Below are positions 1 to 53,748 of a stretch of 53,748 bases of DNA, piece after piece. The stretch's first letter is position 1. Every line of letters begins with the position of its first letter. The stretch comes from Siphonobacter aquaeclarae (GTDB lineage: Bacteria; Bacteroidota; Bacteroidia; Cytophagales; Spirosomataceae). Under the pieces are notes generated by a model. It was not told the DNA's origin and ran no database searches. It saw only the letters and a program-made list of their open reading frames with translations. The translations under genes and the position numbers were made by a program. Location: assembly GCF_900103285.1 (NCBI RefSeq), contig NZ_FNGS01000008.1, positions 1 to 53,748 on the forward strand, given 5' to 3'.

Positions 1-1113
1 TCCAACCGAAACCTGACCGTCAATGTCTCCGACGCGGCTCAGGGATATGTCAAAGTCAATACCATCGATGTACTGCCTGCTACTCCCGGTGTACCCGCCA
101 ATCCATACCCGTGGACCGGTATCTACTTTCAGGGCGTGCCGGTAACGGTGGTCGCCAAACCCAATCGCGGCTACAAATTTCAACACTGGAAAGACGGAGC
201 AACGATATTGACGACAGATACGACGCTGACGCTGGCATCGCTTACTGCCGACCGCACCCTGCTGGCCGTTTTCGTCGTCGACTCGGCCTTCAACAGCAAG
301 CCGCCGGCCTATAACCTGGTCCTGTGCGACTACCGTTTCCAGAGCTGGGATGCTGCCGCGCCGGCCGGTACCTATCCGCCCAATATGCAGTTTGTCTCGA
401 TGAATCAGGACGATCCGGGCCTTACTGCGGTTCCTGCCGATACGGTTAAAGGCGCCTACAACTACTCCTCCCGCACCCGCATCAACGGCCTGGGTAGTAA
501 CGGAATCGCCTTTATCAATACCGGCAACGACAATACCAATCCGGGGTATGTACCGAGCCGCCTGGGAGGTGCGCTGCTGGCCCTGCGGACGCTCGGGCTC
601 AACCAGGCCTTTGTGCAGTGGACCGGCGGGACAGTCACGCCCAACAGCCGGCAGTACCGCATCCGCCTGCGCTACCGGATCGGAGATACCGGCCCGTTTC
701 AGGACCTGACCGACGGCGGCGGTAATCCCGTCGAATACGTCCGGAATACTACTGCCGGCCATAGCCAGACCTTCGGCCCGGTGGCGCTGCCGGCGGCGTT
801 GCTCAACCAGCCTTACGTACAATTACTGTGGCAGTATTATTACACGGGCATAGGCACGTCGGGGTCGAGGGATCAGCTTCGGATCGACGATATTGTTGTT
901 TCCAGGGATAAATGCGAGAGCGTGGCATCGGGAAGCTGGCAGGTCAAAACGACCTGGAGCTGCGGGCGGGTACCGTCGGTTTGCGACGACGTCGTGATCA
1001 AAAACGGACACGTTATCACCATTGCGAATGCCGAAGCCCGAAACCTGCAACTGGAGGCCAATGCGCAGCTCAACTACTCCGGAGCCGGTACGCTCGTTTT
1101 AAAAGGTCCCTGA
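1..1113 (+). CDS. Secreted surface protein, C-terminal part (5' truncated; CotH-associated type tail)
   Basis: The frame is open from base 1 to a TGA at 1111-1113, so the gene starts upstream of the window; the GTG at 136 is only an internal codon. The first 60 residues (V-N-T-I, P-W-T-G-I-Y-F-Q-G, then G-Y-K-F-Q-H-W) resemble the small beta-rich repeats found after CotH kinase-like domains in Bacteroidota surface proteins. The middle part is Gly/Asn/Thr-rich and probably a beta-sandwich. The last 65 residues (W-Q-V-K-T-T-W, G-R-V-P, D-D-V-V-I, G-H-V-I-T-I) look like the G8/parallel-beta stretch that often ends secreted proteins of this phylum. Secretion is inferred; no type IX sorting domain is visible. 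The enzymatic part, if any, lies outside the window. Confidence 0.7.
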   Translation, partial: SNRNLTVNVSDAAQGYVKVNTIDVLPATPGVPANPYPWTGIYFQGVPVTVVAKPNRGYKFQHWKDGATILTTDTTLTLASLTADRTLLAVFVVDSAFNSKPPAYNLVLCDYRFQSWDAAAPAGTYPPNMQFVSMNQDDPGLTAVPADTVKGAYNYSSRTRINGLGSNGIAFINTGNDNTNPGYVPSRLGGALLALRTLGLNQAFVQWTGGTVTPNSRQYRIRLRYRIGDTGPFQDLTDGGGNPVEYVRNTTAGHSQTFGPVALPAALLNQPYVQLLWQYYYTGIGTSGSRDQLRIDDIVVSRDKCESVASGSWQVKTTWSCGRVPSVCDDVVIKNGHVITIANAEARNLQLEANAQLNYSGAGTLVLKGP

Positions 1114-1137
1114 CACCGCTTAATCCGGAAATTCGCT

Positions 1138-1145
1138 TATTTTTG
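1138..1145 (+). promoter_or_regulatory. Predicted promoter (-7 box) of the his operon
   Basis: TATTTTTG fits the Bacteroidota -7 consensus TAnnTTTG exactly. No clear TTTG is seen 19-21 nt upstream. The box ends only 4 nt before the ATG of the His-rich leader ORF, so the start site should fall at or within a base or two of that ATG. It lies just after the stop codon of the preceding surface protein gene. Confidence 0.6.
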
Positions 1146-1149
1146 CAAC

Positions 1150-1230
1150 ATGTTTACCCGCTCATTTCATCATCATGTGCATGAAGTTTCTGCCTTTCAG
1201 GCCGAAGGAGCGACGGTATTTCCCATCTGA
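1150..1230 (+). CDS. hisL: his operon leader peptide (attenuator peptide), 26 aa
   Basis: This small ORF begins ATG at 1150 and ends TGA at 1228-1230, giving 26 residues. Codons 7, 8, 9 and 11 are all CAT (His), so four of five consecutive codons read His (H-H-H-V-H). It ends 22 nt before an intrinsic terminator and 66 nt before hisH. His-rich leader peptides in this position are the classic sensor of charged tRNA-His in enterobacterial his attenuation. That function is inferred here from arrangement alone. The symbol hisL is used by analogy. No Shine-Dalgarno is seen, and the -7 box 4 nt upstream suggests translation from a leaderless or nearly leaderless mRNA. Confidence 0.8.
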   Translation: MFTRSFHHHVHEVSAFQAEGATVFPI

Positions 1231-1252
1231 AACAACCGAATAGCATATCCAA

Positions 1253-1286
1253 ACGCCTGATTCCCAACGAATCGGGCGTTTTTTTT
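1253..1286 (+). terminator. Intrinsic terminator of the his attenuator
   Basis: An 11-bp stem (1253-1263 with 1269-1279, one G-T wobble, loop CCAAC) is followed directly by eight T residues, 10 nt before the hisH ATG. The left arm GCCTGA (1255-1260) can instead pair with TCAGGC at 1197-1202, just downstream of the His codons, which would prevent the terminator. TCAGGC can also close a small hairpin with GCCT at 1192-1195. These are the competing pairings expected of an attenuator. Confidence 0.8.
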
Positions 1287-1296
1287 AACCTGTTGT

Positions 1297-1884
1297 ATGA
1301 AAACGGTTATCATCAAGTACAATGCCGGCAATGTCCAGAGCGTGATGTACGCCCTGGAACGCATCGGCGCCGGGTATCTCTGGACGGATGACGAACAGGA
1401 AATCCGTACCGCCGACCGGGTGATCTTCCCCGGCGTCGGCGAGGCGTCTACCGCGATGGCGTACCTCCGGGACAAGGGTCTCGACCGGATCATTCCCACG
1501 CTGAAACAACCCGTGCTGGGTACGTGTGTGGGAATGCAGTTGCTGTGCCGCTCGTCCGAAGAAAATAACACCACCGCCATGGGTATATTCCCGGTGGACG
1601 TGAAGCGCTTTCCGGCCGGCGATCAGAAGGTACCGCACGTCGGCTGGAACAACCTGACAAACCTGCGTTCGGAGCTGACGGCCGGGATGTCGGACAATCC
1701 CTACGTGTATTTCGTTCACAGCTATGCTGCGCCGGTGTGTGCGTATACCGTGGCCACCTGCGAATACATGGTTCCCTTTTCTGCCATGCTGCAGAAGGAC
1801 AATTTCTATGCTGCCCAGTTTCACGCAGAAATCAGCGGAAAAGAAGGACAGCAGATTCTCGAGAATTTTCTAAAACTGAGCTAG
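1297..1884 (+). CDS. hisH: Imidazole glycerol phosphate synthase, glutamine amidotransferase subunit HisH
   Basis: HisH hydrolyses glutamine and channels ammonia to HisF in the fifth step of histidine synthesis. The 195-residue length is normal. The nucleophile elbow G-T-C-V-G-M places the catalytic Cys at 77, and the C-terminal F-H-A-E gives His176 and Glu178, completing the triad. The oxyanion-strand P-G-V-G is at 45-48. The usual F-H-P-E-K-S motif reads F-H-A-E-I-S here, which is unusual. It is the first enzyme gene after the leader/terminator and is followed 1 nt later by hisA, so it is translationally close-coupled in the his operon. Confidence 0.96.
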   Translation: MKTVIIKYNAGNVQSVMYALERIGAGYLWTDDEQEIRTADRVIFPGVGEASTAMAYLRDKGLDRIIPTLKQPVLGTCVGMQLLCRSSEENNTTAMGIFPVDVKRFPAGDQKVPHVGWNNLTNLRSELTAGMSDNPYVYFVHSYAAPVCAYTVATCEYMVPFSAMLQKDNFYAAQFHAEISGKEGQQILENFLKLS

Positions 1885-1885
1885 T

Positions 1886-2605
1886 ATGTTCATCATTCCG
1901 GCCATTGACCTCATCGAAGGAAAGGCAGTCAGGCTGACACAGGGAGACTATTCGCAGAAAAAGGTATACAATGCCAACCCGCTCGAGGTAGCGAAGGAAT
2001 TTGAAGGCGCGGGTCTGACCCGGCTGCACCTCGTTGACCTCGACGGCGCAAAGGCAAAGAAAGTCATCAACTGGACGGTACTGGAAAAAATCGCTTCTCA
2101 AACATCGCTTCACATTGATTTTGGTGGTGGTGTACAGTCGGATGACGACCTGCGCGTCGTCTTCGAAAGCGGTGCCCGGCAGGTGACCGGCGGCAGTATC
2201 GCCGTCAAAAATCCGGCCCTTTTCGAAAGCTGGCTGAAGCAGTACGGAGGAGAGAAAATGATCCTCGGCGCCGATGCCAAAAACGAAAAAATCGCCGTCG
2301 GCGGCTGGGAAGAAGGTACCGAACTGTGGGTGTATGATTTTGTGCGGGAATGGCAGGAAAAAGGCGCACGGTACGTGATTTCGACGGACGTCGCCAAAGA
2401 CGGCCTGTTGCAGGGGCCGAGCTTTGATCTCTATGAAAAACTGAAAGCGCCGGGCCTGGATATCATCGCCTCCGGTGGCGTCAGTTCGATGGAAGACCTG
2501 GAAAAACTGGCCGAAATGAACGTATTCGGCGTCATCGTCGGAAAAGCCATCTACGAAGGCCGCGTGACCCTTTCCCAACTGCAAGAGCTCAACGCCGCAT
2601 GCTGA
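1886..2605 (+). CDS. hisA: ProFAR isomerase HisA (phosphoribosylformimino-5-aminoimidazole carboxamide ribotide isomerase)
   Basis: HisA performs the Amadori rearrangement of ProFAR to PRFAR, the substrate of HisF/HisH. At 239 residues it is a full (beta-alpha)8 barrel. The opening I-P-A-I-D-L gives the general acid/base Asp8. The second catalytic Asp is D130 (I-L-G-A-D). Phosphate-binding glycine loops are seen at F-G-G-G-V (79-83) and S-G-G-V in the last quarter, and S-T-D-V-A-K-D-G matches the family's strand-6 region. It overlaps hisF by 7 nt, so the two are probably coupled in translation. No anomaly was seen. Confidence 0.97.
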
Positions 2606-3366
2606 CCAAACGCATCATTCCCTGCCTGGACATCAAGGATGGCCGCACGGTGAAAGGCACGAATTTCGTCAACCTCCGCGACGCCGGAGACCCCGTCGCC
2701 CTCGGCGCACTGTATGCCGAGCAGGGCGCGGATGAGCTGGTGTTTCTGGATATTACGGCGACGGTCGACAACCGCAAGACCCTCGTTGACCTCGTCCGGA
2801 ACGTCGCCCGGCATGTGAATATCCCCTTTACCGTCGGCGGAGGCATCAGTTCTGTGGCCGACGTATCGGCCCTGCTCAATGCCGGCGCCGACAAGATTTC
2901 CATCAACTCTTCGGCGGTGCGCCGGCCGGAGCTGATCAACGAACTGGCCCTGCAATTCGGCTCCCAGTGTATTGTCGTGGCCATCGATACCCGGGAAGTA
3001 CCCGGAGAATCGGGTATCGAGCACGTAGTCCATACACATGGCGGCCGCAAGCCTACGGACCTGCGTACAATCCCCTGGGCAAAAGAAGCACAGGAGCGCG
3101 GCGCCGGCGAGATACTGCTGACATCGATGGATGCGGACGGTACCAAAGCCGGGTTTGCCCTGGCGCTCACGGCCGAAGTATCGGGCTCTTTGAGTATTCC
3201 CGTCATCGCCTCGGGCGGCGCCGGTACCATGGAGCACTTCACGGAGGTATTCACGACCGGCAAGGCCGACGCAGGCCTGGCCGCCAGTATCTTCCACTTC
3301 CGCGAAATCGGTATTCCTGAACTGAAAAGTTATTTGAAGGGGGAGGGGATTTCGGTGAGACCTTAA
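2599..3366 (+). CDS. hisF: Imidazole glycerol phosphate synthase, cyclase subunit HisF
   Basis: HisF uses ammonia from HisH to convert PRFAR into imidazole glycerol phosphate and AICAR, linking histidine and purine synthesis. The 255-residue barrel carries the two catalytic aspartates D11 (P-C-L-D-I) and D130 (V-A-I-D). The phosphate-binding motifs G-G-G-I and S-G-G-A-G are also present. The N-terminus M-L-T-K-R-I-I-P is typical. The ATG lies inside the end of hisA. After its stop there is a 134-nt gap with a large inverted repeat before hisI, the only loose join in the cluster. Confidence 0.97.
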
Positions 3367-3370
3367 GCAG

Positions 3371-3466
3371 TAGGCTCTAGGCGTTAAGCTATAGGCAGTA
3401 TGCCGCTGGCAATAGCCGGTTTCGGTCTCCTCAGCTTACGGCCTATAGCTTAACGCTTATAGCCTA
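3371..3466. repeat. REP-like imperfect inverted repeat between hisF and hisI
   Basis: Two 26-nt arms (3371-3396 and 3441-3466) are reverse complements except at three positions, with a 44-nt spacer. Each arm carries the core GGCGTTAAGCTATAGGC or a close variant. There is no T-run after the right arm, so it is not a typical terminator. It looks like an extragenic palindrome. A shorter, degenerate relative of the left arm (TAGGCTTTAGG) is seen just after the flavin reductase gene near 21405. Confidence 0.7.
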
Positions 3467-3500
3467 ATGCCCCTCCCCCTTCCAAACCCCTCATCACACC

Positions 3501-3815
3501 ATGACACTAAACTTCGAAAAAGCCGGCGGGCTTATCCCCGCGATCATACAGGACGCAGATACCCGGATGGTACTCATGCTGGGTTTCATGAACGAAGAGG
3601 CATACCTCAAAACCGAGGCCGAGCGTGTCGTCACGTTTTTCAGCCGGACTAAAAACCGGCTCTGGACCAAGGGAGAAACGTCCGGGAATTTCCTGCACGT
3701 AAAGGAAATCCGGGTAGACTGCGACCAGGATACCCTCCTCATCAAAGCCGTACCGGCCGGGCCGGTATGCCATACCGGAGCCGATACGTGCTTTTTTGAA
3801 GAGAATCCGAGATAA
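3501..3815 (+). CDS. hisI: Phosphoribosyl-AMP cyclohydrolase HisI (monofunctional)
   Basis: HisI opens the purine ring of PR-AMP in step three of histidine synthesis. The 104-residue protein has the family core F-S-R-T-K-N-R-L-W-T-K-G (47-58), the Mg-binding D-C-D-Q-D and the zinc cysteines in D-C-D, V-C-H and T-C-F. Many Bacteroidota carry a fused HisIE, but this protein stops right after the cyclohydrolase domain. The pyrophosphohydrolase hisE is a separate gene 8 kb downstream at 11846. Its stop is only 2 nt from the stop of the convergent membrane-fusion protein gene, with no terminator between. Confidence 0.95.
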   Translation: MTLNFEKAGGLIPAIIQDADTRMVLMLGFMNEEAYLKTEAERVVTFFSRTKNRLWTKGETSGNFLHVKEIRVDCDQDTLLIKAVPAGPVCHTGADTCFFEENPR

Positions 3816-3817
3816 AA

Positions 3818-4927
3818 CTACTTTCCCGCAGGCTGTACGTTCAGTGCGGCGCCGTCGGGTATTTCTTCGCTGGCGGTCTTGAGAATGAGATCGCCGGCTT
3901 TCAACTCTCCGAATACCTGTACCTCACCGATTACGTCGTCGCCCTTCTGAACTGTGACGCGGCGGGCCTTTCCGTTTTCCATCCGGATGACGTAGCTGCG
4001 GTCCATGGTATTGACCAGGGCCGATTTGGGTACATATAGGCTGCCTTCCTGCGTTTGGCTGACAGGCAATCGGGCAGAGGCGTACATCCCCGGTTTCAGC
4101 ACTTCTTTTTGATTGGCGATGTCGATTTCGATCAGCTCGGAACGGGTTTCAGGACGGACGGCATTCGAAATGCGGTTGATGTGGCCTGTAAACGTCCGAT
4201 CCGGAAAACTCCGCACACTAAACTGTACCGGGCTGCCGGGGTGGATGTCCCCGAGGTAGGCTTCCGGTACGGCTACCCGTAAACGCAGCCGGTCCAATTG
4301 CTTGATTTTCAGGATGGGAATGGTATTCTGCCCGCCTGGTCCGACAAACGCTCCCGGCGACAGGCGACGGTCCGTAATCACGCCCGTAAACGGCGCTGTG
4401 ATCTGCAGGTAGCTCACCAGTTGCTGCACCGACGCATAATGGGCCTGCGCCGCGACTACGCCAAGGCTGTCGGATATCGCCTTCGTACGCCCGCCGTCCA
4501 GATCAACAGGGGAGATAGCGCCCAGCGTCCGGCTGGCACGAAGTACGCGTTGGTAGGTCGCCTTACTGGTTTCATATACCGCTTCGGCGGCTTTGACCTT
4601 GGAGAAGGCTTCGGTGAGGTTGGCTGTCAGCTCCGGTGCTTCCAGTTCGGCCAGTACCTGCCCTTTGACGACTTTATCGCCTATATCCACGTGCAAGGCC
4701 TTCACATAGCTGCTTACCCGGGGAAGGAGGTCGGTTTCGTAGTAGCTTTCAAGTTCTCCGGGAAGGTTCAGTTCCCGGGTCGGACGGGAGGCGCCTACCT
4801 GAATGACTTCATAGCGGATGTCATCGTCAAGCGCCGGGTCTTCGTCATGTTCCTTTTCTTCGTGGTGCTCGCACGAGGTCAGCACCGCCAGGAACAACGT
4901 CAGCAGAAAAAGGGGGAAGCGGGTCAT
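3818..4927 (-). CDS. RND efflux periplasmic adaptor (membrane-fusion) lipoprotein
   Basis: This 369-residue protein links the inner-membrane pump encoded just upstream to an outer-membrane channel. It starts with a lipoprotein signal (L-A-V-L-T-S-C, Cys about 19) and a His/Glu-rich stretch. A barrel-sandwich/lipoyl half follows (Y-V-K-A-L-H-V-D-I-G-D-K-V, about 90-105), then a helical hairpin (about 105-165) and the second lipoyl half (Q-I-T-A-P-F-T-G-V-I-T-D). The beta-barrel part ends with the membrane-proximal domain (L-Y-V-P-K-S-A-L). Its ATG overlaps the pump's stop by 4 nt. As the last gene of the five-gene minus-strand operon it should be controlled by the two-component system at 9649-11714. 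The substrate is unknown. Confidence 0.92.
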   Translation of the reverse strand: MTRFPLFLLTLFLAVLTSCEHHEEKEHDEDPALDDDIRYEVIQVGASRPTRELNLPGELESYYETDLLPRVSSYVKALHVDIGDKVVKGQVLAELEAPELTANLTEAFSKVKAAEAVYETSKATYQRVLRASRTLGAISPVDLDGGRTKAISDSLGVVAAQAHYASVQQLVSYLQITAPFTGVITDRRLSPGAFVGPGGQNTIPILKIKQLDRLRLRVAVPEAYLGDIHPGSPVQFSVRSFPDRTFTGHINRISNAVRPETRSELIEIDIANQKEVLKPGMYASARLPVSQTQEGSLYVPKSALVNTMDRSYVIRMENGKARRVTVQKGDDVIGEVQVFGELKAGDLILKTASEEIPDGAALNVQPAGK

Positions 4928-7900
4928 GCGTGTTCGGTTAAAAGTTCAGGAGCATCGTATACGGCGCTCGTCGGATCGTCAGGATCAAGAGAGGGAGATA
5001 CAAAACCCGCCTTCCGCTGAATAAAAGCAAAGACGACAGGGAGTACCAGCAACGCGGCGAACGTCGAGAAGACCAGCCCGCCGATGACCGCGCGCCCCAG
5101 CGGAGCCGTTTGCTCGCCGGATTCGCCCAGGCCGCTGGCCATCGGAATCATCCCCGCCACCATCGCCAGGGCCGTCATCAGAATCGGCCGCAGACGGGAC
5201 GCGCCCGCTACCCGCGCGCCTTCTTCCGCGCTGCGGTACTTGAGGCGAAGCATTTCCGCATTCGTCACCAGCAGCAGGGCATTCGCAACCGATACCCCAA
5301 CCGACATAATGATACCCATGTAGGATTGCAGGTTCAGCGTCTGCTCCGTGATAAGCAGGAACGTCAGCGACCCTGCGAGTACCGCCGGAATACTGAAGAG
5401 TACGACGGCAGCTACTTTGAGCGACTGGTAATTCGCGGCCAGAAGTAGAAAAATCACCACAATCGAAAGCCCGAGCCCGAATTGCAGACTACTCAGCGTT
5501 TCCTGCAGGAGCTGTGCCATACCCCGGAGCTCGACGACAGAGCCTTTCGGCGGATCTCCCGCTTCGTCAATGGCTTTTTGTACGTCGCGCGTTGCAGTAC
5601 CCAGGTCTTTTTTGTAGATGTTGGCGGATACTGTGATGATTCGCCGGGGGCCCATCCGGTCGTATTCCGCCGGTACGGTAGTCGGCGCGATGGTGGCGAC
5701 GTCACCCAGCGTCGGTCGTAGCTGCCCCTTCACCAGCGGGATATTCTGGATATCCGCGACGGTTTTCATCTGCTGCTGCTCCAGCTCCACCTGTACCTGG
5801 TAAGCAAAGCCCTTGGAGCGATCCAGCCACAGGTTTTTCGCCGTAAACCGGCTGGAAGAAGTCGCCGCAACGAGCGACTTCGCGATTTCATCAATGCTCA
5901 GGTTCAATTGCGCTGCCCGCTGCCGGTCGATCTGAATCTGTATCGTCGGGTAGTGCAGCGGCTGATTGATGCGAACGTCCCGCAGGTAGGAAATCGACCG
6001 GAGCCTCGTCAGCAGGCGGTTGGCGTAGTGCTGCCCTTCTTCGAGGCTTTTTCCACCGATGAGTACTTCAATCGGCGCCTGTGCGCCCTGACTCATGATC
6101 TTGTCAGTCAGGTCAATAGGCTCAAATGACAGCCGTACGCCGGGTTGTTTTTGGGCGACGGTCTTCCGAATCTTGTCTTTCAGTTTATCGAGGGATTTTA
6201 CTTCGTACGAATCCTTCAGCTTGACCTGCAGCACGGCTTCGTGCGGGCCGGAGTTGAAGACATACAGGGCAGACGTACCGTAGCTCGACGGCGTCATTCC
6301 CACAAAAGCAGAAGAGATCGCAACATTTTTCGGCCCGACGATACCGCCGATCAGCCGGACGACCTCCTTCGTGATTTCTTCTGTCCGTTCCAGCCGAAGC
6401 CCCTCCGGCGCAACAATCCGTACCTGAAACTGCCGCGCGTGGTGCTGCCGGGGCATCATATCCTGCCCGATTTTCGAAAACCCGATGGCGATCAGTGCAA
6501 AGCAAATCGCCAGGTAAACGCCCGTGACCAGCAGCCTGCGGCGCATCAGCCGGTCCAGCAGCCGCAGGTAGCCGAGCTTGAACCGCTCAAAGCCGGTGAC
6601 TTTTTCGGGATGCTTCCGTTCAAATTGCTCCTGTTGCGGCTCTTCGACGACGTCGGGCAGTATTGTCAGCTCGTGCGGGCCATGCGGATGGCTTTTCATC
6701 CACCAGTTCGAGACAATGGGTACAAACGTCTGGGACAGCAGGTACGAGGCGATAATCGAAAACCCAACCGACAGCGACAGCGGCAGAAACATCCCCCGCG
6801 GGACGCCGTTCATCAGAAACGCCGGCGCAAAAACCGCCAGAATACACAGCGTAATCAAAAACAGCGGAAAGGATACTTCCTTGCAGGCATCCAGGATAGC
6901 GCGGGCCTTTGATTTGCCCATTTCCAGGTGCTGGTGGATGTTTTCGATGACGACCGTCGCCTGATCCACCAGAATACCAATGGCCAGCGCCAGGCCCGAC
7001 AGCGTCATGATGTTGATCGTCTGCCCCGTCAGTTGCAGGAGCAGGATAGCTGTGAGGAGCGAGACCGGAATCGTCAGAATGACAATCAGCGAACTGCGCC
7101 AGTCTTTCAGAAACAGCAGTACCATCAGACCTGTCAGCAGCGCGCCCAGGCCGCCTTCTACCGCCAGGCTGTGTACGGCCTGGGTGACGTAAACCGACTG
7201 GTCAAACTCATAGGTCAATTGTACGTCATCGGGTAACAACGCCCGCATTTCCGGCAGTTTCTCTTTCAGTTTGTTGACGACGCTCATGGTCGACGCGTCG
7301 GCGGATTTCGTCACCGGAATGTAAACCGACCGCTTGCCGTTGACGAGCGCATACCCCACCGTGATATCGGCGGCGTCTTCCACCGTTGCGACGTCCCGGA
7401 GGAATACCGTCGGCCCGACGCCCTTCCGCAGCGGAATCTGAAGAAACTCGTCTACCTTGTCGATAACCGTATTGCTGGGTGTCATCAACGTGAAATCGCC
7501 GATCCGGACATTACCCGCCGGGGCAATCTGGTTGTTCCGGACAACGGTCGAGACGATATCGTCCGGCGTCAGTTCATAGCTGCGCATGCGCTCCGGGTCG
7601 ACTTTCACCACCACCGTCCGTTCGTTTCCACCAAAAGGAGAAGGCGCGGAAGCTCCTGGAATCTGGGAAAACAACGGGCGGATGCGCGTCGCCGCGAGGT
7701 CCTGCATTTCACCGAGAGAGGCCCGGCGACTGCTGAAAACCAACTGCCCTACCGGCAGGCTGGAGGCGTCAAACCGGACCACAATGGGCGGTACCGACCC
7801 TGGCGGCAGGTAGCTCATGACCCGGCTGACCTGGCTGGCTACTTCACCCGCAGCCTGCGCCATGTCTACGTCTTCGTAAAACGTACACTTCACGAGACAC

Positions 7901-8157
7901 AGGCCCTGAATATTCTTTACTTCGACGTTTTTGATACCCGATACATAGAGCATCTGGTTTTGGTACCGGGTAGAAACAAACCCTTCCATCTGCGCCGGAG
8001 ACATCCCGCCATAGGGCTGGGCGATGTAAATCGTCGGGAGGTTGAGTTGCGGAAAAATATCGACCCGTATCTGCTGAAGTGCCAGCACCGAAAACACCAG
8101 CACGCCGACGAGGGCGATGAGGATGGTGACGGGCCTGGCCAATGCTGCTTTAATCAT
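4924..8157 (-). CDS. RND efflux transporter permease (AcrB/HAE family), variant proton relay
   Basis: This proton-driven inner-membrane pump is 1077 residues long, with the usual two halves of six membrane helices and two large periplasmic loops. N-terminal TM1 lies at about 10-29 (A-R-P-V-T-I-L-I). TM4 reads G-I-L-V-D-Q-A-T-V-V-I-E-N around residue 398. The classical pair of adjacent aspartates is therefore Asp398-Gln399 instead of Asp-Asp. The loop after TM6 (about 500-530) is Glu/Pro/His-rich. The gene lies between the TolC-type gene (44 nt gap) and the adaptor (4-nt overlap). Organic compounds rather than metals are the likelier substrates, because the metal-type TM4 signature is absent. 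Confidence 0.94.
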   Translation of the reverse strand: MIKAALARPVTILIALVGVLVFSVLALQQIRVDIFPQLNLPTIYIAQPYGGMSPAQMEGFVSTRYQNQMLYVSGIKNVEVKNIQGLCLVKCTFYEDVDMAQAAGEVASQVSRVMSYLPPGSVPPIVVRFDASSLPVGQLVFSSRRASLGEMQDLAATRIRPLFSQIPGASAPSPFGGNERTVVVKVDPERMRSYELTPDDIVSTVVRNNQIAPAGNVRIGDFTLMTPSNTVIDKVDEFLQIPLRKGVGPTVFLRDVATVEDAADITVGYALVNGKRSVYIPVTKSADASTMSVVNKLKEKLPEMRALLPDDVQLTYEFDQSVYVTQAVHSLAVEGGLGALLTGLMVLLFLKDWRSSLIVILTIPVSLLTAILLLQLTGQTINIMTLSGLALAIGILVDQATVVIENIHQHLEMGKSKARAILDACKEVSFPLFLITLCILAVFAPAFLMNGVPRGMFLPLSLSVGFSIIASYLLSQTFVPIVSNWWMKSHPHGPHELTILPDVVEEPQQEQFERKHPEKVTGFERFKLGYLRLLDRLMRRRLLVTGVYLAICFALIAIGFSKIGQDMMPRQHHARQFQVRIVAPEGLRLERTEEITKEVVRLIGGIVGPKNVAISSAFVGMTPSSYGTSALYVFNSGPHEAVLQVKLKDSYEVKSLDKLKDKIRKTVAQKQPGVRLSFEPIDLTDKIMSQGAQAPIEVLIGGKSLEEGQHYANRLLTRLRSISYLRDVRINQPLHYPTIQIQIDRQRAAQLNLSIDEIAKSLVAATSSSRFTAKNLWLDRSKGFAYQVQVELEQQQMKTVADIQNIPLVKGQLRPTLGDVATIAPTTVPAEYDRMGPRRIITVSANIYKKDLGTATRDVQKAIDEAGDPPKGSVVELRGMAQLLQETLSSLQFGLGLSIVVIFLLLAANYQSLKVAAVVLFSIPAVLAGSLTFLLITEQTLNLQSYMGIIMSVGVSVANALLLVTNAEMLRLKYRSAEEGARVAGASRLRPILMTALAMVAGMIPMASGLGESGEQTAPLGRAVIGGLVFSTFAALLVLPVVFAFIQRKAGFVSPSLDPDDPTSAVYDAPELLTEHA

Positions 8158-8201
8158 ACCTGCGCCGGTAATGCCGGCCGTTTGGAAGTGAAGGAGTGAG
8201 A

Positions 8202-9584
8202 TTACCGGACCTGCTTCAGGAATTCCTGCAGATCGCCCGCGGCAGCTGCCTTGAGAAGAAAGGCCCGCCAGAGGTTATTGACTGCGAGGGCCTGATCGAC
8301 CTCCGCGCGGTTCAGCAACGTAGCCGTCTGCGTCAGGGTCAGGATGTTGTCAAGGCCGGATTCGTACCGCGCCCGGGACTGGTTATAGGCCTGCCGGGCG
8401 GCGTCGAGCTGCAACGGAGATTGCCGGACGGTAGCTTGTGCGAGTTCGAGCTGCAAGGCCGCATTCTGCCCGTTGGCTTCCAGCGTGAGTACCTGCTGGT
8501 TGTAAGCCTGGCGGGAGACATTGGCGCGTTCTTTCTGGGACGACAGGGCGTATCGGGTGCGGAAAAGTTCGGTCGGCCGCCATAGCGCCGTTACCCCGAC
8601 GATGTAGTTATAGGCCCGGAAGGGTAGTCCGGAGCCGAGAGACGGGTTTATGTCGAATTTCCCGTCCGTTCCGGCTTGTTCCGAAATACCCGATCCCCGG
8701 CCTTCCAGCGATCCGATCAGTGAAACCGACGGCAGCGCAGACGCTTTCAGCGTCGCCCGGGATGCCTCCGCTAGTTCCAGCTGCTTGTGGTACGAGCGGA
8801 GCAGCGGGTGGATTGTCAGCGCCTGGTTCGGGGCCGGAGCCGCTTCGGGAAGCCGGTCGTAGAAATGCATGGAATCAATCCGGGCAGAAGGGTCAGGCTT
8901 TCCGATCAGTTCCGTCAGACGCAGGGTAAGCTGCTGGGCGTTTTTCTGGCTTTCCAGGAGCAATAACCTGGCCCGGGCTACTTCCGCATTGGAAACGGAG
9001 CTGTCGATTCCCGGACGAAGACCGCCGGCAGTACCGGCCCGGATGATGGTCTGAAGGGCTTCGGCCCGCTGGAGATTGGCCTGCTGAAGCTCGACAGACT
9101 TCCGGGCGTTGAGCGCCAGCAGAAAAGCGTCGCATACCCGGACCTGATGGGTAAATAATTCCACATCATAATCAACCTGGGATTGCTCAATGGCCAGCCT
9201 TGCCTGGTTTTTCCGGGCCTGACGGCGACCGAATGTCACAGCTTCCCAATCGATTACAACCGACCCGAAGCTCGTCCATGCCGCCTGACTGTTGAACCCG
9301 TCGGTACGAACCCCGGCGATAGGCAGGGCCAGCCCGCCGTTTGAAACGTACGCGCCCCGTACCTGATTGGAAGTGGCATTCAGTGCCTGAGCCTGTACGC
9401 CCGCCTGCGGCAGAAACGACATCCGCAGCGCCTGCGCATCAGATTCGGCGGCGCGGATAGCCGAAAGCTTACCCCGCAGCGAGGGATAATTGTTCCGGGC
9501 GTTTTCGAGGGCATCGTCCAGCGACAATCCCTGGGCAACAACCCCGGCCGGAATCAGAACAAGTAAAAACAAAAGGACTTTCAT
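8202..9584 (-). CDS. TolC-family outer-membrane efflux channel
   Basis: This gene encodes a 460-residue TolC/OEP-family protein that should provide the outer-membrane duct for the pump and adaptor encoded downstream. A longer frame starts at 9620, but the ATG at 9584 begins a clean signal peptide (M-K-V-L-L-F-L-L-V-L-I-P-A-G-V-V-A-Q), so that start is preferred. Two OEP repeats are visible. Each has a long helical stretch with periodic Ala/Gln/Leu and an L-T-Q-T-A-type turn (for example Y-E-S-G-L-D-N-I-L-T-L near the end). It is the first structural gene after the sensor kinase, which it follows by 64 nt. Confidence 0.92.
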   Translation of the reverse strand: MKVLLFLLVLIPAGVVAQGLSLDDALENARNNYPSLRGKLSAIRAAESDAQALRMSFLPQAGVQAQALNATSNQVRGAYVSNGGLALPIAGVRTDGFNSQAAWTSFGSVVIDWEAVTFGRRQARKNQARLAIEQSQVDYDVELFTHQVRVCDAFLLALNARKSVELQQANLQRAEALQTIIRAGTAGGLRPGIDSSVSNAEVARARLLLLESQKNAQQLTLRLTELIGKPDPSARIDSMHFYDRLPEAAPAPNQALTIHPLLRSYHKQLELAEASRATLKASALPSVSLIGSLEGRGSGISEQAGTDGKFDINPSLGSGLPFRAYNYIVGVTALWRPTELFRTRYALSSQKERANVSRQAYNQQVLTLEANGQNAALQLELAQATVRQSPLQLDAARQAYNQSRARYESGLDNILTLTQTATLLNRAEVDQALAVNNLWRAFLLKAAAAGDLQEFLKQVR

Positions 9585-9648
9585 GGGTGCTTTATCCGTG
9601 GACCGGACAAAGCAACACAAGCCGGATTAGAGCGAAATTAGAGAGGAA

Positions 9649-11043
9649 TTAGATCGCATTAGAAGGCGGCAGCAGCGGAAGGGAAAGAACAGCCTCGGTA
9701 CCTCCGCCCACCCGCGCCCGGAGCGTAAAATGGCCTTTGTGCAACTGAACAATACGGTGCGTCAGCGTCAGGCCGATACCAAACCCGCTGATAGTACCGG
9801 CATTGGAACCCCGGACGAGCGGCAGGAGTACCTGCTCTTCCTCACCCGGTTTCAGGCCGATGCCCCGGTCTTTGACCACTACGGTGACCCTTTCAGGAGA
9901 TTCCAGGTCGGCGGCCAGGTCTATCGCCTGCCCGCCGGAGTACTTGGCGGCGTTATCGAGCAGGTTGGCGAGGGCGATTTTGAGGAGAGACGCGTTTCCG
10001 TCTACCAGCAGCGCATTGCCATTCCGCGTTAGTTCATCCCCGAAAGAAACCGACAATACCTGCCCGGGGCGTTGTTCGCCAAAGGTATCGGCGGCGTCGA
10101 GGAGTACTTCGGTGAGGTCGAGCGGGTGGAGGCCGGCCGTAACGCCATCAATCTGCGCGAGCTGCAAAAGCCCGTTGGAAAGGCCGGTAAGCCGGTCTAG
10201 TTCCCGGATCGCCTGGGACATACCTTTCCGGAGACCGGCCGCGTCGGAATCATATGTCAGGGAGGTTTCGAGCCAGCCTTTGATCGTCGTCAGCGGCGTC
10301 CGGAGTTCGTGCGAAGCCTGGGAAATAAACGACCGCTGGTTTTCAATCAGCTTTTCCTGACGGACAAGCAGGTCGTTGAACGCCGCTGCTAATACGCCCA
10401 CTTCATCCCCGGGGTTATCCGGGCGAAGCCGGAACGGCGCGGGACCTGCCGGTGATGTTTGCAGCTGGTCAATGAGGTGATGCAGGGGCTTGAGCGCCTG
10501 TTTCGAGAAGAAATACCCGAGCAGCCCGACAAACGTGAGCGCAACGGCATTGCCGATCAACAGCAGGTCGCGGAGGTTTTTCTGACGGATGTACCCTTCC
10601 TGGTCATAGGCCGTGACGACGACGAGGTATTCTTTTCCGTCGGGCGACGGCGCCGGACCGGGATAGGTCAGCGCCATGCCTTCCTTGGGATAGTCGTGCC
10701 GCGGCGATGGATAGGAAAAAGGCAGAAAGCGCTTCTTTCGGACGGTTTCCCGGAAGCGGGTATCCGGCGCGAAATCCGCTCCCGTTACGGTTTCGAGCAG
10801 CAGGCTGTCAGCCGGAGTATATAACAGAATTGCCTGCTCGGCCATGGAGGTAGTTACTTTACCGACTACTTCTCCTTTCGTCGTCAGCAGTTGCTCCGTC
10901 ACCCGGGCCTTCCGTTCCAGCCAGCCTTCCATCGCACGCTGGCGGAGCGCCGCGTAGGTGAAGTAGACATACACCGAAAACACCAGCAGACTACCTGCCA
11001 GCAGGGAAGAAAACCAAAGGATGATTTTGTGTTTGATCTGCAT
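9649..11043 (-). CDS. Two-component sensor histidine kinase
   Basis: The 464-residue membrane kinase has TM1 at about 8-30, a periplasmic sensor of about 125 residues and TM2 at about 159-179. A HAMP-like linker follows, then HisKA with the phospho-acceptor His245 in S-H-E-L-R-T-P-L-T. The HATPase domain shows N-L-L-D-N-A-A-K-Y (N box), D-R-G-I-G-L (G1) and G-F-G-I-G-L (G2). Its ATG overlaps the stop of the response regulator by 1 nt (TAATG). The kinase and regulator precede the efflux genes on the same strand, so they most likely sense a pump substrate or envelope stress. The ligand cannot be told from the sequence. Confidence 0.95.
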   Translation of the reverse strand: MQIKHKIILWFSSLLAGSLLVFSVYVYFTYAALRQRAMEGWLERKARVTEQLLTTKGEVVGKVTTSMAEQAILLYTPADSLLLETVTGADFAPDTRFRETVRKKRFLPFSYPSPRHDYPKEGMALTYPGPAPSPDGKEYLVVVTAYDQEGYIRQKNLRDLLLIGNAVALTFVGLLGYFFSKQALKPLHHLIDQLQTSPAGPAPFRLRPDNPGDEVGVLAAAFNDLLVRQEKLIENQRSFISQASHELRTPLTTIKGWLETSLTYDSDAAGLRKGMSQAIRELDRLTGLSNGLLQLAQIDGVTAGLHPLDLTEVLLDAADTFGEQRPGQVLSVSFGDELTRNGNALLVDGNASLLKIALANLLDNAAKYSGGQAIDLAADLESPERVTVVVKDRGIGLKPGEEEQVLLPLVRGSNAGTISGFGIGLTLTHRIVQLHKGHFTLRARVGGGTEAVLSLPLLPPSNAI

Positions 11044-11714
11044 TACGGCGCCCGTAAAACGTATCCCATTCCGATGACGGTATGCAGCAGTTTGGCTTCA
11101 AACTGCTTGTCAATCTTCTTTCGCAGGTAATTGATATAGACGTCAATAACGTTGGTATTCGTATCAAAATGCAGATTCCAGACCTTTTCGGCGATATCCA
11201 CGCGGCTGACGATACGCCCCTGGTTGATCATCAGGTATTCCAGCAGGGAGTACTCCCGGGCGGTGAGGTCGAGGTGCTGCCCGGCGCGGGTGGCAGTACG
11301 GGCTTCGGTATCCAGCTCCAGATCGGCGACTTTCAGGATTTTTCCGATGAATGCGAGCGGCCGCCGGGCCAGCGCCCTGATCCGCAGGATAAGCTCCCGG
11401 AAAGCAAAGGGTTTGACGAGGTAGTCGTCGGCGCCGGCTTCAAAACCGCTTTCCTTGTCGTTGAGGCTATCCAATGCGGTAAGCATCAGAACCGGCTGCC
11501 GGGGCGTCTGCTGCTTGATATGCCGGCATAGTTCGAACCCGTTGATATGCGGAAGATTAATGTCGAGAATGATGACGTCATACGGATCCCGGTCGGCCAG
11601 GTGTTTACCCATCAGGCCGTCGTACGCCACTTCGATTTCATAGCCTTCGCTCTCGATACCCTTCCGGATAAAGGAGGCGAGGCTGAGTTCGTCTTCGACA
11701 AGCAGAATCTTCAT
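11043..11714 (-). CDS. OmpR/PhoB-family response regulator
   Basis: This DNA-binding regulator is partner to the adjacent kinase. The receiver domain (1-115) has the acidic pocket E-D-E (7-9), phospho-acceptor Asp51 (I-I-L-D-I) and the conserved Lys in L-V-K-P-F. The C-terminal winged helix (about 130-223) includes the typical R-E-Y-S-L-L-E-Y-L and V-I-D-V-Y-I-N-Y-L-R-K-K-I-D segments of OmpR proteins. A frame opens at 11726, but the ATG at 11714 gives the standard M-K-I-L-L-V-E-D-E start. A perfect -7 box lies 9 nt upstream of that ATG, so the 5' leader is very short. It probably activates the downstream efflux genes and itself. Confidence 0.95.
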   Translation of the reverse strand: MKILLVEDELSLASFIRKGIESEGYEIEVAYDGLMGKHLADRDPYDVIILDINLPHINGFELCRHIKQQTPRQPVLMLTALDSLNDKESGFEAGADDYLVKPFAFRELILRIRALARRPLAFIGKILKVADLELDTEARTATRAGQHLDLTAREYSLLEYLMINQGRIVSRVDIAEKVWNLHFDTNTNVIDVYINYLRKKIDKQFEAKLLHTVIGMGYVLRAP

Positions 11715-11723
11715 AGTTCCCGC

Positions 11724-11731
11724 CAAAAGTA
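11724..11731 (-). promoter_or_regulatory. Predicted promoter (-7 box) of the regulator/kinase/efflux operon
   Basis: On the minus strand this reads TACTTTTG, an exact match to TAnnTTTG, 9 nt before the response regulator ATG. No good -33 TTTG is seen at 19-21 nt, which would suit an activator-dependent promoter. The predicted start site leaves only about 5 nt of leader. Confidence 0.5.
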
Positions 11732-11770
11732 GGGTGTTTTGAAAACAAGCGGAATGAATGCCAAAAAGAG

Positions 11771-11802
11771 TTGCCGTTTTTTCAGGGGGTATCCTACCTT
11801 TG
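11771..11802 (+). promoter_or_regulatory. Predicted promoter of hisE
   Basis: TTG at 11771-11773 and TACCTTTG at 11795-11802 are separated by 21 nt and fit the Bacteroidota -33/-7 pattern. The predicted start site near 11806 gives a leader of about 40 nt. This indicates that hisE is transcribed independently of hisHAFI. Confidence 0.6.
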
Positions 11803-11808
11803 CAGGAT

Positions 11809-11830
11809 ATTTTCCGGAAAGACGGAAAAT
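11809..11830 (+). promoter_or_regulatory. Hairpin in the hisE 5' leader
   Basis: A perfect 8-bp stem (ATTTTCCG with CGGAAAAT, loop GAAAGA) sits a few bases after the predicted start site and 5 nt before a GAAGGA ribosome-binding sequence. It may stabilise the mRNA 5' end or modulate initiation. No T-run follows, so it is not a terminator. Confidence 0.45.
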
Positions 11831-11845
11831 CAACGAAGGATCAGT

Positions 11846-12139
11846 ATGCCCGTCGAATTTCTCAATCACCTGAAAGCGGTTATCCGCGAGCGGAAAAACG
11901 CTTCTCCCGAAAGTTCCTACACAGCCAAACTCTTTTCACGCGGTACGCATAAAATTGCCCAGAAAGTAGGGGAAGAGGCCGTTGAACTCGTGATTGAAGC
12001 CCTGTCTGACAACGACGAGCTCTTCAAGAACGAAGCAGCCGACCTGCTTTTCCACTACCTGCTTCTCCTCGAAAACCGCGGAATCGACCTCGACGAAATC
12101 ATCGCCGTCCTCGAAGAACGCCACAGCGGGAAGAAATAA
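11846..12139 (+). CDS. hisE: Phosphoribosyl-ATP pyrophosphohydrolase HisE (monofunctional)
   Basis: HisE removes pyrophosphate from PR-ATP in step two of histidine synthesis. The 97-residue all-helical protein has the MazG-like metal-binding helices K-V-G-E-E-A-V-E and N-E-A-A-D-L-L-F-H that define the family. A longer in-frame start at 11771 exists but would begin at the promoter; ATG 11846 has a good GAAGGA 5 nt upstream and gives a normal N-terminus. In many Bacteroidota this is the C-terminal half of HisIE. Here it stands alone, separated from hisI by the 8-kb efflux/regulator block on the opposite strand. Confidence 0.95.
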   Translation: MPVEFLNHLKAVIRERKNASPESSYTAKLFSRGTHKIAQKVGEEAVELVIEALSDNDELFKNEAADLLFHYLLLLENRGIDLDEIIAVLEERHSGKK

Positions 12140-12214
12140 CCGCCGATCAGGCCGTACCATTGGCTTTTGGTATGAATTTTTCCATCTTTCGGAGAAACAT
12201 CAAATCTTCCTCCT

Positions 12215-12553
12215 ATGGGTCTGATCGTACGCCTGCTCATCAACGCGGTAGTGATTTACCTCGTCGCCAATTTTCTGCCGGGTGTGACGGTGGCCGGTTT
12301 TGGTACTGCCATTATCGTTGCCATCGTACTGGCTTTGCTGAATACATTCGTCAAGCCGATTCTGGAGATTCTGAGCCTGCCGATTACCGTTCTCACGCTG
12401 GGCCTTTTTCTCCTGGTGATCAACGTATTGATCATCAAACTGGCCGCGTACCTCGTCGACGGGTTCGCCGTCAGAGACTGGCTCGTGGCGCTGATCTTCG
12501 GGTTTATTGTCTCGCTGGTCTCGAGTATCCTCGGCGCGGGAGCCCGGGATTAA
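12215..12553 (+). CDS. Small 4-TM membrane protein, phage holin family IV-like (YvlD-type)
   Basis: This 112-residue, very hydrophobic protein has four predicted membrane helices (about 4-20, 25-45, 53-78, 86-108). It matches the general form of the mycobacterial phage holin superfamily IV, such as Bacillus YvlD: short, with a conserved N-T-F-V-K-P-I-L loop and P-I-T-V-L-T-L-G-L-F between helices. The holin label is historical and no lytic role is implied; the function is unknown. It stands alone between hisE (75 nt upstream) and a strong terminator, convergent to the pbpC operon. Confidence 0.85.
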   Translation: MGLIVRLLINAVVIYLVANFLPGVTVAGFGTAIIVAIVLALLNTFVKPILEILSLPITVLTLGLFLLVINVLIIKLAAYLVDGFAVRDWLVALIFGFIVSLVSSILGAGARD

Positions 12554-12562
12554 TCGTCTGAT

Positions 12563-12609
12563 AAAAAGAAAGCGGGGTTGCCTTCTGGAGGCGGCCCCGC
12601 TTTCTTTTT
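12563..12609 (+). terminator. Strong intrinsic terminator (bidirectional)
   Basis: A 20-bp stem (12563-12582 with 12590-12609, two G-T wobbles, 7-nt loop) starts with AAAAA and ends with TTTTT, so it can work in both directions. It begins 10 nt after the stop of the holin-like gene. Confidence 0.9.
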
Positions 12610-12612
12610 GCC

Positions 12613-12679
12613 TTCTGTGTATGCTGTGCTTTCTGTGAGAGACTTATTTTTTCTCACAGAAAGCACAGCATACACAGAA
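12613..12679. repeat. Perfect 28-bp inverted repeat with 11-nt loop
   Basis: The arms 12613-12640 and 12652-12679 are exact reverse complements. Each arm is made of CTGTG-containing units (CTGTGTATGCTGTG core). It directly abuts the terminator at 12563-12609 and ends 5 nt before the pbpC stop. Short CTGTG-type palindromes are common intergenic repeats in many environmental bacteria; this one could also help end pbpC transcription. Confidence 0.85.
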
Positions 12680-12684
12680 AAAAG

Positions 12685-15006
12685 TCATTCATAAATGACC
12701 GTCACATAACTATCTGTGTGCCGGCCTTTGTCGTCCGCGCAGGATATTTTGACCTTTCCTGCGGGCGGCAGGCAGAAGACCGGCTCGCCCGGCGCGGCGG
12801 CCTGTAGCAGCTTGTCGTTGAGGTACCAGTACACTTTCGCCACGTCGTTACCGGCCTGGCAGCTCAGACTCAGCCGGTTTTGCTCCCGGCGGTTGAGGCG
12901 ATAGGTCGATCCGTCGACCGGATAGCTGATCAGCAGCGAGCGCGTATTGCCAAAAACGCGGGTGCAGGCCGGATTATGCGGCGGAATCTTTTCGTACGAA
13001 ATATGCCGGTTTTCGAACCAGCTGATCAGCTCGGGCGGATCGTTGGGCGCCCATTCTTCCCGCACCGACCCGTCGGCCGGCATGCAGTAGGTACAATAGG
13101 TAAACCGCTTTTTCAGGTCGAGCCATACCCGCTTGCGGTGCTGGCAGGGCAGCGTAGAGGAGATACCCGTAAGCTGGTAATCCTCAATACGATGTGTGCA
13201 AAATTCAGAAGGTACCTGCCCGCTTTCGGCGCATACCAGCCGCTTTGACAGGCCGTCGGGCTGCTGGTACCAGTTGGCCGGCGCGTTGTAGTCGATGGTA
13301 TTGAATACATCAAAGAGCAGCGGTGTGGCGATATTGGCGCCGTTGAGCTCCGGAACGCCTTCTCCCGAAAAATTACCGACCCATACGCCGACCGTATACC
13401 TGCCGTTGTAACCAATGCTCCAGGCGTCTTTTTTTCCGTAGGATGTACCCGTTTTCCATGCGATACGCGGCAGGTGATAGGTATAGGCATAATTGTTCGG
13501 AAGGTCCGGACGGGTAACCTGCGTCAGTATCTGGGTGATGAGGTAGGTCGCTTCGGGAGAGACCAGTTCGGCGACGGCATTACTCCGTTTGTCGCGCAGA
13601 AACTGAGGTTTTTCAAAGCGCCCTTCGTTCCCGAATGCAGCAAAAAGTGTCGTCAGTTCTTCCAGGGTAACGCCGCATCCTCCAAGGATCAATGACAGCC
13701 CGAGTCGTCCCGATTGCTTCTTTACTGTCTGAAATTCCGCCTTTTTTAGTTTTTCGACGAGGGCATTCGTCCCCATTTTGCTCAGTACCTGTACGGCGGG
13801 TACGTTAAGGGAGTTGGCAAGGGCAAACTCTACCGTCACTTTTCCGTGAAAAAGCTTGTCAAAATTCTCAGGTTCGAAGCCGGAAAAGTTGGTGGGCACA
13901 TCGTAAAGGACTGACTTGGGCGTCAGCATTCCCTTTTCAAAAGCAGTAGCGAAAAGCAAAGGTTTCAGGGTACTGCCGGGAGAGCGGATGGCGCGGATAC
14001 CGTCGACCTGCCCGCCGTCTGTCGAGTCGCTGAAATCAGCGGAGCCTACGTAGGCTTCGACGGTCATGGTCTGGTTGTTCAACACAAAAACCGCTGCGTT
14101 CCGGATGTTCTGAAAGCGGAGCCGGCCGGAGTAATTCCGCGTCAGTTGCTCGATGGCTGTCTGCCGGCTTCGTTGCAGGGTGGTTTTGAGAATGGGTACG
14201 CCGGGGTGCTCGCCACGCAGGCGAATCGCCAGGTGAGGAGCGGCTTTGGGTGCTTCGCGGCGACGGGCGGTGAGCGGTTCGTTGAGGGCGTCGTCAATCG
14301 TTTGACGGTCAAAAAGCCCGTCAAAACGCCGCAACCACCGGTTTCGCTCGGCGATGAGACGTTTGTTGACGCCGTCGGGGCGGAGGCTCGTCGGCCGGTT
14401 GGGAATAATCGTCAGCGCCGTTACTTCCGCCAGGCTTAGTAATTCCGGAGGTTTACCGAGGTACAGCAGCGAGGCCGATTTGATGCCTTCGATGTTGGAG
14501 CCGTACGGTACCAGGTTGACGTACAATTGCAGGATTTCGTCCTTGCTGTAATGCGCTTCGAGCTGAAAGGCACGGAAAAGTTCGATGAATTTGCTCGCGT
14601 ACGTGCGTGGTCGCGGCTCCAGCAGCCGTACCACCTGCATGGTAATGGTCGAGGCGCCGGACGTACGCCGACCGCTGGCCGTATTGTTAAAAAGTGCCCG
14701 TATTACCGCCGCCGGATTCACGCCGGGATGGTAATAAAACCACTTGTCTTCCTTGAAAATCAGGGTTTTGCGGAGGGTAGGGTTGATTTCATCGAGCTCG
14801 GTATAGAGCCGCCATTTGTCGTCCGCATTCAGAAAAGCATGCAGAACACTGCCGTCGGCGGCTTCCACCAGCGTCGAGTACCGCGGCGCCACCCGAAAGG
14901 GAAAAAGAAGATCAGTCAGAAAAAGCAGCAGCCCCAATCCGAGGAGCCCGGCGAGCCAACGGGTGTACCGTCCGGCGTGCCATCCGGCGAGCCACTTCTT
15001 TTTCAT
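12685..15006 (-). CDS. pbpC: Penicillin-binding protein 1C (bifunctional peptidoglycan synthase)
   Basis: PBP1C polymerises glycan strands and cross-links peptides at the inner membrane. The 773-residue product has one N-terminal membrane helix (about 16-37). The GT51 transglycosylase domain carries E-D-K-W-F-Y-Y-H-P-G and G-A-S-T-I-T-M-Q. The transpeptidase carries S-P-G-S-T-L-K (SxxK), S-L-N (SxN) and K-T-G-T-S. A BiPBP_C domain (about 690-773) completes it and separates 1C from 1A. The frame extends to a TTG at 15027, but the ATG at 15006, 4 nt after the RDD gene's stop, is preferred. The usual alpha-2-macroglobulin partner gene is not adjacent. Confidence 0.95.
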   Translation of the reverse strand: MKKKWLAGWHAGRYTRWLAGLLGLGLLLFLTDLLFPFRVAPRYSTLVEAADGSVLHAFLNADDKWRLYTELDEINPTLRKTLIFKEDKWFYYHPGVNPAAVIRALFNNTASGRRTSGASTITMQVVRLLEPRPRTYASKFIELFRAFQLEAHYSKDEILQLYVNLVPYGSNIEGIKSASLLYLGKPPELLSLAEVTALTIIPNRPTSLRPDGVNKRLIAERNRWLRRFDGLFDRQTIDDALNEPLTARRREAPKAAPHLAIRLRGEHPGVPILKTTLQRSRQTAIEQLTRNYSGRLRFQNIRNAAVFVLNNQTMTVEAYVGSADFSDSTDGGQVDGIRAIRSPGSTLKPLLFATAFEKGMLTPKSVLYDVPTNFSGFEPENFDKLFHGKVTVEFALANSLNVPAVQVLSKMGTNALVEKLKKAEFQTVKKQSGRLGLSLILGGCGVTLEELTTLFAAFGNEGRFEKPQFLRDKRSNAVAELVSPEATYLITQILTQVTRPDLPNNYAYTYHLPRIAWKTGTSYGKKDAWSIGYNGRYTVGVWVGNFSGEGVPELNGANIATPLLFDVFNTIDYNAPANWYQQPDGLSKRLVCAESGQVPSEFCTHRIEDYQLTGISSTLPCQHRKRVWLDLKKRFTYCTYCMPADGSVREEWAPNDPPELISWFENRHISYEKIPPHNPACTRVFGNTRSLLISYPVDGSTYRLNRREQNRLSLSCQAGNDVAKVYWYLNDKLLQAAAPGEPVFCLPPAGKVKISCADDKGRHTDSYVTVIYE

Positions 15007-15010
15007 GGTT

Positions 15011-15466
15011 TCAGACGTTATCGACAACGTACGTCCGCGCGGCGAGGTCGTGTACGCATTGGTGCAGGGGATTGAACAACCCGACCAGGTAAATCATGTA
15101 GAGATAGCCGCTGAGTTCTTTGACGAGGTTCCGGAGAAGGGAATCGCGCAGGGTCAGGTTTTCGCCGGTGACTTTTACCACGCGCAGCTTCATCACCCGT
15201 TTGCCAAGTGTCGCCTGCCGGGAGGAAGATTCCTGAAGAAACCGGTACAGAAAGCTTGCCGGCAGGGCTACCATCAGAAACCGGCTGTAGGTTTGGGCAA
15301 AGGCATCCGGGTTCGCATTCATGGCCTCCAGGTTGAGCTCCAGAATGGGAATACCCGCCAGGGAAGCAATCATAAAGGAAATCAGTCCGATCACTACGTT
15401 GTCAATCAAATTGGCGAGAAAGCGGTTACCCACGCTCGCCAATACCAGCTCGTCGTTCTTCTGCAT
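15011..15466 (-). CDS. RDD family membrane protein
   Basis: This 151-residue membrane protein has the RDD signature: R-F-L-A-N-L-I-D near the start (about 14-21) and a second part with L-G-K-R-V-M-K-L-R-V-V (about 88-98). Three hydrophobic stretches lie at about 22-42, 60-80 and 115-132. RDD proteins have been linked to ion or solute transport and to assembly roles, but this member's job is unknown. It is the first gene of a two-gene operon with pbpC, whose start codon is 4 nt past its stop, which hints at a cell-envelope role. Confidence 0.85.
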   Translation of the reverse strand: MQKNDELVLASVGNRFLANLIDNVVIGLISFMIASLAGIPILELNLEAMNANPDAFAQTYSRFLMVALPASFLYRFLQESSSRQATLGKRVMKLRVVKVTGENLTLRDSLLRNLVKELSGYLYMIYLVGLFNPLHQCVHDLAARTYVVDNV

Positions 15467-15485
15467 GGAAAAGGGTCTTAAACCG

Positions 15486-15493
15486 CAAAACTA
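15486..15493 (-). promoter_or_regulatory. Predicted promoter (-7 box) of the RDD-pbpC operon
   Basis: Minus-strand TAGTTTTG matches TAnnTTTG and lies 20 nt before the RDD ATG, leaving a leader of about 16 nt. No clear -33 element is seen. Confidence 0.45.
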
Positions 15494-15669
15494 ACCAGCA
15501 TCGGGCGTATTCCCCTCACCGTTGACATGAAGCAAGCGGCTGCCTGCCGGTGGTATGCGTCTTTCGTAAAAATAATCTAATCTTTTATAGGTATTGTTTT
15601 ATCTTTTTGTTCTATTTGTAAGCGAATAGTTAGTATGACAATTATTCACTTGCACTTCATCAATGATCG

Positions 15670-15710
15670 TTTCCGGCCCGGGGAGAACCGCTTTCTCCCC
15701 GGCCTGGAAA
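15670..15710 (+). promoter_or_regulatory. Long GC-rich hairpin in the hmgA leader
   Basis: A 17-bp stem with one bulged base on each side (15670-15687 with 15693-15710, 5-nt loop) lies 17 nt before the hmgA ATG. No T-run follows, so it is not a plain intrinsic terminator. It falls wholly inside a 26-codon ORF (15635-15715, ATG to TAA). Translation of that ORF would unfold it, so a translational or transcriptional attenuation role is conceivable but unproven. Confidence 0.5.
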
Positions 15711-15727
15711 CATAAACAGGGAAAGCG

Positions 15728-16885
15728 ATGCCGCTCTATCATCGTTTGGGCCAGGTGCCGCGGACGCGGCATACCCAGTTTCGGCAGCCGGACGGCCGGC
15801 TCTACTACGAGGAGCTTTTCGGTACCATCGGTTTCGACGGGATGTCTTCCCTGCTGTACCATTGCCACCGCCCGACGCAGGTAAAGGAAATCGGAAAAAC
15901 CACCGACCTGACACCCCGCATTGCCGTAGAAAAGAGCATTACCTCCCGCAAACTGTTAGGATTTCAGGTGTCGCCAGCGGCTGATTTCCTTGAAAGCCGT
16001 GTACCGCTGCTGGTCAACCGGGATGTGCATATCGGCGTGGCGGCTCCGCAGGCATCCCTCCGGGAATACTTTTACAAAAATGCCGATGCGGATGAACTCC
16101 TGTTTATCCACCGGGGCAGCGGCCGCCTCCGCACCATGTTCGGAACCCTGCCGTTTGAATACGGTGATTATGTGGTTATTCCGCGGGGGACGATTTATCA
16201 AATCGAATTCGATTCCCCCGAAAACAGGCTGTTTTACCTCGAATCCTTCCATCCGCTCTATACACCCAAACGGTACCGGAACTACTTCGGGCAGTTGCTG
16301 GAGCATGCGCCGTACTGTGAGCGAGACTATAAACTCCCGCGCGACCTTGAAACGCACGACGAAACAGGCGATTTTCTGCTCAAAATCCGGAAACAGAATA
16401 CCCTGCACGAAGTAGTATATGCCACACACCCGTTCGATGTAGTCGGGTGGGACGGATACCATTTTCCCTGGGGACTGTCGATTCAGGATTTTCAGCCGAT
16501 TACCGGGCGTGTGCACCAGCCGCCGCCGGTTCACCAGACGTTCCAGACCGATGCCTTTGTGGTTTGTTCGTTCGTGCCGCGGTTGTTTGACTACCACCCG
16601 CAGTCGATCCCGGCACCGTATAACCACTCCAACATCGATTCGGACGAGGTGATTTACTATGTCGACGGAGATTTTATGAGCCGGAATGACATCGCGCCGG
16701 GCCATATCACCCTGCACCCGGGAGGTATACCCCACGGCCCTGCGCCGGGCGCTACCGAGCGGAGTATCGGCAAAACCGGTACCGAAGAATGGGCCGTCAT
16801 GGTCGATACCTTCCGGCCGCTGATGGTGACGGAGGCAGCCCTGGGCATCGACGATGGCACCTATTTCCGTTCCTGGCTCGACTAA
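15728..16885 (+). CDS. hmgA: Homogentisate 1,2-dioxygenase
   Basis: This Fe(II) cupin enzyme opens the ring of homogentisate to maleylacetoacetate in tyrosine breakdown. It is 385 residues long, in the range of the shorter bacterial forms. Iron-site residues appear as His300 in N-H-S-N-I-D-S-D-E (Asp306 or Glu307 as second ligand) and His336 in H-P-G-G-I-P-H-G-P. The spacing His300-His336 equals that of the characterised enzymes. Two further cupin-like strands lie in the N-terminal half (F-I-H-R-G-S-G, about 126-132). It heads the cluster hmgA-phhA-hppD, with phhA starting 13 nt after its stop. Confidence 0.95.
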   Translation: MPLYHRLGQVPRTRHTQFRQPDGRLYYEELFGTIGFDGMSSLLYHCHRPTQVKEIGKTTDLTPRIAVEKSITSRKLLGFQVSPAADFLESRVPLLVNRDVHIGVAAPQASLREYFYKNADADELLFIHRGSGRLRTMFGTLPFEYGDYVVIPRGTIYQIEFDSPENRLFYLESFHPLYTPKRYRNYFGQLLEHAPYCERDYKLPRDLETHDETGDFLLKIRKQNTLHEVVYATHPFDVVGWDGYHFPWGLSIQDFQPITGRVHQPPPVHQTFQTDAFVVCSFVPRLFDYHPQSIPAPYNHSNIDSDEVIYYVDGDFMSRNDIAPGHITLHPGGIPHGPAPGATERSIGKTGTEEWAVMVDTFRPLMVTEAALGIDDGTYFRSWLD

Positions 16886-16898
16886 ACCGGATCATCCC

Positions 16899-17669
16899 AT
16901 GAGCAGCCCCTATGCCTTTGTGCCCTACTCCCTGAAGCAGGAGTATGCACGCTATACTTCCGACGACCAGGATGTATGGAAGATACTTTTTGAGCGCCAG
17001 CTGGCACTGCTGCCGGGCCGGGCTTCGGAAGCATATTTCGAAGGGCTCCGGCTGACGGGTTTGACGGCAGAGGCCATTCCCCGGTACGAAGAAGTCAGCG
17101 ATCGGTTACGGGAACTGACCGGCTGGGCGATCCACGTCGTCCCGGGGCTGATCGCCAACCGGCCGTTTTTTGAGCTCATGCGCGACAAACAGTTCTGCGC
17201 CTCTACCTGGCTCCGCAGCCGTGAGCAGCTCGATTACCTCGAAGAGCCGGATATGTTTCACGACATCTTCGGGCATGTACCGATGCTCTCCAAAAAGGCC
17301 GTTTGCCATTTTCTGGAAGAACTGGCCCGGATCGCCCTGCGATTTGTGGATATCCCGGAGGCTATTGAATACATCGCACGACTATACTGGTATACCATTG
17401 AATTCGGGCTTGTCCGGGAAAAGGGGGAGCTGCGCATTTACGGCGCGGGTATCCTGTCGTCCACCGGCGAAAGCCAGTATTGCCTCGGCGGCTCAGTCGC
17501 CACCTTTCCCTATGATATCCGGATGATCTTCCAGACGCCCTATATCAAGGAACACTATCAGGATCAATACTTTGTGATTGACTCCTACGACCAGCTTTTC
17601 CATTCCATCCCGGCGATTGAAACCGAACTGGAGCACCTCCTCGGGGCTGCGGTGGTACTCGCCCACTAA
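16899..17669 (+). CDS. phhA: Phenylalanine 4-monooxygenase (phenylalanine hydroxylase)
   Basis: This pterin-dependent iron enzyme converts phenylalanine to tyrosine, feeding the downstream HppD/HmgA route. The 256-residue catalytic domain lacks the animal regulatory domain, as in other bacteria. Iron ligands are His121 and His126 in F-H-D-I-F-G-H-V-P and Glu168 in Y-W-Y-T-I-E-F-G. The substrate-site P-G-L-I and R-x-F region (80-95) is in place. The frame extends into the end of hmgA, but the ATG at 16899, 13 nt after the hmgA stop, is the natural start. hppD follows after 12 nt, so the three are surely one transcript. A pterin recycling gene is not nearby. Confidence 0.95.
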   Translation: MSSPYAFVPYSLKQEYARYTSDDQDVWKILFERQLALLPGRASEAYFEGLRLTGLTAEAIPRYEEVSDRLRELTGWAIHVVPGLIANRPFFELMRDKQFCASTWLRSREQLDYLEEPDMFHDIFGHVPMLSKKAVCHFLEELARIALRFVDIPEAIEYIARLYWYTIEFGLVREKGELRIYGAGILSSTGESQYCLGGSVATFPYDIRMIFQTPYIKEHYQDQYFVIDSYDQLFHSIPAIETELEHLLGAAVVLAH

Positions 17670-17681
17670 ACATCCGAACCT

Positions 17682-18809
17682 ATGAATCCGTCCGTCCTTT
17701 CTGCACCGGCTGCGCCGCCGGTCGACTTTCTGCCCATCAACGGTACCGACTACATCGAGCTGTATGTCTCCAACGCACGGCAGGCGGCTCATTACTTTCA
17801 GTCGGCTATGGGATTTCAGCCCCTGGCATACGCGGGCCTGGAAACCGGTATCCGGGACCGCGAGAGCTATGTCGTCCAGCAGGGAAAAATCCGCCTGGTA
17901 CTGACCGCGCCGCTGTCGGGCGGTACGGAGATCGGCAGGCACATCGACCACCACGGCGACGGCGTCAAGACCGTTGCACTGTGGGTCGAGGACGCCTTTT
18001 CTGCTTTTGAAGAAACCACGCACCGGGGCGCTGTCCCGGTATTCGAGCCGGTTACGGAGTCGGATAGTCAGGGTTCTGTCACCCGCTCCGCCATCCGGAC
18101 CTACGGAGATACCATTCACGTGTTTGTAGACCGGAGCCGGTACAACGGCGTTTTTCTACCGGGTTACAAAGCCTGGAATCCGGAATACCGGCCTGATCCG
18201 GCGGGCCTGAAGTACGTCGATCACATGGTTGGAAACGTCGGCTGGGGAGAGATGAATACCTGGGTACGTTTTTACGCCGAAGTAATGGGATTCAGTCAGC
18301 TGGTCGGATTCGACGACAAGGATATTTCCACCGAATACACCGCCCTGATGAGCAAGGTAATGTCGAACGGAAACGGGCGCATCAAGTTCCCGATCAACGA
18401 GCCGGCGGAAGGGCGGAAGAAATCGCAGGTAGAGGAGTACCTCGATTTTTACGGAGGCGCGGGGGTGCAGCACATCGCTGTGGCGACGGAGGATATCCTG
18501 TGCACCGTCACCGCCCTGCGCGCCCGGGGGATTGAGTTTCTGAAAGTGCCGGCCAGCTATTACGAAGACCTGAAAGAGCGGGTAGGGCCAATCGACGAAA
18601 ACCTGGAAGAGCTTGAGCGATTGGGCATTCTGGTTGACCGGGACGACGAAGGCTACCTCCTTCAGATTTTCACGAAGCCGGTTGTCTCCCGTCCGACGCT
18701 GTTTTTCGAGGTCATTCAGCGAAAAGGCGCCCGTTCTTTCGGAAAGGGTAATTTCAAAGCACTTTTCGAAGCAATCGAACGTGAACAGGCGCTTCGGGGT
18801 ACTTTATAA
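17682..18809 (+). CDS. hppD: 4-Hydroxyphenylpyruvate dioxygenase
   Basis: HppD converts 4-hydroxyphenylpyruvate (from tyrosine transamination) to homogentisate, the substrate of HmgA. The 375-residue protein has the two vicinal-oxygen-chelate halves. The catalytic half supplies the Fe(II) ligands His181 (Y-V-D-H-M-V-G-N-V), His264 (V-Q-H-I-A-V-A-T) and Glu343 (F-F-E-V-I-Q-R-K-G). The product-binding Q-I-F-T-K-P and the C-terminal gate helix (F-G-K-G-N-F-K-A-L-F) are present. The tyrosine aminotransferase needed for the pathway is not in the window. It ends the first three-gene group; a MarR gene with its own promoter follows. Confidence 0.96.
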   Translation: MNPSVLSAPAAPPVDFLPINGTDYIELYVSNARQAAHYFQSAMGFQPLAYAGLETGIRDRESYVVQQGKIRLVLTAPLSGGTEIGRHIDHHGDGVKTVALWVEDAFSAFEETTHRGAVPVFEPVTESDSQGSVTRSAIRTYGDTIHVFVDRSRYNGVFLPGYKAWNPEYRPDPAGLKYVDHMVGNVGWGEMNTWVRFYAEVMGFSQLVGFDDKDISTEYTALMSKVMSNGNGRIKFPINEPAEGRKKSQVEEYLDFYGGAGVQHIAVATEDILCTVTALRARGIEFLKVPASYYEDLKERVGPIDENLEELERLGILVDRDDEGYLLQIFTKPVVSRPTLFFEVIQRKGARSFGKGNFKALFEAIEREQALRGTL

Positions 18810-18843
18810 ACCCGCAGAATGGCCGAATTCCCGAATTGCGGAT

Positions 18844-18860
18844 TACTTTTGATTAATCAA
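18844..18860 (+). promoter_or_regulatory. Predicted marR promoter with overlapping palindromic operator
   Basis: TACTTTTG (18844-18851) matches the -7 consensus, and the perfect 12-bp palindrome TTGATTAATCAA (18849-18860) overlaps its end and the predicted start site near 18855. MarR-family dimers commonly bind palindromes of this sort, so autorepression is likely. A second perfect palindrome, CCCGGCGCCGGG, lies downstream at about 18881-18892 in the leader. Confidence 0.6.
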
Positions 18861-18909
18861 CATCCGGCGCCGCTCCGACACCCGGCGCCGGGTAATCCCC
18901 GATTCCGAG

Positions 18910-19344
18910 ATGACAGCTTCCGATCAGAGAGCGTATTTTTTCAAGATCGACACAACCATCAAGAAAGTACGGTATGTGTTTCAGAAACGGTTGGACGAAG
19001 CCGGAATGGACCTGACAGTAGACCAGTGGGTGTTGCTCGATCACGTCTTTCACTACCCGGCCATCAGCCAGAACGTCCTGGCGGAGATGACGGCGAAAGA
19101 CAACCCGACGGTCACCCGTATTCTCGATCTGCTGGTGAAAAAAGGACTCGTCGAACGCAGGATGTCCGAGGAAGACCGCCGGAAGTTTAACATCTACCTG
19201 ACGGAGGCCGGCGAGCAGAAATTTCACGCCGCCTTTCCGGTTGTCGCCGAAGTCCGCCGCATGGGCTGGGCCAACCTTTCGGACAACGACTTCGACGACC
19301 TCGTCCGTATTCTCGATACTATTTACCTGAATATCACGGGATAA
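18910..19344 (+). CDS. MarR-family transcriptional regulator
   Basis: A 144-residue winged-helix regulator. The recognition region is visible as I-S-Q-N-V-L-A-E-M-T-A-K-D-N-P-T-V-T-R-I-L-D-L-L (about 57-80), followed by the wing with E-D-R-R-K-F-N-I-Y-L-T. The dimerisation helices lie at both ends. It sits inside the phenylalanine/tyrosine catabolic cluster, between hppD and fahA. A role as repressor of these genes, released by an aromatic intermediate such as homogentisate, is an inference from position. The palindrome over its own promoter supports autoregulation. Confidence 0.9.
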   Translation: MTASDQRAYFFKIDTTIKKVRYVFQKRLDEAGMDLTVDQWVLLDHVFHYPAISQNVLAEMTAKDNPTVTRILDLLVKKGLVERRMSEEDRRKFNIYLTEAGEQKFHAAFPVVAEVRRMGWANLSDNDFDDLVRILDTIYLNITG

Positions 19345-19371
19345 TGCCCCGGCAGCCCGTGATCCTGCCCT

Positions 19372-20577
19372 ATGCAAACCTGGCTGCTTACCGATCCGGA
19401 TTCGGACTTTTCCATCCATAACCTTCCCTACGGGATCTTCTCCACAAAAGGTACCAAACCCCGGGCAGGTATTGCGCTCGGAGACCTCGTTCTGGACTTG
19501 CCCGCCCTGTCGCGACTGGGCCTTTTTCCGGGAATAGACGTGCAGGTTTTCCGGCAGCCGGTACTGAATCCATTCATTGAGCAAGGGATTCATACCCGCG
19601 TGCGGGAGGCCGTACAATCCATTTTCAGGGTTGAAAACCGGCTCGGATGGGAGCCGTTGCTGCCGACGTTTTCCCACAGACGGGCGGATGTAATGCTGCA
19701 CCTGCCGCTGCACATCGGCGATTACACCGATTTCTACGCTTCTGAATACCATGCGACGCGGGTAGGCAAGCGCTTTCGCCCCGATAATCCACTCATGCCC
19801 AATTGGAAAAGCCTGCCGGTAGCCTATCACGGCCGGGCAGGTTCGGTGGTTGTGTCCGGAACCGACTTTCCCCGTCCGAAAGGTCAGATCCTGCAAAATG
19901 GGAAACCGGCTTATCTTCCTACCGAATCGCTTGATTATGAGCTGGAAGTCGCCGCCGTCATCGGCCGGAATACCCAACCGGGTACAACAGTGCCCGCAGA
20001 AGAGGCCGAAGCCTGCATTTTCGGGTTTGTATTGTTGAACGACTGGTCAGCCCGGGATATTCAGCGCTGGGAATACCAGCCGCTGGGACCCTTTCTGGGA
20101 AAGAACTTCTGCACCTCGATTTCGCCCTGGATCGTTCCGCTGGATGCGCTCGACCCCTTCCGTGTAGCCGAGCCGGAGAAAGAGATACTCCCCTATCTGA
20201 AAACACCCGGTAACCGGCAGTTCGACATCCGGCTGGAAGTACGGCTAAACGATACCGTCACGGCGCGGACCAACCTCGCCGACCTGTACTGGAACTTTTC
20301 CCAGATGGTCGTCCATCATACCAGCAATGGCTGTAATTTGTCGGTCGGAGACCTGCTGGCCTCCGGAACGGTATCCGGTCCCGACGACGAAGGCTGTCTC
20401 CTGGAACGAACGGAACCGGTCCTGCTCAGCGACGGGTCTTCCCGAACTTATCTCCTCGACGGCGACCGGGTAACGCTTTCCGGTTTCGGCCGGAAAGGGG
20501 ATATCCGCGTCGGTTTCGGGGAAGTAACCGGCCGGATATTGCCGGCCCATGATATACCTCTGCATGATAACCCTTGA
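19372..20577 (+). CDS. fahA: Fumarylacetoacetase
   Basis: The enzyme hydrolyses fumarylacetoacetate to fumarate and acetoacetate, the last step of tyrosine breakdown. The 401-residue length is near the family norm of about 420. An SH3-like N-terminal domain (1-100) precedes the catalytic fold with D-Y-T-D-F-Y-A-S-E-Y-H-A (metal ligand Asp120, catalytic His127), Y-H-G-R (152-155), E-L-E-V-A and N-D-W-S-A-R-D-I-Q-R-W-E. Maleylacetoacetate isomerase, the step between HmgA and FahA, is not seen in the window. Its end overlaps the flavin reductase-like gene, so the two are coupled. Confidence 0.95.
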   Translation: MQTWLLTDPDSDFSIHNLPYGIFSTKGTKPRAGIALGDLVLDLPALSRLGLFPGIDVQVFRQPVLNPFIEQGIHTRVREAVQSIFRVENRLGWEPLLPTFSHRRADVMLHLPLHIGDYTDFYASEYHATRVGKRFRPDNPLMPNWKSLPVAYHGRAGSVVVSGTDFPRPKGQILQNGKPAYLPTESLDYELEVAAVIGRNTQPGTTVPAEEAEACIFGFVLLNDWSARDIQRWEYQPLGPFLGKNFCTSISPWIVPLDALDPFRVAEPEKEILPYLKTPGNRQFDIRLEVRLNDTVTARTNLADLYWNFSQMVVHHTSNGCNLSVGDLLASGTVSGPDDEGCLLERTEPVLLSDGSSRTYLLDGDRVTLSGFGRKGDIRVGFGEVTGRILPAHDIPLHDNP

Positions 20578-21400
20578 TCCTTCCGAGAAAGCCCTTTTTC
20601 TGTCGAATATCAAATCGGCTGTGGCGCCGAGACCTATTGCGTTTGCCAGCACGGTAAATGCCGCCGGAGTGGTGAACCTGAGCCCGTTCAGCTATTTCAA
20701 CCTGTTCGGGACCGAGCCGCCTGTCGTGGTATTTTCGCCGAACCGCCGCGCGCGCGACGGCTCCCAGAAACACACCTATCTCAATTTGCTGGAAGTACCG
20801 GAGATGGTCATCAATCTCGTCGACTATGCGATGGTGCAGCAGGCGTCTCTCGCGAGTTGCGAGTACCCCGCAGGCACCAATGAGTTTATCAAGGCGGGGC
20901 TGACGGAGATACCGTCTGACCTGGTCCGGCCGCCGCGGGTAGCGGAAGCGCCGGTACAGCTGGAGTGTAAAGTGCTGAAAATCGAATCCATCGGTGATGC
21001 GAATCTGGTCATTGCCGAAGTCATCCGCATGCACATTGCCGACGAATTGCTCGACGAGCGGGGAGTAATCGACCAGCGGAAAACCGACTGGGTAGCCCGC
21101 CTGGGGGCGGACTGGTATTCGCGTGCGTCGGCCGGGTTGTTTGAAGTACCGAAGCCCGCCCGCAACCTTGGGATCGGATTTGATCAGCTGCCGGAAAACG
21201 TCCGAAACAGCACCATCCTCACCGGAAACGAGCTGGGTATGCTGGCCAATGCCGAACGGCTGCCGGAACCGGAGGAAGTACAGGCATATCAGCTTGAAAA
21301 TCACATTCCTTCTTCCCGTGAGGAAAGGCATCACCTGGCCCGGCGGCGGCTGGCAGAGAATAAGGTACGGGAGGCGTGGCTGGTATTGTTACAGCTGTAA
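20564..21400 (+). CDS. Flavin reductase-like FMN-binding split-barrel protein
   Basis: A 278-residue protein of the flavin reductase-like superfamily. The FMN-binding core is near the start: A-P-R-P-I-A-F-A-S-T (17-26), N-L-S-P-F-S-Y-F-N and V-V-F-S-P-N. Alternative ATGs at 20549 and 20564 both overlap the end of fahA, by 29 or 14 nt; the second is chosen. Close relatives are often found beside fumarylacetoacetase in Bacteroidota, but the partner enzyme and substrate are not known. It could supply reduced flavin or act on a pathway intermediate. The cluster ends here, with a degenerate palindrome fragment after the stop. Confidence 0.85.
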   Translation: MITLDPSEKALFLSNIKSAVAPRPIAFASTVNAAGVVNLSPFSYFNLFGTEPPVVVFSPNRRARDGSQKHTYLNLLEVPEMVINLVDYAMVQQASLASCEYPAGTNEFIKAGLTEIPSDLVRPPRVAEAPVQLECKVLKIESIGDANLVIAEVIRMHIADELLDERGVIDQRKTDWVARLGADWYSRASAGLFEVPKPARNLGIGFDQLPENVRNSTILTGNELGMLANAERLPEPEEVQAYQLENHIPSSREERHHLARRRLAENKVREAWLVLLQL

Positions 21401-21654
21401 GTGATAGGCTTTAGGTGGTAATCCGTTGGGGAAATACATCAGTTTTACACGGAAGCCTTCGGTAGTGCGGGCTTTGATTTTATCTGTTTGTTGACATATC
21501 TTAGCCGGGTATGCGGGTACCGTACCGGGTAGGCTGACAGATAGAATAGCTTCAGTTGACAGCCTCCTCAAACGGGTATTTTTCCCCTGAATACCAAACC
21601 TCAAACCCTTGACGAGCCCTGTCCCCGCCACACCCATTGACTCACCAACAAACG

Positions 21655-22371
21655 ATGAATTGTAAAAACTGTAACACAGAAGTAACCCTGAATTTTTGTC
21701 CGAACTGCGGCCAACCTGCGAAAGTAAAAAGGATCAACGGACACTATATCCTGCATGAAATTGAACACGTACTGCATTTCGAAAAGGGTATTCTGTTTAC
21801 CGTCCGCGAATTGCTGACGAAGCCGGGAGACAGCGTACGGCACTTCATTACCGAAAACAGAAGCCGGCTCGTCAAACCGATTATCTTCATTATTGTCACG
21901 TCGCTGATTTACACGCTCATTACCCATTTCTTTCACATCGACGACGGCTACGTCAAATACGACGGGGCGAAAAAATCGTCAACCGACCTGATTTTCAAAT
22001 GGGTACAGGATCATTATGGCTACGCGAATATCATCATGGGCGTATTCATCGCCTTTTGGACGAAGGTATTTTTCAGGAAGTACGACGATAATTTCTATGA
22101 AATACTGATACTGCTCTGCTTTGTCATGGGGATGGGGATGCTGTTTTACGCCGTCTTCGCCATTGTGCAAGGATTGACACACCTGAATGTGGTGCAGGCA
22201 GGTGGTATTGTAGCGATTGCCTATTGTGTCTGGGCAATCGGTCAGTTTTTTGACAAGAAGAAAATGGCCAGCTATTTCAAAGCATTTGCTTCGTATATGC
22301 TGGGCATGATTTCATCCATGCTTTTTGCTGTTTTGCTCGGTACGCTGGCGGATCTGGTAATCGGGCATTAA
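21655..22371 (+). CDS. DUF3667 membrane protein with N-terminal zinc ribbon
   Basis: A 238-residue protein beginning with a CxxC...CxxC zinc ribbon (C-K-N-C and C-P-N-C within the first 17 residues). A conserved soluble linker follows (H-F-E-K-G-I-L-F-T-V-R-E-L-L, G-D-S-V-R-H-F), then five or so membrane segments from residue 80 to the end. This is the layout of DUF3667, a family widespread in Bacteroidota with no known function. A TTG at 21637 is in frame, but the ATG at 21655 directly precedes the first CxxC. It is transcribed alone, followed by a terminator shared with the convergent GHL10 gene. Confidence 0.85.
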   Translation: MNCKNCNTEVTLNFCPNCGQPAKVKRINGHYILHEIEHVLHFEKGILFTVRELLTKPGDSVRHFITENRSRLVKPIIFIIVTSLIYTLITHFFHIDDGYVKYDGAKKSSTDLIFKWVQDHYGYANIIMGVFIAFWTKVFFRKYDDNFYEILILLCFVMGMGMLFYAVFAIVQGLTHLNVVQAGGIVAIAYCVWAIGQFFDKKKMASYFKAFASYMLGMISSMLFAVLLGTLADLVIGH

Positions 22372-22394
22372 AAGAAAAAGAAGGGAAAGAAAAA

Positions 22395-22421
22395 GGCTCC
22401 GGGAAGTACATTCCCGGAGCC
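22395..22421. terminator. Bidirectional intrinsic terminator
   Basis: An 11-bp perfect stem (22395-22405 with 22411-22421, 5-nt loop) is flanked by AAAAA on the left and TTTTTT on the right. It lies between two convergent genes and can serve both. Confidence 0.9.
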
Positions 22422-22468
22422 TTTTTTATGTGCTATTCTTCCGCTTTGTCAGGAAAAATCTGCGGGTA

Positions 22469-23977
22469 TTACTGATTCTCCACATCCGACATGACGCCCA
22501 GGCTTTCGTTGCTGAGGCGATCCATTGACGTCACGACATACCGGTAATTTCCCTTCGCCGGCGGTGTATCACGGAAAGACGTACCCGGCGCATTGAGTAT
22601 ACCGACAATATGCCGGACATTTCCCAGGTTGATCGCCTCCTGCTCCTGAAACCGGTACACGATGTAGCGGTAGGGGCGGTCGCCGTCCACAGCCGGCGGC
22701 GGCGTTTCCCATTTGAGCACAATCCCGTTTCCGTCTTTTTCGATGGAAAATTCCTGGGGCGGGAGCGGCGCGGTCGCGTCTTTCCACGGCATCGTCGGAA
22801 CGAAGGCCGGAAGCTGGTACAAACCGTTCCGGAGGGTATCCTGAACGCCTTTGAAATTGTTGGTCAATGACCGGGAGCTGAAGAAGATACTTCCCTGTAT
22901 TTCAGGATGTTTCCGGTTCCAGCGAATCTGGTCGGCGATCTCGGAGGCGGTTTCCCAGCCGTTTTCCCGGCCGTTGAGGCGGTAGGCGCCCTGGCCGATG
23001 TACAGATGCCTGCCGTAGCAATTCTTCCGCCACCATTCGATGAGCGGTTCATAGGGGACGAGCCGGTGCGTCCGGTGGAAATACACCTGGGGCGCGATGT
23101 AGTCAATCCAGCTTTCCCGGATCCATTTCCGGGTATCGGCATAGAGCTCCTCGTAGGCGCTGAGGCCGCGGGTTTCGGAACCATCCGGGACCAGCGGACT
23201 GCGGTTTCGCCAAACTGCCGAAGGGCTGATGCCGAATTTGATACGGGGATTGATGGCTTTGAGCGAATCAGAAATCTGGTGAATCAGCTGATCGATATTG
23301 GCCCGCCGCCAGTCGTTGATGCTGCGGTACCCTGCGCCGTACTTGTAAAACGCGACCTGGTCGTCAAGTACCTGGCCGGGAACGCGGTAAGGATAGAAAT
23401 AATCGTCGAAATGAATACCGTCCAGGTCGTAATTCCGGGCGAGGTTCGTAACGATTTTCGTGATGTAGTTTCGGACTTCCGGTACGCCGACGTTGAAAAT
23501 CTTGGTACCATCGTACGTAATCATCCAATCAGGATGCAACCGGCTGACGTGATCAGGCGTCACATTGGTATGGCCTCGGAAGACCGCCCGGTTCAGGTTC
23601 AACCAGGCGTGAAACTCGATGCCGCGGCGGTGCGCTTCTTCGAGCATAAAGGTCAGCGGATCATAGAAGGGCTCCGGCGCTTTTCCCTGCCGGCCGGTGA
23701 GCCATTCCGACCAGGGTTCCATCTGCCCTTTGGCGTAATATGAATCCGCGGCATCCCGCACCTGAACAAAAACTGCGTTGAGACCTGTCTGCTGATGCGT
23801 ATCCAGTATCTGCCGGAAATGCTGCTGCTGGGAGGCAGGGTTGTAATCGCCCGGCCTGGGCCAGTCAATATTATCGACGGTTGCGATCCAGACGGCCCGC
23901 AGTTCCCGTTTGGGAGACTGCGCGAAGGTCTTCACGCTCCACATCGTCAGCAAGGCACAGCACAGGTATCGGATCAT
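22469..23977 (-). CDS. GHL10 family (glycoside hydrolase-like, DUF187) secreted protein
   Basis: A 502-residue secreted protein. The signal peptide (M-I-R-Y-L-C-C-A-L-L-T-M-W) ends near F-A-Q-S, which fixes the start at 23977 rather than the longer frame at 24028. The catalytic-type TIM barrel begins E-L-R-A-V-W-I-A-T-V-D-N-I-D-W-P and continues with A-V-F-V-Q-V-R-D-A-A-D, F-H-A-W-L-N, D-G-I-H-F-D-D-Y-F-Y-P and F-G-I-S-P-S, all hallmarks of GHL10. The last 90 residues form a fibronectin type III-like domain. Related proteins act on cell-wall or alginate-type glycans; the substrate here is not known. It is a single-gene unit. Confidence 0.9.
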   Translation of the reverse strand: MIRYLCCALLTMWSVKTFAQSPKRELRAVWIATVDNIDWPRPGDYNPASQQQHFRQILDTHQQTGLNAVFVQVRDAADSYYAKGQMEPWSEWLTGRQGKAPEPFYDPLTFMLEEAHRRGIEFHAWLNLNRAVFRGHTNVTPDHVSRLHPDWMITYDGTKIFNVGVPEVRNYITKIVTNLARNYDLDGIHFDDYFYPYRVPGQVLDDQVAFYKYGAGYRSINDWRRANIDQLIHQISDSLKAINPRIKFGISPSAVWRNRSPLVPDGSETRGLSAYEELYADTRKWIRESWIDYIAPQVYFHRTHRLVPYEPLIEWWRKNCYGRHLYIGQGAYRLNGRENGWETASEIADQIRWNRKHPEIQGSIFFSSRSLTNNFKGVQDTLRNGLYQLPAFVPTMPWKDATAPLPPQEFSIEKDGNGIVLKWETPPPAVDGDRPYRYIVYRFQEQEAINLGNVRHIVGILNAPGTSFRDTPPAKGNYRYVVTSMDRLSNESLGVMSDVENQ

Positions 23978-24143
23978 GTTCAGTTGAAGTGGGAATGAAA
24001 CCGCAAGATAGGATGATTCGTCCGGCAACGGAAGAAAACCGATTCAGGTCAGCTTTCCGGCGTCTTTCGGGAAAACGTTTCCGAAGGTGAGTTTGATACT
24101 TTTCGTTGGAACAACCGCCTGACAGGCAATGTATTGCAAGAAA

Positions 24144-24170
24144 AAGGGGCTGTCACAAAAACAGCCCCTT
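24144..24170 (-). terminator. Intrinsic terminator of the metal efflux operon
   Basis: A perfect 10-bp stem (24144-24153 with 24161-24170, 7-nt loop), with a run of T on the minus strand after it, begins 6 nt beyond the stop of the minus-strand czcA-like gene. Confidence 0.85.
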
Positions 24171-24175
24171 CCTAT

Positions 24176-27100
24176 CTACAGCTCCGGCTCATCCCGCGGC
24201 GCAACTGTTTTGGGTTTTGCCATCGCGCGTTTTTCGAGCAACAGGAACAAAGGCGGAATCAGCAGCGGCGTCAGGATCAGGGTGGAGGTCAATCCGCCGA
24301 TGATCACCGTTGCCAGCGGCCGCTGGACGTCTGATCCGATACCGGAAGACGTAGCGGCCGGCACCAGCCCGATAATGGCGACGATCATGATCGCCATGAT
24401 GGCACGCAGTTGCTCTTTGGAAATTTCATAGGTTAGTTCGAAGAGATCGCTGCCGCCGGTTTTCGCCCGGTTGAGCGCCGAAACCAGCAATACCCCGGCC
24501 ATTACCGAAATCCCGAAGATGGATACGAACCCAACCCCCGCCGACACGTTGAAGTTATACCCGCGTGACAGCAGCGCCACGATACCCCCGCCGAGCGCAA
24601 AGAGTATACAGGTGAGCGTCAGGAGGGTATCCCGGAAATTCCGGTACAGGATATAGAGGAAGAGGAAAACGACGAGTACGGTCAGCGGAATCGTCAGCAG
24701 CAATTGCCCGCCTGCCCGCTCGAGGTTCTCATACTGCCCGCCGTAGATGACCGAATACCCCTCCGGAATGTGGACGTTTTTATCAACCTTATCCTGAATT
24801 TCCTTGACAAAACCACCCTGGTCGCGGCCGCGGATATTAGTCCGGACCGTCACCATGCGCTTGCTGTTGATGCGGTAGATATTCGTTTGTCCCTGCACAT
24901 ACCGGATGTCGGCGAGCTCGTTCATCGGAATCAGCGCTCCTGCGGCGGTCGGTACCTGCAACTGCCGGATCGCATCAATGGAGCTGCGGCTTTCAGGCGT
25001 GAAGCGGATCATGAGGTCGTAGCGCCGGTCTTCGTCATAGATCGTACCGATGGCTTTGCCGCCTACGGCCGCCTCAACCATCGTCTCCACATCGGCTACG
25101 TTGACGCCATACCGCGCAGCCGCCTGCCGGTTGATCTGGATAGACAGCTGGTCCTGAGGTCCTTCCTGTTCGATATTAACCGCAACGGCGCCTTTTGTCT
25201 TCCGTACAATCGTCGCGATACTATCGGCTTTGGAGCGAAGCAGGTCGAGGTCATTTCCGACAACTGAAATCGCGAGATCCGCTGCCGACCCGGTTACGAT
25301 TTCCATTACCTGATCAATAATCGGCTGCCCGGACGAGAAGAAGGAGCCCGGAAACCGGTTTTGCAACTCGGTCTGGATACGGGCAACGAGGTCTTTTTTC
25401 CGGAGACTATCCGTCCACATGGAATAGTCCTTCAACCCGACGAGTATTTCCGTCCGGTTTGGCGGGAAGGGGTCTGTTCCGGTGTCGTTCCGTCCGGTTT
25501 GGGTGATGACAAAATCAACGGGATAGTTCTTCGCGATGATTCGCCGGATTTCGGGGGCGATTTTGGCGTTTTCCTGAATCGTCACCCCCGACGGCATGAA
25601 GGAGCGGAGGAAGATCGAACCTTCATCCAGTTCAGGCAAAAATTCGCTGCCCAGCCTTGATCCCATACCTATCATCACGATCACAACGGAAAAGCCGATC
25701 GCCAGTACTGTTTTCGGGATCTTCAGCAAGCGCTTCAATAGCCAGGCATAGCCTTTCTCGAAGGGCGTGAGGAGTATGTTTTTGTGTTCCTTGAGCGGTT
25801 TTGCGTTGGGGTCGAGCGCTTTCCGGAAGGCAAAGGATACCAGCACCGGAATGAACGTCAGCGCGGCGAGCATCGAGCCGACTACCGCAAACGCCAGCGT
25901 CAGGGCCATCGGCCGGAACAGTTTGCCTTCTACCCGCTGCATGAGCAGAATAGGCAGGTAGGCAAGGATGATGATCGTCACCGAGAAAAAGATTTCCCGC
26001 CCTACTTCCTGCGCCGCCGACATGGTCAGCGGAATAATACCCCGCTGCTTTTCTTCCGCTGTGGCGGCCCGGTATCGTCGGACGAGGTGCTCGACCATGA
26101 CGCAGGCACCATCCACAATAATCCCGAAGTCAATCGCCCCCAGCGAAAGCAGGTTGGCCGGAATACCGGCTACTTTCATCAGAACGAAGGCAAAAAGGAG
26201 CGAAAAGGGAATGGTAATCGTCACGACCAGCGCCGCCCGGAAACTTCCCAGGAACAGGACCAGCAGTACGATGACGATGGAGATACCTTCAAACAGGGTA
26301 TGCGCGACCGTCTCCAGCGAGTGGTCGATGAGGAAGCTCCGGTCGTACAACACCCGCAGCTTCACGCCTTTGGGCAGCTCGCGCGCTTCGAGATCGGCGA
26401 TTTTTTCCTTGAGGGCAACGAGCGCCTCGCTGGGGTTTTCACCGCGGCGGAGTACGACAATACCTTCCGTCGAGCCGGTGATATCCAGTTTGGCATCCCG
26501 GACGTTATAGCCAAGGATACCCGACGGCGGCGGCGGGGCGATTTCCACGCTGGCTACATCCCGGAGGAATACCGGTACGCCGTCGATCGCCGTGAGGACG
26601 ATGTTTTCAATGTCCTTCGTCGTCTTCAAGACCCCGAGTCCGCGCACGGCAAAGCCCTGTCCGCCGCGGCTGATGACGTTTCCGCCGGTATTCTGGTTAT
26701 TCTTTTCGACGGATTCCATTACCTCCGGCAGGCTGAGTCCGTATTTCCGGAGCTTTGCCGGGTCAGCGAGAATATGGAATTCCTTGAGCGGTCCGCCGAA
26801 GGTTACCACATCTGCAATACCCGGTACCTGCAGCAACTGCGGGACAATGCGCCAGTCCTGCAAATCGCGAAGTTGCATGGGCGTATAGCTCGGCGGCGCT
26901 TCCACCACATAGCGGTAAATTTCTCCGACTGCCGTAGTCAGCGGCGCCAGCTCCGGAACCACGCCGTTCGGCAGTTCCGCCGTTTGCAGGCGTTCGAGTA
27001 CCTGCTGCCGCGCGAAGTAATCGGTGACGGTTTCGTCGAAGTTGAGCTGTACAACCGACAGCCCGAAGATCGTCCGGGAGCGGCGGTCAGTGACGTGCGG

Positions 27101-27328
27101 CGTATTGTTAAGAGCCCTTTCGATGGGAATGGTCACCTGCTGCTCGACTTCCTCGGCGGCCCGCCCGTTGTACGGGGCGATGACGATGACGTTGGTATCG
27201 GCGATGTCCGGATAGGCTTCGATTTTGAGCATCCGGAAGCACCAGTAGCCGACCCCCATCATCGCCGCGGCGAGGGCGACAACCACCCACCGGTTCTTCA
27301 GGGAAAAAAGTAATAAACTGCGGATCAT
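24176..27328 (-). CDS. czcA: Heavy-metal efflux RND pump (CzcA type)
   Basis: This 1050-residue HME-family pump exports metal ions using the proton gradient. TM4 holds the HME signature A-I-D-F-G-I-I-V-D-G-A with Asp400, Asp406 and Glu413 (C-V-M-V-E). The stretch F-S-S-G-Q-P-I-I-D...E-I-V-T-G, at the position of the copper-binding methionine in CusA, resembles CzcA-type sequences, and the three CusA methionines are not obvious. Divalent metals (Zn, Co, Cd, Ni) are therefore favoured over Cu/Ag. It is the last gene of the operon TolC - adaptor - DUF190 - pump and starts 5 nt after the DUF190 stop. The precise metal is unknown. Confidence 0.92.
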   Translation of the reverse strand: MIRSLLLFSLKNRWVVVALAAAMMGVGYWCFRMLKIEAYPDIADTNVIVIAPYNGRAAEEVEQQVTIPIERALNNTPHVTDRRSRTIFGLSVVQLNFDETVTDYFARQQVLERLQTAELPNGVVPELAPLTTAVGEIYRYVVEAPPSYTPMQLRDLQDWRIVPQLLQVPGIADVVTFGGPLKEFHILADPAKLRKYGLSLPEVMESVEKNNQNTGGNVISRGGQGFAVRGLGVLKTTKDIENIVLTAIDGVPVFLRDVASVEIAPPPPSGILGYNVRDAKLDITGSTEGIVVLRRGENPSEALVALKEKIADLEARELPKGVKLRVLYDRSFLIDHSLETVAHTLFEGISIVIVLLVLFLGSFRAALVVTITIPFSLLFAFVLMKVAGIPANLLSLGAIDFGIIVDGACVMVEHLVRRYRAATAEEKQRGIIPLTMSAAQEVGREIFFSVTIIILAYLPILLMQRVEGKLFRPMALTLAFAVVGSMLAALTFIPVLVSFAFRKALDPNAKPLKEHKNILLTPFEKGYAWLLKRLLKIPKTVLAIGFSVVIVMIGMGSRLGSEFLPELDEGSIFLRSFMPSGVTIQENAKIAPEIRRIIAKNYPVDFVITQTGRNDTGTDPFPPNRTEILVGLKDYSMWTDSLRKKDLVARIQTELQNRFPGSFFSSGQPIIDQVMEIVTGSAADLAISVVGNDLDLLRSKADSIATIVRKTKGAVAVNIEQEGPQDQLSIQINRQAAARYGVNVADVETMVEAAVGGKAIGTIYDEDRRYDLMIRFTPESRSSIDAIRQLQVPTAAGALIPMNELADIRYVQGQTNIYRINSKRMVTVRTNIRGRDQGGFVKEIQDKVDKNVHIPEGYSVIYGGQYENLERAGGQLLLTIPLTVLVVFLFLYILYRNFRDTLLTLTCILFALGGGIVALLSRGYNFNVSAGVGFVSIFGISVMAGVLLVSALNRAKTGGSDLFELTYEISKEQLRAIMAIMIVAIIGLVPAATSSGIGSDVQRPLATVIIGGLTSTLILTPLLIPPLFLLLEKRAMAKPKTVAPRDEPEL

Positions 27329-27333
27329 GGAGG

Positions 27334-27639
27334 TCAGTGCATTTCAACGTGGTAGGACATCATGAGGGCCGTCGGGCAAAACGCCCGGATCTCATGCAGG
27401 GCGTTTTTGACTTTGCCGGCTTCATCGCTGAAGAGGATCATGACCGGAGGTTCGTCAAACGAAAACAGGGCTCCCGGCCGGGAAATCCGCCGGTTCGAGC
27501 CAATACCACTGATTCCTTCGAAAACAGCTGCGTCGACGATATCATGCTCTACCAGCCATTGGAGGATGGTGATGTAGAGGGGGCGGCCCCGCTGATCCAT
27601 TTCGTCTTTATCCAGGATAATCTGTGCCTGTAAAATCAT
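27334..27639 (-). CDS. PII-like DUF190 protein in metal efflux operon
   Basis: A 101-residue protein with the DUF190 pattern: an initial strand, P-L-Y-I-T-I-L-Q-W-L-V-E-H (helix), then D-A-A-V-F-E-G-I-S-G-I-G and the strand P-V-M-I-L-F-S-D. DUF190 proteins share the ferredoxin-like trimeric fold of PII signal proteins and CutA. PII-like proteins have been reported next to RND metal pumps, where they are thought to sense metals or nucleotides and adjust export. Here it lies between adaptor and pump genes with gaps of 12 and 5 nt, so it should be made in step with them. A sensing role is inferred. Confidence 0.85.
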   Translation of the reverse strand: MILQAQIILDKDEMDQRGRPLYITILQWLVEHDIVDAAVFEGISGIGSNRRISRPGALFSFDEPPVMILFSDEAGKVKNALHEIRAFCPTALMMSYHVEMH

Positions 27640-27651
27640 GGGAGTGGGAGG

Positions 27652-28611
27652 TTAGAAACCGAAACTGATACCCTTCAATTGCATGGCGTTTTCGGTGACG
27701 ACTTCGTCGCCGGAACGGATACCGGAAAAGATGACGATCGACTGCCCCGTCTGCTGGCCGGTCGTGACCTGCCGGCGTTCAAACGTCCGGGGCTTTGTCC
27801 GGACGAACAGGTAGTCCTGCCCCTGTATCGTAACAATGGCGGTCTGCGGAACCGAGAGGAAATTACCCTCCGCGACGCCGAAGCGCACCGTGGCAAACAT
27901 ACCCGCTTTGAGGCGCCCGCCTCCGTTCTGCACCAAAATTCGCAGCTTGATCATCCGAGTCTGCCGGTCGGCTATTTCATTGACAGCCTGAAGAATACCG
28001 GTAAACTCCTCGTTCGGATAGGCGGTAAAACGCAACTTGCACACCTGCCCCTTTTTGACGCGGGTAAGCTGATTCTCCGGCACTTCGCAGACTACCCAGG
28101 CCGTCTGGGCTTTGGCTTTCAGAAGAAGATCGGCCGGAAAACCGCCCATTTCAAGCTGCGCCTCGTGTTCGATCAGGGATATCTTTTCATTTTCGAGTTG
28201 CGTCTGGGCCTCGAGTACGTCCCGGCCGGTTCCGGCGCCGTTGGTAGCAAGGTCTTTCGCGCGGGCCAGGCTTATTTCCAGCGTACGGATATTGATTTTA
28301 TGCTGGACGAGCTGGGTATAGTGAGAGGCGAGTTCCGCGTCATTAAACAGCACCAGGTTCTGCGACGGATTCTCCCGCGAGGGGATTACTGTGGCGGCTA
28401 CCTGCGCCGGCGCTTCCAGGTCGGCAACGAGGGACGAAGCCGACGCCGGGATCGTTCGGAAATCCGCTGCCATGGTATCGTTCGGCATGACGATCACCCG
28501 GCCGTCTTCCTGAACGGCAGGGCGAAGTACCTCGGGCGGCGCCTTCTTTTCGGTTTTATGGCAGGCGGCGAGGCCGAGGAACAGGACGAGATAAGGCAGT
28601 TTCTTTACCAT
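27652..28611 (-). CDS. czcB: Metal efflux periplasmic adaptor lipoprotein (CzcB/CusB-like)
   Basis: A 319-residue adaptor with a lipobox (L-G-L-A-A-C, Cys17) joining the CzcA-type pump to its channel. After a 75-residue lead there is a helical hairpin (about 115-165), the beta-barrel (T-A-W-V-V-C-E-V-P) and the membrane-proximal domain ending V-V-T-E-N-A-M-Q-L-K-G-I, a segment shared by CzcB/CusB proteins. It is shorter than typical CzcB (about 400 or more) and lacks a separate metal-binding N-terminal domain; only a few His/Met are present. Its start overlaps the end of the TolC gene by 7 nt. Confidence 0.9.
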   Translation of the reverse strand: MVKKLPYLVLFLGLAACHKTEKKAPPEVLRPAVQEDGRVIVMPNDTMAADFRTIPASASSLVADLEAPAQVAATVIPSRENPSQNLVLFNDAELASHYTQLVQHKINIRTLEISLARAKDLATNGAGTGRDVLEAQTQLENEKISLIEHEAQLEMGGFPADLLLKAKAQTAWVVCEVPENQLTRVKKGQVCKLRFTAYPNEEFTGILQAVNEIADRQTRMIKLRILVQNGGGRLKAGMFATVRFGVAEGNFLSVPQTAIVTIQGQDYLFVRTKPRTFERRQVTTGQQTGQSIVIFSGIRSGDEVVTENAMQLKGISFGF

Positions 28612-29840
28612 TGTGAGATCAAGCCGGAGGTGTAAAGGACTTCCACGAAACTCTTCCGGTATTCGTAGAGGGCGTCGTAATAGGTTTGTCGGGTATCGAA
28701 CCAGAAACGCTGTGCCTCCAGGTAGTCGACGAGCGTCGTAGCGCCCTTGAGGTAGGCATAGCGGACAGAAGCCAGTACTTTGTCTGACTGGCTCAGTATC
28801 TGCTGGTATTTCTGAATCGTATTCTGGTGATTGTGAAGGGTGACGAGCGCCGTCCGCAGTTCAGTACTGATACGCTTCTGCGTGAACGTAATCAGATCCT
28901 GCGCCTGCTGTTGCAGAATACGCGATTTCTGAATTTCCCCCTGATTCCGGGCGAAGACCGGCAATTCGAATGTCAGGTATATGCCCAGGTACGGAACGGC
29001 GTTTTGCGGGTTCCAGATGGTACCCATTTCGTTGCGGGGTTTGGCCAGTACCTGTTGCAGGTCAGCATTTCGGTCGGCTGCCTCCAGACCGCTGCGGGCC
29101 ACCTGCATATCCGACCGCTGGTTCAATGCGAAGGTAAGGAGGCTGTCGGCCGACAGCGGCGTCAGAACCGGATCCGAAAGATCAATCTGCAGGCTGTCTG
29201 TTTGCCCGGTCTGCAACTTCAACTGAGCGAGCTGGTTAGCATAGTTCTGCCGGGCAGTACGGATTTGCAGGGAATTTTGCTCAGCCAGCAGCTCCGTGCG
29301 GGTGAGGTCGGTCGTCGTGACTACCTGATTCCGGAGGCGCACTTTGTTGAGGAGTACGAGACTGTCTAGGTTGACCTGTGTCTGTAGCAGCAGATCGAGG
29401 CGGACCGAGGCATACCAGGCGTCCACCCAGGCCAGGCCCGCATCGCGCAGTACCGTCCGGGAGGTCTCGCGGAGGTTATTTTCAGACAGCGACGTCATTC
29501 CCTTCGCGAAGCGGACTTTGCGCTCGCGTTTTCCATAGAGGTCAAATTCCTTCGTCAGCTGCAGCCAGAACTGCCGGTTGCGGGCACTGAGGTACCCGCC
29601 TCCGTCGGGCAGGTGCCGGGAGGAAAGCTGCAAAAGGGTCTGATTATTGACGACGGGATTGCTTTTCAGGCCTGCGGTGATCTCATCCGACCGGGTAGCC
29701 TCGACATCCATAGCCTGCAGGCGCAGCACCGGGTTTGTCTGGCGGACCTGGTCAAGGGTCTTCCGGAACGAATAGGGCGTTTGGGCAAAAGCCGGAAACG
29801 CGACTATTGCCAGTCCGAAGACCAGCCGGGTTAGTCTCAT
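28605..29840 (-). CDS. czcC: TolC-family channel of the metal efflux system (CzcC-like)
   Basis: A 411-residue OEP-family protein with a signal peptide ending A-F-A-Q (about residue 20). Long amphipathic helices with Gln/Ala/Leu heptads make up two repeats, each with the conserved turn seen as R-N-Q-G-E-I-Q-K-S-R and T-L-V-D-Y-L-E-A-Q-R-F. It is the first gene of the four-gene metal efflux operon and overlaps the adaptor by 7 nt. Together with the CzcB- and CzcA-like proteins it would form a tripartite pump across both membranes. The upstream leader carries two tandem hairpins. Confidence 0.9.
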   Translation of the reverse strand: MRLTRLVFGLAIVAFPAFAQTPYSFRKTLDQVRQTNPVLRLQAMDVEATRSDEITAGLKSNPVVNNQTLLQLSSRHLPDGGGYLSARNRQFWLQLTKEFDLYGKRERKVRFAKGMTSLSENNLRETSRTVLRDAGLAWVDAWYASVRLDLLLQTQVNLDSLVLLNKVRLRNQVVTTTDLTRTELLAEQNSLQIRTARQNYANQLAQLKLQTGQTDSLQIDLSDPVLTPLSADSLLTFALNQRSDMQVARSGLEAADRNADLQQVLAKPRNEMGTIWNPQNAVPYLGIYLTFELPVFARNQGEIQKSRILQQQAQDLITFTQKRISTELRTALVTLHNHQNTIQKYQQILSQSDKVLASVRYAYLKGATTLVDYLEAQRFWFDTRQTYYDALYEYRKSFVEVLYTSGLISQW

Positions 29841-29873
29841 GCGAAAATCATTTATAAGTTTTTGGGGTAATGT

Positions 29874-29906
29874 CTCCGGTTACCGGAGCTCACCTGGGAA
29901 GGTGAG
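29874..29906 (-). promoter_or_regulatory. Tandem hairpins upstream of the metal efflux operon
   Basis: Two stems lie back to back 34-66 nt before the czcC ATG: CTCCGGT/ACCGGAG (29874-29880 with 29882-29888, 1-nt centre, a near-perfect palindrome) and CTCACC/GGTGAG (29889-29894 with 29901-29906). The first may be an operator for a dimeric metal regulator; the pair may also form structured RNA. No TAnnTTTG box could be placed with confidence. The rest of 29841-30150 shows no convincing gene. Confidence 0.4.
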
Positions 29907-30150
29907 GTTAAGACGCGGATGCATGATCCAGGTCAATCGGGCGGGTATAAAAAACGCCGGAGCATGGGTGGCAGCGTGGTTGAAGGACGTCTGTCCGGCC
30001 GACAGGCAGCAGGAAGAGACAGCGGGTTTTTAAACGTGAATAAAGTTAAGGAAAAAGCGGCGGGAATGAATGCATGCCGTTTCCGGCCGCAAAGAGAAGA
30101 TTTTTCCGGCGAAGTCGGAAGAAAGGGAGATTAGAAGCGTATTAAAACAA

Positions 30151-30177
30151 AAAAACACGCCTTTTGAGCGTGTTTTT
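30151..30177 (-). terminator. Terminator of tRNA-Phe
   Basis: A 10-bp perfect stem (30151-30160 with 30168-30177, 7-nt loop) follows the tRNA by 2 nt on the minus strand and ends in a run of T. Confidence 0.9.
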
Positions 30178-30179
30178 CG

Positions 30180-30252
<73 letters not shown>

Positions 30253-30288
30253 TTGTTTTTCCGCCACACCATCTGTGTTTTGGGACTG

Positions 30289-30320
30289 CAAAAGTAGCAG
30301 CAGAAAAGGCCGAATGCAAT
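30289..30320 (-). promoter_or_regulatory. Predicted promoter of tRNA-Phe
   Basis: On the minus strand, ATTG (30320-30317), a 20-nt spacer and TACTTTTG (30296-30289) fit the Bacteroidota pattern. The predicted start lies about 33 nt before the mature tRNA 5' end. Confidence 0.65.
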
Positions 30321-30425
30321 ACCCTGCTGATATTTTTTTGAAAAAAGTTGAAAAAGGGATTCCGGAAAGAACGGCAGCGCCGGCGCAATCCGCCCCTGCG
30401 GGAGGGTTTTAGTCGGTTGAGCATG

Positions 30426-30457
30426 TTTGCTTTAGCAGCGGGATGGCGCTATGTTTG
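30426..30457 (+). promoter_or_regulatory. Predicted promoter of the sugar nucleotidyltransferase gene
   Basis: TTTG (30426-30429), a 20-nt spacer and TATGTTTG (30450-30457) match both consensus boxes exactly with ideal spacing. The leader would be about 72 nt. This is the cleanest promoter in the window. Confidence 0.7.
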
Positions 30458-30533
30458 CACGACTTCCCCCCGGCGCTTCCGCGTACTGCGGGAAAATTTG
30501 CCTCCGGGCAACAGCGACTGACATTCCAAACAC

Positions 30534-31538
30534 ATGAATATCATTATTCCCATGGCAGGGATGGGCAAACGGATGCGCCCGCATACCCTGAGCATTCCCA
30601 AGCCTCTTATTCCCATTGCCGGAAAACCGATCGTCCAGCGCCTCGTCGAAGACATTGCACGGGTTTGCGAATCGCCGATTGATGAAATCGCCTTTGTCAT
30701 CGGCGATTTCGGGCAGGAAGTGGAAGACCGCCTCCTGGCCATTGCCGCCTCAGTAGGGGCCAAAGGCCGTATTTGCTATCAGCATGAGCCGCTTGGAACC
30801 GCCCACGCTATTCTCGCCGGTGCGGAGAGCCTGCATGGCAACGTGATCGTGGCTTATGCCGATACCCTCTTCCGGGCTGAGTTCCGCCTCGATCAGGACC
30901 AGGATGCTATCATCTGGGTGCAGCGCGTGGAAGACCCCAGCGCCTTCGGCGTCGCCGAACTCAACGAAAAAGGAGAGATCAGCGGCTTTGTGGAAAAACC
31001 CCAGCAGTTTGTCTCCGACCTGGCCATCATCGGTATCTACTATTTCAAGGACGGTGAAAACCTCCGGAAAGAACTGCAGTACCTCATCGACAACAACGTC
31101 CGCGTTTCCGGAGAATACCAACTGACTGACGCCATCGAAAACATGCGCCGGAAGGGAATCAAGTTTATTCCGGGGCAGGTACAGGAGTGGCTCGACTGCG
31201 GCAACAAACAGGCTACGGTCGAAACAAACCGGCGCTACCTCGAGTTTGTCCGTGATCAACAGCTGATTCACCCGTCCGTGAAACTGATCAATTCCGTTGT
31301 TGTTCCTCCGGTATTTATCGGAGAAAACGCCGTGATTGAAAATACAGTACTCGGTCCGCACGTTTCTGTAGGAAAGAAGACGAGCGTCAAGGACTCCGTC
31401 ATCCGGAATTCCATCATTCAGGAAAATACGGTGATCGAAAGCGTCCACCTGGCCAACTCCATGGTGGGTAACTTTGTCCACCTGACCAGCAAGGCAGCCG
31501 ATCTGAGCGTCGGAGATTACAACTCCATCACCGTATAA
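30534..31538 (+). CDS. Sugar-1-phosphate nucleotidyltransferase with beta-helix domain
   Basis: A 334-residue enzyme that couples a sugar-1-phosphate to a nucleotide. The N-terminal Rossmann-like domain (1-240) has the signature M-A-G-M-G-K-R-M-R-P-H-T and P-K-P-L-I-P. It continues with E-P-L-G-T-A-H-A-I, metal-binding Y-A-D-T-L and the V-E-K-P loop. The C-terminal 90 residues are hexapeptide-like turns (V-I-E-N-T-V-L-G-P-H-V) of a left-handed beta-helix, as in long RmlA/GlmU-type proteins. The sugar and base are not evident; glucose-1-phosphate with dTTP or UTP is the usual guess. No acetyltransferase active site was recognised. It has its own promoter. Confidence 0.88.
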   Translation: MNIIIPMAGMGKRMRPHTLSIPKPLIPIAGKPIVQRLVEDIARVCESPIDEIAFVIGDFGQEVEDRLLAIAASVGAKGRICYQHEPLGTAHAILAGAESLHGNVIVAYADTLFRAEFRLDQDQDAIIWVQRVEDPSAFGVAELNEKGEISGFVEKPQQFVSDLAIIGIYYFKDGENLRKELQYLIDNNVRVSGEYQLTDAIENMRRKGIKFIPGQVQEWLDCGNKQATVETNRRYLEFVRDQQLIHPSVKLINSVVVPPVFIGENAVIENTVLGPHVSVGKKTSVKDSVIRNSIIQENTVIESVHLANSMVGNFVHLTSKAADLSVGDYNSITV

Positions 31539-31666
31539 GAATTTCCGTAAGACTGCGACGCATTCCGCTGACATTTAGTAACTTGAGTAGGGAACGTCCT
31601 TTCTCCCGAAAGCGGAGTATACTATCGCCCGAAGCATGCGCCAACGGCCCAAAGCTTGTTCTTTCT

Positions 31667-33364
31667 ATGAAAGCAATTGCGTTATGGTTGGTGGTATTGG
31701 CCTGGTTCTCCATGCCGGTTTCTGCTCAGAAGAAGAAAAAAGAAGGTCCCTCGGCAGAACAGGTCATCGAGGCAGAGCGGGTATTTACGGACGGGATGAA
31801 GTTCTTCGTGCAGGATGACTTCGAAAAAGCAATTCCCCAGTTTCAGAAAGCGCTGGACCTGACGCCGGAAAACGCCGGGATGAACTACTCGCTCGCAGTA
31901 GCGCTGGACAAGAAGGGCGACGCGGAAAAAGCGATAACTTTTGCTGAAAAATCCTTTCTCCTCGATCCGGAAAACAAATACAACGTTGTACTGCTCGCAG
32001 AACTATACGAAAAACGGCATAAGTTTTCGGAAGCGGCCCGTTTGTATCAGTTGCTCGTGGCCCGTTTTCCGGGAAATACCGAATACGCCATCGAGCTCGC
32101 CTCGCTCTATATCCAGCAGGATCACTACGACGAGGCGCTGAAGTCCTACGAAAAAATTGAAAAGTCCCTCGGCGTTACAGAAGAGATTACCCGTCAGAAG
32201 CAGCTCATCCTCCTGAAGCAGGGAAAACTCAACGACGCCGTACGGGAAGGCGAGCGGCTGATTCAGTCCGATCCCACCGAAGTGGATTACATGGTGGAAC
32301 AGGCGGAGCTGCTCATGACGCACGACCGGGCTGAACAAGCCATTCCCTGGCTGGAGAAAATCCTTGTTTCCCGGCCGGAAAATGCGCAGGCACACATCAT
32401 GCTGGCGGAGCTGTACCGGAAGAAGGGCGATCTCAAGCGTTGCAACGAAGAGCTTTCGAAAGCATTCGCCGACCCTTCCCTGGACGCGACAACCAAAGCC
32501 CGGGTACTGACGAGTTACATGGCGATGCTGCCGCAGGAATCGAAAAACGAAGACGTCCTCCGGTTTGCCCGTTCGCTTGTCACCTCCCATCCGGAGCAGG
32601 CACAAGGGCATGTGATCCTGGGGGATTTGCTCTCGCAGCGGGAAGATAAAGCCGGCGCCCGTGACAGCTACGTCCGCGCGGTGCGGCTCGATGGCTCCCT
32701 CAACGAAGTATGGCAACGGGTGATTCAGCTCGACGGCGACCTGAACCAGATGGACAGCGTCATTGCCCACTCGGAAGAAGCCATTGAAGTATTTCCGAAT
32801 CAGGCTGTTTTCTGGTATGCGGGAGGATCTGCCTACCTGGTCAAAAAACAATATCAGAAAGCTGCCGAAGCGATGGAAGAAGCGCGGCGGCTTTCATCCG
32901 ATGAAAAACTGCTGTCCTTTATCCACGCGCAGCTTGGGGATGCCTACAACGCGATGGGGAAGCACGAGGCTTCGGATACGGCGTATGAAGCGGCGTTGAA
33001 AATCGACCCCGACAACGAGCATGTCCTGAATAACTACGGCTATTTTCTCTCTCTCCGGAAAGTAAAGCTCGACCGGGCCCTGGAATTGACCAACCGGCTG
33101 GTGAAGCTGTTTCCGGAAAACGCGACCTTCCTCGACACCCATGCCTGGGTATTATTCGCCCGCGGAGATTTCAAGGGAGCGGCCTCTTTTCTGGATAAGG
33201 CGGTGAAGCTCAATGCCTCCAACGGAACCTTCTGGGAGCATTATGGAGACGTGGCCTCGCAGCTGGGAGAGAAGGAAAAAGCCCTGGAATACTGGCGGAA
33301 AGCCAAATCACTCGGTCAGACATCCGACCGGATCGAAAAGAAAATTTCGACGGGCTCTCTCTGA
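31667..33364 (+). CDS. Tetratricopeptide repeat protein, secreted
   Basis: A 565-residue protein with a signal peptide (M-K-A-I-A-L-W-L-V-V-L-A-W-F, cleavage after V-S-A-Q) and a lysine cluster just after it. The rest is a chain of tetratricopeptide repeats, for example D-F-E-K-A-I-P-Q-F-Q-K-A-L-D-L near 60 and D-F-K-G-A-A-S-F-L-D-K-A near 510. The frame opens at 31583, but the ATG at 31667 gives the signal peptide. It starts a three-gene set with a DUF4292 lipoprotein (22-nt gap) and an M23 peptidase, so an envelope assembly or scaffold role is likely. No enzymatic motif is seen. Confidence 0.88.
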   Translation: MKAIALWLVVLAWFSMPVSAQKKKKEGPSAEQVIEAERVFTDGMKFFVQDDFEKAIPQFQKALDLTPENAGMNYSLAVALDKKGDAEKAITFAEKSFLLDPENKYNVVLLAELYEKRHKFSEAARLYQLLVARFPGNTEYAIELASLYIQQDHYDEALKSYEKIEKSLGVTEEITRQKQLILLKQGKLNDAVREGERLIQSDPTEVDYMVEQAELLMTHDRAEQAIPWLEKILVSRPENAQAHIMLAELYRKKGDLKRCNEELSKAFADPSLDATTKARVLTSYMAMLPQESKNEDVLRFARSLVTSHPEQAQGHVILGDLLSQREDKAGARDSYVRAVRLDGSLNEVWQRVIQLDGDLNQMDSVIAHSEEAIEVFPNQAVFWYAGGSAYLVKKQYQKAAEAMEEARRLSSDEKLLSFIHAQLGDAYNAMGKHEASDTAYEAALKIDPDNEHVLNNYGYFLSLRKVKLDRALELTNRLVKLFPENATFLDTHAWVLFARGDFKGAASFLDKAVKLNASNGTFWEHYGDVASQLGEKEKALEYWRKAKSLGQTSDRIEKKISTGSL

Positions 33365-33386
33365 GGGATCCGTCCGGCAACTTGTT

Positions 33387-34235
33387 ATGCATAAACGTCA
33401 TTCGTTCGTTCTCGTAGCCCTGTGGCTTCTCGCCCTGGGCTTTACCGGGTGTAAACGACACAAACTCCAGAAATCCACTGCTCCGGCCGTTACCATAACG
33501 GACTCAGCCGGGCCGACCGAAATTCCGGCTCCTCCCCGGATCGAAATGCCCCGCAATGCCGGGGATGAGGAAAAGGTGGATGTCGCAGAAATCGACTTTC
33601 CATACTTTGTTTCCCGGTCGAAAGTATCGTTCAAATCAAAGGAAAGCAGTATCGACAATGCCGACCTGAATATCAAGATCCGGAAAGACAGCCTGATCTG
33701 GTTCAACGTGGGGCAGTTTGGCATTACCGGCGCCCGCGGGCTCATTACCCGGGATACGGTGACGATTGTGGACGTCCTGCACCGGAGCTATGTCAAATTC
33801 AGCTTCGACACGCTGAGTGCCCGGTTTGGTATTGATCTCAACTTTGACCTGCTGCAGTCGATCATTGTCGGCAATATGCCGCTCAAGAAAAAGCCGCGAA
33901 AGGTGAGCAAGGACCCGGACTATTTCATCATCCGGCAGGATGCAGGAAAGGTACTGGTGGACAACTACATCGGTAACAAAGACCGCAAGCTGCGGAAATT
34001 AAAGGCGGTAGAACTGCGGACGAACAACACGCTCAACCTGACGTTCGACCATTTTACAGCTCTTAATGACTACCTGTTTCCCTATACGAGCCTGATAACG
34101 CTGGATAAGCAAAACCCGGTTTCCGGCGCTACTTACCAGACTGTTATCGAGCTCCGGCACAAAAAAGTAGAGATAACTGACCAGACCCAGACGTTTCCGT
34201 TTAGTATTCCTTCCCGGTATTCGAGGAAATTCTAA
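33387..34235 (+). CDS. DUF4292 lipoprotein
   Basis: A 282-residue lipoprotein: hydrophobic signal to L-G-F-T-G-C (Cys22), a Pro/Thr-rich linker (about 30-55), then a beta-rich domain typical of DUF4292 (F-P-Y-F-V-S-R-S-K-V-S-F-K, N-I-K-I-R-K-D-S-L-I-W-F-N). The alternation of long strands recalls LolA/LolB-like half-barrels, which would suit lipoprotein handling at the outer membrane; this is only a suggestion. It lies between the TPR gene and the M23 peptidase gene, a neighbourhood common in Bacteroidota. The frame is open further 5' inside the TPR gene, but the signal sequence fixes the start. Confidence 0.85.
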   Translation: MHKRHSFVLVALWLLALGFTGCKRHKLQKSTAPAVTITDSAGPTEIPAPPRIEMPRNAGDEEKVDVAEIDFPYFVSRSKVSFKSKESSIDNADLNIKIRKDSLIWFNVGQFGITGARGLITRDTVTIVDVLHRSYVKFSFDTLSARFGIDLNFDLLQSIIVGNMPLKKKPRKVSKDPDYFIIRQDAGKVLVDNYIGNKDRKLRKLKAVELRTNNTLNLTFDHFTALNDYLFPYTSLITLDKQNPVSGATYQTVIELRHKKVEITDQTQTFPFSIPSRYSRKF

Positions 34236-34279
34236 GCATTGGGTTGTTATTTTTGTGGTTTCATCAAATACCCTCAAGA

Positions 34280-35920
34280 TTGCGTTCCTTCGTGCCTTTT
34301 TCTGTATTCCGGATACCTGCCCGACTTCTGAGAGATGGGCTGCTGGTTGTTTTGCTTTGCTGCGTTCTTCCTCAGGCCTTCGCCCAGAAGGGTAAGAAGA
34401 AGGCGGCGACCCATCAGCCGGCTAAGAAAGCCTCTTCGGTCAAGCAAAAAGGCGCTTCCCAAAAAGAAGCTAATTCGAAAAAAGAAGTAAAAAAGAAGGA
34501 GGCTCCGGCACAAAAGAAGGAACCCGCCAAACCGCAGCCCCGTCGCTCGGCCACCCGCCGCCGTACTTCGGATGAAGACGAACTCAGCACCCGTCAGAGC
34601 CGTACCCAGCTGGAAGCCGAAAAGCGCCGTAACCAGGAACGTATTTCCGAAATCAACCAGGTACTGGACAAAACAACGACGGAAAAAAAGGCGTCCCTGA
34701 CGGAGCTGAAGGCCCTCAACAGTAAAATCGAGACAAAATCCCGGCAAATTGAGCTCCTCTCGGAAGACCTTGACCTGCTCAACGTGGAAATGAAGGAACT
34801 GAATGTCGTCACCGGAAAGCTGACGAAAGATCTTCAGAACCTGAAAAAGGAATATGCTTCGATGATCTATGCGGCTTCGAAGACCACCAATACCTATAGC
34901 AAACTGAGTTTCCTCTTTTCGGCCAATAGCTTCAACTCCCTTGTGATGCGGTACCAGTACCTGCGCCAATACACCGAAGCGCGGGAAATGCAGGTGCGCC
35001 ATATCGAAGAAGTACGGGGGCAGCTCGTCAGCAAGCAGCATACGATCAAGTACAAACAGTACCGGAAGAAGGAAGTCCTTACCGCTCAGGTAACGGAAAA
35101 CAAAAACCTGGAGAATGTTAAGGTACGGCAGGCAGCCGTGGTAAACGAGCTGAGCAAGCAGGAAACCGACCTCAAATCCGAACTGGCGGAACGTACCAAG
35201 GCAATCAACCGCCTCGACAACATGATTACCCGGATCATCGAGCGGGAAATCCGGCGTGCGACACTGGAACGGGAAGAGCGGGCGCGCAAGGAGCGCCTGG
35301 CCCGGCAGCAGGCGGAAGAGCGTGAAGCAGCCCGTGCCCGGGCAGCAGAAGCAGCCTCCCGGGTAACCTCCGAAAAAGCGAAGCCTGACGAGCCGACGGC
35401 CGTCGAAAAGGCCGCAGCAGCGTCGGAAAACACCGGAAACGAGGCGGTAGTGCGCAGCTCTGAATCTACCCGCTCGCGTGCAGCCATTGCTGCTGCACCG
35501 GAAGCAGAAGCCGGAGCGTCTTTCGGATCTTCACGCGGCCGGCTGCCATGGCCCGTCCGCTCCGGATACATTTCCGAGCACTTCGGACTGAACTCACCTA
35601 TGCCGGGCATTACCACGCGGAACCTCGGTGTAGATATTGCTACGAATCCCGGCGAGCCGGTACGGGCTGTTTATGATGGCATTGTGCGGGGTGTTTCGTC
35701 GATGACGGGCGTCGGGACGGTCGTCATCATCCAGCACGGAGAGTACTTTACCATTTATGCCAAACTGGCCAGCGCCGCCGTTTCCGAAGGGCAGCGCATC
35801 AAAGCCCGGGAGCCGATCGGCACGGCGATGGCCGATAAAGACGGCGGCGCGGAAATCAACTTCCAGGTCTGGAAAGGCAACGGAAAGCTGAATCCGGAAA
35901 GCTGGCTGGCCGGCAAATAA
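34280..35920 (+). CDS. M23 family murein hydrolase activator/peptidase (EnvC-like)
   Basis: This protein of about 546 residues has a signal/anchor segment (L-L-V-V-L-L-C-C-V-L-P-Q-A-F-A-Q), then a Lys/Ala-rich linker. Long coiled coils follow (Q-L-E-A-E-K-R-R-N through the E-R-E-E-A-A-R-A-R region), and the C-terminal M23 domain (about 430-546) closes it with G-V-D-I-A-T-N-P-G-E-P-V and I-I-Q-H-G-E-Y-F-T-I-Y. The usual H-x-G-x-D zinc motif reads L-G-V-D, so one zinc His appears missing and the protein may be an EnvC-like activator of amidases. No ATG is in frame: TTG 34244, TTG 34280 and GTG 34292 are the options. A -7 box near 34250 argues for one of the latter two. Confidence 0.85.
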   Translation: MRSFVPFSVFRIPARLLRDGLLVVLLCCVLPQAFAQKGKKKAATHQPAKKASSVKQKGASQKEANSKKEVKKKEAPAQKKEPAKPQPRRSATRRRTSDEDELSTRQSRTQLEAEKRRNQERISEINQVLDKTTTEKKASLTELKALNSKIETKSRQIELLSEDLDLLNVEMKELNVVTGKLTKDLQNLKKEYASMIYAASKTTNTYSKLSFLFSANSFNSLVMRYQYLRQYTEAREMQVRHIEEVRGQLVSKQHTIKYKQYRKKEVLTAQVTENKNLENVKVRQAAVVNELSKQETDLKSELAERTKAINRLDNMITRIIEREIRRATLEREERARKERLARQQAEEREAARARAAEAASRVTSEKAKPDEPTAVEKAAAASENTGNEAVVRSSESTRSRAAIAAAPEAEAGASFGSSRGRLPWPVRSGYISEHFGLNSPMPGITTRNLGVDIATNPGEPVRAVYDGIVRGVSSMTGVGTVVIIQHGEYFTIYAKLASAAVSEGQRIKAREPIGTAMADKDGGAEINFQVWKGNGKLNPESWLAGK

Positions 35921-35921
35921 G

Positions 35922-35947
35922 AAGAGCCTCCCCGACGGGAGGCTCTT
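35922..35947. terminator. Intrinsic terminator after the M23 gene
   Basis: An 11-bp stem (35922-35932 with 35937-35947, loop CGAC) begins 2 nt after the stop codon and is followed by TTTCGTTATTTTTT. Confidence 0.9.
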
Positions 35948-35950
35948 TCG

Positions 35951-36133
35951 TTATTTTTTCTTGCCTTCTTCCAACTCTTCGAGCAGTTCTCCGAGGCCCG
36001 GGACTTCTACACTGGGGAAGTCGGATTCTTCGCGGGTCTCGGTGCTGGCAGGTTCTTCTGCTTCTTCGCTTTCTTCACTGGTTTTGGGACGGGGGTCGGG
36101 AGTACCTGTACTCCCGTGAACAAGTGCATTCAT
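35951..36133 (-). CDS. Small acidic hypothetical protein
   Basis: A 60-codon ORF with strongly biased composition: about a third Glu/Asp, many Ser/Pro/Thr and a C-terminal G-L-G-E-L-L-E-E-L-E-E-G-K-K-K that could form a short amphipathic helix. It is not recognised. It overlaps no other gene, ends next to a terminator and uses ATG, but no promoter box or ribosome-binding site is evident. It may be a genuine small cytosolic protein or a chance frame. Confidence 0.4.
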   Translation of the reverse strand: MNALVHGSTGTPDPRPKTSEESEEAEEPASTETREESDFPSVEVPGLGELLEELEEGKKK

Positions 36134-36304
36134 ACAAGTAAGATTTCCCGTAATAACACTATTTCCCCTGAATTTTGTTTAGGAACGGGTGAAAAATTAG
36201 CGGAGTACTACATCGGATAATCGCCCAAAAACACCTGTAGATCTTTCAGCTTCTGGACAAGTATCGCACGGGTATCAGTCTTTATTTCAGTAGTTTATGC
36301 ATAA

Positions 36305-36337
36305 AAAAACACCGGAGACATACGCCCCGGTGTTTTT
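36305..36337 (-). terminator. Terminator of the tetR/RND efflux operon
   Basis: An 11-bp stem (36305-36315 with 36327-36337, 11-nt loop) with T-runs on both sides lies 14 nt beyond the stop of the minus-strand pump gene. The remainder of 36134-36304 contains no complete gene; a start-less minus-strand frame at 36208-36294 is discussed in the findings. Confidence 0.85.
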
Positions 36338-36350
36338 CTCAGAAAGACAA

Positions 36351-39300
36351 TCAGATCGCCAGCTCTGCCGATTCGTGGGGCGTCGTCATGCCTTCGGCAG
36401 GATCGACTTTCCCAAACCACTTCATCCGGATCTTCTCGTTGATATAGTAGAGACAGGGAACGATGACCAGCGTCAGGATGGTCGCGAAGACTACCCCGTA
36501 GATGATCGTCCAGGCGAGGATATTCCAGAACACCGCGCTGTCTCCGCCGATGACGATATGCGGATCGAAATTGGTGAAGAATCCGGCGAAGTCGATCGTC
36601 AGACCGATCGCCAGCGGAATCAACCCGAGGATAACCGCCGACGCCGTCAGCAATACCGGGGTCATCCGGATACCGCCTGCCTCGATGATCGCCTGGCGCA
36701 GGGGGAAGCCCCGCATCCGCAGCTCTTCCGTAAACTCAATCAGCAGGATACCGTTCTTGATCACAATACCGGCGAGAGCGAAAATACCGACACCCGTCAT
36801 GATGATGGAGAACGTCTGGTTGAAGAGTGTAAACCCGAACAGTACCCCGATCAGCGACAGCACAATGGTACTGAAGATGATGATGGGCTTCACGGCCGAG
36901 TTGAACTGCGTCGCGAGGATGAGGTAAATCAGCAGTACTGCGCCGAGGAAGGCCACGCCGAGGAAGTTACTCGTTTCGGCCTGCGCTTCCTGCTCGCCGC
37001 CGAGGCGGATGGTGTAGCCGTTGGGCATGGGCATCTGCTCGATAAGGCGGGTTAGCTGCGCGTTGATTTCGTTGGCATTCGCGCCCGGAACCACGTCAGA
37101 ACTCAGGGTGATGACCCGCTGCTGGTTTTTCCGGTTGATCTGGCTGAAGGTCGTCGAATAGCTGATGTTGGCTACAGACGTCAGCGGTACCTGACGCAGC
37201 TGTCCGCCCATGTTCATGTCCCGGTAGACGATGTTCTGGTCGAGGAGCTGCTCGATTTTCGTACGATCGTCCGGCTTGAGGCGCAGCATGATCGGATACT
37301 CGTCTTTCGCATCCCGGAATTTACTGATTTCAAGACCGAAGAGCGCCGTCCGGATCGCGCCGGCAATCTGCTGGGAAGAAATACCTTCACGGAGTGCCTT
37401 CACCCGGTCGATCTGCACGATGATCTCGGGCTTGTTCGTCACGAGGTCAGACTTCAGTTGATCGATACCGGTGATACCGGATTTTTTCAGTTTGGCCCGG
37501 AACTCCTTCTCAATCTTCATGAGCGGCTCGAAATCGTCACCAGCGATTTCCACCTGGATGGGTTTCCCGGTCTGCGGTCCGTTTTGTTCACGTTCCACCG
37601 AGATTTCTGTTCCCGGAATACCCTGCATCGCATCGCGGACTTTCCGGAGAATATCGTCAGACGAAATATCTCCGCGTTCGGTACTCTTCACGAAGGCAAT
37701 CGTCACCTTTGACTTGTGCGGGGTATCCGACCGGTCGGGGTTAAACGGATCGCCGGCGTTTTTCCCGACGTTTGAAATGACGGAGTTGACAATACCGCGA
37801 GCCTTGTTGTCGTCGAGTACCTTGAATACCCGGCGCTCGATTTCCTTGGTTACCTTGTCCGTCACCAACGCGTCAGTACCTACCGGCATGACGTTGTAGA
37901 TATAGACATAATCCGGATCGCCGCTGGGGAAGAAGATCACCTTCGGCTGGCGGATAGCCGTCGCCACAAAAGCGAGAACCAGCAATACAACCGAACCGAG
38001 TACCGCGAAAATCGGGCGGTAGCCGGTAATGACCCAGCTGATGAGCTTCCGGTACCCGTTCCGCAGTTTCGGCAGGAGGTTTTCCTGAAAGGGAACAAGG
38101 ATATGCGGCGTCAGAATAAAATGATTGAAGTAGTACAGCAGGAGGAAAAACACCATGAAATTCCCGATGCCTACGTGGATGAAATAACCGAGGATAGCCA
38201 GAATGGCCATCGCGATAGTCGGCCGGCGCAGCTCTTTCCAGTGATTCTTCTCAACGTGATCCCCGTGCTCGTCATCGTGCCGTTTCATGAACGATACGGC
38301 AAACACCGGGTTCATGACATAGGCCACGAAAAGCGAAGCAAACAGCGTGATAATCAGCGTAATGGGCAGGAATTTCATAAACTCCCCGACAATACCCGGC
38401 CAGAACAGCAGCGGGAAAAACGGCGCGATTGTCGTCAGCGTACCGGAAAGTACCGGAATGAATACTTCACCAGCTGCCGCTTTTACCGCTTGTTTGATAT
38501 CCCAGTCCTTGTGCTGGTTGAAGAGCCGGTGCGTGTTTTCGATAACCACGATGGCGTCATCCACCACAATACCCAGACCCAGCAGGAATGCGAAAAGTAC
38601 CAGGGTATTCAGTGTAAAGACAGATCCGATGATAGGACCGACGATCGGGAAGGCCACAAATGCCACCAGCGTGGACAACGGCACCGACAGACCTACGAAG
38701 ATCGCGTCCCGTACGCCCATGAAGAACATGAGGACGAGTACCACGAAAATAAAACCGAGGATAACCGTGTTGATCAGGTCATGGATATCGGCTTTGGTCC
38801 GTTCCGACTGATCGGCCGTAATCTGTACTTTCAACCCGGACGGGAAATGATTCTGCTTGTATTCTTCGATGATCTTTTCGATCGACTCAGAAGCTGAAAT
38901 CAGGTTGGTACCGGCACGCTTGATGACGTTGAGGGTAACGACCGACTTGTTGTCGAGACGGGCAAAATCCTGCCGCTCTTCGTAGCTGTCTTCCACGTCG
39001 GCAACGTCGCCGAGGCGGACCGTCGCGCCGGTTGACGTCCGGATCTGCAATTCCCGCATCTGCGTCACGTCGGTAAACTCACCCTTGACGCGCAGCGTCC
39101 GGCGGACATTGTCCACATTGAGTTCACCACCGGAGATGTTGATGTTTTCACCCTGAACGGCCGTCTGTACGTCGTAAAACGTCAGCCCGGCAGCCTGCAT
39201 ACGCTTCAGGTCGAGGTTGATCTGGATTTCCCGCTCCAGGGCGCCGACGATATCGACGCGGCTGATTTCGGGGAGTCCTTCAAACGCATCCTGCAGGTCC

Positions 39301-39797
39301 TCGGCATAGTCTTTCAGCTTTTGCAGCGGGAAGTTTCCGGCGAGGTTGACGTTCATGATCGGGAATTCGGAAAATTCCACGTTCTGGGCTGTCGGACCGG
39401 CATCGAGCTTGACCGGCAAATCCTGCTTCGATTTGTCAATGGCGTCCCGGACACGCTGTAGGGCTACTTCGGAATTGACTTCCGGAAGAAATTCCACCAG
39501 GATAACGGATACGTCATTCAACGCATTGGATTTCACCGATTTCACCCCTGAAAGCGACTTGAGTTGCTTTTCAATGGGTTTGTTGATGAGGTTTTCGATA
39601 TCAGCCGGAGCCGTCCCGAAGTACACGGTATTGATGTATACCTGGGGTACTTTGATATCGGGAAACTGCTCCTTCGGCAGGTTGTTGTAAATCAGAAAAC
39701 CCGCGAGTGTGATGATCACCGTGAAGATGTACACGGTGGTTCGGTTTTCCACGCACCAGTTGGTGAAACCGAGGGTTTTGTATTCTTCGAATTTCAT
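36351..39797 (-). CDS. RND efflux pump (HAE1-like), long form with extra membrane helices
   Basis: An 1148-residue pump, about 100 longer than AcrB. TM4 has the full proton-relay pair Asp413-Asp414 (I-V-V-D-D-A-I-V-V-I-E-N). Between TM6 and TM7 it carries a His/Asp/Glu-rich loop (505-518: R-H-D-D-E-H-G-D-H) and two added hydrophobic helices (about 526-541 and 546-563). The last helix is followed by a long cytosolic tail. With its adaptor and channel it forms the third tripartite exporter here. The gene starts 32 nt after the adaptor's stop, under the TetR regulator at the head of the operon. Drugs, lipids or other hydrophobic compounds are likely substrates. Confidence 0.93.
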   Translation of the reverse strand: MKFEEYKTLGFTNWCVENRTTVYIFTVIITLAGFLIYNNLPKEQFPDIKVPQVYINTVYFGTAPADIENLINKPIEKQLKSLSGVKSVKSNALNDVSVILVEFLPEVNSEVALQRVRDAIDKSKQDLPVKLDAGPTAQNVEFSEFPIMNVNLAGNFPLQKLKDYAEDLQDAFEGLPEISRVDIVGALEREIQINLDLKRMQAAGLTFYDVQTAVQGENINISGGELNVDNVRRTLRVKGEFTDVTQMRELQIRTSTGATVRLGDVADVEDSYEERQDFARLDNKSVVTLNVIKRAGTNLISASESIEKIIEEYKQNHFPSGLKVQITADQSERTKADIHDLINTVILGFIFVVLVLMFFMGVRDAIFVGLSVPLSTLVAFVAFPIVGPIIGSVFTLNTLVLFAFLLGLGIVVDDAIVVIENTHRLFNQHKDWDIKQAVKAAAGEVFIPVLSGTLTTIAPFFPLLFWPGIVGEFMKFLPITLIITLFASLFVAYVMNPVFAVSFMKRHDDEHGDHVEKNHWKELRRPTIAMAILAILGYFIHVGIGNFMVFFLLLYYFNHFILTPHILVPFQENLLPKLRNGYRKLISWVITGYRPIFAVLGSVVLLVLAFVATAIRQPKVIFFPSGDPDYVYIYNVMPVGTDALVTDKVTKEIERRVFKVLDDNKARGIVNSVISNVGKNAGDPFNPDRSDTPHKSKVTIAFVKSTERGDISSDDILRKVRDAMQGIPGTEISVEREQNGPQTGKPIQVEIAGDDFEPLMKIEKEFRAKLKKSGITGIDQLKSDLVTNKPEIIVQIDRVKALREGISSQQIAGAIRTALFGLEISKFRDAKDEYPIMLRLKPDDRTKIEQLLDQNIVYRDMNMGGQLRQVPLTSVANISYSTTFSQINRKNQQRVITLSSDVVPGANANEINAQLTRLIEQMPMPNGYTIRLGGEQEAQAETSNFLGVAFLGAVLLIYLILATQFNSAVKPIIIFSTIVLSLIGVLFGFTLFNQTFSIIMTGVGIFALAGIVIKNGILLIEFTEELRMRGFPLRQAIIEAGGIRMTPVLLTASAVILGLIPLAIGLTIDFAGFFTNFDPHIVIGGDSAVFWNILAWTIIYGVVFATILTLVIVPCLYYINEKIRMKWFGKVDPAEGMTTPHESAELAI

Positions 39798-39829
39798 TTC
39801 GCTATGGCTTTTTGGTCAGATGCACAGGA

Positions 39830-40957
39830 CTAGTAGCTGATAGGCTGCCCGTCCGTCAATTCCTGGTATCCAATGGTGATCAGTTCATCACCCGCCTTCA
39901 GCCCTTCGGTGATTTCGATTTTACCGGCGTAGCTCAATCCGGTCTTCACCGTGCGGGCCTTTGCTACTTTCTTGTTGCCTTCCGAAACAGCTACGTAGAC
40001 GATCTGTCCGTTTTCCGTATTCTGGATCAGGTTCTGGTCGATGATCAGCGCGTTGTTTTTCGTCACGTCATTGATTAAAACCTGTGCCAGCATGTTGGGT
40101 TTCAGGTCTTTCGACGCCGGAAGAAGAGCTTCGATCGTGAACGTCCGTGAAAGGGGATCCACCGCCGTCGAGACAAACGATACCTTCGCTTGGATTTCCT
40201 TCTGCAGGTCCGGGAAACGGATCGTCACCGCGTCGCCGCGACGAACGTTGGCAACGTACGAATCGGCCACCTTCGCCACTACTTTCAGGCTGCTGAGGTT
40301 AATGACCCGGAGAATACCGACGCCGGGGGAGGCCATCATGCCTACTTTTCCGTCGACCTGATCTACCGTTCCGGCGATCGGCGCCAGTACTTTCGACTGA
40401 CCGAGCTGTACCTGCAACGTCGCGATGCGTTTTTCCAGGGATTCCTTGTTATTCTTGGCCTGGAGGTATTGAATTTCGGTGCCGATCTGCTGATCCCAGA
40501 GGCGCTTCTGCTTGTCGTACAGCGTATTGGCCAGGGAAAGCTGGTTTTTCGTTTCTTCGATGGATTCGCGGAGGATATCGTCGTCCAGTTTCGCGAGAAC
40601 GGTACCAACGCCAACCGCGTCGCCTTCCTTCACGTAAACGGCCTTGATTACACCGGAAGATTGCGGGCTGACGGATACGTTGTTTTTCGCGTCGACCGTA
40701 CCCTGTACTTCAATCAGGTGCTTGAACGTGGAAGCGGCCAGGGGCGTCACGGCCACTGACTTCACTTTTGCTTCTTCCGCTTTCTTGGGATCGAGTTTGA
40801 GAATCTCAGCCTCGAGCGTCTGGATCTTGGTGTTCAGCTCGCCTTGCTGCTTTTGCAGTTCGGCCAGTTCCGCTTTTTTACCGTCGAGCCCTCCTTCTTT
40901 CTTCTGAGAGCAGGCTGCCAGGGTGAGAGTCAACAGGACGATGTATTGGGTTTTCAT
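39830..40957 (-). CDS. RND efflux periplasmic adaptor lipoprotein
   Basis: A 375-residue adaptor with lipobox L-A-A-C (Cys16). A coiled coil rich in Lys/Glu/Leu (about 20-55) follows directly after the signal, an unusual early helix, which may reach the channel. Then come the lipoyl halves (A-V-Y-V-K-E-G-D-A-V-G-V-G and V-L-A-P-I-A-G-T-V-D-Q-V-D-G) around a second helical hairpin, the beta-barrel and the membrane-proximal part. A longer frame opens at 40972, but the ATG at 40957 gives the signal peptide. It lies between the channel and pump genes. Confidence 0.92.
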   Translation of the reverse strand: MKTQYIVLLTLTLAACSQKKEGGLDGKKAELAELQKQQGELNTKIQTLEAEILKLDPKKAEEAKVKSVAVTPLAASTFKHLIEVQGTVDAKNNVSVSPQSSGVIKAVYVKEGDAVGVGTVLAKLDDDILRESIEETKNQLSLANTLYDKQKRLWDQQIGTEIQYLQAKNNKESLEKRIATLQVQLGQSKVLAPIAGTVDQVDGKVGMMASPGVGILRVINLSSLKVVAKVADSYVANVRRGDAVTIRFPDLQKEIQAKVSFVSTAVDPLSRTFTIEALLPASKDLKPNMLAQVLINDVTKNNALIIDQNLIQNTENGQIVYVAVSEGNKKVAKARTVKTGLSYAGKIEITEGLKAGDELITIGYQELTDGQPISY

Positions 40958-41000
40958 ACCGAAGTAGTTCAATAAGAAGTGAAAGATTGGTTGAGGAAGG

Positions 41001-42374
41001 TTATTCCGAGTAGAGTTTGCCGGCTGCCTTGTCGAGGTCTACTTTGGCCACGAGGGCATTATACAGCGCCGTATAGTAGTTGGTCTGCGCTTCGCGGAAG
41101 CTGGCCTCGGCATTAATCACTTCGATGTTGGCGCCGACGCCTTCCTTGTACTTCACGCGGGTTACGCGGACTACTTCTTCGGCCAGTTCCAGGTTTTTCC
41201 GCTGTTCCTGAAGCGTGAACCAGTAGTTCCGGAGCTGTATTTCCGCCTGGCTGAGCTGCATGTCAATGCTTTGCTCCAGCAGCTTGATGTTGTTCTCTAC
41301 TTTCAGAAGGTTACTTCTCGATTGCGACAGCTTGTATTTCCGTGTGAAACCATCGAAGACCGGTACATTGATGTTGAATCCGATCGATCCGGCTTCCAGC
41401 CAGGGCCGCGTCACAAACCGGGCAATGCTCTGGCGACCGTTGAAGTAGCCGAAGTTTCCGGCCAGCGACAGCGTCGGCATATTGCTTTTCCGGACGTTTT
41501 CCACATCGATCGTCTGGAGTACCCGCTGCGTCTGAAGCGTGGAGTATTCGATACGGTCTCCGTAGGTAAAGGGCCGCTTTACATCCTGAATCGTGTTTTC
41601 GTTCAGGTCTATTTTGGCCAGTTTTTCGGTCAGAACGAGGTTCTGATTCAGCGGATAGCCCATCTGGTACTTGAGCAGTATCAGGGCCAGTTCCTGCAGC
41701 CGGATGACGTTCTGCCGTTCCGTAACCAGGTTGTTCCGTTGTACCTCAATACGCTGTACGTCCAGTTTCTCGACGACGCCTTCCTTGTTCGATACCTGGG
41801 TTTCGCGCAGGAGGCTGTCAAGCCGGGAAACGTTCACATCCAGCAGCGAAAGCCGCTCTTCGTTCACCAGTACGCCATAGTACGCTTTAGCGATGTTTTC
41901 AGCCACGGTAATCTTGCTTGCCGTGACGTTCTTCACCGCCAGCTCCGTATAAACCTTCGCGGCTTTCAGGCCGAGGAGGTAGGAGTTGCTGAACAACAGC
42001 CAGTTCAGGTTCGCTACGGCATTGGAAGAGTAGCGAACCCCGCCGAGAGACAGGGCTGTTTCTTCGTCGGGATCGGCCGGAGCCGGACCGCCGAAGCTCA
42101 ATCCCGGAGGGAGAAAGAAGGGCTGGGGTTTGATGGTGTGCGAGAGTCCCAGCGCGACCGTCACCTGCGGGAGGCCGGATGCTTTGATTTCGCCGATCCG
42201 GGCCTTGGCAATGGCCTGGTCGAGCTGGGAACTGTTGACATTCAGATTGTTTTTTACGCCGTAATCAACGGCTTCCTTCAGCGAGAAGGATTGCTGGGCA
42301 TGGCTTTTAAGGGAAAAACTCACGATGAGACTGCATAGTAAGCCGCCCCACCGGAAAAGGTAGAGTGTTTTCAT
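41001..42374 (-). CDS. TolC-family outer-membrane channel
   Basis: A 457-residue OEP-family protein with a signal peptide ending S-H-A-Q-Q (about residue 27). Residues 30-240 and 250-457 form two repeats of long helices and strands, with A-V-D-Y-G-V-K-N-N-L-N-V-N at the start and Y-K-E-G-V-G-A-N-I-E-V-I-N-A near the end, both typical of TolC homologues in this phylum. It is the first structural gene after tetR, 69 nt downstream, and feeds the tripartite pump encoded after it. Confidence 0.92.
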   Translation of the reverse strand: MKTLYLFRWGGLLCSLIVSFSLKSHAQQSFSLKEAVDYGVKNNLNVNSSQLDQAIAKARIGEIKASGLPQVTVALGLSHTIKPQPFFLPPGLSFGGPAPADPDEETALSLGGVRYSSNAVANLNWLLFSNSYLLGLKAAKVYTELAVKNVTASKITVAENIAKAYYGVLVNEERLSLLDVNVSRLDSLLRETQVSNKEGVVEKLDVQRIEVQRNNLVTERQNVIRLQELALILLKYQMGYPLNQNLVLTEKLAKIDLNENTIQDVKRPFTYGDRIEYSTLQTQRVLQTIDVENVRKSNMPTLSLAGNFGYFNGRQSIARFVTRPWLEAGSIGFNINVPVFDGFTRKYKLSQSRSNLLKVENNIKLLEQSIDMQLSQAEIQLRNYWFTLQEQRKNLELAEEVVRVTRVKYKEGVGANIEVINAEASFREAQTNYYTALYNALVAKVDLDKAAGKLYSE

Positions 42375-42443
42375 GGGAATCGTTTTGAGTTGAACGAGAC
42401 AGGCCGGCGATCACGGACACCGGACGTCCGATAGGTTGTCCCC

Positions 42444-43046
42444 TTAGGCAGGGTAGTGTTTGAGGTAAACGGAGAGGCCTTCGTCGGTCAGAATGCCCCT
42501 GAGAAAATGGTCCATGAACTCATACTGGACCTGTGCGAGACTGTATTCATTGGGTGGAAACCATTGGTTGTCAAATCCGAACTCTATTTCCTTGAGCCGT
42601 AGCCGCGCCATGACGTCGACATTTATTTCGGACCGGAAAAGCCCGTCTGCAATGCCCTGCCGCAAGTCCGCGACCGTGTCGATGAGCACGTGCTCCTGCA
42701 TGTGCTTCTGAAACACCTGCCAGGCTCTCGGATAATACTTCTTGATCTCAAAAAGAATGCCCGGATTGACGACGGAGAGCATCTGGCGCATGACTTCGTT
42801 CATGAGAACAACCCGCTCCACGGTGTTTTTCCCCGCTCCGACGCTGCAAACCATGTCCGTCCGGTTTTTCACCATCCGTTTTTCCACCACCTGAAAAACC
42901 AGTTCGTCCTTATCCGGAAAGTGCTGATAAATCGTCTTTTTCGAAATCCCTAATTCCCGGGCAATCTCATCCATTGTGACGGATTTGACCCCGTAACGAA
43001 AAAACAATTCCTCTGCACTGAGTAATATGCGCTCGCTTATTTCCAC
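42444..43046 (-). CDS. TetR/AcrR-family repressor of the RND efflux operon
   Basis: A 200-residue regulator with the TetR helix-turn-helix at 25-47 (T-M-D-E-I-A-R-E-L-G-I-S-K-K-T-I-Y-Q-H-F) and a ligand-binding helical domain after it. It heads the operon tetR - channel - adaptor - pump, so it probably represses the set until a pump substrate binds. A 26-bp inverted repeat inside its own promoter (43113-43138) is a natural operator. Being first in the operon, it would be autoregulated. Confidence 0.93.
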   Translation of the reverse strand: MEISERILLSAEELFFRYGVKSVTMDEIARELGISKKTIYQHFPDKDELVFQVVEKRMVKNRTDMVCSVGAGKNTVERVVLMNEVMRQMLSVVNPGILFEIKKYYPRAWQVFQKHMQEHVLIDTVADLRQGIADGLFRSEINVDVMARLRLKEIEFGFDNQWFPPNEYSLAQVQYEFMDHFLRGILTDEGLSVYLKHYPA

Positions 43047-43102
43047 AATGGACGTTTCCGGTGCCGGCGGATGACTCCCCGGCCAGTTAGTGACACAGGG
43101 GT

Positions 43103-43138
43103 CAAAACTACGGAAACTTTCGCAAGTCGTAAAGTTTC
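43103..43138 (-). promoter_or_regulatory. tetR promoter with inverted-repeat operator
   Basis: Minus-strand TAGTTTTG (43110-43103) matches the -7 consensus, with a weak -33 (TTTA) 19 nt upstream. An inverted repeat GAAACTTT-N10-AAAGTTTC (43113-43138) fills the spacer between the boxes. A repressor bound there would block polymerase. The leader to the tetR ATG is about 50 nt. Confidence 0.6.
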
Positions 43139-43441
43139 TTGACGATTTTGGAAGAGTGGTCTGTGAACAGGGTTGAACGGTTCGGGGTCTGATCCTCAGT
43201 ATTGCACAACTCCTGGACGGTTCTGCCGGAGGCGGCCCCGGCCAAACGAAAGACCTTTTTCCTGTCTTTCACGTTTCAAAGCTGCGCCGAAAAAGACCAG
43301 CCCTCTACCAATTTCTGACGAAGCGTTTGATCGGAGGGATGAAAAGGTAGATGGCAGCTCTGAAACAAAATAATAAGGTTAAAATGGGTTGGATTGACGG
43401 ATATGCTGAATCGTGTACGTGTTTTGTAGCTTTTAGTCGAG

Positions 43442-43472
43442 CAAAGATAGACGGTTTCGTTATTCAGTCAAT
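43442..43472 (-). promoter_or_regulatory. Second minus-strand promoter-like pair in the tetR upstream region
   Basis: ATTG (43472-43469), 19 nt, and TATCTTTG (43449-43442) fit the consensus on the minus strand, some 390 nt before tetR. The region 43139-43570 shows no convincing protein gene on either strand; it contains a 7-bp hairpin at 43248-43270. The promoter could start a long tetR leader or a small RNA. Confidence 0.4.
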
Positions 43473-43570
43473 CGTTTGATTTAAAAAACGAAACAAAAGT
43501 TAAAAAATACAGACATTTTCCGGTTGGTTCTCTGGTAACACAGGTCCCTTCGGAATGAAAAAGGCCAAAC

Positions 43571-44596
43571 ATGCGTGACGTGCTCGAATTGCGGGTAAGG
43601 GAAATCCGTCCGGAAACCCGCGAAAGCAAGAGTTTTTTTCTCGAACGAACCGACGGGCGACCCTTGTCCTACCAGCCCGGGCAGTTTCTGACGTTACTCC
43701 TCCGGCACCAGGGCCATGAAGTCCGGCGGTCGTACTCGCTGGGATCGGCGCCAGAGACAGACCCCTATCCTTACTTCACCGTGAAGCGGGTCGCTAACGG
43801 AGAAATTTCCCGGTGGATGCTCGATACGCTGAAGGAAGGGGACCTGCTGTATGCGCTGCCACCGGCCGGCCGGTTTGTCCTGTCGGACGAAGACACGGGC
43901 CTGCTCGTATTCGTTGCTGCCGGTAGCGGTATTACCCCGATTTTTTCGCTTATCAAGTCGTCGCTTGCGCAGGCAGACGGACCGCGCCTCGTCCTGCTGT
44001 ATAGCAGTCACCATCCGGGCGAAACCATTTTTAAGAAGGATCTGGATGACCTCGCAGCACAGTATCCGGGACGGCTTGATGTCGAGTATTTTTTTACAAC
44101 AGGCACCCAAACGCCCCGGCGGCTTAACAATACCCTGCTCGAAAAGGCCGCCGCTGCCTATATCCAGGAGGAAAACCCGCGGTTTTTCCTCTGCGGGCCG
44201 GAGGATTTCATGCGCATGGCGCGCATCGTTTTGCTGTTTATGGGCTTCCCGGCAGACGCTATCCGGAAAGAGAACTTCGTCATAATTGCACCTTCTCCGG
44301 AAATTCCTGTCGGTTTTGGAGTTGAAGCCGACGTCCGGATACTATATAAAGGAGAAACCCGCTCGCTGACCGTACCGGCAGGAACCTACCTGCTGGACGC
44401 GGCGCTGAAGGCCGGCATCGACCTGCCGTACAGCTGCCGGGGAGGGCGTTGCAGCACGTGTGTGGCCCGGTGCCTCGAGGGCCGCGTCAAAATGACGATC
44501 AACGACGTGCTGACCGAGCGGGAAATGGAGGCGGGAGATGTTCTGACTTGTACGGGTTTGGCTGAAACCAAACAAATAGTACTTAAGGTTGGATAA
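43571..44596 (+). CDS. PaaE-like ferredoxin-NAD(P)H oxidoreductase with C-terminal 2Fe-2S domain
   Basis: A 341-residue flavoprotein built of three parts. The FAD domain (1-100) has R-R-S-Y-S-L-G-S, and the NAD(P)H domain (105-235) has A-A-G-S-G-I-T-P-I and C-G-P-E. A plant-type 2Fe-2S ferredoxin (about 250-341) has Cys289, Cys294, Cys297 and Cys327 (C-x4-C-x2-C...C). This order is that of PaaE/HmpX-type electron-transfer subunits that feed oxygenases or desaturases. No partner oxygenase is adjacent, so its acceptor is unknown. It stands alone on the plus strand, with 106 nt to the next gene. Confidence 0.92.
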   Translation: MRDVLELRVREIRPETRESKSFFLERTDGRPLSYQPGQFLTLLLRHQGHEVRRSYSLGSAPETDPYPYFTVKRVANGEISRWMLDTLKEGDLLYALPPAGRFVLSDEDTGLLVFVAAGSGITPIFSLIKSSLAQADGPRLVLLYSSHHPGETIFKKDLDDLAAQYPGRLDVEYFFTTGTQTPRRLNNTLLEKAAAAYIQEENPRFFLCGPEDFMRMARIVLLFMGFPADAIRKENFVIIAPSPEIPVGFGVEADVRILYKGETRSLTVPAGTYLLDAALKAGIDLPYSCRGGRCSTCVARCLEGRVKMTINDVLTEREMEAGDVLTCTGLAETKQIVLKVG

Positions 44597-44702
44597 TATG
44601 GAAGAATTTATGGTGAATGCAGTATTAGTGTGAGGAAATCTTCTTCTATTCCCGTTGTTTTGCGTACTGATTACTAACTATTTCACATTTCGACGTTTAA
44701 CT

Positions 44703-46556
44703 ATGAGAAAACCTCTTCTTCGGCTGTGGGCCGCCGGATGGCTCGTGGCCGGGCTGAGCGGAGTTGCTTCGGCACAGTTTGGTACCCCCCAGCAATCCGT
44801 CCCGTTGACCGATCTGAGTGCGTTTCGCCCCACCGGTGCCGCCAACTGGAAAATCGCCGGAGATGTCTCCGCCGATCTCAATCAGAAAGAAGTCCTGACG
44901 ACAGGCGCCGGTTCCGGTATCCTCGTCAACCAACCCGACCCGAAAAACCGGGCCAATCTTCAAACCGCTTTTGAGCACGGTGATCTCGACATTGAGTTCG
45001 ATTTCATGATGGCTACCCACTCCAACTCCGGATTTTACCTCCAGGGACGGTATGAAGTGCAGTTGCTCGACAGCTGGGGCGTCAAATCCCCCTCTACCGG
45101 AGACGTCGGCGGAATCTACAAGCGCCGCGAGCTGCCCTCCGGCCGCATGTACGAAGGACACGCTCCCCGCGTCAATGCCGGAAAAGCTCCGGGCCTCTGG
45201 CAACACTTCGATATTTCCTTCCAGGCTCCGCGTTTTGATGCATCCGGAAAGAAAATCGCGAATGCCAAAGTAATCCGCATCGTCCTCAACGGTGTGACGA
45301 TTCAGGAAAACGTCGAGCTGTCCGGCCCGACCGGCGGTCCGATTTCCGAGCAGGAAGCGGCTGTCGGCCCCATCATGATCCAGGGCGATCACGGAGCTGT
45401 TGCCTTCCGCAACATCAAGTACCGCAGCTATGCCGGCCAGCAGCCCAGCCTGACCGGTATTCAATACAAGGTATACCAGCCGACCGATGCGGATAACTTC
45501 GCCAAAATCCCCGATTTCGCGAAGCTGAAGTCTACCGGCGGCGGCAACGGCCAGGAAGTAACCTGGGATGTTGCGAATCAGACCAACAATTTCGGTGTGG
45601 TCTACACCGCGAAACTGAATGTTCCGACTGCCGGCGACTACCAGTTCTTCCTTTCACAGGGTGGAACGGCACGCCTCAAGGTCAACGGACAGGAAGTAGT
45701 AAAGGAAAGCTGGAACCAGCCCGGCGGATACCGGACAGGTAAGGTGACCCTTCCCGCCGGTGAAGCTTCCGTCGAAATCGCGTATGTAAAGCGTGATGAA
45801 TGGGTACGCCCGGCACTGGGTGTTGAAGTGGAAGGCCCCGGCTTCCGTCGGACGACGCTCACCGCTCCGGCTTCCATGCTGACGCCGCCGGCTACCGATC
45901 CCATCCTGATCGACGCCCGCGAAAACACGATTACCCGCAGCTTCATGGATTACTTCCGGGACGGCAAGCGTGTCAAGCGTATCGTGCACGCGGTTCAGGT
46001 AGGTTCTCCGGAAGGCATTCACTATACCTTCGATCTCGATAACGGCGCTCTGGCGCAGGTATGGAGAGGCGAATTCCTCGACGCTACTCCGATGTGGCAC
46101 GACCGCGGCGACGGTTCTTCCCGTCCGCGCGGTCTGGTCGTTGCCCTGAACGATTCCCCCGCTTTTGCTGTCCTCAGCTCTCCTGATCAGGCCTGGACGG
46201 AAACGGCTCCCGCAGAAGGCGGCAACTTTGTGCCGAAAGGATACGACGTTGACGAAGCCGGTCTCCCGACGTTCCGCTATGTCTATTTTGGCGGAGACGT
46301 ACAGGATGTGATTCGTCCCGCAGAAGGCAACAAGTACCTCGTCCGCGAAATCACGGTGAAGAAACCCGCCGCCAACCTCTATCACCTGGTAGCGGCCGGC
46401 AAGGATATTACCGAGCTTCAGCCGGGACTCTATGCCGTTGACGGAAAAAGCTACTACGTCCGGGCTACCGGTGCGAAGCTGCGCAAATCCGGCGACCGCC
46501 AGGAGCTGATCCTTCCCGTGAGCGAAGGCAAAATCAAATACGAAGTACTGTTCTGA
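44703..46556 (+). CDS. Secreted DUF1080 (3-keto-disaccharide hydrolase-like) protein
   Basis: A 617-residue secreted protein. The signal peptide (L-W-A-A-G-W-L-V-A-G-L-S-G-V-A-S-A-Q) sets the start at 44703, not the longer frame at 44655. Residues 40-235 are a DUF1080 jelly-roll (I-E-F-D-F-M-M-A, S-G-F-Y-L-Q-G-R-Y-E-V-Q-L-L-D-S-W-G). Residues 245-370 form a PA14-like beta-sandwich (V-V-Y-T-A-K-L-N-V-P-T-A-G-D-Y-Q-F-F). The rest is an unassigned beta-rich domain. The family includes 3-keto-glycoside hydrolases of Bacteroidota. It precedes the cytochrome-containing gene by 71 nt, and both use codons typical of highly expressed genes, so extracellular sugar oxidation or turnover is a plausible joint task. 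Confidence 0.85.
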   Translation: MRKPLLRLWAAGWLVAGLSGVASAQFGTPQQSVPLTDLSAFRPTGAANWKIAGDVSADLNQKEVLTTGAGSGILVNQPDPKNRANLQTAFEHGDLDIEFDFMMATHSNSGFYLQGRYEVQLLDSWGVKSPSTGDVGGIYKRRELPSGRMYEGHAPRVNAGKAPGLWQHFDISFQAPRFDASGKKIANAKVIRIVLNGVTIQENVELSGPTGGPISEQEAAVGPIMIQGDHGAVAFRNIKYRSYAGQQPSLTGIQYKVYQPTDADNFAKIPDFAKLKSTGGGNGQEVTWDVANQTNNFGVVYTAKLNVPTAGDYQFFLSQGGTARLKVNGQEVVKESWNQPGGYRTGKVTLPAGEASVEIAYVKRDEWVRPALGVEVEGPGFRRTTLTAPASMLTPPATDPILIDARENTITRSFMDYFRDGKRVKRIVHAVQVGSPEGIHYTFDLDNGALAQVWRGEFLDATPMWHDRGDGSSRPRGLVVALNDSPAFAVLSSPDQAWTETAPAEGGNFVPKGYDVDEAGLPTFRYVYFGGDVQDVIRPAEGNKYLVREITVKKPAANLYHLVAAGKDITELQPGLYAVDGKSYYVRATGAKLRKSGDRQELILPVSEGKIKYEVLF

Positions 46557-46627
46557 TTTTCACACAACAGGAGTAAGAACAAGCGAAAATCAGCGGCTTC
46601 TTCTTATTCGGAAATAGTTCTGATGCG

Positions 46628-48583
46628 ATGAAACACGTTTTTAAAACCGCACTCCTCAGCCTGGCTCTGGCGACGTCTGCCTATGCGCAGGACAGCTCAC
46701 CGGCGGAGAGTGATCTCTATAAAATTGTCAAAGTAAGTTCCCCCGAAGGCATTATCCTGGAAATCGGTGGCGTGGCTTCCGTTCCGAATGGCGACATGGC
46801 CGTTTCTACCCGCCGCGGCGAAGTTTGGGTGATCGAAAACCCGACCAGCCCCCGGCCGTTTTTCCGGAAATTTGCCAGCGGTCTGCACGAAATTCTGGGT
46901 CTGGTCTGGAAAGACGGTTCGTTCTACTGCGCCCAGCGCGGCGAGCTGACCAAGCTGACCGATACCAACGGAGACGGCAAGGCCGATAAGTATGAAACCG
47001 TTTTTGCCTGGCCCGTATCCGGCCACTACCACGAGTACAGCTTTGGCCCGAAGATTGCGCCGGACGGCAGCTTCTTCGTCAGTGCTAACGTGGCCTTCGG
47101 CGACGAAGAGTGGTGGAGAGGAGAAAGCAAGGTACCTTACCGCGGCTGGGTCATGAAGATCTCTCCGGACGGTAAAATGGAGCCCTGGGCTACCGGTATG
47201 CGCTCTCCGTGCGGACTTGGTATGATTGACGGTGAACTGTTCTACACCGACAACCAGGGTGACTGGATGGGTTCAGGCGGGGTATGGCACGTGAAGAAAG
47301 GCGCTTTTGTCGGTCACCCGGCAGGTCTGCGCTGGACCGGTCTTCCGAACTCTCCCGTCAAACTTACCCAGGAAGAATTCTACAAAACGTTCGACGAGCG
47401 CCGGAAGCGTGACGCAAACGGCCGGGCCATCAAACCCGAAAACGACGCGACGGACAAAAACCCGCTGCTCCTCTTCGAAGCCAAAAAGAAATTCCCGGAA
47501 ATTCAATTACCCGCAGTATGGCTGCCCCACGGCGTCCTGGGTATTTCAAACTCTGAAATCATCAGCGACGATACCCACGGAGCATTCGGTCCGTTTGCCG
47601 GCCAGATGCTCGTAGGCGATCAGGGTCAGTCGAAAATCATGCGCGTATCCCTCGAAAAAGTCAACGGCGAATTCCAGGGCGTAGCCTTCGATTTCCGTTC
47701 CGGCTTCCAGTCAGGGGTACTCCGGATGGCTTTTGCGAAAGACAACTCCCTCTTTGTAGGTGAAACCAACCGCGGTTGGGGTTCTGCCGGAGAAGCGAAC
47801 GAAGGACTTCAGCGTCTGGTCTGGACGGGTAAAACTCCTTTCGAAATGAAGACGGTCCGGGCACAACCCGACGGATTCGAAATCGAGTTTACCCAGCCGA
47901 TTGATCGCGCCAGCGCCGAAGACCTCGCCAGCTACAAGGTCAAGAGCTTCATTTATAAGTATCACTCTACGTATGGCAGCCCGACTATCAATGAAGTCAA
48001 TAATGCCGTGAAGGGTGTGAAAGTATCGGAAGACGGGCTGAAGGCCCGCATCATCGTAGACGGCCTGCGCCAGTACTACATTCACCAGCTGACGCTCGAC
48101 GGCATCCGCGAAAAGAACAGCAAGTTCAGCCTCGTGCATACCAACGCCTACTATACGCTGAACAACATCCCCGCCGGGGAGAAGCTGTCGCTCAGCGGCG
48201 TAAGCACGAAGTCCTCAGCCACAGCCGAAGCGACGACCAAAAAGCCGGTTACGCCTGCGAAGGAAGCCCCTGCCAAAGGCGGCGCCAAGGCAGCGACCAA
48301 AGTACTGTCGTTTGAGGAAATAAAGCCCCTTCTGACGAAGTATACCTGCCTCGCCTGCCATAACGCAGACAAGCGCCAGGTTGGTCCGGCGTACCGCGAC
48401 GTAGCGAAGCGTAACTATTCCAACGAGAAAATCGTGGACCTGATCTACAATCCGAAGCCGGAAAACTGGCCGGGATACGCCACTCCGATGGCCCCGATGC
48501 CCCAGGTTCCGCGCGGAGATGCTCTCAAAATTGCGGCGTGGATCAACTCCCTCAAGAACGCTCCGGCGGCAGCTAACCCCTGA
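46628..48583 (+). CDS. Secreted soluble-dehydrogenase-like propeller fused to cytochrome c
   Basis: A 651-residue secreted protein: signal peptide (ends Y-A-Q-D), a beta-propeller of the membrane-bound/soluble dehydrogenase type (S-P-E-G-I-I-L-E-I-G-G-V-A, W-A-T-G-M-R-S-P-C-G-L-G), and an Ala/Lys/Thr-rich linker (about 520-560). The class I cytochrome c domain has heme attachment at C-L-A-C-H (Cys574, Cys577, His578) and a likely distal Met in A-T-P-M-A-P-M. Related proteins are predicted to oxidise sugars and pass electrons to heme. It is expressed with the DUF1080 gene and ends at a strong terminator. The cofactor and substrate cannot be read from the sequence. Confidence 0.87.
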   Translation: MKHVFKTALLSLALATSAYAQDSSPAESDLYKIVKVSSPEGIILEIGGVASVPNGDMAVSTRRGEVWVIENPTSPRPFFRKFASGLHEILGLVWKDGSFYCAQRGELTKLTDTNGDGKADKYETVFAWPVSGHYHEYSFGPKIAPDGSFFVSANVAFGDEEWWRGESKVPYRGWVMKISPDGKMEPWATGMRSPCGLGMIDGELFYTDNQGDWMGSGGVWHVKKGAFVGHPAGLRWTGLPNSPVKLTQEEFYKTFDERRKRDANGRAIKPENDATDKNPLLLFEAKKKFPEIQLPAVWLPHGVLGISNSEIISDDTHGAFGPFAGQMLVGDQGQSKIMRVSLEKVNGEFQGVAFDFRSGFQSGVLRMAFAKDNSLFVGETNRGWGSAGEANEGLQRLVWTGKTPFEMKTVRAQPDGFEIEFTQPIDRASAEDLASYKVKSFIYKYHSTYGSPTINEVNNAVKGVKVSEDGLKARIIVDGLRQYYIHQLTLDGIREKNSKFSLVHTNAYYTLNNIPAGEKLSLSGVSTKSSATAEATTKKPVTPAKEAPAKGGAKAATKVLSFEEIKPLLTKYTCLACHNADKRQVGPAYRDVAKRNYSNEKIVDLIYNPKPENWPGYATPMAPMPQVPRGDALKIAAWINSLKNAPAAANP

Positions 48584-48601
48584 CACAGAGCAGAATCAAT
48601 C

Positions 48602-48637
48602 AAACAAAAACCCCGGCAACAGCCGGGGTTTTTGTTT
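48602..48637. terminator. Strong bidirectional terminator
   Basis: A perfect 16-bp stem (48602-48617 with 48622-48637, loop AACA) carries A-runs before and T-runs after its GC core. It lies 18 nt after the cytochrome gene's stop. Confidence 0.92.
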
Positions 48638-49036
48638 ATACGTATATGAAAAACAATTACCTTTTCGATTGACTTCCAACCAAAAGTACATGAGATTTGT
48701 CTTTACGGAGGTTTTGCCGCAGGCAGTCTCCGTGCATCCCAAAACGCTATAGGCCTTTATGAATCCACGTACGAAAGCTAAACTAATAGATTCTGGTATG
48801 AGATTTGGGCGATCCGGAAAACTCCTCAGGGCGGCGTGGTTCCAGACGTTTCTTCGTATTCCAACTATCTTAGTTATTAGCTGTTTCAATGCGCCATCCA
48901 GTCGCAGGATCTTCGGCGCCAGCTCAAATCTGGAGTATGAATGAAATGAGCGCCTGCCAGCCAGCGTTAATTAGTCTGGAAATCTGGTTGCAGCCGGTTT
49001 CGAATATTACCATTCTATAGTACCACCTGTCTTGAA
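48638..49036. other. Gene-poor low-GC gap before the glycosyltransferase
   Basis: No supported gene. There is a 20-codon ATG frame at 48690-48752 (M-R-F-V-F-T-E-V-L-P-Q-A-V) and a longer minus frame, 48596-48889, that runs through the terminator; neither is convincing. A TACTTTTG box on the minus strand (48681-48688) has no -33 partner. Base composition falls here and stays low through the next gene. Confidence 0.5.
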
Positions 49037-50104
49037 ATGAACAACCAAAACACGAGGATTCTGCTCGATTGCGAGCGGATGAAATATCCTCATACAGGGC
49101 TTTATCACTTTTGTCTGCAATTGGGAAAAGCGTTGCAGAAGAAGAAAAGAGCGAGCGAAATCGTTGAGTATTTTGTTCCACGAGGTCTAACTGGGGTTTT
49201 CGGAGATGCAGAGACTCGCCGACAGAATATTCTACACAAGTTCCGCTTGTCGATTCCTGTCGATATTTGGCACTCAACCTATCAAAATACACATTACTTC
49301 CCTTTTCAAAGCCGAGCGAAGAAAATTCTGACTGTTCATGATCTCAATTTTCTTCACGAATTCACGTCTGAACGGAAAAAGAAGAAATACCTGGACAGTC
49401 TTCAGAAGAAGATAGACTATTCAGATGCCATCGTTACGATCTCAAACTATGTCCGGAAAGAGATGATGGATTATCTCGATCTGAGCGGGCGTCGGGTTGA
49501 CGTTGTTTATAACGGATGCAATATCCAGGAAAGTATCATTCCAAGGAAACCTCGTTTTGGAGTTGACCGGCCGTTTTTGCTAAGTATTGGTACGGTTGTC
49601 CCTAAGAAAAATTTTCACGTGTTGCCCGCGGCTCTCGTCAACAATGATTATGACCTACTCATTGTTGGTGTGGCTGATAACGAAGCATATCGCAACAAAA
49701 TATGGGAAGAAGCCAAACGATTAGGTGTCAAAGATAGAACCCGCATTATCGGCCCGGTGACTGAGGAGGAAAAATACTGGCTTTTGCAGCACTGCGAGTT
49801 ATTTTGTTTCCCTTCGCTGGCAGAGGGATTTGGCCTGCCTGTCATAGAGGCGATGCATTTTGGAAAGAATGTGCTTTTGTCGACAGCTACCTCTCTGCCG
49901 GAGATCGGTGGACCACACGCGCATTACTTCCGGGGTTTTGAGACTGACGAGGTGAGTGATATGGCTTCTCTAACGTTGGAAAAAATACAGACGAAAGACA
50001 ACAGCCGTGAAATCAAAAGCTGGTCTGAACAGTTCAGTTGGGGGAAGACAGCTGAAGATTATCTGGATCTCTATCGGCTATTGATTACCAGCCGGACTTC
50101 GTAA
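49037..50104 (+). CDS. Glycosyltransferase family 4-like (GT-B fold)
   Basis: A 355-residue GT-B glycosyltransferase. The C-terminal nucleotide-sugar domain shows L-S-I-G-T-V-V-P-K-K-N and the E-x7-E motif in A-E-G-F-G-L-P-V-I-E-A-M. The N-terminal acceptor half includes W-H-S-T-Y-Q-N-T and T-V-H-D-L-N. These place it in the GT4/GT1 group that transfers sugars to lipid-linked or surface glycans. Its base composition is clearly lower in GC than every neighbour and its codon use differs, pointing to recent acquisition. No other glycan gene is adjacent, so its glycan is unknown. Confidence 0.92.
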   Translation: MNNQNTRILLDCERMKYPHTGLYHFCLQLGKALQKKKRASEIVEYFVPRGLTGVFGDAETRRQNILHKFRLSIPVDIWHSTYQNTHYFPFQSRAKKILTVHDLNFLHEFTSERKKKKYLDSLQKKIDYSDAIVTISNYVRKEMMDYLDLSGRRVDVVYNGCNIQESIIPRKPRFGVDRPFLLSIGTVVPKKNFHVLPAALVNNDYDLLIVGVADNEAYRNKIWEEAKRLGVKDRTRIIGPVTEEEKYWLLQHCELFCFPSLAEGFGLPVIEAMHFGKNVLLSTATSLPEIGGPHAHYFRGFETDEVSDMASLTLEKIQTKDNSREIKSWSEQFSWGKTAEDYLDLYRLLITSRTS

Positions 50105-50152
50105 GGGATGGTTAAAAGAAAGTGAATAAACACACCGTCTACCGTGTATTGC

Positions 50153-51223
50153 CTACAGCCCGAAACCCACCCGTACTCCCGGAAAAACATTCCGGAAAAA
50201 GCCATTCATATACAGTTCCGGCTGAATCCGGACGAGGCCTTTCGTATAGGCTGTGCCTCCGATGCGGATGGTATTGCTGTCGTAATAATCTCCCCGCCGC
50301 CGGATCGGAATACCCACATACAGGCTGGTAAAAAGTTTGTTGAAATTGGCCCGCTTTTCACCGCTTTCCTTCTTATAGATATGCAGACCGAAGTTGAGAA
50401 AGTCATTGCGTTCGGTGGTATACCCCCCCTCCGGTCGTTCCCGGAAGAAAAAGTCAGACCGTATTCCGATGGAATAGCCCAGGCGATGGAAGCTGTTCGG
50501 AACTACCTGGACATCGAATACCAGAGAAGGTACCAGCCGGTGCCGGACCAAACCGGCCTCTACCCGTGGCTGTATGGACAGAAAGCCGGCTGTTTGCGAA
50601 TGCAACCGGGAAAATTCCGCCTTTCGCCCTGTCATTTCCAGGCGATACGAGACCCGGTCTTTGGTCAGGGGATGTTTTTTGAACCGGATAATCTCCGCCT
50701 GTGCCGAATCGATACGGGTATTGAACCCTCCCTCCGAAAGGTACTGCCGTACCTGGTCGATGTTGTTGAGGATCAGATAGTAACCGATGCGCCGGCGGGA
50801 AGCCTCGTTGTCCGACCACCCCGGAATCAGCAGGGTATCCGTGCCCGTTTTTAGCTGAACGGGCTGGTCGTCTCCTTCCCGAAACCCGAAATAGTCGGAC
50901 TTCTGCGGGAAAAACTCTACCTGAATATTCCGCAGATGCCGGTTAACGTGGAAGGTAACCCGCCGCCCGTCGAGCGGCCGGGTCGTATCCCGGATCTTGT
51001 CATAATCCTGCACAAAAAGGTGAAGGACAGAGTCGATGTTTTTGTGGCGGAGCAAGTCCTCGTACCGTTCATAGTTGATACCCAGCATACTTCCTTTTTC
51101 CAGTTTCAGGAGAATCTGGTTGTTGAGCCGGTATTGCTTGGGCAGATTCGGCCCCTGGGACAGTACAGGCCCGGCCCCGCTCAGCAAAAGGAGCAGGACA
51201 AGCCACCATACGCGTTGTGTCAT
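50153..51223 (-). CDS. Outer-membrane protein of the ECF sigma operon, unknown function
   Basis: A 356-residue secreted protein (signal peptide to G-P-V-L-S-Q). The N-terminal half is a soluble mixed domain with N-I-D-S-V-L-H-L-F-V-Q-D-Y-D. From about 190 on, alternating strands and the last residues V-R-V-G-F-G-L suggest an outer-membrane beta-barrel. It is not recognised as a named family. Its ATG shares one base with the stop of the anti-sigma-like gene, so it is the third gene of the sigma operon and may be the envelope component served by it. Confidence 0.6.
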   Translation of the reverse strand: MTQRVWWLVLLLLLSGAGPVLSQGPNLPKQYRLNNQILLKLEKGSMLGINYERYEDLLRHKNIDSVLHLFVQDYDKIRDTTRPLDGRRVTFHVNRHLRNIQVEFFPQKSDYFGFREGDDQPVQLKTGTDTLLIPGWSDNEASRRRIGYYLILNNIDQVRQYLSEGGFNTRIDSAQAEIIRFKKHPLTKDRVSYRLEMTGRKAEFSRLHSQTAGFLSIQPRVEAGLVRHRLVPSLVFDVQVVPNSFHRLGYSIGIRSDFFFRERPEGGYTTERNDFLNFGLHIYKKESGEKRANFNKLFTSLYVGIPIRRRGDYYDSNTIRIGGTAYTKGLVRIQPELYMNGFFRNVFPGVRVGFGL

Positions 51224-51882
51224 CAGAATTGTTTGTTTCGAGTGGAAAGGCTGGGAGCAGGACCCGGCGAAACTTCGGAGATACCCATCCGGACGAAGGA
51301 TTCGGATTTGTATACTTTCGCCCGGGTCTCTTCTTCTTCCCGCAGGTCATTGATGTGAGAAATACGGAAACGGGGGCGGGAGGCTTTTGCAGTACCCGGC
51401 TTCGTTGTCGGTTGGGCAACGACCGCCGGAGATGCAGGGGCAGGCACGGCCACCGCGACATCGGGTAACGGAACAACCTCCGCCTGAGGGATGTCGGCGG
51501 GCTTTTCCTCCGCAGGGTGAATGGCGACCGGCTCCGTAACGGACGGCCTGGTTTTGATAGCCGGTTTCCGGGAAGGAGCCGGCGAATGCGTGAGCAAAGG
51601 TACCTGAGGCGTCACCGCGACAGGTACTTCGGGCGCCGGAGCAGCTTTTGCAGGCGGGGTTGCGGCTACGTGATTTGCCTGCGGCGTGTCATGGAACAGG
51701 GATGCGGTAACAAGACCGGCGAGGATGACCAGCGCGGCGGCGGCCGGTACTGTCCAGCGGCGTTTCCGGGGCGCTTTCTGCGCCTGCTGCACGGATTTCC
51801 AGAGCGCTTCGGGATCAAACGGAACGGTTTCCGGAAGGTCTTCCAGCCGTTCGTTCAGCCACTTATCGATAGGTTCTTCCAT
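51223..51882 (-). CDS. Anti-sigma factor-like single-pass membrane protein
   Basis: A 219-residue protein with a short cytosolic N-terminus (M-E-E-P-I-D-K-W-L-N-E-R-L), a membrane helix at about 44-62 (V-P-A-A-A-A-L-V-I-L-A-G-L) and a Pro/Ala/Val-rich periplasmic linker of about 120 residues. It is encoded directly after an ECF sigma factor with a 20-nt overlap, the usual place of the anti-sigma factor. No zinc-type anti-sigma motif (HxxxCxxC) is present, so the assignment rests on topology and context. Confidence 0.65.
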   Translation of the reverse strand: MEEPIDKWLNERLEDLPETVPFDPEALWKSVQQAQKAPRKRRWTVPAAAALVILAGLVTASLFHDTPQANHVAATPPAKAAPAPEVPVAVTPQVPLLTHSPAPSRKPAIKTRPSVTEPVAIHPAEEKPADIPQAEVVPLPDVAVAVPAPASPAVVAQPTTKPGTAKASRPRFRISHINDLREEEETRAKVYKSESFVRMGISEVSPGPAPSLSTRNKQF

Positions 51883-52405
51883 AGTCTGTTCCGCTGAGTT
51901 TTTTCTGTAACCAAAGACGTGCCTTGTGCAACTGGGTTTTCGAGGTACTCTCGGTAATGTTCAGCTTGTCGGCAATTTCCCGGTGACTGTACCCTTCCAG
52001 CGCATAGAGGTTGAAAATGGTCCGGTATCCGTCGGGCAGGCTCAGGACAAGCTGGTATAATTCTTCTGCCTGCCAGTTTTCACCAGGCGGCTCGAAGGGT
52101 TCTTCTCCCTCGGGCAAATGATCGATGGACACAAAAGTGACGCGCTGTTTCCGGAGAAGCTGGAGACACTCGTTGACCATGACTTTCCGGAGATATGGCT
52201 CCAGTGTGTGGCCTCCGGGTACCTCGATCCGGTCTGCATGCCGGAAAAACTTCACGAACCCGGTCATGAGGGCGTCCTGTGCCTCCTCGTCCGAGGCCAG
52301 GTACCGGCGGCATACCCGGAACATCCGGCGCACATACTGGTCGTACACCCGTTTCTGGGCGAACGGGTTCTGTTTCCGTAAAGCGTCGAGTAGTTCCTTG
52401 TCCAT
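51863..52405 (-). CDS. ECF RNA polymerase sigma factor
   Basis: A 180-residue sigma-70 family factor with region 2 (about 11-77, including V-Y-D-Q-Y-V-R-R-M-F, A-Q-D-A-L-M-T-G-F-V-K-F-F) and region 4 (about 113-165, with the helix-turn-helix E-G-Y-S-H-R-E-I-A-D-K-L-N-I-T-E-S-T-S-K-T-Q-L). It heads the operon sigma - anti-sigma - outer-membrane protein and is overlapped by the next gene. The operon probably reads an envelope signal. A small palindrome upstream (52480-52494) may belong to its control. Confidence 0.93.
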   Translation of the reverse strand: MDKELLDALRKQNPFAQKRVYDQYVRRMFRVCRRYLASDEEAQDALMTGFVKFFRHADRIEVPGGHTLEPYLRKVMVNECLQLLRKQRVTFVSIDHLPEGEEPFEPPGENWQAEELYQLVLSLPDGYRTIFNLYALEGYSHREIADKLNITESTSKTQLHKARLWLQKKLSGTDYGRTYR

Positions 52406-52479
52406 GCAGGCCGGGTTTCATCGGTATATATGCCGGAAGGAGGGCGAGGGTTGCCCCCCGGGGTAATTTTTTTTACGAA

Positions 52480-52494
52480 ACCTTCCCGGAAGGT
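52480..52494. repeat. 15-bp palindrome upstream of the sigma operon
   Basis: ACCTTCC-C-GGAAGGT lies between the divergent sigma operon and the DUF1304 gene and is flanked by runs of T and A. It could be an operator or a short terminator-like hairpin on either strand; its role is unclear. Confidence 0.4.
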
Positions 52495-52538
52495 AAAAAA
52501 TAGTTGCTAATTCGGAGGCAATTCCAAGCCGACTACCC

Positions 52539-52901
52539 ATGTCCCTTCTTCCGAAAATTCTGGTAGGCCTTGTGGCCGTCGAACACCTGTATATCCTCTG
52601 GATCGAAATGTTTGCCTGGACCACAAAGGGCAAAGCAACATTCCGGGGCTTCCCGGCGGAGCTTTTCGAGCCGACCAAAGCGCTTGCCGCCAATCAGGGG
52701 CTGTACAACGGGTTTCTGTCGGCTGGTCTGATCTGGTCGTTGCTCATTCAGGATCCGGCCTGGTCGAAAAACGTGGCCTGCTTTTTTCTGGGATGTGTGA
52801 TCGTCGCCGGATTATACGGATGGATGACGGTTTCCCGTTCGATCTTTATCAAACAGGGGCTTCCCGCGGTGCTGGCACTGCTGGCCGTTCTCTTTGCCTG
52901 A
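52539..52901 (+). CDS. DUF1304 membrane protein
   Basis: A 120-residue protein with four predicted membrane helices, of family DUF1304. It shows the family's N-terminal V-A-V-E-H-L-Y-I-L-W-I-E-M-F, the N-Q-G-L-Y-N-G-F-L loop (about 53-61) and a short C-terminal helix. The function is unknown. It stands alone between the divergent sigma operon and the lipoprotein gene that follows. Confidence 0.9.
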   Translation: MSLLPKILVGLVAVEHLYILWIEMFAWTTKGKATFRGFPAELFEPTKALAANQGLYNGFLSAGLIWSLLIQDPAWSKNVACFFLGCVIVAGLYGWMTVSRSIFIKQGLPAVLALLAVLFA

Positions 52902-52966
52902 TCAGCACCGATTTGGCGTTTTTCTCGTACATATTTTCCGGACAGGAATGCGTCCGCACCATCACC

Positions 52967-53748
52967 ATGAAAAGGTATTTTCTTCTTTTTCCCGTTCTTC
53001 TCTGGGCCTGCGGAGGGCAGGATAGCCAGCAAGCCCAAACGGAAACGCCAGCAACCGAAACAGCTTCAGCCGTACATGCCAGTACGCTGGTTTTCCTGGA
53101 TAAATCGCTTAGCGTCAATGCCAATAAGGCATTTGTGACGCAGAAATACACGAAGGCGATCAACGAACTCGTCCAATCGGGTATTCAAAATGCAGGTGAC
53201 GAAGTCGAGGTATGGCTCCTTCATGAAAATACCGCGAAAGGCAAAGCCCTGGAGCTCACCGCCCATTCGGAAATGGGTAGTACCGAAGGCATGAGTCCTA
53301 CCGACATCGAAGCCGCGAAAACCACCTATGATCTGTCTCTTCAGAAGGAGCGTACCGGTTTCGCGAAACAGATTGTCGATCAGCTCGAAATCCCGAACGA
53401 TTCCAAAAGCAATCAGCAAACGGATATCCGGGCCAGTCTCGACGCCATCAATCAGAAAGTCAGCGAGGGATACAGCGTGAAAGCCTATTTCTTTTCGGAT
53501 ATGGTGGAAAGCATGAAAGAAGCCGGTCGCCGGGATTTTCACCGGACACCGCCTGCTTCTTCAACTGAAGCGGAACTGTGGGCCAAATCTGATGCGAAGA
53601 CGATCCTCGGCAAGTACCCGAACCTGCCAAAGGCCAGTATCCGCATGGTGCTGCCGTTCGAACCTACCGCGTCCTCCAAAATCAATAACCCGGCTATTTC
53701 GGAATACTGGAAAGTCCTGTTCAAAGAGCTGGGCGTTGGCTCTGTTGA
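52967..53748 (+). CDS. VWA-like lipoprotein (3' end outside the window)
   Basis: The ATG at 52967 opens a frame that is still open at the window end (260 full codons and two bases). The N-terminus is a lipoprotein signal (F-P-V-L-L-W-A-C, Cys15), followed by a Gln/Thr-rich linker. Then comes a von Willebrand A-like core: a hydrophobic strand and the metal-site motif D-K-S-L-S (D-x-S-x-S, about residues 45-49), later E-V-E-V-W-L-L-H and K-A-Y-F-F-S-D-M as further strands. The ligand is unknown. Confidence 0.75.
   Translation, partial: MKRYFLLFPVLLWACGGQDSQQAQTETPATETASAVHASTLVFLDKSLSVNANKAFVTQKYTKAINELVQSGIQNAGDEVEVWLLHENTAKGKALELTAHSEMGSTEGMSPTDIEAAKTTYDLSLQKERTGFAKQIVDQLEIPNDSKSNQQTDIRASLDAINQKVSEGYSVKAYFFSDMVESMKEAGRRDFHRTPPASSTEAELWAKSDAKTILGKYPNLPKASIRMVLPFEPTASSKINNPAISEYWKVLFKELGVGSV

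Follow-up and report, generated by a model that had tools for sequence, protein, structure and literature searches.

A probable leaderless attenuator upstream of hisH-hisA-hisF in Siphonobacter aquaeclarae and its relatives

The hisH gene of Siphonobacter aquaeclarae is preceded by a short gap in which a promoter element, a small open reading frame (ORF) rich in His codons and an intrinsic terminator follow one another. The question raised by this locus is whether, and by which mechanism, such an arrangement could adjust transcription of the his genes behind it to the supply of histidine. It was addressed here for a window of 53,748 nucleotides (contig NZ_FNGS01000008.1), the term window denoting this whole stretch of analyzed DNA, and for the corresponding loci of related genomes. 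With considerable confidence, we interpret the element as a ribosome-mediated transcription attenuator of hisH-hisA-hisF, and probably hisI, with a leaderless sensor ORF, a function proposed from sequence. What we observed are the anatomy of the element, its conservation, a fixed spacing between promoter and AUG, and the co-evolution of three alternative pairings.

Organization of the hisH upstream region and the genes behind it

The leader consists of the following features:

1138-1145, + strand: -7 promoter element TATTTTTG, matching the Bacteroidota consensus TAnnTTTG, 4 nt before the leader ATG
1150-1230, + strand: leader peptide ORF of 26 codons, MFTRSFHHHVHEVSAFQAEGATVFPI followed by a stop codon; probably leaderless, with the AUG at the transcript 5' end or no more than 1 nt from it
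1168-1182, + strand: control codons CAT CAT CAT GTG CAT (codons 7-11), a His cluster kept in relatives
1155-1168, + strand: region 1, predicted to pair with 1204-1218 (protector 1:2)
1197-1222, + strand: region 2, comprising UCAGGC (1197-1202) and the strands GGAGC, CGGU and UUUC; its predicted partner is region 3 (antiterminator) or, in part, region 1
1229-1260, + strand: region 3, with the partner strands of region 2; its 3' end, GCCUGA (1255-1260), lies within the left arm of the terminator
1251-1286, + strand: intrinsic terminator, a 13-bp stem (1251-1263 with 1269-1281), loop CCAAC (1264-1268) and eight T (1279-1286)

A preliminary description of this DNA had reported a 183-nt gap before hisH, a -7 box and a 26-codon ORF with CAT at codons 7, 8, 9 and 11, all of which were borne out base by base, with the stop of the preceding ORF at 1113 and the start of hisH at 1297. 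The same description assigned the terminator an 11-bp stem, which we correct to 13 pairs including A-T pairs, whereas its run of eight T, ending at 1286 and thus 10 nt before hisH, stands. TCAGGC (1197-1202), placed there about 15 nt past the last His codon, was measured to lie 14 nt after it and can indeed pair with 1255-1260 of the terminator left arm. The leader as a whole (1150-1290) folded with a z of -3.95, and the part reaching from UCAGGC to the terminator arm (1196-1264) with a z of -2.82, values as low being found in 0 of 200 shuffles in each case. The short leader ORF carries clustered codons for the amino acid of the downstream pathway, and an intrinsic terminator separates it from the first structural gene. 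Antiterminator and terminator are mutually exclusive, and the leader further has a protector pairing and a geometry that would let a stalled ribosome free the antiterminator, the order of the regions being partly given by construction.

The genes behind the terminator were assigned as follows:

1297-1884, + strand: hisH, the first structural gene (NCBIfam TIGR01855, 190.5 bits, cut-off 105.4)
1886-2605, + strand: hisA (NCBIfam TIGR00007, 245.1 bits, cut-off 228.95)
2599-3366, + strand: hisF (NCBIfam TIGR00735, 366.5 bits, cut-off 294.55)
3501-3815, + strand: hisI, phosphoribosyl-AMP cyclohydrolase (NCBIfam NF000768, 132.2 bits, cut-off 126)

The hisG gene of the same genome lies on a separate contig and is without a His leader. 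The predicted attenuator would therefore control hisH-hisA-hisF and not hisG, and hisI is probably the last gene under its control. For this reason, the earlier designation as a complete his-operon attenuator is too broad with regard to the operon, the genes downstream being only hisH-hisA-hisF and probably hisI. The gap of 134 nt between hisF and hisI contains an inverted repeat (37 nt, 86% complementary, 30-nt spacer; window positions 3367-3470). The HisI protein, of 104 aa, matches only the HisI half of the HisIE model.

His leaders before hisH and hisG, and the start of the leader transcript

The comparison comprised 81 hisH loci, namely the window and the best 80 of 202 relatives found, all 80 being named; the closest named relatives showed 83-85% identity to the hisH of the window. 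When the -7 box was part of the ORF choice, the leader was present in 72 of the 81 loci, with a box-to-ATG spacing of 4 nt in 69, 3 nt in 2 and 5 nt in 1. A choice blind to the box, based on His density alone, yielded a His-rich leader in 71 of the 81 loci. TAnnTTTG was located exactly 4 nt 5' of the ATG in 66 of these 71 (3 nt in 2, 5 nt in 1), compared with 3 of 313 other ATGs of the same stretches. Two loci (L025 and L069) in which the box-blind choice took the wrong ATG have a spacing of 4 at the right one, and L062, which is among the 72 and not among the 71, has one His codon. The leader was found in Siphonobacter, Flectobacillus, Arcicella, Spirosoma, Larkinella, Fibrisoma, Rudanella, Dyadobacter and other genera, including 5 of 5 congeneric genomes drawn by the search, so that the conservation of His codons and stems in close relatives, on which the preliminary description had made its reading depend, was confirmed. 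A generic finder scored a terminator in 65 of the 72 leader-bearing loci.

The leader was absent from 9 of the 81 hisH loci. Five of these nine (L007, L019, L026, L034 and L045) belong to Arcicella and Cytophagales metagenome-assembled genomes (MAGs) and have a similar upstream gene, and L077 is the ninth locus without the leader. By eye, the two loci L036 and L065, which have no attenuator, show an apparent transposase-like gene with hairpin repeats directly 5' of hisH, and in L072 a similar hairpin seems to sit between terminator and hisH. In L056, from a Rudanella MAG, hardly anything separates the -7 box from the terminator downstream of it, and the leader ORF and regions 1 and 2 seem to have been deleted. 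A further set comprised 20 hisH loci at greater distance within the family, hand-picked for variety and not random; 3 of them had a His leader at spacing 4 or 5 and 17 had none, 1 of the latter (L249) having just 85 nt upstream. The leaderless form before hisH thus seems characteristic of a single clade inside the family.

Outside the family, 40 stretches (L208-L247), also hand-picked for variety and not random, were searched for ORFs with at least 3 His in 8 residues. In 21 of the 28 genomes in which the stretch holds hisG upstream of hisH, such an ORF precedes hisG, in 19 with a terminator; applied to the region before hisH, the same criterion picked out none of the 40 stretches, and at random anchors it picked out 47 of 1200, true leaders included. 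A box was recognisable in 13 of the 21 leaders, 7-48 nt upstream and in none at 3-5 nt, because of which these hisG leaders look leadered or nearly so. His attenuation as such looks widespread in Bacteroidota, to judge from these ORFs. Two of the outside stretches (L210 and L213) hold His-rich short ORFs roughly 1 kb upstream of hisH and not near hisG, which suggests further relocations of an attenuator. A separate survey of 43 hisG loci, 40 of them from the family, revealed a short ORF with at least 3 clustered His at spacing 4 and no clear terminator in L198, L281 and L296, two of which are alike by eye; in four further loci of this survey, short ORFs contain two or three His and have no box close by.

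With regard to the start of the leader transcript, reports on Flavobacterium provide the reference. The -7 box was placed at -12 to -5 relative to mapped starts in F. psychrophilum (PMC9723704), and 4 or 5 nt were given between box and predicted start for probable promoters of F. johnsoniae (PMC6847099). A box at -12 to -5, together with the spacing of 4 found here, would therefore make the A of the leader AUG the first transcribed base. The leader mRNA thus most likely begins at its AUG, which makes the sensor ORF leaderless, a strong inference from promoter spacing. Leaderless mRNAs were reported to amount to 5.5% in F. psychrophilum (PMC9723704), 5' UTRs under 10 nt to about 3.7% in B. thetaiotaomicron, and 5' UTRs of 10 nt or less to 13% in F. 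johnsoniae (from a stated 87%; PMC6847099). Because only a minor share of transcripts in the phylum has no 5' UTR or a very short one, the constancy of the spacing across about 70 species points to selection.

The same attenuator could nevertheless be leadered, its transcript arising from another upstream promoter or starting some nucleotides before the AUG, with ordinary initiation. This is how the His leaders outside the family appear to be arranged, their box being 7 to 48 nt upstream where recognised (13 of 21). We consider it improbable for the hisH leader, where the box precedes the ATG by exactly 4 nt in 66 of the 71 box-blind leaders, a spacing that equals the distance from box to start described for Flavobacterium (PMC9723704, PMC6847099).

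The genome of the window contains 84 TANNTTTGNNNNATG sites, compared with 60 for a control pattern. Among these 84 sites, all translated, a short ORF with a His cluster and a strong terminator occurred at the window site only. Many of the sites open long ORFs, which suggests that leaderless protein-coding genes are not rare in this genome. The pattern of a leaderless His leader occurred once in the genome of the window (control, 0) and was present in 36 of 61 genomes. For a leaderless Trp leader, raw pattern matches came from 60 of 61 genomes, with numbers clearly exceeding the control in some of them.

Alternative RNA pairings and proposed mechanism

The alternative pairings were assessed by a partner-swap test, in which alignment-free duplex energies of each locus' own partners were compared with those of partners from other loci, the 72 loci being reduced to 45 at 90% similarity; the terminator pattern used in it was written after the sequences had been seen. 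Mean duplex energies of own versus swapped partners over the 45 non-redundant loci were -19.46 versus -15.80 kcal/mol for helix 1:2, -19.17 versus -17.08 kcal/mol for helix 2:3 and -22.14 versus -18.82 kcal/mol for helix 3:4, formed by region 3 and the right terminator arm. For each of the three helices, the own mean was reached by 0 of 5000 permutations. When permutations were confined to clades, the values were 0 of 5000 for 1:2, p = 0.028 for 2:3 and p = 0.0006 for 3:4. By this measure, the predicted helices 1:2, 2:3 and 3:4 co-evolve. The antiterminator proposed in the preliminary description, a 6-bp helix with TCAGGC, is retained as a structure exclusive with the terminator; as a helix on its own it gives way to a multi-helix structure of 1197-1222 with 1229-1260. 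Besides this structure, the 1:2 protector, the leaderless start and the control of only part of the his pathway go beyond that description.

Helices 1:2 and 2:3 have region-2 bases in common in 72 of 72 loci. The geometry also agrees with attenuation, in that a ribosome stalled at the His cluster would mask region 1 more than region 2, while one that has reached the stop codon would cover more of region 2 than a stalled one, each in 72 of 72 loci. These results are partly by construction, the last His codon having served as the border between regions 1 and 2. In the window, the terminating ribosome would cover only about 42% of region 2, because the UCAGGC strand is 25 nt away from the stop codon.

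Simulations of the stalled and the released state by partition function were run for the 65 loci in which the generic finder scored a terminator. Antitermination was higher in the stalled than in the released state in 62 of the 65, partly as an effect of length. Pairing of the arm in the stalled state averaged 0.546, versus 0.466 for shuffles, and exceeded the locus' own shuffle mean in 46 of 65 loci; with 0.46 versus 0.43 for its shuffles, the window itself did not stand out in this simulation. In such models, thermodynamics alone does not single out the antiterminator. RNAalifold returned no structure on an alignment of the Spirosoma group, a failure which we ascribe to region 1 apparently shifting along the leader.

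A closer view of conservation was provided by Dyadobacter, for which 25 of 29 loci were aligned (alignment A1). In this alignment, the share of cells that pair is 96.2% for helix 1:2, leader hairpin and terminator together, versus at most 47.0% in slid versions, and 98.6% for helix 2:3, versus at most 65.2%. Changes on both sides occurred at 4 pairs, all within the leader hairpin. For the antiterminator, the 25 sequences held no two-sided (compensatory) change, and their signal was not above column shuffles. Compensatory changes are few because the sequence is nearly frozen in this genus, so that the evidence for 2:3 comes chiefly from the swap test across genera.

Taken together, these data are compatible with the following mechanism, in which the start site, the ribosome positions and the response to histidine are what we infer from sequence. 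The TATTTTTG promoter would place +1 of the transcript at the A of the leader AUG, and a ribosome would load directly at this 5' end, without an untranslated leader. When charged His-tRNA is available, the ribosome would pass CAT CAT CAT GTG CAT, reach the stop codon and mask part of region 2, whereupon region 3 would pair with the right terminator arm and cause RNA polymerase to halt before hisH. When His-tRNA is scarce, the ribosome would stall on the His codons and mask region 1, so that 2:3 could form, the terminator would be blocked and hisHAF(I) would be transcribed. In the absence of a ribosome, 1:2 would be expected to form, and so would the terminator.

All 29 of the named Dyadobacter loci share one invariant stretch of 40 nt in regions 2 and 3 (for example L008:2839-2878; A1 columns 75-115). 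It was not found in the other named loci, and it is single-copy, with zero mismatches, in 16 of 16 Dyadobacter genomes searched. The identity includes parts predicted to be unpaired and exceeds what pairing needs. The stretch might serve as a binding site or as a pause signal, or it might represent a second, very small ORF; ATG/GTG TTT TTG CAA GTA GTG TTG TAA overlaps it. In a wider and rather unlikely view, leaderless attenuators of this kind would form a class of their own throughout the clade, within a phylum devoid of Shine-Dalgarno sites. The 5'-terminal AUG would then itself be part of the sensor, which would read both His-tRNA and the availability of ribosomes that can initiate at an AUG with nothing 5' of it, region 1 would be the very 5' end of the RNA, and the Dyadobacter stretch might also bind a trans-acting factor.

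Leader peptides can affect the translation of the next gene, and the His codons might accordingly act on translation of hisH, by coupling or by masking of its site, and not on termination of transcription. The three hisG loci with a short His ORF at the leaderless spacing and no clear terminator would fit such a role. Before hisH, however, terminator and T run are conserved, as scored in those 65 of 72 leader loci, which makes an action on translation very unlikely. That the hairpin should simply terminate the gene ending at 1113, and that the His ORF should be a product of chance, is hardly credible: the hairpin does lie between two same-strand genes and ends 10 nt before hisH, but His leader, promoter spacing and alternative pairings are kept before hisH in distant genera, while the upstream neighbour varies among the loci inspected. 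Direct sensing of tRNA or histidine by a T-box or a metabolite riboswitch, the former having been proposed for the his genes of Corynebacterium glutamicum (PMC3896937), is extremely improbable, as no Rfam T-box model reached the gathering score, either in the window or among 20 related loci, and a riboswitch needs no conserved coding ORF with His codons.

Relation to known systems

At the gathering score, the sole Rfam match in the whole window was a tRNA gene at 30180-30252, the leader being unmatched. No match was obtained at that score in the 20 related loci, and 18 of the outside-family loci with a His-rich ORF before hisG gave no Rfam match either. The Rfam His_leader model was absent among hits with E up to 10 for window positions 1080-1320. 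The leader would thus constitute an RNA family that is apparently not in Rfam 15. In the literature searched, neither a his attenuator nor a leaderless leader peptide was encountered for Bacteroidota, although a broader comparative study of attenuation by Lopatovskaya et al. (2010), cited in PMC4833913, may cover the phylum.

Within the phylum, strong clues for leader peptide attenuation before amino-acid operons were reported for F. psychrophilum (PMC9723704); the passage concerned names no operon or leaderless leader, and 'histidine' is absent from the main text of that report. The hisG leaders of other Bacteroidota described above share the His-rich ORF and differ in their position before hisG and in the distance of the box.

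Leaderless regulatory ORFs have been described in other phyla. The polycysteine short ORFs of mycobacteria are leaderless, rich in the regulatory amino acid and able to set downstream expression (PMC4633059; leaderless polycysteine attenuators also in Canestrari et al. 2020, as cited in PMC9031893). The mycobacterial case differs in amino acid and phylum (cysteine, Actinobacteria). As proposed here for hisH, the trpL transcript of Sinorhizobium meliloti begins with the ATG of its leader ORF and can form either an antiterminator or a terminator (PMC7298713). It differs from the present leader in that Trp takes the place of His and in that the organism is one of the Alphaproteobacteria. Alphaproteobacteria use Shine-Dalgarno sites. 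Bacteroidota are reported to be without them (PMC6847099). The predicted hisH leader represents a compact natural system in which to study the coupling of RNA polymerase to ribosomes that start at a 5' AUG and are not guided by a Shine-Dalgarno site.

Among the related systems is also the his attenuator of E. coli and Salmonella (Rfam His_leader), which likewise combines a leader peptide with His codons and a choice between antiterminator and terminator before his genes, the enterobacterial peptide having 18 aa and seven consecutive His (PMC3896937). Unlike in E. coli and Salmonella, the sensor ORF described here is probably leaderless, and the genes predicted to be controlled are hisH-A-F(-I) and not an operon starting at hisG. 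Judged by its sequence features, the leaderless his attenuator would be classic attenuation in a leaderless variant, which carries the textbook his attenuator over to Bacteroidota on the strength of dense comparative evidence, with a sensor ORF that would dispense with a 5' UTR.
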